Assembly (NCBI GenBank): GCA_028715705.1 | Contig: JAQURJ010000010.1 | Location: forward strand, 1-38,823 | Length of the DNA: 38,823 nucleotides | Origin: Phycisphaerae bacterium | Lineage (GTDB): Bacteria; Planctomycetota; Phycisphaerae; Sedimentisphaerales; Anaerobacaceae | Direction: 5' to 3' | Shown here: in pieces, positions 1 through 38,823 of the stretch | Layout of the letters: each line of letters begins with the position of its first letter | Position numbering within the stretch: the first letter of the stretch is position 1 | The notes under the pieces: generated by a model | Databases searched by the model: none | Told to the model about the DNA's origin: nothing | What the model saw: the letters and a program-made list of their open reading frames with translations, nothing else | Program-made: the position numbers and the translations under genes

Positions 1-538
1 CCTGCATCACTTCCTGTGCACCTTTGGATGCCGCATCGCCGCCGACGGTAAGAATCATTATCTGGTCGTCGGCTATACCCAGAGCCTCCCGAACACATCG
101 CACTTTAAGGTCTTTTTTGTCCCTTGGCATAAAAGCGTCGGTATCGCAGCCGACCGGCAGCACCTCTATGTTCTTGCCGCTAAGCCCGTCACGGACATAA
201 ACATCCTTAACCCACTTCGAGGTGACAAGTATAAGAGGCAGTTCCTCAAGAATTTCGTGATAGTTAGCCATATAACCATCCGCTACAAGCCAGGGAACGG
301 CTTTGTCTCCATACCGCTGCGGATGGAGAACAAGATGCGGCACATGACCCCAGTAGCCAACGCCGATAACTACATCCGGTTCGAACCAGCGGTAGTACCA
401 TTCCTTTTCCTGCGCCGATTCGAAATGCACCGAGTGAGCGTCCACTCCCATCTCGACAAGCCCGCGATACAAAAGATTTCCCTGCGTAGCAAGGCCAGCC
501 GGTGATGCCGGATAATCGTAAAGAACAAGAACCTTCAT
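1..538 (-). CDS. Glycosyltransferase family 4-like protein (3' end missing)
   Basis: The reading frame starts at an ATG at 538 and stays open for 179 codons to the window edge, so only the N-terminal half is present. It begins MKVLVLYDYPASPAGLATQG, the usual first beta strand and glycine-rich loop of a GT-B fold sugar transferase. Further on are ILVTSKWVKDVY and the stretch VLPVGCDTDAFMP, which matches the linker typical of GT4 enzymes. It would transfer a sugar from a nucleotide-sugar donor in the cytoplasm; donor and acceptor cannot be told. The next gene upstream, 19 bp away on the same strand, is a PIG-L deacetylase, so the two may act on the same amino-sugar substrate. The N-terminus does not look like BshA. 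Confident on fold, not on substrate. Confidence 0.8.
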   Translation of the reverse strand, partial: MKVLVLYDYPASPAGLATQGNLLYRGLVEMGVDAHSVHFESAQEKEWYYRWFEPDVVIGVGYWGHVPHLVLHPQRYGDKAVPWLVADGYMANYHEILEELPLILVTSKWVKDVYVRDGLSGKNIEVLPVGCDTDAFMPRDKKDLKVRCVREALGIADDQIMILTVGGDAASKGAQEVMQ

Positions 539-557
539 AATAACCCCAAAAAAGAAC

Positions 558-1169
558 CTATTTTTTATTAAAGCACCAGAATGCCTCACTGCGAGGAGTA
601 GTCTTCGCCTCGAAACTATCCGGCGCAAAACCATACGTATTGGTAATTATATCATATTTCTTTTGCCATATATCCTCGGGCAGCCGAGTAAAAATATCCG
701 CATCCAAAACCGGTTTGGGCAAATATTTTTTCTCGCCATCATCATAAGCGAAAGTCCACATCTGCTCTGCTGGCAATTCGCCGAGACGAAACAAAGTTAA
801 AGCAGCTTTGCCTATCTGCTCATGGCGTTTATGCCGTGTGTATTCACCCCAAGTGCTGTGGGTGATAATAAGGTCGAATTTGTGATTCATCGGCAGCAGG
901 TCAAGTATCTGCTTCTGTATCTGTCTTTCCGGTATATCCATTTGTTCGGGCCCATCGTCCAGATCACCCATTATTCCAACCGCCCCCAGTTCGGTCACAG
1001 CTTTTGAAAATTTTGCGGAGCGTTCAGAATCACTTTTGCGGGTAAGGCTGATTATGGTCCAATTCCCCTCCGAATGCAACAGGATACTTCCCCCGCTCCA
1101 CAGCGTCTCATCATCCGGGTGCGCCACTATCACAGCGCAGTTCTCAAGCTCATGCATCCGATGTATCAT
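558..1169 (-). CDS. PIG-L / LmbE family N-acetylglucosaminyl deacetylase
   Basis: A 203-aa protein, about the usual family length. It carries the zinc-binding AHPDDETLWSGG motif near residue 16 and the second metal histidine region around THSTWGEYTRHKRHEQ. Family members remove the acetyl group from N-acetylglucosamine attached to a lipid or small molecule. It sits between marC (67 bp upstream) and a glycosyltransferase (19 bp downstream), all on the minus strand. That order fits a glycosyltransferase plus deacetylase pair, as in small-thiol or glycolipid synthesis, but the partner is not a recognisable BshA or MshA. A second in-frame ATG lies four codons in; the first is kept because a GGTGAG lies just upstream, though spacing is short. 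Confidence 0.85.
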   Translation of the reverse strand: MIHRMHELENCAVIVAHPDDETLWSGGSILLHSEGNWTIISLTRKSDSERSAKFSKAVTELGAVGIMGDLDDGPEQMDIPERQIQKQILDLLPMNHKFDLIITHSTWGEYTRHKRHEQIGKAALTLFRLGELPAEQMWTFAYDDGEKKYLPKPVLDADIFTRLPEDIWQKKYDIITNTYGFAPDSFEAKTTPRSEAFWCFNKK

Positions 1170-1236
1170 TTCTCACCGAATATGAATTATACACTCCATG
1201 TTATAGATAAAACAAGGCTATTTTCTATAGCCGCCC

Positions 1237-1815
1237 CTAAAAAAATTGTGTCAGCCCCTTCCTGATCAGCATCACCGCGATAGCCGCGAGCAGCAGGCTC
1301 ATTATCTTGGAAAGCGCCTTCGACCAAGCCTCACCCAGATACTTAATAAAAATCGCCGAGGCCGAAAGTATCACCCCAGCCAGCAGAACATTGATTATCA
1401 CCGCTATCAAAGTCGCGAAAAGACCGTAATGCGGTACGATTACAAGTGAAGTTGTCAGCACAGCCGGCCCTACTATAAGCGGCGTTCCGATGGGGACGAC
1501 GCCCAAATCGTCGGCTGTGAAACGCCGGCGTTCCTTGACGGGATTAATTATGTCAATTATTGCTATGCAAAAAAGTATCGCCCCGCCTGCAATCATAAAA
1601 TCGGCTATTTCAATACCTAAAAACCGGAAAACCGCCTTGCCCAAAAAGATAAAGCCAACCGCCAGCGCCAACGCCGTCAGCATTGACTGACCAATGATCT
1701 TCAGCCTTTGACTCCGCTCAATACCTTCCGTCAGCGACAAAAAAATAGGCATCACCCCGATCGCGTCAACAGCGACAAACACCGGAATGAACGCCAAAGC
1801 GATATTTCTCAGCAT
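1237..1815 (-). CDS. MarC family integral membrane protein
   Basis: A polytopic membrane protein of 192 aa with about six hydrophobic segments. It starts MLRNIALAFIPVFVAVDAIG and has the family's conserved stretch PVKERRRF in the middle. MarC (UPF0056) proteins are inner-membrane proteins of unsettled function; the old link to multiple antibiotic resistance has not held up. The ATG at 1815 is chosen because a GGGGG stretch lies 8-9 bases before it. A TTG five codons further upstream is also open but has no clear binding site. It follows the agmatinase gene by 33 bp and is probably co-transcribed with it. Confidence 0.85.
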   Translation of the reverse strand: MLRNIALAFIPVFVAVDAIGVMPIFLSLTEGIERSQRLKIIGQSMLTALALAVGFIFLGKAVFRFLGIEIADFMIAGGAILFCIAIIDIINPVKERRRFTADDLGVVPIGTPLIVGPAVLTTSLVIVPHYGLFATLIAVIINVLLAGVILSASAIFIKYLGEAWSKALSKIMSLLLAAIAVMLIRKGLTQFF

Positions 1816-1848
1816 CTCTGTAACCCCCAAAAATAACAGAACGCAAAA

Positions 1849-2700
1849 TTATACTTTTAACTGAAATTTATAAGTCAAAACCTTATAAACAAGTTTAGCA
1901 GCCAGAAAATCCGGCCCGCGATTGATCTTATTCGGACACAGCTCGACAACGTCAAACCCGACAATATTCTTCTTTTCGGCTACCGCTCGCAGCATCCCAA
2001 GAACCTGATACCACCCCAATCCCCCCGGTTCCGGCGTTCCCGTTGATGGCATTATAGCCGAATCAAAAACATCGAGGTCTATAGTGATATAAACATTGTC
2101 GGTCAGTTTATCGACCACCTGCCCCACCCAATCATTATTATCATGTATCTTTTCAGCAAAGAACACCTGCCCAGCCGCTATGTTGGCCTTCTCGCCGATA
2201 TCCATACTGCGAATGCCCACCTGCACTATCGGGCAAAGCTTCTTCGCTCTGGCCATAACGCAGGCATGATTACAAGCCGAACCGTGATACTCCTCCCGCA
2301 GATCCGTATGTGCGTCGAACTGCAAAACGCTCATTTTTTCAAAATGCTTATGGTGTGCAGCAATCGCCCCAACGCTTACCGAATGCTCCCCGCCGATAAG
2401 GGCAACAAACTTTCCGTTATCCAAATGAGATTTCACTCGCTTTTCGACCGCTTGTGCCATTTTTTCCGGTGAGAACTTTTCCGCAACCGCTTCGTCCGTA
2501 AATATTCCCCGCTGGTAAACCTGAGAATCCGTCTCAATATCGTAAAGCTCCATATTACACGAAGCCTCGATCAGAGCCTCCGGTCCTTTATCGGCACCCT
2601 TCAGCCAAGTGCTTGTCCCGTCGTACGGAACAGGCACGATAACGACATTCGAATCGCCGTACTCCTGCGTCAAATCACAGAAATTTAATTTCTCAACCAT
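1849..2700 (-). CDS. speB: Agmatinase (ureohydrolase family)
   Basis: Hydrolyses agmatine to putrescine and urea with a binuclear manganese centre. The metal ligands are visible: GGEHSVS, FDAHTD, and the late DLDVFD motif of the arginase/agmatinase fold. From MVEKLNF at 2700 the protein is 283 aa, a normal length. A longer frame to 2748 exists but would overlap pdaD by 43 bp, so the later ATG is preferred, 5 bp after the pdaD stop. The preceding gene makes agmatine, so pdaD and speB together give a two-step route from arginine to putrescine. Formiminoglutamase or guanidinobutyrase is possible by sequence alone; the neighbour makes agmatinase much more likely. Confidence 0.9.
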   Translation of the reverse strand: MVEKLNFCDLTQEYGDSNVVIVPVPYDGTSTWLKGADKGPEALIEASCNMELYDIETDSQVYQRGIFTDEAVAEKFSPEKMAQAVEKRVKSHLDNGKFVALIGGEHSVSVGAIAAHHKHFEKMSVLQFDAHTDLREEYHGSACNHACVMARAKKLCPIVQVGIRSMDIGEKANIAAGQVFFAEKIHDNNDWVGQVVDKLTDNVYITIDLDVFDSAIMPSTGTPEPGGLGWYQVLGMLRAVAEKKNIVGFDVVELCPNKINRGPDFLAAKLVYKVLTYKFQLKV

Positions 2701-2705
2701 ACATA

Positions 2706-3257
2706 TTAATCGAACAAAAGCACCGCTATCGCAACCACCGTCGTCCATAACCCCTGCTGGCCGCGTGCCGTCTGAGTGATATTGGAGGTTTTAATTATCA
2801 AGCCGCTGGATTTATAAACCTGCTCTTTTTCTGACCAGTCCTTGTTGGGATCGACTTCCAGCCCCAGCGTCGTCCCGAGCATATCAGCGGCAAGATCTTC
2901 GGACATATCCGCTGCCTGCTGCTGATTCATTCCATAGCTGTGCACCTCGCTAAGATAACCCCATTTCCCCCTGTCTTTTGGAACGGCGACACCCACCGAA
3001 GAGGCCACCAGCCGACCGTGCTCGTCGGTATCGGCTCTGGCCATAACGCAAAAGCATATCGAACCGGGCACAAGCTCCTTGACACCCTCGTTTTTACTTA
3101 TCAGCTTGCAGTTCGGCGGCAGAATACTCGACACCTGCACAAGGTTCTGCTGAGCTACGCCAGCCTTCCGCAGGGCCTCCTCGAATGATTTCAACTGATA
3201 TTTATGCGTACCAACGCCCTTTGTCAGAAATATCTTCGTGGGGACAAGATCAAGCAT
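2706..3257 (-). CDS. pdaD: Pyruvoyl-dependent arginine decarboxylase
   Basis: Decarboxylates arginine to agmatine with a self-made pyruvoyl group instead of pyridoxal phosphate. The proenzyme cleaves itself between two serines; the site is visible in [11 protein letters not shown], with Ser43 and Ser44. The protein is 183 aa, slightly longer than archaeal enzymes (about 160-165 aa). Other family blocks are [21 protein letters not shown] at the start and an acidic [12 protein letters not shown] segment. A strong AGGAGG lies 7 bases before the ATG. It is the first gene of the operon with speB. This enzyme type is common in archaea, chlamydiae and planctomycetes and uncommon elsewhere, which supports the lineage guess. 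Confidence 0.93.
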
Positions 3258-3333
3258 TCAATAACCTCCTGCTGTAATTAAGGTTGTTAAACTTTACAAA
3301 AGAGGAGATTATATAACTTTGCGCTCAATTACA

Positions 3334-3364
3334 AAGAAAATTTTTCCTTTAAAAAAATTTTCTT
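3334..3364. repeat. AT-rich perfect hairpin, 12-bp stem
   Basis: Positions 3334-3345 and 3353-3364 are exact inverted complements around a 7-base loop. The stem is almost all A/T. It lies about 80-100 bp upstream of pdaD and also at the 3' end of a possible tiny peptide gene on the same strand, so it could act as a weak terminator for that peptide or as a leader structure. No function is shown. Confidence 0.4.
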
Positions 3365-3462
3365 GAGGCGCTGAACAAATGACACAACAATTCGGCCTTC
3401 GCAGTTGTTACGAAAATAATGCTCAACAAAATCGAACATATTATAATGAGTGCCTTGTGCAT
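3349..3462 (-). CDS. Possible 37-aa secreted peptide
   Basis: A short open frame that begins MHKALIIICSILLS and has a signal-peptide-like profile: one lysine, a long hydrophobic core, then TAKAE, where AKA would be a normal signal peptidase I site. Only about 13 residues would remain after cleavage. No convincing ribosome binding site precedes the ATG. It may be a real mini-protein, the 5' remnant of a decayed secreted-protein gene, or chance. It lies between pdaD and the kinase fragment, in otherwise non-coding AT-rich DNA. Confidence 0.25.
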   Translation of the reverse strand: MHKALIIICSILLSIIFVTTAKAELLCHLFSASRKFF

Positions 3463-3530
3463 AAATAACATTCTTAAATAATAAACTTTGCATAAATGTT
3501 AAAAAGAATTTCCGCTACAACGACTATCCA

Positions 3531-3614
3531 TTAGGCTTTTAGATGAATCTCATAGGCCATAATGCACACAACCGTACCGATATTGGCCAAAGCCTGTGTA
3601 CGGGCAAGCTGTGA
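3531..3614 (-). pseudogene. Decayed fragment of a histidine kinase (HisKA region), paralogue of the kinase at 4479
   Basis: Read on the minus strand, this stretch gives SQLARTQALANIGTVVCI followed by MAYEIHLKA and a stop. The kinase encoded at 4479-5249 contains SQLARTQALANIGTVTCM followed by IAHEINNLL at residues 27-51. The DNA also matches, differing at only a handful of positions over the first 60 bases. The phospho-accepting histidine is tyrosine here, an in-frame stop lies one codon before the match, and another follows it. It starts 18 bp behind the response regulator stop on the same strand, so a regulator-kinase operon probably once stood here. Nothing recognisable of the rest of the kinase remains. 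Confidence 0.75.
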
Positions 3615-3632
3615 TTAACTCTGATGTGTCAA

Positions 3633-4100
3633 TTACTTCGCCTGATTGGCCTGTTTCTCCACTTCGTCGAGGTATGCAAGCGTCCGTTCAAGTTTGTCGC
3701 TAAGGTCTTTTAACTTGAGCATTGTCTTAACGCGGGTAAGAAGTTCAAGCTTATTTACCGGCTTACTCAAAAAGTCGTCCGTCCCGGAATCGATCGCCCT
3801 TTCGATATCGCCGAACTCATTTAGAGCCGTAACCATGATAATTGGTATTTCACCGGTTTTGGGGTTATTTTTGACACGTTTGCAGACTTCAAAGCCGCTC
3901 ATTTTCGGCATCATTACATCCAGTAGTATCAGGTCCGGCGTTTTCTGCGCGATAAGGTCAAGGGCTTCAATCCCATCGTTTGCGGCTACGGTTTCGCAAT
4001 CCAGATCCTCAAGATAGGCCTGCAAAAGCTCAAGGTTCTGCTGGTTATCATCTACAACCATTATCACCGGTGTTTTGTTTTCAAGATTATATGCGTTCAT
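3633..4100 (-). CDS. Single-domain response regulator (CheY-like receiver)
   Basis: A 155-aa protein made of one receiver domain and a short coiled tail. The acidic pocket MVVDDNQQN, the phospho-acceptor aspartate in LILLDVMMPKMSG, the switch threonine in IIMVTALNE, and the lysine in DDFLSKPVNK are all present. There is no DNA-binding output domain, so it signals through protein contacts or by phosphate relay. The C-terminal 25 residues (LSDKLERTLAYLDEVEKQ) look coiled-coil. Its ATG overlaps the stop of the upstream 88-aa gene (ATGA), so translation is probably coupled. A full histidine kinase is transcribed divergently 379 bp away and a dead kinase fragment lies directly downstream. Confidence 0.93.
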   Translation of the reverse strand: MNAYNLENKTPVIMVVDDNQQNLELLQAYLEDLDCETVAANDGIEALDLIAQKTPDLILLDVMMPKMSGFEVCKRVKNNPKTGEIPIIMVTALNEFGDIERAIDSGTDDFLSKPVNKLELLTRVKTMLKLKDLSDKLERTLAYLDEVEKQANQAK

Positions 4101-4363
4101 TGTGTTTCCTTTGCATAATTTTCAATAAACTCCCTGACCTCGGGCCGAAGGTAAATGCTTTCAGTGTCCACGTTTTGGGCTATTGCCCCGGCACAAAGAG
4201 CGGCTACATCGACAGAATCGGCGTTCGTATCGGCGAAAAACAGCTTTTGTCCTTTTATTACGCAAAACCCGCCGCCCTGCCCGCCGAGTGATTCGCGCCG
4301 AACCTCTATGCCGTTTTCTTCGAGCAATCCGAGCAATTCTTCGAGAATTTCTGAGTCGTTCAT
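4097..4363 (-). CDS. Conserved 88-aa protein of unknown function, coupled to response regulator
   Basis: Starts MNDSEILEELLGLLEENGIE; the ATG at 4363 is taken because AGGAAAGG precedes it, while the longer frame to 4438 has no binding site. A glycine patch with one cysteine (GGQGGGFCVIKGQ) is followed by a strand-rich LFFADTNADS and a C-terminal helix ending in LRPEVREFIENYAKETQ. No membrane segment or signal peptide. It resembles small planctomycete proteins without a named role. Its stop overlaps the regulator start by 4 bp, so the two are made together; a role as partner or modulator of the regulator is an inference. Confidence 0.75.
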   Translation of the reverse strand: MNDSEILEELLGLLEENGIEVRRESLGGQGGGFCVIKGQKLFFADTNADSVDVAALCAGAIAQNVDTESIYLRPEVREFIENYAKETQ

Positions 4364-4478
4364 ATTGCTTTCGCCTTTCCTGACCTTTTCAAGAAAAACG
4401 TCCGAAAAGTCGATAAAAACCTTGTAAACCGAACACAAGGATATAATATCAAGATAATTCTATCTTAGGGGCAGAAAT

Positions 4479-5249
4479 TTGACAAGTATAATTACAAAAC
4501 GACAGGCTTTGCACAGAAATCTCAAGAAGCAGCTTCAGGAAAATCAAACGCTCGAATCTCAGCTTGCCCGTACGCAGGCTTTGGCCAATATCGGCACGGT
4601 TACGTGCATGATCGCCCACGAGATCAACAATCTGCTTACCCCACTGCTTAATTACTCTCAACTGGCGTTACAGCACCCCGAAGACAGTGAACTGGCCAAG
4701 AAGGCGATTAATAAGGCCGAGCAAAATTGCAATCGTATCTGCGAAATTATGCAATCGATGCTGTCGGTTGCCAGCGGCGATGAGAAGAAACAAGAAACAG
4801 CCAATCTTTGCGGCCTCATCGACCAGATTTTTCAGTGTCTTTGCCGCGATTTCAGCAAGGACGGGATAGGGGTGCGTATAAAAATACCGGTGGAACTGGA
4901 GATCACAGCCGTAAGGCCACACATACAACAGGTATTGATGAATTTGATATTGAACGCCCGCGACGCGATGCTTGAAAAAGGCGGGATATTGACCATTTAC
5001 GCGGAAAAAAATGCCGAAAACATCTTAATAGAGATATGCGACACCGGTATCGGAATAAACTCGGCCAATTTGAGTAAGGTGTTCGATCCGTTCTTCTCAA
5101 CCAAAAGAGATGAGCCAAACAGCAAAGGGGGAACAGGACTGGGACTGGCATTCTGTAAAAAGATCGTCGAATCACATGGCGGCTCAATTTCGGTGGAATC
5201 AAAGCCCCAAAAGGGCGCAAAATTCAGGATAATTTTACCCCAGCGGTAA
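4479..5249 (+). CDS. Soluble sensor histidine kinase (HisKA + HATPase_c)
   Basis: A 256-aa kinase core without a sensor or membrane domain. An N-terminal coiled region (about residues 8-36) leads into the phospho-acceptor box CMIAHEINN with His47. The ATP-binding domain has the N box LMNLILNARDAM, the G1 box DTGIGI, the F box FDPFFSTK and the G2 box GGTGLGLAFCKK. The start is TTG, 8 bases after AGGGG. Because it lacks an input domain, the signal probably comes from a partner protein, perhaps the 88-aa protein encoded divergently. The natural target is the CheY-like regulator at 3633-4100. A decayed partial copy of this gene lies behind that regulator. Confidence 0.92.
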   Translation: MTSIITKRQALHRNLKKQLQENQTLESQLARTQALANIGTVTCMIAHEINNLLTPLLNYSQLALQHPEDSELAKKAINKAEQNCNRICEIMQSMLSVASGDEKKQETANLCGLIDQIFQCLCRDFSKDGIGVRIKIPVELEITAVRPHIQQVLMNLILNARDAMLEKGGILTIYAEKNAENILIEICDTGIGINSANLSKVFDPFFSTKRDEPNSKGGTGLGLAFCKKIVESHGGSISVESKPQKGAKFRIILPQR

Positions 5250-5258
5250 GCGAAAAAC

Positions 5259-6521
5259 GTGTCTGTTATTTATCAAAATATTGGAACAATCTTTTTAATG
5301 CTGGTGCTTATTGGCTGTTCTGGTTTCTTTTCATGTTCCGAAACCGCCCTTTTCAATCTTACCCGCCGTCAGGTTACACAACTGCGAAAATCGCCCCATC
5401 GGCTCGAAAAACTTGCCGCACGGCTGCTGCTGCATCCCAAGAAACTTCTTGGCTGTATCTTGCTGGGCAATATGGGTGTAAATGTTCTGTTTTTTGCGAT
5501 AGCGAGTATCTTTTTAGTAAAGCTCGAATCGCAATTCAATCCGGTTATAGCGGCGTTGGGGGCGTTTGTGAGTTTTTCACTTCTGTTACTTTTCGGCGAA
5601 GTCCTGCCCAAATCGCTGGCTTATATCAATTCGATGTATCTAAGCATTGCCGCGGCTTTACCGCTTTATATATGCCTTAAAGTCTTTAATCCCATTATTG
5701 TTATTTTTCGCTTTTTGATTATTGACCCGGCATTGAAGTTGGTGCTTGGAACTGGCAAAGCCGTAAAAAAAGTCAGCCCAATAGAATTTAAGAGCCTGAT
5801 CGAGGCCAGCCGTCAGCGTGGGCTCATCAGCTCGCAGGAGAACAAACTCTTAAGCGAAATCGTCGAATTGGGTTTTCTGAGGGTTCGAGACTGCCTCAAG
5901 CCAAGAGTTGATATGACAATCTGTTCAGTTCACGATTCGCCGGAATCGGTAAAAAGGTTAATGCTTAAAAAAGGTCTGACAAAAATCCCCGTTTATGTCC
6001 GCCATATTGATAATATCGTGGGGTTAATCCATTTGCGGCAGATATTGCTCCGTCCGGATACGAGTGTTGATAAACTTGTCGAGCCTGTTCATTTTGTCCC
6101 GGAGCAAAAAAAAATAGAATCCCTGCTTGAGTTTTTTCGACAGAACCAGACTGATATCGCTGTTGTCGTAGATGAATTCGGGGGTATCGCAGGTTCAATT
6201 CGTCTTGAAGATATTGTCGAGGAGCTGCTGGGACCGATAGAAGCCGGTGAAAGAATAGAGCCGGTAGAAAAACTCGGCCCCTTCACATTTCGAATGGCGG
6301 GTGATCTTACCGTACATGACTGGGCAGAGACATTCGGTATTGACCCCGAGGAGAATAGGATATCGACAATCGGCGGCCTGGTAACAATGTTATTGGGAAA
6401 AGTTCCTCAGCCTGGAGATATTGCATCTTTGGGAAATCTGAAATTTACCGTAGAAAGAGTGCAGAAACGGCGGGTTATCTCCGTAATACTAACGTTTGAG
6501 CCCATTCATTATGCTAAATAA
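5259..6521 (+). CDS. CNNM/HlyC-CorC family transporter-like protein with CBS domains
   Basis: A 420-aa protein with the full family layout: an N-terminal CNNM (DUF21) membrane domain with about four hydrophobic segments (roughly residues 10-155, including CSGFFSCSETALFNLTRRQ), a CBS pair (about 205-325, with VRDCLKPRVDM and AVVVDEFGGIAGSIRLEDIVEEL), and a C-terminal CorC_HlyC domain (about 340-415). Bacterial relatives act in magnesium or cobalt export. The start is GTG, 9 bp after the kinase stop, so it is probably co-transcribed with the kinase. It overlaps the next CNNM gene by 11 bp. Confidence 0.92.
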   Translation: MSVIYQNIGTIFLMLVLIGCSGFFSCSETALFNLTRRQVTQLRKSPHRLEKLAARLLLHPKKLLGCILLGNMGVNVLFFAIASIFLVKLESQFNPVIAALGAFVSFSLLLLFGEVLPKSLAYINSMYLSIAAALPLYICLKVFNPIIVIFRFLIIDPALKLVLGTGKAVKKVSPIEFKSLIEASRQRGLISSQENKLLSEIVELGFLRVRDCLKPRVDMTICSVHDSPESVKRLMLKKGLTKIPVYVRHIDNIVGLIHLRQILLRPDTSVDKLVEPVHFVPEQKKIESLLEFFRQNQTDIAVVVDEFGGIAGSIRLEDIVEELLGPIEAGERIEPVEKLGPFTFRMAGDLTVHDWAETFGIDPEENRISTIGGLVTMLLGKVPQPGDIASLGNLKFTVERVQKRRVISVILTFEPIHYAK

Positions 6522-7521
6522 CTTTATATTACTGTTAGTGATTCTGTTTGCGATATTGCTTTCGGCGTTTTTTGCCGGAACTGAAACCGGGTTATATCGA
6601 CTAAGCAGATTACGACTTCGGCTGGGCATTGAAAGAAAACAATTTCCTTATGTTCTGTTGGGAAAAGCCATGCACGACAGCAAAGGGCTTTTGCTGTCCC
6701 TGCTGGTAGGAAATAATATCGTAAATTGTATCGTTTCTGGCGCGATGACGTTAATTTTCTTCAGGCATTTTGGTTCGGAACATACAGCGGAAATTATGGC
6801 TACAGTAGCGGCAACCCCTATTCTTTTTATTTTTGGCGAACTAATCCCAAAAAATGTATTTTATTACAGAGCTGACAAACTGATGCCATTATTTTCACCG
6901 CTGATTTTCCTATTCGACAGGCTTTTCAGGTGGTGCGGCGTTGTGCCGTTTTTGAAATTTTTCACTGCAATGGCAGTGAAAATCAGCGGAAATGAGTCAT
7001 TGTCAAAAACAAGCATTCAAACAAGCAGACGACCGTATATAGCTGCCATAGTTCAGGATATACATGAAGAAGAATTGTTCAGTCCGGTCCAAACCGATAT
7101 CATCAACCGTTTGATGCTTATTTCACATGTTACAGTAAGCACAGTGATGACCCCTATACAGCGAACAGAAAAATTCGATATCAAATCCAATCGACAGGAT
7201 TTACTGAAAAAATTGGAAAAAACCGCATACAGCCGATATCCGGTCTGGGAGCAAACTCCGTCGAATATTATTGGATTTATTGATATTTACCAGTGCCTTA
7301 GCGGTACGGAAGAGTTTAATAATTTACACAAGTTGCTAAAGCCAATCCACACTATCAATCCCGGAACCAATGTCATTGACGCGATAAATTTAATGAAGGA
7401 TGAAAATCAAAAAATGCTGCTCGTTGCCAGAAGTTCAACAACAGGCAAGGAAAAACCTCTGGGGATAATTACGATGAAAGACCTTGTTGAAGAACTGGTC
7501 GGAGAGCTTGCGGAGTGGTAA
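6511..7521 (+). CDS. Second CNNM-domain membrane protein, CorC_HlyC domain absent
   Basis: A 336-aa relative of the preceding gene. The membrane domain starts at once (MLNNFILLLVILFAILLSAF, then FAGTETGLYRLSR), and a CBS-like part follows with VMTPIQRTEKF and LGIITMKDLVEELVGEL. It ends directly after this element, so the C-terminal CorC_HlyC domain of its neighbour is missing. The ATG at 6511 lies inside the last codons of the upstream gene (11-bp overlap), which suggests translational coupling and perhaps a heteromer of the two proteins. A TTG at 6496 is an alternative start. Confidence 0.88.
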   Translation: MLNNFILLLVILFAILLSAFFAGTETGLYRLSRLRLRLGIERKQFPYVLLGKAMHDSKGLLLSLLVGNNIVNCIVSGAMTLIFFRHFGSEHTAEIMATVAATPILFIFGELIPKNVFYYRADKLMPLFSPLIFLFDRLFRWCGVVPFLKFFTAMAVKISGNESLSKTSIQTSRRPYIAAIVQDIHEEELFSPVQTDIINRLMLISHVTVSTVMTPIQRTEKFDIKSNRQDLLKKLEKTAYSRYPVWEQTPSNIIGFIDIYQCLSGTEEFNNLHKLLKPIHTINPGTNVIDAINLMKDENQKMLLVARSSTTGKEKPLGIITMKDLVEELVGELAEW

Positions 7522-7537
7522 TGCAAAACGAAAAATG

Positions 7538-8953
7538 TCACTCGTAGCAGTCAATTATCGCCTCTGCGATGTTATTTATAGCCAGTCTGCTTTTTCCATT
7601 GGCTTTATTGACGATAATTGAAAAAACATAATCGCCGTTATCAGTGAGGCATACACCGGAAAACGATTTCACCAAATCGATGTAGCCGGTTTTACCAAGT
7701 ATTTTACCGCGATATTTTTGTTCGCCGAAGTATTTTTCGATCGTACCATCCTGCCCCCCCACCGCCAATGAATCTTTGTAGATATTCCAATACGCCTGAT
7801 TGTACATATCACAGATAACACGTGAAAGAGCATTTGTACTGAGCCGGTTTTGACGGCTAAGACCGCTGCCGTCATCAATGATAAATTCACCTTTATCAAT
7901 ACGGAGACTTTCAAGATAACCGGAGATTACTTTTGAACCCCTCTCCCAGCTGCCGTTTTTACCAGTAGCGGATGTATTAGCGGCAATAGTTTTTAACAGA
8001 CTTTCAGCGGCAAGTCCAAGGCTGTTTTTATTACAGCGTTTTAGACAATCACTTAGCGGGGTAGAAAATTCAGTGACCAATTTTTCAGTGCCACAATTAT
8101 CAGACCCCATTTCAAGCAATTTCCCTGAACAATTAATAGAGGCTGTGTTTAGCTTTTCATAAAGCATAAATCCAAAAAAGCCCGGCGGATTTTCGATGGC
8201 GACGTCGAAAGGACCCTGCTGTTTTCGGCACTTGCCGAAAATTTTTATATAATTGGGTTTTCCCGGTGTTCTATATGCTCCAGCCGCCCCGCTGCCGTTC
8301 CTGATAGGGGTGACATCATTTTGTATTTTGATAAAGCCTGTTAGCGGCTGACAATCTATCTCTATTTTGCCGTTTTTGTTGGTTACGGTAATATCGATGC
8401 AGTTGTCGTTATAATTGAGCCCCGTCACTTCACAAGCATACCATCGGTTCAATTGATCCTTGGGCCAGTTGGGATGAACCGGATTGCCGCTGAAAATAGT
8501 GGTATCGATAACTATATTCTCGATTTTTGTAACGCCTGCGGCTTTCAGGGAGTCAATTATTTTTTCAAATACCCACCCTTCGCTGCGGCCGTACTGTTTA
8601 TCGGTCGCCTCGTCGCCGAGCAATGGATCGCCGCTTGCTTTGACGATAAGATTGCCATCGCACAGGTAAACCTGTGTCTTATAAACAAAATCCGGCCCAA
8701 GAAACTTCAAAGCCGCCGCTGTAGTAACAATTTTCATATTCGAAGCCGGAATCATCGCGGCATTAGCATTATGGGCATAGATAACCCGCCCCGTTTTGGG
8801 CTCGATTATATTAACAGAATAGACGGTTCCCTTTTGCGAAGGCGAATTGATAATCGCTTCGATTTTTTCACTTAGCCCAGCACAGGCCAAACCAGAGCAG
8901 AAAATGATCAAAGCTGCCAAAAACGTCATATAACTATTTTTGCGTAATTTCAT
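7538..8953 (-). CDS. dacB: D-alanyl-D-alanine carboxypeptidase/endopeptidase (PBP4 type, peptidase S13)
   Basis: Trims or cuts cross-linked peptidoglycan peptides in the periplasm. From the ATG at 8953 the protein has a signal peptide (KNSYMTFLAALIIFCSGLACAG) and 471 aa, a usual length. The catalytic S71-N-M-K74 (ASNMKIVTT) and the KTG motif (GKTGYIDLV) are clear, and the family block DDGSGLSRQN is present. The second motif, normally S-x-N, aligns with NSLGLAAESLL, where glycine takes the place of the asparagine. A TTG twelve codons upstream would give a longer N-terminus in front of the signal; neither start has a clear ribosome binding site. It runs toward the CNNM genes (convergent, 16 bp apart). 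Confidence 0.9.
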   Translation of the reverse strand: MKLRKNSYMTFLAALIIFCSGLACAGLSEKIEAIINSPSQKGTVYSVNIIEPKTGRVIYAHNANAAMIPASNMKIVTTAAALKFLGPDFVYKTQVYLCDGNLIVKASGDPLLGDEATDKQYGRSEGWVFEKIIDSLKAAGVTKIENIVIDTTIFSGNPVHPNWPKDQLNRWYACEVTGLNYNDNCIDITVTNKNGKIEIDCQPLTGFIKIQNDVTPIRNGSGAAGAYRTPGKPNYIKIFGKCRKQQGPFDVAIENPPGFFGFMLYEKLNTASINCSGKLLEMGSDNCGTEKLVTEFSTPLSDCLKRCNKNSLGLAAESLLKTIAANTSATGKNGSWERGSKVISGYLESLRIDKGEFIIDDGSGLSRQNRLSTNALSRVICDMYNQAYWNIYKDSLAVGGQDGTIEKYFGEQKYRGKILGKTGYIDLVKSFSGVCLTDNGDYVFSIIVNKANGKSRLAINNIAEAIIDCYE

Positions 8954-9105
8954 TAAGATTGATTTAACAAAAAATCGACTCAATTTCAAGAACGTTTATA
9001 TTAGATCGTCAGAAACTTCAGTTTTACTTGCCTAAAGCCGAAGAATATGCATAATGAAGTTTTGTTAAGTAAATCGATGCAGGAAAAATTTAATAGGAGA
9101 AAAAA

Positions 9106-9387
9106 ATGGCTAAAGCAACCGCCAGACATATACTCGTCAAGACAAAAGAAAAATGCGAAGAACTCAAAACCCAGATCGAAAGCGGTGAGGACTTTGCCAA
9201 AATCGCCAAACTATATTCCCAATGTCCCTCGGGCCGCAACGGCGGCGACCTCGGTTCATTTGGCCCCGGTCAAATGGTGAAGGAATTCGACGAAATAGTC
9301 TTCACCGGTCAGCTTGGCGAAATCCATGGTCCAGTTCAGACTCAATTCGGCTACCACCTGATCGATATCACCAGCCGGACAGAATGA
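9106..9387 (+). CDS. ppiC: Parvulin-type peptidyl-prolyl cis-trans isomerase
   Basis: A 93-aa stand-alone parvulin. It has the standard order ARHILVKTKEKCEEL, then the serine/glycine block SQCPSGRNGGDLGSFGPGQM, then EFDEIVF, and closes with VQTQFGYHLIDITSR. It catalyses isomerisation of prolyl bonds during folding. No signal peptide, so it is cytoplasmic, like E. coli PpiC. TAGGAG lies 6 bases upstream of the ATG. Transcribed divergently from dacB and convergently with tadA. Confidence 0.95.
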   Translation: MAKATARHILVKTKEKCEELKTQIESGEDFAKIAKLYSQCPSGRNGGDLGSFGPGQMVKEFDEIVFTGQLGEIHGPVQTQFGYHLIDITSRTE

Positions 9388-9414
9388 TTTAAACCGGCTA
9401 TTGGCCGCAGAGGT

Positions 9415-9894
9415 TCATTGCTTTTTATTTTCCGTTCGCCTTCGGCTGAAAAAATCTCGCAGAAGTTCACCGCATTGTTCGGCTAAGACTCCGCTTGTTA
9501 CCTCAAGGCGGTGGTTAAGGCGTCCATCCTGCACGATGTTATACAAGCTTCCGCAAGCTCCCGTTTTCGGTTCGCTACATCCATAGACCAGCCGCTGGGC
9601 CCTTGCAAGCACCAATGCCCCCGCGCACATTGTACACGGCTCATGCGTCACATAAACGGTACACTCTTCCAGCCGCCAGTTACCCATCTCTGAGGCCGCA
9701 GCGGTCAAGGCGATTATTTCCGCATGGGCTGTGGGATCCTGCAGCTGCTCCCGCTGATTATACCCTTTTCCGATTATTCGCCCTTCGTGGACAATAATGC
9801 ATCCGACAGGCACATCACCGTTTTCCTCGGCGATGTGAGCGGCATTTATCGCCGCCTGCATGAACCGTTCATCATTTTGGGCATCCTGCTTCAT
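9415..9894 (-). CDS. tadA: tRNA-specific adenosine deaminase
   Basis: Converts adenosine 34 to inosine in tRNA-Arg(ACG). A 159-aa deaminase with the zinc and catalytic residues of the family: His57-Ala-Glu59 (TAHAEIIAL) and the two cysteines of EPCTMC (Cys87 and Cys90). The N-terminal helix and PVGCII strand match TadA rather than guanine or riboflavin deaminases. The gene sits 26 bp downstream of tRNA-Glu on the same strand and may share its transcript; the tRNA-Arg in this cluster reads CCT, so it is not itself a TadA substrate. Confidence 0.92.
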   Translation of the reverse strand: MKQDAQNDERFMQAAINAAHIAEENGDVPVGCIIVHEGRIIGKGYNQREQLQDPTAHAEIIALTAAASEMGNWRLEECTVYVTHEPCTMCAGALVLARAQRLVYGCSEPKTGACGSLYNIVQDGRLNHRLEVTSGVLAEQCGELLRDFFSRRRTENKKQ

Positions 9895-9920
9895 TCTTCT
9901 TTCAATCCGCGCATAAAAAA

Positions 9921-9993
9921 TACCCCCAAGGGGAGTCGAACCCCTGTCTCCAGGATGAGAACCTGATATCCTAGGCCACTAGACGATGGGGGC
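9921..9993 (-). tRNA. tRNA-Glu (anticodon CTC)
   Basis: A 73-nt cloverleaf on the minus strand. The acceptor stem GCCCCCA pairs with TGGGGGT, including a G-U first pair. The anticodon stem CAGG/CCTG encloses TTCTCAT, giving CTC. The T loop TTCGACT is standard, the discriminator is A, and no CCA is encoded. Confidence 0.95.
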
Positions 9994-10022
9994 ATTTAGT
10001 CAGCCTTCATAAACTAAACAAA

Positions 10023-10096
10023 TAGCGGCGGATGGATTCGAACCATCGACCCTGGGCTTATGAATCCCATGCTCTAACCAACTGAGCTACGCCGCC
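10023..10096 (-). tRNA. tRNA-Met (anticodon CAT, elongator)
   Basis: A 74-nt cloverleaf. Acceptor stem GGCGGCG pairs with CGCCGCT and the discriminator is A. The anticodon loop TTCATAA gives CAT. The regular acceptor pairs and the A discriminator fit elongator methionine rather than initiator or the lysidine-modified isoleucine tRNA. The innermost anticodon-stem pair appears to be an A-G mismatch. No CCA encoded. Confidence 0.9.
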
Positions 10097-10171
10097 GGAA
10101 AAGAGGCTATTCTACTTGCCATTTAGCAGTTTGCAAGCCCTTTTGTTCCCGATTTTGCACCTGCTGCGGTC

Positions 10172-10201
10172 AAAAAACAAAAAAGCGGACAATATGCCCG
10201 C
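10172..10201 (-). terminator. Intrinsic terminator downstream of tRNA-Arg
   Basis: On the minus strand GCGGG, a 7-base loop and TCCGC are followed by an uninterrupted run of six T, one G and more T. It lies about 107 bp after the tRNA-Arg gene, before tRNA-Met, and would separate the two transcripts. The stem is short (5 bp with a G-T pair). Confidence 0.5.
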
Positions 10202-10307
10202 CTTGTGCCCCTTAGTTCCACAAAAATATAGGGTTACAGTAAGTCTTTGTGCGGAATACAGGTTACCGTTCGCAATACTGGCAAAAAATGCGAACTGTCC
10301 TGTTGAA

Positions 10308-10381
10308 TACGCCCGACAGGATTCGAACCTGTGACCTTCGGTTTAGGAAACCGACGCTCTATCCTACTGAGCTACGGGCGC
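10308..10381 (-). tRNA. tRNA-Arg (anticodon CCT)
   Basis: A 74-nt cloverleaf. Acceptor stem GCGCCCG pairs with CGGGCGT, the anticodon stem TCGGT/ACCGA closes the loop TTCCTAA (anticodon CCT), and the T loop TTCGAAT is standard. Discriminator A, no CCA encoded. It reads AGG codons. Confidence 0.95.
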
Positions 10382-10520
10382 AAGTATTTATTAAACAATA
10401 GTTTATACAAATTTTCTCGGATATCCAAAAGCGGATAACCACTCGATATTATATTTTAAATTTTTAACTAAGCAAAGAGAAAAAAACTGGCACGCTGATT
10501 CATGACCTGTTATATCATAA

Positions 10521-10663
10521 GTTATCACAAACAATGACGTTATCATCGCAAGATTATTAGAGCAAAATGATCAGTTGGCTTGCCAAAATTAACTGCTCAC
10601 AAAAGAGAGCCAACAGCTGCGCTAAAGAATTGCTCGGCTCGAAAAGAATTCTTCAAACTCATT
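10521..10663 (+). pseudogene. Decayed N-terminus of an IS66-like (DUF6444-type) transposase
   Basis: In the frame starting at 10521 the translation includes NDVIIARLLEQNDQLACQN, a stop, LLTKESQQLR, a stop, then RIARLEKNSSNS. A leucine-zipper-like heptad followed by LEKNSSNS is the usual opening of IS66-family transposases, where it normally continues SKPPSSD. Two stop codons interrupt it and the match is lost after 10663. No terminal repeats are visible. The rest of the gap 10382-10842 shows nothing recognisable beyond AT-rich DNA. This is based on the short motif and the coiled pattern only. Confidence 0.5.
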
Positions 10664-10842
10664 GTTTGGCTGTTTTGTGAAAAGTTCACCGACCGCCATA
10701 TCATCGCGAGGCAGCCAATATCAAAAATCGATTTGTTGATGGCATCGACAAAGGAGTAAAAATGCGGCAAACAAATTTAGCTTGCAATGAGTGGGTATGA
10801 CTAATAAGATTTTGACTGCAATTGACTTGTGAAAGGTAAAAG

Positions 10843-12612
10843 ATGATTTTTCGGTTTAAGATTTTTCTCTTTTTGGCATTTTTTTGTGCGGCTGCGTGGG
10901 GGCTGGACAAGGACAAATACATATCCCTCGACGAGATCGAAGCGGGGATGGACGCATACTGCCTGACGGTACTGGAAGGTACGGCTGTGGAGCGGTTCAA
11001 TCTGAAGGTTCTTTCGGTAGTTCGCAATATCCGTCCCGGCAGAGACGCTATTTTGGTGATGGGCACCGATGAACGCTTCATTCATAGCGGACCGGTAGCA
11101 GGTTCCAGCGGTTCGCCTGTTTATATCGACGGCAGACTTGCTGGGGCGCTTGCCTTCGGATGGGCTTTCAGCAAAGACCCTCTATACGGCGTTACACCAA
11201 TAGAAGAAATGTTCACTATCGGCCAGAGTAAAACTGAAAACCCGCAAACCTGCTGGGCAGCCGATATCGATTATCAGTCAATCGATTTTGATAAAGTTTA
11301 TGAGCAATTGACCGGCTTTGATCGCCAAAACCGCGGCAAGACAAGCCAGTTGAATTATCTGCCGACGCCTCTGGTGTTCAATGGCATGCCAGACAAAATA
11401 TGTGATGAACTGACCGGACAGTTTGAACATTTAGGATTAATGGCTGTTGCTGGCGGCGGCGAAACACCGGATGACGAAAAAACGCTAAAATTAGAACCTG
11501 GCAGCCTTCTTACCATACCAATTGTTTCAGGTGACATATCTGTTGTCGCAGCAGGGACTGTGACGGAGGTGGTGGACAATAATATATATGCTTTCGGACA
11601 TAATTTTCTGGGTTATGGGCCGGTGAACCTGCCTATGGGAATCGGCAAAGTCCATACTGTGGTGTCCAGCCTCGCAAGCTCTTTTAAGGTGGCTTCTCAC
11701 TTGCAGGTGGTCGGTGGAATTTTCGCCGATGAAGCAAGCGGAATAAAGGGAATCACGGGAAAAACCGTCCGTACCATCCCACTGAAAATGAGAGTACAGC
11801 GGTACAACGATGCCGAGCGTATATATGACTGCAATGTAGCGGAGAACGAAGCTTTAACGCCGATTATGGTGGCGATGTGTCTGGATGGCGCAGTGAAGAT
11901 GGCAGGCAATTTGCCCCCCCGCCACTCGCTGCAATACAGTTTCACGATAAAGCCGCAGGACTATGAAGCCATAAGAACACAAAATATGTCTTCAGGTTCA
12001 GATACATCCGACTTTATCAAGGAGATGATGGGTACAACGGCTCTTTTGATGGGCAACCCATACAAAAAAGTGAGCATTGAATCCATAGATTTGACGGTGG
12101 ATATCAAGCCCAAACTTTCCGTATCCAAGATATGGAGCGTAGATATAAGCGACGAGACACTGAAAGCCGGTGACGATTTGGGCTTAAAAATAACGCTTGA
12201 ATCGTATCTTGATGAAAAAAGAGAATACTCTTTTGATTTAGCGTTACCAAATGACATTGAGCCGGGACAGTACAAGCTGCTGATAACCGGTGTCGAAGGT
12301 TACGAGCGATTCCTGCGGCAAAACGCGCCACATAAATTCGCAGCCGAGAATATCGAAGACCTTTTAACCGCGGTAAGAACGGTGCTGTCGATTCGGCGCG
12401 ACAGGCTTTACGCCGTGATGCTGACAGGTGAAAAAGGGGTGTCGATAGAACAGGCCCAGCTGCCGCTTCTGCCCCAGACAAAGGCACTGATACTTGCCGA
12501 CGGCAAGCGAAGCCCAAAGGCAAAACCTCTTAAGCAGTGGATTGAAAATTCAATACAAATACCGGATGTAACATCAGATCAGCAGACAGTGACCATTACA
12601 ATCGAAAAATAA
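10843..12612 (+). CDS. Secreted SpoIVB/peptidase S55-domain protein
   Basis: A 589-aa protein with a signal peptide (hydrophobic core to about residue 20). The first 130 residues match the S55 opening: EIEAGMDAYCLTVLEGTAVE, then the nucleophile region PVAGSSGSPVYIDGRLAGAL with Ser89/Ser91. The likely active-site histidine is His253 in IYAFGHNFLGYGPVNLP, the usual second block of S55 proteins outside Firmicutes. The C-terminal 200 residues are strand-rich and unassigned. AAAGGT precedes the ATG by 6 bases. It heads a tight operon with a propeller protein (12 bp), so a role in processing or assembling envelope proteins is plausible. There is no sporulation context here, so it should not be called spoIVB. 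Confidence 0.8.
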   Translation: MIFRFKIFLFLAFFCAAAWGLDKDKYISLDEIEAGMDAYCLTVLEGTAVERFNLKVLSVVRNIRPGRDAILVMGTDERFIHSGPVAGSSGSPVYIDGRLAGALAFGWAFSKDPLYGVTPIEEMFTIGQSKTENPQTCWAADIDYQSIDFDKVYEQLTGFDRQNRGKTSQLNYLPTPLVFNGMPDKICDELTGQFEHLGLMAVAGGGETPDDEKTLKLEPGSLLTIPIVSGDISVVAAGTVTEVVDNNIYAFGHNFLGYGPVNLPMGIGKVHTVVSSLASSFKVASHLQVVGGIFADEASGIKGITGKTVRTIPLKMRVQRYNDAERIYDCNVAENEALTPIMVAMCLDGAVKMAGNLPPRHSLQYSFTIKPQDYEAIRTQNMSSGSDTSDFIKEMMGTTALLMGNPYKKVSIESIDLTVDIKPKLSVSKIWSVDISDETLKAGDDLGLKITLESYLDEKREYSFDLALPNDIEPGQYKLLITGVEGYERFLRQNAPHKFAAENIEDLLTAVRTVLSIRRDRLYAVMLTGEKGVSIEQAQLPLLPQTKALILADGKRSPKAKPLKQWIENSIQIPDVTSDQQTVTITIEK

Positions 12613-12624
12613 AGGTGAGCAAAA

Positions 12625-14847
12625 ATGAAGTTATTTAACTACAACAAATTAAATTGTATTTGGGTTTCAGTATTTACGGTAACAATTGTTTCTTTTCATG
12701 TCTTTGCCATAAACAGCAAGATCGTAAAGCATAGCAACGCTGACGAACTATCGAATGGCACGACGGAGAACACCATCATAGACAGCCGAGGAACGATACG
12801 GCTCGGCAGGGCTGCGACGGTGCTGGTCGAAGACTTTGATAACGCATGGAGCATCAATGACATTGTCCAGATAGAAAATGACATTTACCTGGGGACAAGC
12901 CCCAACGGAGGAATCTATAAATACAGCGGCGGCAAGCTGCAAAAAATTTATCCTCTCTCCGATGAACAACGGGCCGAACCTGCCGAAGACGTCAATGACC
13001 CAAACACAGGCAAGATCGTTAAACGCAGTGAAACAATAGAAAATGAACATATTTTCGCAATGGCCGCCGACAGCAAGGATAGACTCCTTGCGGCGGTAAG
13101 CGGAAAGACGTGCCGGCTGATGAGATTTGATGGCGAGCAAATGGAGACCATCTTCGAACCTAACGATACTATATATATCTTCGATATTGCCGTAGTCGAT
13201 AAATCGATCTTTGTCGCAACAGGCCCTTCTGGAATAGTTTACAGGATAGACGCGGATGGAGCGGTTAAAGTTTATCAAACCGAAGAAAAGAATGTGCTGT
13301 CACTTGCGGCTGGTGAAAAAGGGACTTTGTACGCAGGCACCGACACAAGGGGACTGGTCTATAAGATAGATACCAATACCGGACAGTTGACGGTTGTGTA
13401 TGACAGCGAACAGCCGGAGATAACCGCACTTGTTTATGAACAGGGCAAATTATACGCAGCAGGGACACGTGCCGAAATAAAAGAGGTCGAGACAAACTTT
13501 GCCGCAAGCTAGCCGGCTGGAAGGGTCGAGGCCAAAACAGAAGAAACAAACGCTGAAACAAAGACCAATGAAGACATCAAGCTCAAGATACCCAATACCC
13601 CACAACAGGAGGATAAGAAAAACGAAAAAAAATCCGCCGCTCGTCCGGCAAAACCGGAAGAGGCCAGCTTCATTTATGAAATCGATGACAATGGTTTCAT
13701 AAACAAGCCGTTTTCGACTAATGCGGTCTTTTTCGATATGGCCGCCGCAGGTGGCGAACTCTTTGTCGCAGTCGGGCCGAAGGCAAAGGTTTACAGCGTC
13801 AAACCGGCCAAAGAAATTTCCGAAATGTTTTTTGAGGATAAGCAGTCTTCGCAGGTAACTTCCATTGAGCCTGCAGCCGGAAAACTATATCTTGGACTGG
13901 CTAACCCGGCGAAACTGGTGCTTTGCGAAAAGGCCCTTGCCAAAAAGGGTACATATCAGTCATCGCTTATCGACGCCTCACGGCCTGCCCAGTGGGGAAA
14001 GATACAATTGAACGCGGATATCACGGCTGGCACGAAACTTTTAGTCAGCACACGAACAGGTAACGTTGGCGATGTAAACGACGGATCGTTCAGCCATTGG
14101 ACACAGCCGGTAGAAGTAAAGGGTGCGGTCGATATAAACAGCCCCACGGGCAGATTCTGCCAATATAAACTTATCTTTGAAGCCAATGAGCCGCTCGCCA
14201 CCGCCATCGTGCGTGCCGCAGCGGTTTCCTTTACCGTACCGAACCTTGCACCGAAGATAGAGTCGGTAACGATCGAAAAAACCGACGAGAAGGGAAAAAA
14301 ACCGGGCGTAATGAATATCACTTGCAAAGCTTCAGACGACAATGAGGATACGCTTATATATGATATCGATTTCAGGCGGCTTGATAGAACCGGATGGATA
14401 AAACTGACTGAAAATATCGAAGAAGATAACTACCAGTGGGATACCCGCACCGTTGAAGATGGACGATATGAGGTGCGTGTCAGGGCAAGTGACATTAGAG
14501 ATAACAGCCCTGCTACCGTTAAAACCGCCGTCAGGATAAGCGATCCGTTCGTTATCGATAATACCGGCCCGCAGCTTCTGGCTCACTCGGAACAGGCCGA
14601 AAAAGCCGAGGTGGTAATTTCGATGATCGTTTCAGATCAGTTCAGCGCCATCAAAAAAGTGGACTATACCATTGACAGCAATGAAAACTGGAAAGGCGCC
14701 ATAGCGGATGATCTTGTCTTTGATACCACAACCGAAAATGTCACCATAAGGATCGAAGGATTGAAAAAAGGCGATCACGTTATAGCCGTCCGCATGACCG
14801 ACGCGGCGGAAAATGTTACTTACACAACATTGGATGCGAAGATATAA
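12625..14847 (+). pseudogene. Secreted beta-propeller / Ig-like protein interrupted by an in-frame TAG
   Basis: One reading frame of 740 codons is split by a single TAG at 13510-13512; both sides are in the same frame and fit together. A signal peptide (to about residue 28) is followed by propeller-like repeats such as FVATGPSGIVYRIDADG and LYAGTDTRGLVYKIDTNTG, a charged K/E-rich linker where the stop falls, two more repeats (LFVAVGPKAKVYSV, LYLGLANPAKLVLCE), a strand-rich segment, and a C-terminal Ig-like domain (YTIDSNENWKGA, then DHVIAVRMTDAAENVTY). AAAGGTGAG lies before the ATG. It lies between the S55 peptidase (12 bp) and fumarase alpha (4 bp). A CAG to TAG change or a sequencing error would explain the break; otherwise the N-terminal 295 aa are made alone. 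Confidence 0.8.
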
Positions 14848-14851
14848 TATT

Positions 14852-15706
14852 ATGCGAAAGATTGATTTTAATACTATAGCGGCTGCGGTTGAAGATTTAT
14901 GTATAGAAGCTGCGCATAAATTGCAGGAAGATGTCCTGGCCGCTCTTCAAAAAGCCGCAGCCAATGAAAGTGTCCCGCAGGCAAAAGGAATTTTATCGCA
15001 GCTCATTGAAAACGCTCAGATAGCCGAAAGCGAGATGATACCTCTGTGCCAGGATACGGGGCTGGCGATAGTTTTTGTCGATCAGGGCGGTAACATTCAG
15101 TTTGTCGATGAAAATGGACGAACACTGTTTGATGCCGTCAACGCGGGTATCGCAGCAGGATATGAAAAAGGCTTCCTGCGAAAAAGCGTGGTTGCTGATC
15201 CGCTAAAGGACAGAAAGAACACCAACACTAATACTCCCGCCATAATTCATTACCGCGCTGTCGCCGGCGATAAAATAAAGTTATCGCTTATGGCCAAAGG
15301 CGGCGGCTGTGAGAATAAGAGCCAATTCAAAATGTTCCGCCCCACCGCCGACAAAGAGGATATAATTAACTGGGTTGTCGATGTGGCCAAACAGGCAGGA
15401 GCAAACGCCTGCCCGCCGTTTGTTATTGGCGTAGGGATAGGCGGTGATTTTGAACAGTGCTGCCTGATGAGCAAGCGTTCCCTGCTGCGGCGGCTGGATG
15501 AACCCAACAGCGACAAATTCTATGCTGATATAGAAAGAGATATACTCGAAAAGGTCAATGCCAGCGGTATCGGGCCGCAGGGATTCGGCGGAGACACTAC
15601 CGCACTTGGCTGCATGATAGAGACAGAACCGTGTCATATCGCTTCCCTGCCGGTCGCGGTCAATATAGAATGTCACTCGCATAGACATAAAACCGTTATT
15701 TTATAA
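14852..15706 (+). CDS. Class I fumarate hydratase, alpha subunit
   Basis: An iron-sulphur hydratase subunit interconverting fumarate and malate (or tartrate and oxaloacetate). The 285-aa protein covers the N-terminal half of class I fumarases. The three likely cluster cysteines are in PLCQDTGLAIVF, in ACPPFVIGVGIGGDFE and in VAVNIECHSHRH; the block GIGPQGFGGDTTALG is also typical. The ATG at 14852 is 4 bp after the propeller gene; a longer frame would run into it. The beta subunit, which should follow, is not here: the next gene is a membrane protein. It may be encoded elsewhere. TtdA-like activity cannot be excluded from sequence. Confidence 0.88.
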   Translation: MRKIDFNTIAAAVEDLCIEAAHKLQEDVLAALQKAAANESVPQAKGILSQLIENAQIAESEMIPLCQDTGLAIVFVDQGGNIQFVDENGRTLFDAVNAGIAAGYEKGFLRKSVVADPLKDRKNTNTNTPAIIHYRAVAGDKIKLSLMAKGGGCENKSQFKMFRPTADKEDIINWVVDVAKQAGANACPPFVIGVGIGGDFEQCCLMSKRSLLRRLDEPNSDKFYADIERDILEKVNASGIGPQGFGGDTTALGCMIETEPCHIASLPVAVNIECHSHRHKTVIL

Positions 15707-15715
15707 CTGACTTAT

Positions 15716-16726
15716 ATGTCAAAAAGATTGTATATATGGACTATTTGTGCCGCTATAATATATGCGGGTTTTTCGGTCTATATCTATTTCCCGCATTTCA
15801 AAAGTTTTAGCATCTTTGAGTTCCTCTTTGTACCGGCGGCATGCCTGGCGGCTCTGGGCACTTTTCTTGTCGCCAAAAGATGGGCATTAAGCTTTCCTGC
15901 CAGCCTTTTCGCAGGAGCAATGTATGGATTCGGACCGTTCATGCTCAGTCTGGGTAAATTCCATCCGGCCGCATCCCTCCTCGCAGCCGCGATACCCTGG
16001 TCATTTTTGCCTGCCGTTTACGGACCTTCCGGTCGTCACCGTTGGCTGCGAGTTGTGCTGGTTCTGCTGCCATTTATCTTGATAATTATATTTTTCAGGC
16101 TGAACGAAACCTTGCGATTATTCGCCGTACCAATCCAAATTCAATGGACACGTTACGATCTGGCTGGCTTGATAGCGCCGGTTGTGCTGGCAAAAATAAA
16201 TACAGTTTCGTTTGGTTTTTATCATTGTCCTGTCGCGCCGCTTCTTATCGGATTTTTGATGCTAATAAAAGCCTCGCGGCCTGCCGTTTTACTATTGCTC
16301 GCTGTGGGGACAACGCTGGCTGTCGCACCGGCGCTTTTTGGGGTAAGTCCGGTGATGTGGGCAGCAATACCGTCTCTTTGCTGCGCTGTCCTCGTCGGCG
16401 TGGGGATAGAAGCTCTGGTCTATTCGGCCAAATCCGATAAAACAACTGTCTTGTCTGTAATCGCTGCCGTAGCAATGCTTGCGGTAACAGTATTATTTTT
16501 AGCCGTAAGGTGTCAAGGCATATTCGCCGGTCTCGCTGAAGGATACGCACGGGAATTTGTCTGGTCAGCTAAGATGTATTTGATAGCGGTGGTGATGCTC
16601 GCCGTGATTTTTGCGACCATGCTGCTTGATCTGCGCTATAGGCCGTTTCGCTGGATAATTGTGATAGCCGGCCTAGCTGTTGATATCTATCTCGGTGCAA
16701 TCCTTATGGCAGCAAAGATATTTTGA
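15716..16726 (+). CDS. Polytopic membrane protein of unknown function
   Basis: A 336-aa protein with roughly nine hydrophobic segments spread along its length, from MSKRLYIWTICAAIIYAGFS to a final LAVDIYLGAILMAAKIF. There is no soluble domain, and I recognise no family motif. The pattern FPASLFAGAMYGFGPFMLSL in the first third recalls membrane glycosyltransferase-like proteins (YfhO or GT-C type) but without the acidic catalytic motif. It starts 9 bp after the fumarase alpha stop and is the last gene of the operon, converging on ftsK 12 bp away. Confidence 0.7.
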   Translation: MSKRLYIWTICAAIIYAGFSVYIYFPHFKSFSIFEFLFVPAACLAALGTFLVAKRWALSFPASLFAGAMYGFGPFMLSLGKFHPAASLLAAAIPWSFLPAVYGPSGRHRWLRVVLVLLPFILIIIFFRLNETLRLFAVPIQIQWTRYDLAGLIAPVVLAKINTVSFGFYHCPVAPLLIGFLMLIKASRPAVLLLLAVGTTLAVAPALFGVSPVMWAAIPSLCCAVLVGVGIEALVYSAKSDKTTVLSVIAAVAMLAVTVLFLAVRCQGIFAGLAEGYAREFVWSAKMYLIAVVMLAVIFATMLLDLRYRPFRWIIVIAGLAVDIYLGAILMAAKIF

Positions 16727-16738
16727 TACTGCTTTCTA

Positions 16739-19159
16739 TTAATCTTCTTCGTCAACGGCCATATATCCCTGCTGGCCTTCGCTGACATACGCCGGTTCAT
16801 CTTTATCATCTTCGGTCATATCGGCATATCCCGCGGCTGCGTCTCTTAGCATTTGCTTTCTGATCTGCTCATATTCATCAAGAGTAACGAGTACCTCGCG
16901 AGCCTGGCTGCCTTTGTATTCGCCGAGAATGCCGGCAGCGGCCATCATTTCAATAATCCGCGATGCGCGTGCGTAACCGATTGCCAGCCGCCGCTGGAGC
17001 AACGACACACTTCCTCGTTTGGTTTCGAGGACTATTCTGACGCCATCGTCGAAAAGGTCATCCTTACTCATCTCGGCGGTATCCACCCTGTTCAATTGTG
17101 TTAGCTCCGGGTGGAACTGCGGCTCGGCGATTGTCTTTAAGTGATTGACTATATTCTTGATTTCGTCATCATCCATAAATGTCCCCTGCGCACGGATAAG
17201 ATCGCTCGTACCGGGTTTGAGGAAGAGCATATCGCCCTGACCGAGTAGTGTTTCGGCGCCGTTCTGATCGAGGATGATGCGGCTGTCCATACGCGCGGCC
17301 ACGCGGAAACCTATACGACACGGCATATTCGATTTTATCAGGCCGGTAACAACAGTCGCCTGAGGACGCTGGGTCGCCAGAACGATATGTATGCCAACAG
17401 CACGGCTCTTCTGAGCAAGACGGACGATATAGGTTTCGATCTCCTTTGACGCTGTCATCATAAGGTCGGCAAGCTCGTCGATAACTATCATAATAAGGGG
17501 GAGTTTTTTGGGTATCTGCGCCTCTTCATCCGGCGTCGTCGGGTTGAAGCGGTTTATGATCTCTTCTGTGCCGAGCTTGTTGAAGTCGGCTATATTCTTT
17601 ACGCGTGCTTCGGCAAGGATCGCATACCGTTCGTCCATCTTCACGGTAGCCCATTCGAGAATCTGCACCGCCCGATTGGTCTCGGTTACGATAGGACTCA
17701 TCAGATGCGGGATGTTGTTAAAAGCGCTCATTTCCACCATCTTCGGGTCAACAAGTATCATCTTCACCTCGTCGGGGCGACGAGTCATCAATATGCTGGT
17801 TATGATACTGTTTATGCACACGCTTTTGCCCGAGCCAGTCGTGCCCGCAATCAGTAAATGCGGCATAGAGGCCAGATCGCTAACGAGTGCTTCGCCGGAC
17901 GAATCTTTTCCAAGGAAAAGCGGAATGGCCATTTTTTCCGCTTTGACGCCGGCAAGCCGCATAAGGTCTTTTATACGAACCTTTTCCTTTTCGTTATTGG
18001 GCACTTCAATACCGATTGTGTGCTTTCCCGGCAGTGGAGCGACTACCCGGACGGCACTTGCGCCAAGTGCGCGGGCAATATCGTTGGAAAGCGAGCTTAT
18101 CTGACTAACCTTTACCCCCGCCCCCAGTTCCAGTTCGTACATAGTGACTACCGGCCCCGTATCGGCTCGAACAACACCGGCATTGACATTAAATTCGCTA
18201 AGCAGTTTTTCAAGCGCGACGGCTTTTGCCTTTACCACCTTGCCCTGCAAAGCGGAATACCCTGTTTCGGCCTCACTAAGCAATTCCATCGGCGGCAGAA
18301 CATAATCATCGTAAGTCTTCGGTATATATGGCTTAACCGGCTTGGGCGTAAGCGGAGAAGTTATTTTTATCTCTTTTGGTTTTGTCGACTGCTCTTCGTG
18401 TTCTTGCCTATCGCTTTCTGATTGTATCTCTTCATGCGCCATGGCCATACGTTCCGAAAGGCTCTCCTCGAGATCTTCGTCGTTGTCTATGTGCATTGCA
18501 AGGTTGGTAACCTTAGGTCTGATTTGTTCTTTCTGCTTGGAACTGAGTTTTTGCCATATCTCAGAAAGGACGGCGCTTTGGCTCCTTGCCGAGCCTAATA
18601 TCGGCAGCATAAGGGAAAATACCCTTTTCAGCGCATGTCCAAACGCTATGAAAGCCGCTATTACTAATGAATCCGCTAACAGAACCGCGCCAACAAGCCA
18701 CGTGGCCGAGAGCAAAATAAATGTGCCAAGCTGGGCAAAACGGTTCAATAGAAATGTCGTCAAACCAACACCGAGGATGCCCCCGGAACCAAATGGAAAG
18801 CTGAAAACCAGCTTTGGAAAAAGACAGTACCACGTGCACGATGCCGCAGCCGTCAGAAGCAGCAAGCCGACAACGCGAAGTATGGGCTGGCCGATCTTGC
18901 GGCTGGCAAGATTAGCGACCAGGAAACATATAGCCGAAACAAGCAGAATAAAAACGCCCGGCCCAATATAATAAAATAGGTAATAGGCAAAAAATGCACC
19001 AGCTGCACCGCACCAGTTAGCCGAAGGCGCGTTGTGCGGATAGACGAACGGGCTTGGCCAGTCACCGATGTCGAAGCTCACGCAACTGCACAAAAGCATC
19101 AATAAACACGCAATAGCGATACAATCAAAGGCGATTTTATAGGGTTTTCTATCTTTCAC
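16739..19159 (-). CDS. ftsK: DNA translocase FtsK/SpoIIIE
   Basis: Pumps chromosomal DNA at the septum during division and dimer resolution. Four N-terminal membrane segments (about residues 15-180) are followed by a charged linker, the alpha/beta motor with Walker A LLIAGTTGSGKSVCIN and Walker B LPLIMIVIDELADL, and the C-terminal winged-helix gamma domain (SVSLLQRRLAIGYARASRII). The GTG at 19159 is preferred because GGAG lies 6 bases before it, giving 806 aa; a TTG four codons upstream overlaps that site. The linker is short compared with E. coli FtsK, closer to SpoIIIE. Walker motifs and gamma domain are intact. Confidence 0.95.
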   Translation of the reverse strand: MKDRKPYKIAFDCIAIACLLMLLCSCVSFDIGDWPSPFVYPHNAPSANWCGAAGAFFAYYLFYYIGPGVFILLVSAICFLVANLASRKIGQPILRVVGLLLLTAAASCTWYCLFPKLVFSFPFGSGGILGVGLTTFLLNRFAQLGTFILLSATWLVGAVLLADSLVIAAFIAFGHALKRVFSLMLPILGSARSQSAVLSEIWQKLSSKQKEQIRPKVTNLAMHIDNDEDLEESLSERMAMAHEEIQSESDRQEHEEQSTKPKEIKITSPLTPKPVKPYIPKTYDDYVLPPMELLSEAETGYSALQGKVVKAKAVALEKLLSEFNVNAGVVRADTGPVVTMYELELGAGVKVSQISSLSNDIARALGASAVRVVAPLPGKHTIGIEVPNNEKEKVRIKDLMRLAGVKAEKMAIPLFLGKDSSGEALVSDLASMPHLLIAGTTGSGKSVCINSIITSILMTRRPDEVKMILVDPKMVEMSAFNNIPHLMSPIVTETNRAVQILEWATVKMDERYAILAEARVKNIADFNKLGTEEIINRFNPTTPDEEAQIPKKLPLIMIVIDELADLMMTASKEIETYIVRLAQKSRAVGIHIVLATQRPQATVVTGLIKSNMPCRIGFRVAARMDSRIILDQNGAETLLGQGDMLFLKPGTSDLIRAQGTFMDDDEIKNIVNHLKTIAEPQFHPELTQLNRVDTAEMSKDDLFDDGVRIVLETKRGSVSLLQRRLAIGYARASRIIEMMAAAGILGEYKGSQAREVLVTLDEYEQIRKQMLRDAAAGYADMTEDDKDEPAYVSEGQQGYMAVDEED

Positions 19160-19171
19160 GCCGGTCTCCAA

Positions 19172-19712
19172 TAGTCCGATAATAATAAATTCTCAAGGTT
19201 TCGCAATCAGCGCATACATCCGATTTATCGGCAAAGGAGGTTGAAATCGGTTAATTAATGTGTTGATTGTCTGGGCAATTTTCGCTGCTTTAAGAAATTT
19301 TTAAAGAACGTCTTAAAAATCATTCAAACATATTTCCCCGCGAGCCTTGCAGAAAGATACGCCAAAAGGAATAGAGTAATAAAAAAAAATAAAAAAAGTT
19401 AGAACTATTTCGAAGAAAAAACTGTAATCTCGATTTTCTTAGCACGCAATTTCAACGGTGCCGGAAAAATCTCGCATAGCAATACTATTAAATGCCTTTG
19501 TGTATTTGACCGTATTATTTGGCTGTCAATATCAGGTATTTAATTTCCCCCGTATTCAATGCCTTTTTAAGTTTAAAGTCAAGGAACACAGTTTTTATCG
19601 GGCAGGGTTAACAAAAACGAATCAATTTCTAACTATTGAGATTTACTTAAACTGACCGATTGTCCTTTTGAGAGAGTAAAAGGCAAAAGTGTTTATTAAT
19701 TAGGAGTGTGTA
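19172..19712. other. 541-bp AT-rich gap between ftsK and a lipoprotein gene
   Basis: This holds the divergent promoters of ftsK and the lipoprotein gene. A perfect AAAGGAGG-like site near 19234 is not followed by a usable start at normal distance. A 65-codon frame from a GTG at 19458 has a lipobox-like LTVLFGC but no binding site and an unconvincing tail. No tRNA, repeat or decayed gene is recognised. Confidence 0.4.
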
Positions 19713-20837
19713 ATGCGTAGTAAGGAATCTTTTTTTCAAGTTATTATTTGTGTTGTGTTGTTGTTATCCGTTATGAGTGTTACCGGCTGCGGCATAGCTG
19801 GCGGGCCGCGTCTTCGGCCAAGCACGCACGCCTGCGGCGATTCGCGGGGTCGGTTTCACGATGCCGAATCCGTTGGGCAGCATAATTACAGTTCGTTCTT
19901 AGGTGAGCATGACGGCGTTGTCTATACGGCTCGCGGCGGCTGTATCGATATCGGGCATTTACGCATAGCAGCGGATAACGTCTATTTCTTAAATAAGAAG
20001 GTAAGCAGGCATCTTGAAAAGGGTCGTACCGCTTTTACCTACAAACTGAACGCCGACCCATCCATTTATCATGTCAGTGTTATTTACCCCGCTGGTTTCC
20101 AATCGCTGCCGGAAAGTGAACAACAGAGGATCATCAACGAAATATCGCCTGAACTTGCCCAGTATTTTACATGGCAGATGATATCATGGCACGAGGTGAT
20201 AACGTGGTTCGGCTACAAGGTAGCCGGAGTTATACCGCAGTTCGTGTCGGCATTTTCGTGGGAGGATCCGTATTCGAATCTTGTCGGGACTCGGCTCGGA
20301 GCCGAAGCCATTAGTATGAAAGGATACAGTTTTAATGACGCGATGACATATTGTCTGGATACCGAGCTTGAGCGGCTCGGAAGTGTTTCTGCCGACCAGG
20401 CTTATGCAGCATCAAAGAGTATGGAAGGCCAGTGGTACAAAGATACAATTTTAGGCGTGAAGGTTCTGTTGCGAAGTTTCGACCTTGGGTGCGATTCGGA
20501 TAAGTGCGTTACGCCGTCTCTTGTACCGGGCGCATGTCCGGGCGCCCAGCCGTTGTGTTATCCGGTTCCACAGTTGACCACCGCCCAAAAGTATGGATTT
20601 GGTATTGCATTGCAGATCGAGCCTCGTGAATATATGCGGGGCAAATATCTTGCGGTATTGTATCCCTATGGCGATCGCGGCTGGGTCACTCCATCTGTTG
20701 ATATGCCGATACTGCTCAATTATATACGCCACCAAGCCGCTGATTGGGGCTACCAGATAGCCGCCAACACCTGCGACACCACCTTCGAGCATGAAAAGAC
20801 GGTGGCCGCGAAAGACAGGACAAAAACGGCTTATTAA
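19713..20837 (+). CDS. Lipoprotein, DUF4056-like
   Basis: A 374-aa secreted lipoprotein. The signal peptide ends in the lipobox VTGC at Cys26. The body contains GVVYTARGGCIDIGHLRIAA and the block TWQMISWHEVITWFGY, which resemble the DUF4056 family; the WHE motif and the conserved arginine/histidine pattern suggest an enzyme, but no activity is known. Eight or more cysteines are present in the C-terminal half, so disulphides are likely. AGGAG lies 8 bases before the ATG. It is a single-gene unit, with a strong terminator directly downstream. Confidence 0.7.
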   Translation: MRSKESFFQVIICVVLLLSVMSVTGCGIAGGPRLRPSTHACGDSRGRFHDAESVGQHNYSSFLGEHDGVVYTARGGCIDIGHLRIAADNVYFLNKKVSRHLEKGRTAFTYKLNADPSIYHVSVIYPAGFQSLPESEQQRIINEISPELAQYFTWQMISWHEVITWFGYKVAGVIPQFVSAFSWEDPYSNLVGTRLGAEAISMKGYSFNDAMTYCLDTELERLGSVSADQAYAASKSMEGQWYKDTILGVKVLLRSFDLGCDSDKCVTPSLVPGACPGAQPLCYPVPQLTTAQKYGFGIALQIEPREYMRGKYLAVLYPYGDRGWVTPSVDMPILLNYIRHQAADWGYQIAANTCDTTFEHEKTVAAKDRTKTAY

Positions 20838-20862
20838 CTGGATAAAAACGAGTTCTTCAATC

Positions 20863-20892
20863 AAAAGGCGGGAGCTTTAGCCCGCCTTTTTT
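20863..20892 (+). terminator. Intrinsic terminator
   Basis: GGCGGG at 20867-20872, an 8-base loop, CCCGCC at 20881-20886, then six T. It ends the lipoprotein transcript 30 bp after its stop and isolates the ffh operon. Confidence 0.9.
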
Positions 20893-20943
20893 CATTTTAA
20901 AAACGGATTAAGCTTACGATTTTTGAAAGCCGGCTATTTGCGC

Positions 20944-20972
20944 TTGAAAATTTGGACTAAAATTTGTAGCAT
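20944..20972 (+). promoter_or_regulatory. Candidate promoter of the ffh operon
   Basis: TTGAAA at 20944-20949, a 17-base spacer, and TAGCAT at 20967-20972, 39 bp before the ffh ATG and just after the upstream terminator. The -10 is imperfect but resembles the TANCAT form of other promoters in this window. Confidence 0.45.
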
Positions 20973-21011
20973 GTTGGGTTTATCGTTGTTTTCTGATTAA
21001 AAAGCAGGGTT

Positions 21012-22442
21012 ATGTTCGATAATTTAACGGAAAAATTAAATTCAGTCTTCAAATCGCTGTCGGGGCGCGGCCGCATTACCGAGGCCAATATCTCCGATGC
21101 GATGCGCGATATTCGCAAGGCCCTGCTGGAAGCGGACGTCAATTACCAGATCGCCAAGCAGTTTTGCAATGATGTCCGTCAGGCTGCCCTCGGCGCCGAG
21201 GTTATCAAGAGCCTTCACCCCGGCCAGGTGCTGGTCAAGATAGTCAATGACGAATTGGCAAAGCTGATGGGGCCGGTCGATAGCAAGATATATTTTGTCT
21301 CGCCGGGGCCGACGGTGATAATGCTGGCTGGTTTGCAGGGTTCGGGTAAAACGACCACAGCCGCGAAACTTGCCAAATACATTGTTTCCAAAGGCAAAAA
21401 ACCGCTTCTGGCAGCCGACGACCTTCAGCGGCCTGCCGCTATCGAGCAGTTAAAGATTCTCGGTGAGCAGCTTGGGATACCGGTTTATACCGAGGACAGC
21501 AAAGACGCTGTCAAGGTAGCGAAGAATTCGCTCAAATACGCCAAGGAGCATGGCAATGACGTCGTTATCCTCGATACGGCTGGCCGTCTGCACGTCGATC
21601 AGGAAATGATGGACGAGATTTCAAATGTCGCCAAGGCCACAAGTCCGCACCAGATATATCTTGTCTGCGATTCGATGACCGGTCAGGATGCGGTCAATTC
21701 AGCCAAGGAATTCAATGAACGGCTGGAACTTGACGGGGTGATACTGACCAAACTGGACGGCGATGCCCGCGGCGGCGCGGCGTTGTCGATTAAAGCGGTT
21801 ACCGGAAAGCCCATCAAGTTCGTCGGCATCGGCGAAAAGCTGGACAAGCTCGAGGAATTTCATCCAGACCGGATGGCAAGCCGAATTTTAGGGATGGGTG
21901 ACGTGGTAACGCTGGTCGAGAGGGCGCAGGAGCAGTTCGATGCCGATGAAGCAGCCAAAATGCAACAGAAAATGGCCAAGGGCAGCTTCGGTTTCGATGA
22001 TTTTCTCAAACAGATGCAGTCCATCAAAAATATGGGCGGGATGAAGGATATGCTCAAACTGATTCCCGGCGTAGGCTCGCAGCTTGGCGATATGGACCTT
22101 GATGATAAGAGCACAAACCGCATTGAGGGCATCGTGCATTCAATGACTGGCAGGGAGCGGAGCGACCCGGAATTAATCGATTCGCCGCGAAGGCGGCGGA
22201 TAGCGGCCGGTTCAGGCGTGGATGCCGCCGAAGTAGCCGGACTAGTCAAAACCTTTAAAAGAAGCCGCGATCTGATGAAAACCTTGTCAGGCGGCGGAAA
22301 ATTAGGTATGATAAAGAGTTTGTTTTCCGGCGGGCTCAATATGGATTCGCTTGGCGCGATGATGGGCGGCGGAAAAAAAATAAAACAGCGGTCGAAACGC
22401 AAGAGTGTAATTGACCGGAAAGGTAAGAGAAAACGACGGTAA
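21012..22442 (+). CDS. ffh: Signal recognition particle protein (SRP54 GTPase)
   Basis: Binds 4.5S RNA and the signal sequences of nascent membrane proteins, then docks with FtsY. The 476-aa protein has the N domain (FDNLTEKLNSVFKSLSGRG), the G domain with P-loop GLQGSGKTTTAAKLA, the DTAGRLHVDQEMMDE switch and TKLDGDARGGAALS, and the methionine-rich M domain with GGMKDMLKLIPG and a basic tail. It is the first gene of an ffh, small gene, rpsP, trmD series. Confidence 0.97.
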   Translation: MFDNLTEKLNSVFKSLSGRGRITEANISDAMRDIRKALLEADVNYQIAKQFCNDVRQAALGAEVIKSLHPGQVLVKIVNDELAKLMGPVDSKIYFVSPGPTVIMLAGLQGSGKTTTAAKLAKYIVSKGKKPLLAADDLQRPAAIEQLKILGEQLGIPVYTEDSKDAVKVAKNSLKYAKEHGNDVVILDTAGRLHVDQEMMDEISNVAKATSPHQIYLVCDSMTGQDAVNSAKEFNERLELDGVILTKLDGDARGGAALSIKAVTGKPIKFVGIGEKLDKLEEFHPDRMASRILGMGDVVTLVERAQEQFDADEAAKMQQKMAKGSFGFDDFLKQMQSIKNMGGMKDMLKLIPGVGSQLGDMDLDDKSTNRIEGIVHSMTGRERSDPELIDSPRRRRIAAGSGVDAAEVAGLVKTFKRSRDLMKTLSGGGKLGMIKSLFSGGLNMDSLGAMMGGGKKIKQRSKRKSVIDRKGKRKRR

Positions 22443-22510
22443 ACCATAAAATATCGCTCGATGACTACGTAGTAAAGCTGGGGCATTTTTGCGGCAGCGA
22501 TTACGGTAAT

Positions 22511-22753
22511 ATGCTGCGGACGCAATTCGTCGATATTCAGGGCGATAGCGAACTGGCGATGCTGATTTCGCCAACGAAAGAAGAACTTGAAGAATTTAAA
22601 AAGGCGGTCGCCATAATGACGCCCGACGAGAAAGCTGCGGCATTGGATTTGACAGATGAGCAGGTACGCAAAATTGCCGATGATGCCAAAGTCGATCCGG
22701 CGAATTTCGCTATCTTTATTAATGGGTATATTTTGCATTGCAGAAAATTGTAA
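22511..22753 (+). CDS. Small protein of unknown function between ffh and rpsP, start uncertain
   Basis: From the first ATG the product is 80 aa, acidic and helical (SPTKEELEEFKKAVAIMTPD). The same frame is open back to a stop at 22424 and reads sensibly before the ATG (ISLDDYVVKLGHFCGSDYG), so the true protein may be about 100 aa. No ATG, GTG or TTG lies in that part; candidate non-standard starts are ACG at 22433 or ATA at 22451, with AAGGT about 9 bases before the ACG. No motif is recognised. The position in the ffh-rpsP-trmD group suggests a link to translation, but this is not rimM. Confidence 0.6.
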   Translation: MLRTQFVDIQGDSELAMLISPTKEELEEFKKAVAIMTPDEKAAALDLTDEQVRKIADDAKVDPANFAIFINGYILHCRKL

Positions 22754-22819
22754 ACGTGTTTCGCAAGCGGCACAGGGCCGAACGCGAAAATTTATCATAG
22801 AAAAAGAAAGGTAAATAAA

Positions 22820-23329
22820 ATGGCAGTAAAACTTAGAATGACACGGATGGGAAGGCGGCACAGACCGTTTTTCAGGATTAACGCTATCGATTCGCGAACG
22901 CCTCGCGACGGGCGCATTCTCGAAAAGCTGGGACACTACGACCCTATCGAAAAGGACAAGGCTAAACAAATTGTCCTCGATATCGAACGTGCCCAGTTTT
23001 GGCTTGATCAAGGCGCTATTCCTTCCGATACCGTTTCAGATATTCTCGCTAAATTAGGTATCAAGACCAAGCAAGGCGAACAAAGAGCGGCTCGCCGTAC
23101 AAGAGCGGTTCAGATCGCCCGCAAGCAGGGCAAACCATTCACCAAGACCGAGAGGTTAGCCGCCGAAAAAGCCGCAGCAGAAGCCAAGAAGGCCGCTGAA
23201 GAAAAGGCTAAGGCCGAAGAAGAGGCTAAGAAAAAAGCCGAAGCCGAAGCCAAAAAACAAGCTGAGGAAGCCGCCAAGGCAGCCGAGGCAGCCAAAGCCG
23301 AAGCTCCTGCTGAAGAAAAAACAGAGTAA
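22820..23329 (+). CDS. rpsP: 30S ribosomal protein S16 with a long Ala/Lys/Glu tail
   Basis: The first 80 residues are a standard S16 ([52 protein letters not shown]). The remaining part to 169 aa is a low-complexity helix of alanine, lysine and glutamate, about twice the normal length. Such tails occur on S16 in several phyla and do not change the core fold. AAAGG lies 8 bases before the ATG. It is followed by trmD after 14 bp. Confidence 0.96.
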
Positions 23330-23343
23330 CGTTTTTCAATCGC

Positions 23344-24018
23344 ATGAAAATCGATGTTTTGACATTGTTCCCGGAAATGTTCGAGTCGCCGCTGGGGCAT
23401 TCGATATTAAAAAGGGCACAGGATGCCGGGCTTGTCGAGATCAATTTCACAAATATTCGCGACTTTGCCGAAGGTCAGTACCGCAAAGTCGATGACAAAC
23501 CGTATGGAGGCGGGCCGGGTATGGTGATGATGCCCGGACCTGTCTTCGACGCCGTCGAACACGCCAAAAATAAATCCTCTGAACCAGCAAGACTTATCCT
23601 GCTAACCCCGCAGGGCAAAAAATTCGACCAAAAACTTGCAGCCGAACTTTCAAATGAAAAACACCTCATCCTGATATCGGGCCGATATGAAGGTTTCGAC
23701 GAGCGAATCCGCACCAGCCTCGGAGCGGAGCAAGTTTCCATGGGAGATTTTGTTCTCAGCGGCGGCGAGCTTGCGGCAATGGTGATTATCGACTGTGTGG
23801 TCAGATTATTACCCGGCGCACTTGGCGACGAGGATTCAGCAGCCGATGATTCGTTCAGCGATGGCCTGCTCGAATATCCCCAATACACCCGTCCCGAGGA
23901 TTTTCGCGGGATGAAAGTTCCCGATATCCTGCTCAGCGGCGACCACAAAAAAATCGCCCAGTGGCGAAAAGACCAATCTATCGAACGCACAAAAAACAAC
24001 CGTCCCGACCTGCTATAA
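23344..24018 (+). CDS. trmD: tRNA (guanine37-N1)-methyltransferase
   Basis: Adds a methyl group to G37 next to the anticodon, using S-adenosylmethionine, which prevents frameshifting. The 224-aa protein has the SPOUT-knot sequence: [13 protein letters not shown] near residue 57, the cofactor loop [15 protein letters not shown], and [19 protein letters not shown]. The linker and C-terminal helices ([20 protein letters not shown]) are complete. It follows rpsP directly; rimM, usually between them, is absent, and rplS does not follow. Confidence 0.96.
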
Positions 24019-24067
24019 TAGACAATTAAAATCTGATTTTGGCTGAAACCTCTTGTGTAATTTTTAC

Positions 24068-24751
24068 TTACGCTAACTTTTTGCGAAGTCTCTTTCCTAA
24101 ATCAACCCAGTTCTCTAAACTAGTCCCTCGAGGATGTGGCGCAGCTGCCCATATCGTTCCATCTCGATTTTCAAATTCAAAGTTAGCAAGATTATTTCCA
24201 AAATACTTGCAGGGGTCTTTCCCATAAACCACTACCAGTTTTGGTCTATACTTTTTAACAAATTCTCTGATATTTTTCACACGGAATTTAGTAAAATTGT
24301 CTGAATATTTTCCCTTATCAAATTGTAAGTCAATATCCTCCGGTAATTTCTCACCAACTAATTCACTCAATCTTAACGGAAACGGCAATGGCCATAATTC
24401 TGCGATAAGATTATCCTTTCGTCCCAAGTGATTCTTTTGAAAATGCTTTCTCTTTTTTTCATTAACTTCATCCCCTTTTAGTGCAAGAAGGCAGGCGATA
24501 AGTCTAGTCCAAGTCTTCTGTAGCGTTGGATTTTCACCTCTAAACCATCTATTTAGTTGAGGCGACAGCATTTCATCGTGAAATTGGTCTATATCTCTAA
24601 CAAAATTAGCACAGCCACGCTTTTCCCAAGCCTGTGTTCTTTCACGAATATAGCCGCCACCATCCTCAACCCCTATAAACCAATAATCAGCTTGTTCCGG
24701 GTCACCGAAGCCGAAATAATTTTTCATGTAGTTGATTAACAATTCATTCAT
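24068..24751 (-). CDS. Unrecognised 227-aa protein, possibly uracil-DNA-glycosylase-like fold
   Basis: No named family recognised with confidence. It begins MNELLINYMKNYFGFGDP and has a strand-loop YWFIGVEDGGGYIRER, a central basic segment, then the strand LVVVYGKDPCKYFG and a loop AAAPHPRGTS near the C-terminus. A glycine-rich first loop, a late hydrophobic strand and an HP-S-type last loop are the order seen in uracil-DNA glycosylases, but the key residues are not clear. The ATG at 24751 has GGGA nine bases before it; a start eight codons upstream is possible. It converges on trmD. Its A+T content looks higher than that of trmD, suggesting a different origin. Confidence 0.6.
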   Translation of the reverse strand: MNELLINYMKNYFGFGDPEQADYWFIGVEDGGGYIRERTQAWEKRGCANFVRDIDQFHDEMLSPQLNRWFRGENPTLQKTWTRLIACLLALKGDEVNEKKRKHFQKNHLGRKDNLIAELWPLPFPLRLSELVGEKLPEDIDLQFDKGKYSDNFTKFRVKNIREFVKKYRPKLVVVYGKDPCKYFGNNLANFEFENRDGTIWAAAPHPRGTSLENWVDLGKRLRKKLA

Positions 24752-24796
24752 CTTGCAGTATCCCATATAAATCAAAAATTTTCTGTCATTTCTATA

Positions 24797-25246
24797 TTAT
24801 TTGACCGCCCAAATCAAATTTGGCAAATCTTCTGTTTTTATAAATTCGACATGCATATCATTAAAAAGAATGTAGCAGCCTTTACCTTTATGATTTTCAG
24901 TTGTAGCTATTTCCTGTCCACCGTGCTGATTCCACCCCGGCTTAGTTTCAAACAATAAAACAGCGTCTGGTGACGAAGTTGAATCAACATTTGGATTTAT
25001 CGCAAAATTACACGGTCCTTCTGTTGCGGTTTGACATTGAAGTAGTGATTTATCAATACCGGCATTTATTACTATGTCACACCATTCAGTCATAGCCGGA
25101 TATTCCTCATGATGATCATTACTGTAACTCAAAAAAAAGTAGCCCAAGGCTCTCATGTTTTCTGCCGTTTTGCCCCCTTTCTTGTCGCAACCAACAGTCA
25201 AAGCAATTGAAAGAAACAACACAGTAATAGTTATTTTACGTCTCAT
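24797..25246 (-). CDS. Small lipoprotein with an H-X9-DG-like C-terminus
   Basis: A 149-aa protein with a lipoprotein signal ending LTVGC at Cys20. The C-terminal block HKGKGCYILFNDMHVEFIKT resembles the H-X9-DG motif of the planctomycete type II pseudopilin-like proteins (usually LFADGHV), with Asn-Asp-Met in place of Ala-Asp-Gly. The N-terminal helix segment ENMRALGYFFLSYSNDHHEEYP matches the start of the same family after the pilin helix. So a lipid anchor appears to replace the normal prepilin signal. Function unknown. It is 45 bp upstream of the preceding minus-strand gene. Confidence 0.65.
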   Translation of the reverse strand: MRRKITITVLFLSIALTVGCDKKGGKTAENMRALGYFFLSYSNDHHEEYPAMTEWCDIVINAGIDKSLLQCQTATEGPCNFAINPNVDSTSSPDAVLLFETKPGWNQHGGQEIATTENHKGKGCYILFNDMHVEFIKTEDLPNLIWAVK

Positions 25247-25320
25247 ACAACATCTCCTTTAAAAAAATATTGAACCTTTAATACTGCTTTTTATTTCTAC
25301 CGACGGTATTACGTTATTCT

Positions 25321-25773
25321 TCACTCGCTGTAAGAAAGTATTCTCTTTTTTTGGGATTGAAATTCATCCTCTGTGATAATACCTTTTTCCTTTAACTCCG
25401 CAAGCTTGGCTAAATCATCAAAATTTTTCTTAACAGACTCATCTTTATTCTGCGTGATACTTTTATCAGCATCGTATTGAGCAAGTCCTCGAGTTATTAA
25501 CTTTTTGTTATAGCGCCCAGCACAAAGAAAACCATCAATAACTGCCATAAACACCAAACTCCAATAAAATAAAAAAATCGGTAATCCAAGTATCGCCCCA
25601 CCAAGTGCTGCTACTAACAAACCTATAGCAACCAACATAACTAAAATGCCCAGGATAATTCTACCACAATACATATATCCTACGCCTGGAAGAAAAATGT
25701 TTAAGAGTGCTGCAATCCAACCCGATTTTTTCTTTGCTTCAATTTCTAACTTTACCCGCTCTAAATCTGGCAT
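25321..25773 (-). CDS. Membrane protein with SHOCT domain
   Basis: A 150-aa protein with two or three hydrophobic segments (about residues 18-80; FLPGVGYMYCGRIILGILVM recalls the TM2 domain) and a C-terminal SHOCT domain, DLAKLAELKEKGIITEDEFQ followed by SQKKRIL. SHOCT domains are short helical hairpins found at the ends of many membrane proteins and are thought to bind proteins or nucleic acid. A role cannot be assigned. It is the first gene of a minus-strand group that includes the H-X9-DG-like lipoprotein. Confidence 0.75.
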   Translation of the reverse strand: MPDLERVKLEIEAKKKSGWIAALLNIFLPGVGYMYCGRIILGILVMLVAIGLLVAALGGAILGLPIFLFYWSLVFMAVIDGFLCAGRYNKKLITRGLAQYDADKSITQNKDESVKKNFDDLAKLAELKEKGIITEDEFQSQKKRILSYSE

Positions 25774-25860
25774 ATTGTTCCCTTTCCAAAAAATTTGTTT
25801 CTTTCAAATTCCATTTATTGCTGGCGGCGTGCGCATAAAAAAGGAGCATCGCCGCAAATG

Positions 25861-25973
25861 CTCACTTGAAAATCGCCAGGTTATTTTGTGACGAACACCC
25901 GCCAACGATGCCCCAAGCGGGGCATCGAATTTGGGCACCTCGTCACAAAATAACCTGGCGATTTTCAAGTGAG
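25861..25973. repeat. 113-bp palindromic element, 34-bp perfect arms with a nested hairpin
   Basis: Positions 25861-25894 and 25940-25973 are exact inverted complements over 34 bp. Between them is a second hairpin with a 9-bp stem, CGATGCCCC (25906-25914) and GGGGCATCG (25919-25927), around AAGC. The flanks show no obvious target duplication. It is not next to a terminator position: the genes on both sides point away from it. It could be a small non-autonomous element, a structured regulatory site, or an inversion artefact of assembly. Confidence 0.85.
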
Positions 25974-26272
25974 ACGCCAAAAGTTCGATGAACTTTCAAT
26001 TAGTATTTAATTTTCAACCATATTTCCGCGATAATTTTCCTGCCAAATTTTCAAAAACAACATTTTGACTTAATAACTCCGACTATCAGGTTATACTTTG
26101 ACTTCATAAAGTCAAGAATTTTTAGAGCATTTTTTTAGCATATAGTAAAATTTGATGTCGGCAATGTTGAACATCAAACAAAAACTTGGGACTAACTACC
26201 CCAAATCGCTGCCGATGGGCTACCCAAACTCACTGTGATGGTAAAAGGCGAAAATTCGGACGATTTTGTATC

Positions 26273-26301
26273 TTGCTGTAAAAGCCTTGAGCCGGTATAA
26301 T
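26273..26301 (+). promoter_or_regulatory. Candidate promoter of the DUF2442 cassette
   Basis: TTGCTG at 26273-26278, a 17-base spacer and a perfect TATAAT at 26296-26301, 34 bp before the DUF2442 ATG. Confidence 0.6.
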
Positions 26302-26335
26302 ATGGTATAAAAGCTAATTCGTAAGTAGGCGTGGA

Positions 26336-26596
26336 ATGAACACTTTAATTCATGAACCTATAGCCGTCAAAGTCAGTTTTGACGAAGACAGTATGTGGGT
26401 TGCCCTTGCCGATGGCAGAAAGTTCGGTGTGCCGCTGGCATATTTCCCACGACTTCTTAATGCTACCGCTAAGCAGAGGAAACATTACACCATCAGCGGC
26501 GGCGGTACCGGACTTCACTGGGCCGACATTGACGAGGATATATGCGTCAAATCGCTCATGCTCGGCATAGGAGATAGAACAAAACTTGCGGGCTGA
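26336..26596 (+). CDS. DUF2442 domain protein
   Basis: An 86-aa protein that is almost all the DUF2442 domain: VKVSFDEDSMWVALADGRKF, the conserved VPLAYFPRLLNAT, then GTGLHWADIDEDICVKSLML. Function unknown; family members are often found beside toxin-antitoxin-like genes, sometimes with a partner DUF4160. Here the partner is different: a 69-aa protein 4 bp downstream and a nucleotidyltransferase. A TATAAT promoter lies 34 bp upstream. Confidence 0.88.
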   Translation: MNTLIHEPIAVKVSFDEDSMWVALADGRKFGVPLAYFPRLLNATAKQRKHYTISGGGTGLHWADIDEDICVKSLMLGIGDRTKLAG

Positions 26597-26600
26597 CTTT

Positions 26601-26810
26601 ATGAGCAAATTAGTACCCTTAAATAACGTAAATCGCAATATTGTCAGGCTGACCAATAAATCCGACGAGAATAATTTCGTCGATGCCTCGCCTGCCGAGC
26701 TTTTCTCCTTCGTATGGGAGCTAACAAAGGAAGTATATTCACTTAGCGGCAAAGATGTTGAACAAAGATTACAAAGAAATGTTACAAAGCTTATCCGAAA
26801 ACAAGGTTGA
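26601..26810 (+). CDS. Small protein upstream of and overlapping a nucleotidyltransferase
   Basis: A 69-aa basic protein. Its second half, LFSFVWELTKEVYSLSGKDV followed by EQRLQRNVTKLIRKQ, matches the short proteins (typically with W-x-LT-x-(D/E) and RLQRHV) that usually precede this kind of nucleotidyltransferase. It starts 4 bp after DUF2442 and its last 56 bp overlap the nucleotidyltransferase gene in another frame, so expression is likely coupled. Function unknown. Confidence 0.7.
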   Translation: MSKLVPLNNVNRNIVRLTNKSDENNFVDASPAELFSFVWELTKEVYSLSGKDVEQRLQRNVTKLIRKQG

Positions 26811-27198
26811 ATTTCTTGTTGTCGGAGCTTATGCGATGTCGGTTTTGGGCTATCCGCGGGCAACGGGCGATATTGATATATGGATATTTGCCTCTGCCGA
26901 AAATTCAGAAAAAGTTTTCAAATCTCTCAAGCAGTTCGGGTCGCCTTTAAGCGGAATTGACAGCCGCACTTTTTCAGAGGCCGATGTCATTTTTCAAATA
27001 GGCGTGGCGCCCAGAAGGATTGACATAATAACCCAAATTGACGGTGTCGATTTCAAAGAAGCCTATCGTAACCGCGAGGAAATCGTTATCGATGATATCC
27101 GGATTCCGGTTATTTCAAAGAAAGACCTTATAAAGAATAAACGATCCACAGGCAGGGCAAAAGACGCTCTCGACGTAAAAGAATTAGGGTCAGCATAA
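26755..27198 (+). CDS. Nucleotidyltransferase (MNT/AbiEii-like superfamily)
   Basis: A 147-aa protein with the pol-beta-type active site: EFLVVGAYAMSVLGYPRATG, then the metal-binding DIDIWI, and the third acidic strand RRIDIITQIDGV. Relatives add nucleotides to proteins or tRNA and often act as an antitoxin or toxin. The ATG at 26755 is kept, despite a 56-bp overlap with the preceding gene, because residues LNKDYKEMLQSL are part of the domain. No HEPN partner is nearby; the small upstream protein may be the partner. Confidence 0.82.
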   Translation: MLNKDYKEMLQSLSENKVEFLVVGAYAMSVLGYPRATGDIDIWIFASAENSEKVFKSLKQFGSPLSGIDSRTFSEADVIFQIGVAPRRIDIITQIDGVDFKEAYRNREEIVIDDIRIPVISKKDLIKNKRSTGRAKDALDVKELGSA

Positions 27199-27288
27199 AA
27201 CTTATCATAAAATACTTCATGCTCGTAAAAAACACTGCTTTAACCGAGAAATGTACAGAAGCCGCTGTTTGTTGCCGAAGTATGGTGT

Positions 27289-28035
27289 ATGAACGGCAAT
27301 AGCTATATAAAAGTTGTTTTCTTTTCAGTTTTGACGCTGGCGATTCTCGGCTGCGGCGAACAAAACCGGTTCGGACGTATCACTCTCGATAAAAGCGAGT
27401 ATGAAAAGCTGGTCGCCGGTTACTCCATTGAAAACCGTCCGATAGAGATAACGCTGATGGGTACGGGTCAGAAAACAACCCTTTTCATTGCGACAATACA
27501 CGGTGACGAATGGGCTGGAACGCCGCTTTTGGCGGAGTTGGAAAAATACCTTTTAGTTCACAGGGAATTATTAAACGGGTGTAAAGTGGCTATTATCGCT
27601 TTAGCAAATCCCGATGGATTCGCAGCCGCCACCCGTTTCAACGCCAACGGTATCGATCTGAACCGTAATTTCGCCGCCTTTAACCGTGTTGATAGCGAAA
27701 GACACGGATATGAAGCTTTCAGTGAGCCCGAGTCCGGCACGCTTCAAAGGATAATCACCGAACTTACGCCTAAAAAGGTAATAACCATCCATCAGCCGTT
27801 TGCCTGCATCGATTATGACGGCCCAGCAGAACAATTAGCCGAAGCGATGGCGGATCGCTGCCCATTGGAAGTAAATAAACTTGGCGCGATGGAAGGGTCG
27901 CTGGGGTCGTTCGTTGGGGTGGATTTGAATATTCCTGTTATTACACTCGAATTGGGCAAAATGGATCACACCCTCCCAGCACAGGCTCTGTGGGATGAGT
28001 ATGGGGAATGCATATTAGCTGCGATCGAATTTTAG
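27289..28035 (+). CDS. M14-family zinc carboxypeptidase-like lipoprotein
   Basis: A 248-aa secreted protein with a lipobox (LAILGCG). The zinc site is the M14 pattern HGDEWAG (His and Glu) with a third histidine in TIHQPFACID, and the catalytic glutamate is in VITLELGKMDH. The block NANGIDLNRNFAAFN is the usual carboxypeptidase arginine/asparagine strand. Closest in layout to MpaA-type murein tripeptide amidases and the succinylglutamate desuccinylase group, so cleavage of a cell-wall peptide outside the cytoplasm is likely. It stops with TAG. No clear ribosome binding site precedes the ATG. Confidence 0.82.
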   Translation: MNGNSYIKVVFFSVLTLAILGCGEQNRFGRITLDKSEYEKLVAGYSIENRPIEITLMGTGQKTTLFIATIHGDEWAGTPLLAELEKYLLVHRELLNGCKVAIIALANPDGFAAATRFNANGIDLNRNFAAFNRVDSERHGYEAFSEPESGTLQRIITELTPKKVITIHQPFACIDYDGPAEQLAEAMADRCPLEVNKLGAMEGSLGSFVGVDLNIPVITLELGKMDHTLPAQALWDEYGECILAAIEF

Positions 28036-28090
28036 CGGTTTGATTATAACTTTCAGTCCTTTTATTTAAAAAAATTCCAACCTAAATTGA

Positions 28091-28119
28091 TTGACATAAA
28101 CCCTGTTTTCTTGTAAGGT
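28091..28119 (+). promoter_or_regulatory. Candidate sigma-70 promoter of the outer-membrane protein gene
   Basis: A perfect TTGACA at 28091-28096, a 17-base spacer and TAAGGT at 28114-28119. The transcript would have a leader of about 55 bases before the ATG. Confidence 0.65.
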
Positions 28120-28180
28120 GCCTAACCCAATTACCTAAATAAAATGGTTTAAGAAAGTAATTTTTTAAGAAAGGATTTTT

Positions 28181-28975
28181 ATGAAAAAGGGCACAGTTTT
28201 AGCGATTCTGGTGGTATTGATGGGCATTACCGCTGTCGGCTCAGCCGAAGAAATGAACAATGAACTGCACGGCACATTCCAGGTCGATACTATGACCAAG
28301 TACATGTGGCGAGGTTTTGATCGTTATGACGACCACGGCGCGGTCAACACAACCGTAAATCTCGATCTCTACGGTACTGGTTTTGGGTTGAGCGTAATGT
28401 ATTCACAGCCGCTCAGCAGCGGATACGAAAACCTCAAATGGATTCCGACCACACTTTATTATCACAACAATGTGATGGAGGGCGAAAGCAGCCAGATCGA
28501 CTACACCGTCGGATATGCATATTACAACTTCCTTGACAATTCCCGCAAGAGTATTGACCTTCAGGAGCTTTTCGCATCGTTCTCATTACCAAACATCTGC
28601 CCGATGGGTGTCGTTCCAAGCTATACGATCGTAAGAATGTGGCCGTCAAACAGCGGTTCAACCGCAAGCGCAATTGAAGCAGGCGGCTGGATTCACGTAT
28701 TCGGTCTTGGCTACGATGGACTGACTCTTGGCGAACAGCCGATACACCTTCTTGCTGATATTACTTATAACGATGGAACAGGTATCAGCCCAACCATAAC
28801 CACTCCCGTCGAACACGACTGGTCACACATGGTCATCGGCGCCGAAACCACATTTGAGCTTTGCGAAAATCTCAGCTTCAAACCCGGCGTATATTTCCAA
28901 AGAGCATGGGAAAGTACAGTTAATACCGAAAGTGATGAACTCTGGGCAGTTGGAAGTTTGATCTACAGCTTCTAA
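28181..28975 (+). CDS. Outer-membrane beta-barrel-like protein
   Basis: A 264-aa protein with a cleavable signal peptide (ITAVGSAEE). The mature part alternates hydrophobic and polar residues in short strands and ends in the aromatic residue SLIYSF, the usual C-terminal signature of outer-membrane barrels. MTKYMWRGFDRYDDHGAVN near the start is a typical first strand (YxWRG) seen in barrel proteins of this kind. Cargo unknown. It is a single-gene unit with a promoter upstream and a strong terminator downstream. AAAGGA lies 6 bases before the ATG. Confidence 0.75.
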   Translation: MKKGTVLAILVVLMGITAVGSAEEMNNELHGTFQVDTMTKYMWRGFDRYDDHGAVNTTVNLDLYGTGFGLSVMYSQPLSSGYENLKWIPTTLYYHNNVMEGESSQIDYTVGYAYYNFLDNSRKSIDLQELFASFSLPNICPMGVVPSYTIVRMWPSNSGSTASAIEAGGWIHVFGLGYDGLTLGEQPIHLLADITYNDGTGISPTITTPVEHDWSHMVIGAETTFELCENLSFKPGVYFQRAWESTVNTESDELWAVGSLIYSF

Positions 28976-28995
28976 GAATTTGTTCCCAAAATGAC

Positions 28996-29025
28996 AAAGG
29001 CCGGTTTAATAACCGGCCTTTTTTT
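28996..29025 (+). terminator. Intrinsic terminator
   Basis: AAAGGCCGGTT at 28996-29006, loop TAAT, AACCGGCCTTT at 29011-29021, then more T. It follows the outer-membrane protein stop by 20 bp. Confidence 0.92.
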
Positions 29026-29049
29026 ATTACTAATCCAAAATTGCGTTTT

Positions 29050-29184
29050 TCATTTGGCCGCGTCACGGATGGCTTCAATAACCGTATCAACGGGAAGGAT
29101 TATTTCCTTGCCCGCTTCTTTTGCCTGTTCGATAAGCTCATTTGCTTTGTCGAGAAAAGCGTCTTCACAGAGGCAATTGAGCAT
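29050..29184 (-). pseudogene. Gene fragment, weakly like phosphoglycerate kinase
   Basis: The minus strand encodes EDAFLDKANELIEQAKEAGK, then EIILPVDTVIEAIRDAAK and a stop. A helix of the form LxxAxELIEQAKxxGxEI followed by LPVD is found in the C-terminal domain of phosphoglycerate kinase, but the rest of the enzyme is absent. A second frame just upstream (29187-29280) also reads like protein (TIKAAKQFKKPALLKTVE) and ends in a stop. So this looks like the decayed end of a gene, cut before dxs. The family call is tentative; decay is better supported than identity. Confidence 0.3.
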
Positions 29185-29302
29185 TAAAAAAGCGTTGAGG
29201 AAACAGTTTCAACTGTTTTCAGCAGAGCAGGCTTTTTGAATTGTTTGGCGGCCTTAATGGTGTTAGAATGTTCATTTGTGATTTTTTTGGAATTTCCTGA
29301 CA

Positions 29303-31189
29303 ATGGACAAATTTCTTGAGACCATAAACGGCCCCGATGACCTCAAAAAGCTCGATATTGAGCAATTAACGGCTCTGGCAGCCGAGGTAAGAGAGTTTAT
29401 TCTCGAATCGGTCAGCCGCACCGGCGGCCATCTGGCCAGTAATTTAGGAGTAGTGGAACTAACGCTGGCTATGCATTACGTCTTCGACTTCAAAAGCGAT
29501 AAGCTGCTTTGGGATGTCGGCCATCAGTGTTACACACACAAGATAATTACCGGCAGACGCCAGCAATTCACCCGCCTTCGCGAGGCGGACGGCATAAGCG
29601 GCTTCCCCAACCCAGCCGAAAGCCCCTATGACCAGTTTACCGTCGGCCACGCCGGTACGGCAATTCCGACGGCTGTTGGTATGGCTCTGGGGCTGCAAAA
29701 AAGTACTGAAAAAATCGTAGCTCTCGTCGGTGACGCCAGTATTGTCAACGGCGTCTCGTTCGAGGGAATGAATAATATGGGGCTGGTCAAGCGGCAGATG
29801 CTTGTCGTACTGAATGATAATTCCATGGCCATAGACGCCACGCAGGGCGCGCTGGCCAAGTATTTCTCCAAGATGCGGCTTAGTCACACTTATGAGGATA
29901 TGGTGCGGACGACAAGCAACATACTCGAACATCTGCCGGTGGTCGGAAAGAGTATGGAAGAGGCCATTGAGCGTTTCAAGAAAACTATCCGCATGACCCA
30001 GCCGGCAAGTCAGTTGTTCGAGAGTTTAAATATCCCGTTCTTCGGGCCGGTAGATGGTCACGATATCGAGTCGCTGATAGAACTGTTCAAGGCCGCCGCG
30101 CACCTGCAGCGACCGGCCATACTGCACGTCTATACCAAAAAAGGCAAAGGGTTTAGTCCCGCTGGCGACCATCCGGCAAAATTCCATTCGACAGGGCCTT
30201 TCGAGGTCAACGGTGACGAAGTCGAACATCAAAGTTCAGCAGGTAAGAGCTTTACGCAGGTCTTTGGCGAGTGTCTTGTTAAACTTGCCGAAAAAGACCA
30301 GCGGATCGTGGCGATAACGTCCGCTATGACCGACGGGACAGGGCTCGCCGAATTTCGTGAAAAATTTCCCGACAGGTTCTATGACGTCGGCATTGCCGAA
30401 AGCGCAGCTGTCGATATCGCCGCCGGTATGGCCAAAGCCGGAAAAATACCGGTAGTGTGCATTTATTCGACGTTCCTGCAAAGGAGCTTCGACCAGATAT
30501 TTCAGGAAGTGTCGCTGCAAGGCCTCCACGTCATATTTTGTATCGACCGCGCCGGGCTGGTAGGCTCCGACGGCCCGACGCATCACGGCTTGATGGATAT
30601 AGGATTTTTCAGAATGATGCCGAATATGTCACTTGCCGCACCAGCCGATGGACGCGAACTGGCACTTGCCCTCGAATGGGCTATAAACGCAGACGGCGGA
30701 ATAGCGATACGATATCCAAAAGAAACCGCAGGTGACAATATAGGCGGCTGCGAAGTGCCCTTTGAAACTGGCAAAAGCGTTACGGTAAAAGGCACAGATA
30801 GTGACATCGCGATAGTAACTTATGGAGCGGTTTTGCGTCAAGCTCTTGCCGCGGCGGTTACGCTCGAAAAAGAAGGCATGAACGTGGATGTGATAAACGC
30901 CAGATTCGCTTCCCCTGTGGATGATAAAATCTTAGCATTGTACGAAAGCAGAAAGGCTGTTATTACTGTAGAGGATCACCGGCAGGCCTGCGGCTTCGGT
31001 TCGGCTGTTTTGGAAGCAGCCGCAAATAAAAACAAAGGCAGGATAAACGCTAAAGTAATCAATCTGGCCGCGCCGAAAGAATTCATCCGCCACGACACAA
31101 GAGCCAAACAGATAAACGCAGTCGGTATCGACTTGCAGTGTATAATCCGAACGGTAAAAGAGTTAAGTTTGTCATTTCGAGGAGCGTAA
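29303..31189 (+). CDS. dxs: 1-deoxy-D-xylulose-5-phosphate synthase
   Basis: First step of the non-mevalonate isoprenoid pathway: pyruvate plus glyceraldehyde 3-phosphate to DXP with thiamine diphosphate. 628 aa, full length. Visible are GGHLASNLGVVELTLAMHYV, the thiamine motif GDASIVNGVSFEGMNNM, the GHVDG-type stretch FFGPVDGHDIE, and the transketolase part with DGTGLAEFREKFPDRFYDVG and DRAGLVGSDGPTHHG. The last residues, after KEL, and the stop lie inside an inverted repeat of the element at 31168-31502, so the natural C-terminus has probably been replaced. nadK, miaA and ispA follow nearby. Confidence 0.96.
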   Translation: MDKFLETINGPDDLKKLDIEQLTALAAEVREFILESVSRTGGHLASNLGVVELTLAMHYVFDFKSDKLLWDVGHQCYTHKIITGRRQQFTRLREADGISGFPNPAESPYDQFTVGHAGTAIPTAVGMALGLQKSTEKIVALVGDASIVNGVSFEGMNNMGLVKRQMLVVLNDNSMAIDATQGALAKYFSKMRLSHTYEDMVRTTSNILEHLPVVGKSMEEAIERFKKTIRMTQPASQLFESLNIPFFGPVDGHDIESLIELFKAAAHLQRPAILHVYTKKGKGFSPAGDHPAKFHSTGPFEVNGDEVEHQSSAGKSFTQVFGECLVKLAEKDQRIVAITSAMTDGTGLAEFREKFPDRFYDVGIAESAAVDIAAGMAKAGKIPVVCIYSTFLQRSFDQIFQEVSLQGLHVIFCIDRAGLVGSDGPTHHGLMDIGFFRMMPNMSLAAPADGRELALALEWAINADGGIAIRYPKETAGDNIGGCEVPFETGKSVTVKGTDSDIAIVTYGAVLRQALAAAVTLEKEGMNVDVINARFASPVDDKILALYESRKAVITVEDHRQACGFGSAVLEAAANKNKGRINAKVINLAAPKEFIRHDTRAKQINAVGIDLQCIIRTVKELSLSFRGA

Positions 31190-31502
31190 GCGACGAGAAA
31201 TCTTATGAGGGAGTATAACTACTATATTTACATTTTGACAAACTGGAATGAGCAACAACCTTAAAAGACGGATTTATGAACACAAAAATAAAATTGTTGA
31301 AGGCTTCACCAAAAAGTATAATCTTAATAAACTTGTATATTTTGAACATACAACCGATGTTAATGCCGCAATAGCAAGAGAAAAGGAAATCAAAAGATGG
31401 CGAAGGGGAAAAAAGAATGAACTTGTTGTTAGCGTCAATCCAGAATGGAATGATTTGAGTGATGAGCTATAAAAGATTTCTCGCTGCGCTCGAAATGACA
31501 AA
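31168..31502. mobile_element. 335-bp inverted-repeat element carrying a GIY-YIG gene
   Basis: A left repeat at 31168-31204 and a right repeat at 31473-31502 are inverted copies of one another: both ends match (TTTGTCATTTCGAG and CGAGAAATCTT) and only the centre differs in length. They tightly bracket a single GIY-YIG nuclease gene, whose start codon follows the left repeat directly and whose stop abuts the right one. A third, solo copy of the left repeat type lies at 34719-34752. The layout suggests that the nuclease and the repeats move or spread together. No transposase is present. Confidence 0.6.
31205..31472 (+). pseudogene. GIY-YIG nuclease, YIG motif deleted
   Basis: Two frames make up the gene. 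The first, from the ATG at 31205, gives MREYNYYIYILTNWN, the GIY half of the domain, then runs into a stop. The second, from 31248, gives MSNNLKRRIYEHKNK and continues to the normal end with VYFEHTTDVNAAIAREKEIK and NPEWNDLSDEL. The YIG strand that should join them (about 6-8 residues) is missing. The junction reads TGGAATGAGC, so a deletion between two GGAAT copies with a frame change would explain it. The conserved arginine and glutamate are still in the second part, but the active site is incomplete. UPF0213-type in size. Confidence 0.75.
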
Positions 31503-31526
31503 CACTTAATTTGAAAAGGCACAATT

Positions 31527-32381
31527 ATGGCACAGAAAAAACCGCGGATAGTAATATTCGGCGACCCGCAAAAAGGCGAGGTTACAGAGGTTATCGACAA
31601 GTTCATCCGGTTCGCCGCTTCACGTGCGGACATCGCAGCCAACTGCGGCATCGTTGACTGCAGCCTTGACATCCTCAAACAAGCCGATTACGCCGTGGTC
31701 TTCGGAGGCGACGGCAGTATCATCTCAGCCGCACGCTTCTTGAGCGAAAGCGAGGTACCCGTTATCGGCGTCAATCTCGGCAAGCTCGGCTTCCTTGCCG
31801 AATTCAGTATCGGCGAATTGCAGGAATACTTCGATGATATAATCGCGAAACAAGTGTATATCGAAAAACGCCTTATGGTGTCGTGCCAAATGACGCGGGA
31901 CGGCAAAGAAGTATTCAGCTCGGTCGCCAGCAACGATGTTTTCATCACAGCCGGCCCGCCCTACCGTATGATAGAGCTTGCCATTATCGTTGACGGCCAG
32001 CCACTCGCAAGCTGCGCCAGCGACGGCCTCATAATCTCCACGCCCACAGGTTCCACCGCCTACAATTTATCCGCGGGCGGCCCGATACTTTCGACTCCGA
32101 TGGATGCTTTGGTAATAACATCGATTTGCCCGCATTCACTTTCGTTTCGTCCTATCGTAATAAACGCCGACAGCGTTGTGGAAGTCGAAGGACTGAAAGT
32201 CAACGAAGGCACAACTGTTTCCGTTGACGGCCAGATTACGCATCAAATGGATATCGCCGACAAGGTGACAATCCGCAAACACAAGGGCAAGTTCCTCGTG
32301 GTAAATAACCCCAAGCGAACAAAATGGGACACCCTTGCGACAAAACTCAACTGGGCAGAAAAACCCCGATACAGGGGATAA
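31527..32381 (+). CDS. nadK: NAD kinase
   Basis: Phosphorylates NAD to NADP with ATP. The 284-aa protein has the catalytic GGDG in VVFGGDGSIISAARF, the NAD loop VIGVNLGKLGFLAEF, and the ISTPTGSTAYNLSAGGPI block. The C-terminal strand-rich part with EGTTVSVDGQ is normal. It starts 25 bp after the right repeat of the GIY-YIG element, so its original promoter or link to dxs may have been changed by that insertion. Confidence 0.95.
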   Translation: MAQKKPRIVIFGDPQKGEVTEVIDKFIRFAASRADIAANCGIVDCSLDILKQADYAVVFGGDGSIISAARFLSESEVPVIGVNLGKLGFLAEFSIGELQEYFDDIIAKQVYIEKRLMVSCQMTRDGKEVFSSVASNDVFITAGPPYRMIELAIIVDGQPLASCASDGLIISTPTGSTAYNLSAGGPILSTPMDALVITSICPHSLSFRPIVINADSVVEVEGLKVNEGTTVSVDGQITHQMDIADKVTIRKHKGKFLVVNNPKRTKWDTLATKLNWAEKPRYRG

Positions 32382-32392
32382 AGCTAATTTTT

Positions 32393-32737
32393 TCAATCCC
32401 CCAATATATTGAGCATCCATACTACCGATATGAGAAGCCAAATCAAAACAACTATTCCCAAAATGATAATAATGAACATCTTTATAAATTTATTTTTCAA
32501 CTGCTTAATTTTGTCATTTATCAACATAAGAAAAAACAATCCAGTGGAGACAAACAAAGATAAACATACCGCAGAAATAAATCTGTTATGAGGGATTTCG
32601 AGCCCTTCTTCGATAAACGCAGGAATCACAGAAACAGCAAAAAAGATCACTGAAAATAGTAGAAACCATATATATTTTTTATACCATTTTTCTTTGCTGG
32701 TAAAAACTTCATCAAACTTTTGCCCAAATGGAAACAT
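32393..32737 (-). CDS. Small membrane protein of unknown function
   Basis: A 114-aa protein with three hydrophobic segments (about residues 22-42, 53-75 and 87-111): WFLLFSVIFFAVSVIPAF, AVCLSLFVSTGLFFLMLI and MFIIIILGIVVLIWLLISVV, with a lysine-rich loop IKQLKNKFIK between the last two. No family recognised. Converges on nadK 11 bp away. Confidence 0.6.
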   Translation of the reverse strand: MFPFGQKFDEVFTSKEKWYKKYIWFLLFSVIFFAVSVIPAFIEEGLEIPHNRFISAVCLSLFVSTGLFFLMLINDKIKQLKNKFIKMFIIIILGIVVLIWLLISVVWMLNILGD

Positions 32738-32783
32738 TAATTGCCTTACATTCTGTAATTAATCAAAAAATAATAATCTTGTT

Positions 32784-32824
32784 AATCCTGTAATCCTGTC
32801 TAAAAATATCCTGTAAATCCTGTC
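32784..32824. repeat. Four tandem-like copies of an ATCCTGT word
   Basis: AATCCTGT, AATCCTGTC, TATCCTGT and AATCCTGTC occur within 41 bp, the last one overlapping the miaA stop codon. This kind of short word cluster is common in intergenic DNA of some environmental bacteria; no role is known. Confidence 0.5.
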
Positions 32825-33752
32825 AAAAATCCAAAATCGCCTTCGCCTTCTCAAGCACCGTTTCGGCAGTATCATTTTCTTTAACGTCAATCCAGCCTAC
32901 TTCGCCAAAAGTCTTAAACCACGTTCGCTGATGTTTGGCCAGCCGCCGCGTATTTATCTTTATCTTCTCTATCGCCTCGTCCAGCGTCAGCTCGCCATTA
33001 AAATACGCAATTATCTCCGCATAGCCAATAGCCGCTGCCGCCTGCACGCTCAACTGCTTCGGCTCGGCAAGCAAACCCTTCACCTCATCGACCAATCCCT
33101 CGTCAATCATCCTCTTGACGCGTTTATTTATCCGGCTGCTTTCGGCCTGCTTGTCACGGCGAATACCGATCACTTTCCACCGGCTCTGCGTATCCTGTTT
33201 TTGCTCATCCCACTGATTCTGAAAATCCGATATTGGCCTTCCCGTCAGTTCATACACCTCCAGCGCACGAACAATCCTGCGTTCGTCATTTCGATGAATC
33301 CGCTGGGCGGTAGCCGGGTCAACTTTTTCCAGCCGCCGATGCAATTCTTCCAATCCGATAGTCCCCGCTTCCGCTTTCAATTTTTCACGAATCCCCGCGT
33401 CACCGCCCGGCCCTTCAAAAAGCCCGTACAGCATCGCCTTAATATACAGTGCCGTCCCGCCCGACGCGATGACAGGCTTTCCCCGCTGCCCAATCTCCTT
33501 TGCAGCATCCTCCGCAAGTTCGAGAAACCGCCCGACGCTGAACGCCTCCGAAGGTTCTGCCACATCTATAAGGTGATACGGCATCTGCGCACGCTTCTCA
33601 ATCGGCGGCTTAGCCGTCCCGATATCCATCCGCCGATACACCTTCATCGAATCGACGCTGATAATCTCAGCTCCCCTCTCTCGCGCAAGCTCAAACGCCA
33701 GCCGCCCCTTCCCCGACCCCGTCACGCCCAAAATTAGAATATGCTCATTCAT
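32823..33752 (-). CDS. miaA: tRNA dimethylallyltransferase
   Basis: Transfers dimethylallyl from DMAPP to A37 of tRNAs that read U-starting codons. 309 aa. The P-loop is GVTGSGKGRLAF, with glycine where most relatives have Ser or Thr. The DSMKVYRRMDIGTAKP block, GGTALYIKAMLYGLF and the RNA-binding ERRIVRALEVYELTGRPIS are all typical. It uses the same isoprenoid precursor made by the dxs and ispA neighbours. Transcribed divergently from ispA, 61 bp apart. Confidence 0.94.
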   Translation of the reverse strand: MNEHILILGVTGSGKGRLAFELARERGAEIISVDSMKVYRRMDIGTAKPPIEKRAQMPYHLIDVAEPSEAFSVGRFLELAEDAAKEIGQRGKPVIASGGTALYIKAMLYGLFEGPGGDAGIREKLKAEAGTIGLEELHRRLEKVDPATAQRIHRNDERRIVRALEVYELTGRPISDFQNQWDEQKQDTQSRWKVIGIRRDKQAESSRINKRVKRMIDEGLVDEVKGLLAEPKQLSVQAAAAIGYAEIIAYFNGELTLDEAIEKIKINTRRLAKHQRTWFKTFGEVGWIDVKENDTAETVLEKAKAILDF

Positions 33753-33813
33753 AATTTCCTGTCAATATCGCCAAAACAGTATATAATACACTCTTCGTAT
33801 ATTTTGAGCAATT

Positions 33814-34704
33814 ATGCAGATAAATTCCGACTTTGACGAAAAATTGCAGGCCGCCGCAAAGCGAACCAACGCTGCCATCGCCCGTCTGCTCGAATCCTGC
33901 CAAATGGATGCCGACATCCGCCAGCCCGTCCGCTACACTCTCGACGCTGGCGGAAAACGCGTTCGGGCAGCGGTCGTTTTGTGGTGCTGCGAACTGGTCA
34001 GCGGCAAAGCCAACCCCGACGCCGAAACAGCCGCAGCTGCAATAGAGATGGTGCATACATATTCCCTTGTCCACGACGACCTGCCCGCAATGGATGACGA
34101 TGACTTCAGACGAGGAAAGCCAAGCTGCCACAAAGCATTCGGCGAGGCCGAGGCAATACTAACCGGCGACGCTCTGCTGACTCTCGCCTTCCAACTTTTG
34201 GCGACGGAAATTTCCGACCCCAACATCGCGGTAAAATTAATAAAGCAGCTTGCCGAAGACGCAGGCCCTGCCGGAATGATAGCCGGACAAATAGCCGACA
34301 TCAAAGCCGAAAAAACTACGCCAGACGAAAAAACCCTCCAATACATTCATATAAATAAGACCGCTAAAATGTTCCGCTGCTCCGCTGCATGCGGCGCGAT
34401 AGCCGGACGAGCCAGTCACGATGACATCAACCGCCTAAGCGAATACGGATTAAAACTGGGTCTGGCCTTTCAGGTAGCCGACGACATCCTCGACGTTATA
34501 AGTTCCACCGACCAGCTCGGCAAGACTGCCGGCAAGGACCAAAAAACCGGCAAGCTCACATACCCCGCGCTTTTCGGCCTCGACAAAGCAAAAAAATTAT
34601 TACAGCAGCTTACCGCACAGGCCGCAGCCGCACTTACCCCCTTCGGCGACAAGGCAAATACACTGCTCAAGCTTACAACCGCACTACAAAAAAGAAAAAG
34701 CTGA
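33814..34704 (+). CDS. ispA: Farnesyl/geranyl diphosphate synthase
   Basis: Joins isopentenyl units to make geranyl or farnesyl diphosphate. 296 aa, the length of bacterial IspA. The first aspartate motif is LVHDDLPAMDDDDFRRG and the second FQVADDILDVISS; the residues two and five before the first motif (TYSLVHDD) fit a C15 product. The tail to KLTTALQKRKS is complete. Divergent from miaA. A short repeat follows the stop after 14 bp. Confidence 0.93.
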   Translation: MQINSDFDEKLQAAAKRTNAAIARLLESCQMDADIRQPVRYTLDAGGKRVRAAVVLWCCELVSGKANPDAETAAAAIEMVHTYSLVHDDLPAMDDDDFRRGKPSCHKAFGEAEAILTGDALLTLAFQLLATEISDPNIAVKLIKQLAEDAGPAGMIAGQIADIKAEKTTPDEKTLQYIHINKTAKMFRCSAACGAIAGRASHDDINRLSEYGLKLGLAFQVADDILDVISSTDQLGKTAGKDQKTGKLTYPALFGLDKAKKLLQQLTAQAAAALTPFGDKANTLLKLTTALQKRKS

Positions 34705-34718
34705 CCAACATCACCCCC

Positions 34719-34752
34719 GTCATTGCGAGGAGTGTAGCGACGAAGCAATCTT
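34719..34752. repeat. Solo copy of the GIY-YIG element repeat
   Basis: A 34-bp sequence starting GTCATTGCGAGGAGTGTA and ending GACGAAGCAATCTT. It matches the left repeat of the element at 31168 (GTCATTTCGAGGAGCGTA) with a few changes. It stands alone between ispA and the small basic gene, with no nuclease gene next to it. Confidence 0.7.
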
Positions 34753-34885
34753 CATTATTACTTCAAAAGATGGGATTGAACGAGTCCTTCAAATAGCTCT
34801 GGATAAATATTGAAGAACCAACGGGAACTTGTTAGACTGATTGCACAATCATTGTTATTACTTAGTCTAAAAAGGAGAAACAGAA

Positions 34886-34993
34886 ATGGGCGATAGTGGA
34901 AAAAAAGATAAAGGCAGAAGAGAACAACAGAAAAAGGCCAAGCTTAATCCAAAGGAAAAACGAAAATTGAAAAAGGAAAAGAAAATGAAATGA
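34886..34993 (+). CDS. 35-aa highly basic protein
   Basis: MGDSGKKDKGRREQQKKAKL followed by NPKEKRKLKKEKKMK. More than half of its residues are Lys or Arg. AAAGGAG lies 9 bases before the ATG and the stop overlaps the next ATG (ATGA), so it is translated together with the methyltransferase. Very similar short Lys/Arg-rich proteins are widespread and unnamed; binding to RNA or ribosomes is a guess. It is too short for routine gene finding. Confidence 0.75.
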   Translation: MGDSGKKDKGRREQQKKAKLNPKEKRKLKKEKKMK

Positions 34994-35661
34994 CCAACGA
35001 ACAAACACGGCATAACTTTGACAGTATCTACCAAAACACCCCGCTCGACGAGATTCCCTGGAACCACGAACAGCCGCCGGAGCTTATGGTTGAACTGTTC
35101 GAGTCCGGCAAAGTCAAGCCATGCCGGGCGCTCGACCTCGGCTGCGGAGCAGGCAACTACGCAATCTATCTCGCCTCTAAAGGCTTCGACGTTACCGCTA
35201 TCGATATTTCCCCAGCCGCTATCAAAATAGCGAAGCAAAACGCCAAAACAAAAAACGTCAAATGCCGATTCCTTACCGCTGACGTTATCGAGAACTTTCC
35301 TCAATTCAACGAACCGTTTAGCTTCATCTACGACTGGGGTCTGCTGCACCATATTCCCCCGGAATACCGCACTCGATATACCCGCAACCTGCACAACATC
35401 CTAAGTGATAACGGCCTATACATGTCACTGTGCTTCAATGAAAACGACGCGTATTTCAAGGGCGCCGGCAAGATAAGAAACACCGACCGCGGAACACAAG
35501 TTTACCTCTCTTCTGAGGACGAACTAAAACAACTCTGGCAGCCATATTTCAAAATCATAGATTTCCGCCTTATAGACAACTTGAACTCTCCCATTGCTCA
35601 CATCTTCAACTTTGCCCTCTTACAAAAAAAAAACAGTAAAATCCGCGAAATCAGTGATTAA
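34990..35661 (+). CDS. Class I SAM-dependent methyltransferase
   Basis: A 223-aa protein with the Rossmann methyltransferase motifs: ALDLGCGAGNYAIYLASKGF (motif I), VTAIDISPAAIKIAK (acidic loop), CRFLTADVIENF and FIYDWGLLHHIPPEY. The start (TRHNFDSIYQNTPLDEIPW) resembles TehB or thiopurine methyltransferase-like enzymes, which act on small toxic compounds. The substrate cannot be read from sequence. It overlaps the 35-aa gene by 4 bp. Confidence 0.88.
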   Translation: MTNEQTRHNFDSIYQNTPLDEIPWNHEQPPELMVELFESGKVKPCRALDLGCGAGNYAIYLASKGFDVTAIDISPAAIKIAKQNAKTKNVKCRFLTADVIENFPQFNEPFSFIYDWGLLHHIPPEYRTRYTRNLHNILSDNGLYMSLCFNENDAYFKGAGKIRNTDRGTQVYLSSEDELKQLWQPYFKIIDFRLIDNLNSPIAHIFNFALLQKKNSKIREISD

Positions 35662-35674
35662 AGAAACTTGTAAG

Positions 35675-35730
35675 AACCGTGTTAATCGGTGTTACTTGTA
35701 CTGAGCGAAGTCGAAGTAATCCGTGTCTAA
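35675..35730. repeat. Intergenic word repeat with a second repeat nested inside
   Basis: The outer part reads AACCGTGTTAATCGGTGTTA and TAATCCGTGTCTAA, a run of near-identical 'AATC(C/G)GTGT' words. Between them is a 22-base segment, CTTGTACTGAGCGAAGTCGAAG (35695-35716 only in part quoted: ACTGAGCGAAGTCGAAG), a known type of dispersed palindromic word. The TTA and TA on both sides could be a target duplication. Confidence 0.5.
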
Positions 35731-35892
35731 ACTTCTTCGTGCTTCTTCGAGAACCTCGTGGTTCAAATTGACTGTTCAACTGTTTAACTATGAACGACCA
35801 GCAACGAACTATGAACAGTTTTGCACAGCAAAACACAAAATAAAACGAAATAAAACGGCTGGAAACGATAAAAAACGGAAAAAAACGCCGCC

Positions 35893-35921
35893 TTGACACC
35901 TGTTCGGTCCGGCGATAACAT
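35893..35921 (+). promoter_or_regulatory. Promoter for a leaderless lipoprotein mRNA
   Basis: Perfect TTGACA (35893-35898), a 17-base spacer, TAACAT (35916-35921). Only 7 bases separate the -10 from the ATG at 35929, so transcription would start at or one base before the start codon. The same layout occurs at 38580. Confidence 0.75.
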
Positions 35922-35928
35922 ATCCCCA

Positions 35929-36519
35929 ATGGAACGCAGAGCGGTAAATTCATTCATAATCTTTATTCTTCTTTTCGGCTTTTGCGGCTGCGATAACGAG
36001 CATAAACCATTACCTAAGCAGGTCTTACACCCTACCGACCCAAACAGACCCGACCCTGCCGATCTTTTGGCCCTCTACTATCCATACCTCGACCTTGTCC
36101 CCATCGAACCCAACAGCTCCGAATACCACGCCGACCGCCTCGCCCGCACCTACCGACCCGACACAGCCGCACATAACATCATTGCTATCGGCATGTTACA
36201 GCAAGACACCCCCCATGTTCGCCGCGCTCTCGCTGTCGCAATAAAGCGTTTTTACGCCGACCCCCAACCAGTTCCTAACTCCTACGACTGGCCGGACTTA
36301 GCGAAAAATTTCAAATCACATTTCGACCCCGCCGCCCCCATCCTTGACCACTATCCCGGCTGCCGCAACCTAACCATAATCGACCTTATCATAGAATGTT
36401 CGTACTATTTGGGCTGCCAGGACTGGGCCGTATCGCAAGTACAAACCATTGCAAACAAAGAGTTTACACCCAAGACGCATCTGGACAGCCTTCAATTCCT
36501 CACCGAGCCAAACCAGTAG
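35929..36519 (+). CDS. Lipoprotein of unknown function
   Basis: A 196-aa protein with a lipoprotein signal: FIIFILLFGFCGCD, lipobox FCGC. The mature part is proline-rich (LHPTDPNRPDPADLLALYYP) and then helical; I recognise no domain. A longer frame exists to 35893, but that would start inside the -35 box, so the ATG at 35929 is preferred. No ribosome binding site lies before it, which fits a leaderless transcript. The stop is TAG. Confidence 0.7.
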   Translation: MERRAVNSFIIFILLFGFCGCDNEHKPLPKQVLHPTDPNRPDPADLLALYYPYLDLVPIEPNSSEYHADRLARTYRPDTAAHNIIAIGMLQQDTPHVRRALAVAIKRFYADPQPVPNSYDWPDLAKNFKSHFDPAAPILDHYPGCRNLTIIDLIIECSYYLGCQDWAVSQVQTIANKEFTPKTHLDSLQFLTEPNQ

Positions 36520-36529
36520 CGACACCCCC

Positions 36530-36558
36530 TTTACAGCCGCCGCCTAATACGTTATCAT
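36530..36558 (+). promoter_or_regulatory. Candidate promoter of the NUDIX gene
   Basis: TTTACA at 36530-36535, a 17-base spacer, TATCAT at 36553-36558, 31 bp before the NUDIX ATG. The -10 shares the TANCAT form with the leaderless promoters. Confidence 0.6.
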
Positions 36559-36589
36559 CCGCAAAACGAAGTGTAAAAAGGATTCACAA

Positions 36590-37207
36590 ATGCCAGAAGA
36601 ACAAGTACTTGTAATCGAACGCAGCGTTTATGAGCAAGCCGGTCAGTTTCACGGCTTGACCTTCGACGTCGAACACTATAAAAACGCGATCTTCGCAGCC
36701 GGTGTGCCGCGTTTTATACCCCGCTCGCAAGCCGAATCAAACCCTGGCTTCAAGCAGATAATCCCTTATGTAATAATGGCTTGCGAAGGCAAGATACTTT
36801 CGTATATCCGCGGCAAGCGTGCCGGAGAAACCCGCCTTGTCGCCAAGCGTTCCATAGGCATCGGCGGCCACATCAACCCCACCGACGATATGCCGCTGTT
36901 CAATAGTGACTTTTACGACACGTATCTTGCGGCTGTACAACGTGAGGTCAATGAAGAAGTTACGATCGAATCGCCATACCGCAACCAGCTTGTCGCATTG
37001 TTAAATGACGATTCTAACGAGGTCGGGCAAGTGCATTTGGGAATTGTGCATCTGTGGCAGCTCGATTCTCCGCAGGTCAGCCGCCGCGAGCAAATGATAA
37101 CGCAGATGGAATTTTTGCCCCGCCAGCAGCTTGAATCGCTCCGCGAACAGATGGAGACGTGGTCGCAGCTTTGTTTTGATGCCTTGCCGTCGATAACCGG
37201 AAGATGA
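36590..37207 (+). CDS. NUDIX hydrolase-like protein
   Basis: A 205-aa protein with a NUDIX box: the glycine pair IGIGGHINPTDDM and, after a longer than usual insert, AAVQREVNEEVTIE (RE-x2-EE). These glutamates bind metal and cleave a nucleoside diphosphate linked to another group. The N-terminal 60 residues (VIERSVYEQAGQFHGLTF) form an extra domain seen in a group of NUDIX phosphoesterases with no assigned substrate. AAAGGATTC lies before the ATG. Confidence 0.82.
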   Translation: MPEEQVLVIERSVYEQAGQFHGLTFDVEHYKNAIFAAGVPRFIPRSQAESNPGFKQIIPYVIMACEGKILSYIRGKRAGETRLVAKRSIGIGGHINPTDDMPLFNSDFYDTYLAAVQREVNEEVTIESPYRNQLVALLNDDSNEVGQVHLGIVHLWQLDSPQVSRREQMITQMEFLPRQQLESLREQMETWSQLCFDALPSITGR

Positions 37208-37229
37208 GTTAAAATAAGAAATTAGGAAA

Positions 37230-37301
37230 AGCCGGCGATCGGATTTGAACCGATAACCCCTGGTTTACAAAACCAGAGCTCTACCGTTGAGCTACGCCGG
37301 C
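37230..37301 (-). tRNA. tRNA-Thr (anticodon TGT)
   Basis: A 72-nt cloverleaf. Acceptor stem GCCGGCG pairs with CGCCGGC, anticodon stem CTGGT/ACCAG encloses TTTGTAA (TGT), T loop TTCAAAT, discriminator T(U). No CCA encoded. Confidence 0.95.
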
Positions 37302-37411
37302 GAAGAAGCGGATTTTAGAAAACGAGCGACAAAATTGCAAGCAAATTAAGCAAAAGTCGTGGTTTTGAAGAATTAAGGATGTGCATTTTCTATTGTAGAT
37401 GGGTATTGAGC

Positions 37412-37439
37412 TTGAGTTTGAAGGATTTTTGAGTAAAAT
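37412..37439 (+). promoter_or_regulatory. Candidate promoter of tRNA-Ser
   Basis: TTGAGT at 37412-37417, a 16-base spacer and TAAAAT at 37434-37439, 27 bp before the tRNA. Confidence 0.5.
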
Positions 37440-37466
37440 GGCCATCCTTGACTGACAGCCAAATAT

Positions 37467-37553
37467 GGAGAGGTGTCGGAGTGGCTGATCGAGCCGGTTT
37501 CGAAAACCGGTGTGCTCGCAAGAGTACCGCGGGTTCGAATCCCGCCCTCTCCG
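37467..37553 (+). tRNA. tRNA-Ser (anticodon CGA)
   Basis: An 87-nt class II tRNA. Acceptor GGAGAGG pairs with CCTCTCC, anticodon stem CCGGT/ACCGG encloses TTCGAAA (CGA), a long variable arm (TGTGCTCGCAAGAGTACC) and T loop TTCGAAT. Discriminator G, as in serine tRNAs. No CCA encoded. Confidence 0.96.
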
Positions 37554-37678
37554 GTTTTTTATTTCATTTCATAAGCCACTTCAAGCTAAGCGGTTATAGT
37601 AAACTACAAAGAGAGCGTCACCCTCTCTGACATTCATTCAGCACCTCGCTCGCATTTTTTTATGGCCGGTGGTATAAA

Positions 37679-38362
37679 TTATTGAAATCCTCCGCTGGTC
37701 AGTCTCTCTACTGCCTTGCATTTACGATACAAAATAATATCTTTATTTTTTAGCTTTTCGATGTCGTTACGACGAATATAACAATGTGTTTCTGCAAAGT
37801 CCTCGAAATGGTTTGTGCAGGCATAGAGGCTAACATAACCTTTTGGCTTGACATTATCTGCAAAGGGTATAATCATTTTTGCCAGCATCGCACCAAAGTT
37901 TATCTTCTCTACACCATTACCAAACTCATTATAAAAGCGAAACCACTGGCCATATTGTGTTTTACCCATACGCATTTCAAAACTATGTGATGCCTCATGT
38001 AAAAGCAGGTTCCTGTCATTCGACCATACGAGAAGTTTTTCTACAGGTGATCTGCTTTTGAGATGAATCGGCCAGCCCGGTTCGTCAGGATTCACGAATC
38101 CGGTTACAAAAGGCGCAAACCCTTTGCAGGATATTTGAATTGAACCTATATTGCATTTGAAATATGCTGGACACAATCGCAGTTCTTTGTCGATTCTGTC
38201 GAGCATGGCTGCGGTTTCGCTGTTGTATGCGCTCTTGTCAACATTGATGACCACGCTATGCACTTTCTCCACCCGCAAAGCTTTTTCCAGAATAACCTGC
38301 CTGTTTACACATCCCGGCAGCAATAGCGCAGCGGCAGCAATTAAAATCTTCATCACCCGCAT
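37679..38362 (-). CDS. Lipoprotein with a putative zinc protease HExxH motif
   Basis: A 227-aa protein with a lipoprotein signal (MKILIAAAALLLPGC). The segment NLLLHEASHSFEMRMG holds an H-E-x-x-H zinc motif, and ACTNHFEDFAETHCYIRR about 60 residues later could give the third ligand (Glu or His). This is the layout of small gluzincin-like peptidases, but I recognise no named family. The ATG at 38362 is chosen because GAAGGA lies 9 bases before it; the ATG at 38371 directly abuts that site. Confidence 0.7.
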   Translation of the reverse strand: MRVMKILIAAAALLLPGCVNRQVILEKALRVEKVHSVVINVDKSAYNSETAAMLDRIDKELRLCPAYFKCNIGSIQISCKGFAPFVTGFVNPDEPGWPIHLKSRSPVEKLLVWSNDRNLLLHEASHSFEMRMGKTQYGQWFRFYNEFGNGVEKINFGAMLAKMIIPFADNVKPKGYVSLYACTNHFEDFAETHCYIRRNDIEKLKNKDIILYRKCKAVERLTSGGFQ

Positions 38363-38520
38363 TTTACCCATTCCTTCTTTATTGCCTATTTTAACATTTT
38401 TCTGGCCTTATTTCAAGTATTTTTGTTCGATTGTATAAGGCTGCACATGTCTTTCATTTAGACAATTCCTCCTTTATGCAGGTTTTTGTGTCTGTTTTTC
38501 CCTCCGGTTTTTTGTCTTCT

Positions 38521-38548
38521 TGATAGATCCAAACGGTCCTATCTATCA
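38521..38548. repeat. 8-bp inverted repeat upstream of the second leaderless promoter
   Basis: TGATAGAT (38521-38528) and ATCTATCA (38541-38548) are exact inverted complements with a 12-base spacer. They end 31 bp before the TTGACA at 38580. Either an operator for that promoter or a chance hairpin. Confidence 0.4.
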
Positions 38549-38579
38549 GGTATGGATTCTTATATCTTTATTGCTGCCC

Positions 38580-38608
38580 TTGACACCGGTTAAGTACCGT
38601 TTTAACAT
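38580..38608 (+). promoter_or_regulatory. Second copy of the leaderless lipoprotein promoter
   Basis: TTGACA (38580-38585), a 17-base spacer, TAACAT (38603-38608), 7 bases before the ATG at 38616. Spacer and start region also resemble the copy at 35893: both read TTGACACC, both end CCAATG. Confidence 0.75.
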
Positions 38609-38615
38609 ACCGCCA

Positions 38616-38702
38616 ATGAAAGAAATGAGTGCGAAGATATTTATAATCGTTATTCTGCTTAGCTTTTACGGCTGTGAGAATAAACGCAACCTCATTAATT
38701 AA
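38616..38702 (+). pseudogene. Lipoprotein gene cut after its signal peptide
   Basis: Encodes 28 aa: MKEMSAKIFIIVILLSFYGC, then ENKRNLIN and a stop. The signal and lipobox (FYGC) are complete but only a few residues follow. The promoter is the same as that of the 196-aa lipoprotein gene at 35929. The frame ends exactly where a possible insertion-sequence end begins (38703), so the remainder of the gene may have been cut off. Confidence 0.6.
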
Positions 38703-38823
38703 GGGCACCTCTAAAAATCGTGTTTTAGAGGGCAAAATTTTCAGTTAATATTTTTTTGATTAAAATTTGAATTTACTATCACAAAATCACGATTATTCAT
38801 GTCAATTTGACGGCGAAAAACCT
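38703..38823. mobile_element. Possible terminal part of an insertion sequence, running out of the window
   Basis: GGGCACCTCTAAAAATCG directly follows the truncated lipoprotein gene and recalls the terminal inverted repeats of some IS elements. It contains a hairpin (CCTCTAAAA at 38708-38716, TTTTAGAGG at 38723-38731). ATTAATTAA precedes it. No transposase frame is visible before the window ends, so this is a guess. Confidence 0.3.

Follow-up and report, generated by a model that had tools for sequence, protein, structure and literature searches.

In the window, i.e. the whole 38,823-nt stretch of DNA analysed here, a 113-bp palindrome lies between two divergent genes. One side is occupied by a minus-strand gene (25321-25773) encoding a 150-aa membrane-type protein with a C-terminal SHOCT domain and preceded by a ribosome-binding-like site (AAAGGG) just 5' of it, the other by a plus-strand DUF2442 gene (26336-26596). 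The latter is followed by a DUF6036/DUF2204-type nucleotidyltransferase gene, both (26336-27198, plus) reading away from the palindrome. The SHOCT-domain protein had no strong full-length relative in the taxonomic family of the host, whose genus is represented by a single genome among those searched. The palindrome is real and sits exactly at 25861-25973, as originally described, with arms at 25861-25894 and 25940-25973 that are complementary in 34 of 34 nucleotides, a 45-nt spacer, and a 9-bp central hairpin (25906-25927; CGATGCCCC-AAGC-GGGGCATCG in plus-strand reading). Folded as RNA, it has a minimum free energy of -81.9 kcal/mol (z -18.5), and none of 200 shuffled sequences was as good. 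It is the only perfect stem of more than 12 bp (loop of at most 100 nt) in the window, the longest other one across 20 contigs (400 kb) of this genome measuring 23 bp and being unrelated in sequence, and a genome search, as had been proposed for the arms, found the exact sequence once in 2.33 Mb. The same genome holds an unrelated 74-bp palindrome with 23-bp arms (C19:4997-5070; L064 1501-1574) that looks like a small repeat or the end of an insertion sequence, and a copy of just its first 36 bases occurs at C6:35974-36009 (L065).

Exact searches with the arms gave no match in IMG/VR and GTDB genome contigs, and DNA searches of plasmids, phages, and E. coli genomes recovered no relative of the palindrome. 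Short DNA matches within the host's family looked like chance after inspection by eye and folding, and a tip-plus-terminator pattern had 18 matches in viral contigs, none of them element-like on inspection and one located at a tRNA. An order-wide DNA search gave a single match, in another family, with 72% identity over the centre and a different outer stem. The covariance model built from the window copy and this match detected two further copies, one of them a divergent second copy in the window's own genome (C33:16904-17041; L138 4001-4138) with normal arms and compensated stems. A model in minus-strand sense that was extended to the terminator (R2) detected approximately 110 copies in at least 65 of 161 genomes of the host's order, Sedimentisphaerales, many with E <1e-10, and 100 fetched loci yielded 106 non-overlapping copies. 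A third model (R3), built from 89 copies, had matches in at least 78 of 397 genomes of the class Phycisphaerae and in at least 27 of 392 genomes of the phylum, other classes included; the genome counts of both models are lower bounds given the strict filters applied. Matches outside the class were weaker (E 1e-11 to 1e-3), yet displayed the same core motifs. Single genomes carry up to eight copies. At several loci (L142, L152, L174, L178, L225) copies occur in tandem, oriented alike and separated by a few hundred bases, the partner often being a longer subtype, and a variant of about 200 nt with extra sequence, compared to the usual 140 nt, occurs in G009 (C1, C2, C3), G050 (C84), and G044 (C185). 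Of 31 stretches recovered from GTDB with the terminator-loop pattern, nearly all came from assemblies carrying the label Sedimentisphaerales, Phycisphaerae, or Planctomycetota; the pattern was also present in contigs with an Odoribacter or candidate division WWE3 label (L242, L248), which are either chance matches or misbinned planctomycete contigs. None of the 4,227 families of Rfam 15 matched the window copy or 24 relatives (14 plus 10 distant members) at gathering score, and weak matches to eukaryotic microRNA families, far under the gathering scores, reflect the long hairpin only. The family is previously uncatalogued and absent from Rfam.

The alignments point to a conserved RNA structure. 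In an alignment of 88 distinct copies, pairing is seen in 97.1% of stem cells, 30 of 33 stem pairs have changed on both sides, and covariation scores 0.71, compared to 0.25 for shuffles and no more than 0.14 when partners were slid. This first alignment depended on the model, so 58 copies were also aligned by sequence alone with MAFFT, and RNAalifold predicted the same rod from them with 29 of 37 pairs compensated. The compensatory changes that were to be looked for in relatives are therefore present, and among the roles originally considered for the palindrome, that of a structured RNA was right. G-U pairs are frequent in the stems when read in the window-minus sense and would turn into A-C mismatches in the opposite reading, hence the RNA is assigned to the minus strand. 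The palindrome is thus one member of a predicted, minus-strand-read structured RNA family whose layout consists of covarying rod helices with conserved internal loops, a tip hairpin, and a terminator-like hairpin with a U-run.

In the window, the whole predicted RNA (5' leader, rod, and terminator) would extend from about 26021 to 25837 on the minus strand (alignment A8; R2 match at 25837-25973), its 5' end being approximate. All of its parts are given on this strand. The leader contains a putative switch strand, CATCGAA (25984-25990), able to pair with the apical 5' strand TTCGATG (CACTGA and TCAGTG in the family version), and next to the rod the motif GGCGT (25974-25978), the candidate second part of the leader complement. 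A hairpin at the 5' side of the window copy (AAGTTC..GAACTT) was rejected as a part of the element, as this helix is not kept in the family while the leader complement CACUGA is kept there. The rod 5' arm (AAAATCGCCAG plus loop; 25940-25973) is family-like, and the apical hairpin CGATGCCCC-GCTT-GGGGCATCG (25906-25927) has its 5' strand at 25927-25919 and its 3' strand at 25914-25906. The rod 3' arm (25861-25894) matches the reverse complement of the 5' arm exactly and is devoid of the motifs GGGCY and GCC that form the 3' loops in the family. The element ends in a terminator-like hairpin, GAGCAT-TTGCGGCG-ATGCTC followed by CTTTTTT (25837-25863), and this hairpin begins with the three bases that close the 3' arm. 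Its 3' strand CGATGCTCC (25843-25851) is complementary to the apical 3' strand GGGGCATCG, a pairing that would form the predicted antiterminator. The palindrome had been described as not placed like a terminator, whereas an intrinsic-terminator-like hairpin with U-run (25863-25837) ends the element. It had also been placed upstream of the DUF2442/nucleotidyltransferase cassette; the RNA and its terminator read toward the SHOCT-domain gene on the other strand, the predicted controlled gene, 64 nt away.

This arrangement recurs across the family. In 87 of 104 copies (p 1.7e-12) the next gene in RNA direction shares the strand of the element, the median distance being 72 nt, while the orientation of the neighbours upstream of the element is 50:50. 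Such same-strand genes just downstream together with a compensated, conserved structure are what is expected of a cis-regulatory leader RNA. For the remaining 17 of 104 copies the next gene was called on the opposite strand; gene calls were plain ORF heuristics and at least some of these cases are ORF-calling errors, since the second copy in the window's own genome was such a miscall and has a 517-aa N6 DNA methyltransferase-like gene 71 nt downstream on the same strand (L138 4209-5762, C33). A U-run is found at the end of 103 of 106 copies compared to 40 in a control stretch, so that, by sequence, the terminator hairpin and U-run of a transcription attenuator are in place, and TATAAT-like matches cluster 30-60 nt ahead of the model start. 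The downstream genes are functionally mixed. Their proteins often combine a signal peptide with a PEP-CTERM tail, and such tails are strongly enriched (23 of 66 downstream genes, as opposed to 10 of 430 among the remaining genes of these loci; odds ratio 22, p 6e-15). Pfam searches assigned PEP-CTERM to 15 of 69 downstream proteins and also found beta-helix, laminin-G, and dockerin domains, while a minority of downstream genes encodes DNA methyltransferases or other proteins known from phage defence. EcoRI-type or type I/II DNA methyltransferases and known phage-defence ATPases were seen downstream at L205, L163, and others in A9.

A putative promoter followed by a strong U-run might also characterize an independent small RNA that acts in trans and plays no part in control of the downstream gene, and the up to eight copies per genome and the copies without a called same-strand gene would suit it. 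We consider this improbable because close same-strand genes follow in 87 of 104 copies with one class strongly enriched, upstream genes are randomly oriented, and the conserved antiterminator pairing described below would be purposeless in a stand-alone RNA. Far less probable still is a small mobile repeat (MITE- or REP-like), as had been suggested originally, or a recombination site such as an integron attC. The element is palindromic and intergenic, and is scattered in several copies in some genomes, but its copies are divergent with compensated stems, the inner loops, leader, and terminator are conserved rather than the ends, and the orientation is fixed relative to the next gene. Several near-identical copies, as expected of a MITE or REP, were not found in the window's genome, which holds one exact copy and the divergent, compensated one on C33, and no target duplication was seen flanking the arms.

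A cis-acting leader is further supported by two conserved helices that are mutually exclusive with the rod and the terminator. The apical 3' strand and the terminator 3' strand are complementary in 99.0% of cells, with five of seven pairs compensated, compared to 87.9% paired cells in the terminator's own helix, and permuted partners matched as well as the own ones in 0 of 5000 permutations (A8) and 0 of 2000 among distant members. Thus, a conserved alternative helix excludes the terminator, as it does in attenuators. Likewise, the 5' leader pairs with the apical 5' strand (CACUGA with UCAGUG) in 95.9% of cells with six of six pairs compensated, compared to at most 45% in slid controls and 0 of 5000 permutations (106 copies). 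The continuation of this leader helix (GCGUU with AACGC) is kept at 89% of cells with weaker covariation, and the second leader part is accordingly less well supported as a leader complement than the first. Shared ancestry inflates both the permutation and the shuffle tests, a problem of which the slid controls are free, so that these controls and independent variants weigh most. The window copy has a matching variant, with CATCGAA in the leader (CACTGAA in others), TTCGATG at the tip (GTCAGTG in others), and CGATGC in the terminator.

These comparisons make a bistable terminator/antiterminator leader the best reading of the element. With the rod and the tip hairpin formed, the terminator would form as well and transcription would stop before the gene (off). 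Alternatively, the leader would pair with the 5' strand of the tip and release its 3' strand, which would then capture the 3' strand of the terminator and let transcription continue (on). In ViennaRNA the terminating fold exceeds the forced alternative in stability by 10.8 kcal/mol on average, so a switch would need co-transcriptional kinetics or a factor; a ligand, a protein, transcription speed, or chance are candidates for tipping the balance.

Within this family, the perfection of the arms sets the window copy apart. Its longest uninterrupted Watson-Crick stem measures 34 bp compared to at most 11 bp (mean 8.3) in 105 relatives, in which the conserved 3' loops GGGCY and GCC lie opposite 5' loops made of AA and a U-rich stretch. 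By likelihood, the 5' loop columns of the window copy rank 26 of 58 and are typical of the family, whereas its 3' loop columns score worst among the 58 copies (-58 bits compared to a mean of -7.2, sd 4.6, for the others). The 3' loop side is the exact complement of the 5' side and three bases longer than in relatives. The 3' arm thus seems to have been rewritten as a mirror of the 5' arm, and a derived arm that is the exact reverse complement of a normal arm keeping the ancestral state is the pattern expected of a template switch in a quasi-palindrome. Template switching has been proposed to create and maintain perfect RNA stems (PMC8794818). A replication template switch in an ancestral imperfect hairpin would have copied the 5' arm onto the 3' arm, yielding the 34-bp perfect palindrome and erasing two conserved internal loops. 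Selection for a stronger hairpin could in principle have fixed the same arms through point mutations, given that stem pairs are generally under selection, yet we deem this very unlikely, as it would need the loss of two conserved 3' loop motifs, a 3-base insertion, and many substitutions, with every change falling on the 3' side and making it perfectly complementary to the 5' side.

It is likewise unlikely that the perfect arms stem from an error of assembly or library preparation superimposed on a normal family member. The assembly comprises 186 contigs with 6.6% contamination and no other copy has perfect arms, but error fits poorly because both flanks continue as in relatives, while a fold-back chimera, raised originally as the refuting case, would mirror the flanks too. 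Here the leader lies on one side and the terminator, ribosome-binding site, and gene on the other, as in relatives, and k-mer merging would not explain the arms, given how far those of a normal copy diverge at the loops (AAAATAAC vs GGGCY). Of the original alternatives that such arms are recent, selected, or an artefact, the first thus suits their perfection, which looks recent and copy-specific, and the second suits the hairpin itself, apparently an old and selected RNA. The forced energies of the window copy (-93.0 in the terminating and -52.4 in the alternative fold) suggest that it can hardly leave the terminating state, and it is probably strongly biased to this fold. Taken together, a family of cis-acting RNA leaders of approximately 185 nt, operating by the proposed switch and altered in the window copy by template switching, appears likely to us from the sequence comparisons.

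The element resembles riboswitches, T-boxes, and attenuators in its 5' leader, structured domain, intrinsic terminator, exclusive conserved helices, and close same-strand gene. Unlike these, it has no assigned ligand, tRNA, or leader peptide, each strand of a single tip hairpin can pair elsewhere (with the leader and the terminator, respectively), and its predicted targets, exported proteins and some DNA methyltransferases, do not make up one metabolic pathway. No published description matching the family was found in the open-access literature searched, the sole lead being the Rhodopirellula-1 motif of Proteobacteria and Planctomycetes (Weinberg et al. 2010), listed as probable or possible cis-regulatory, a possible switch, and with a question mark as RNA (PMC2864571). 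Both are possible cis-regulatory switches in Planctomycetes that are absent from Rfam, and the motif, compared by description, could be identical to the family or distinct from it. Planctomycetes go unmentioned in the text of two recent genome-wide RNA surveys. PEP-CTERM genes are reported to be RpoN-dependent and controlled at the level of transcription (PMC9850573), a level of control shared with the element proposed here, and RNA leader control of PEP-CTERM genes was not found in the open-access literature searched. The template-switch RNA genes (PMC8794818) are similar to the window copy in that one event perfects an imperfect hairpin by copying arm from arm; the window case differs in being a bacterial leader RNA with a 34-bp arm and apparently erased functional loops, and in having more than 100 relatives that show the likely ancestral state.

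The window copy would thus represent an unusually clear template-switch rewrite of one arm of a conserved bacterial RNA, as more than 100 relatives show the state before it. The switch model would give exact and cheap predictions, namely strand swaps that abolish and then restore readthrough. To our knowledge, almost no regulatory RNAs have been described in Planctomycetota, to which an abundant, strongly covarying family of predicted RNA leaders would be added that is tied to exosortase substrates and some restriction and defence genes. In its widest form, a proposal for which we see about equal chances either way, the family would be an undescribed phylum-wide class of bistable leaders that turn surface genes (PEP-CTERM, dockerin, beta-helix) and DNA-modification or defence genes on and off by a double strand exchange, possibly in response to a new signal or as a stochastic switch, and the window copy would be a natural loss-of-switching mutant generated by template switching.
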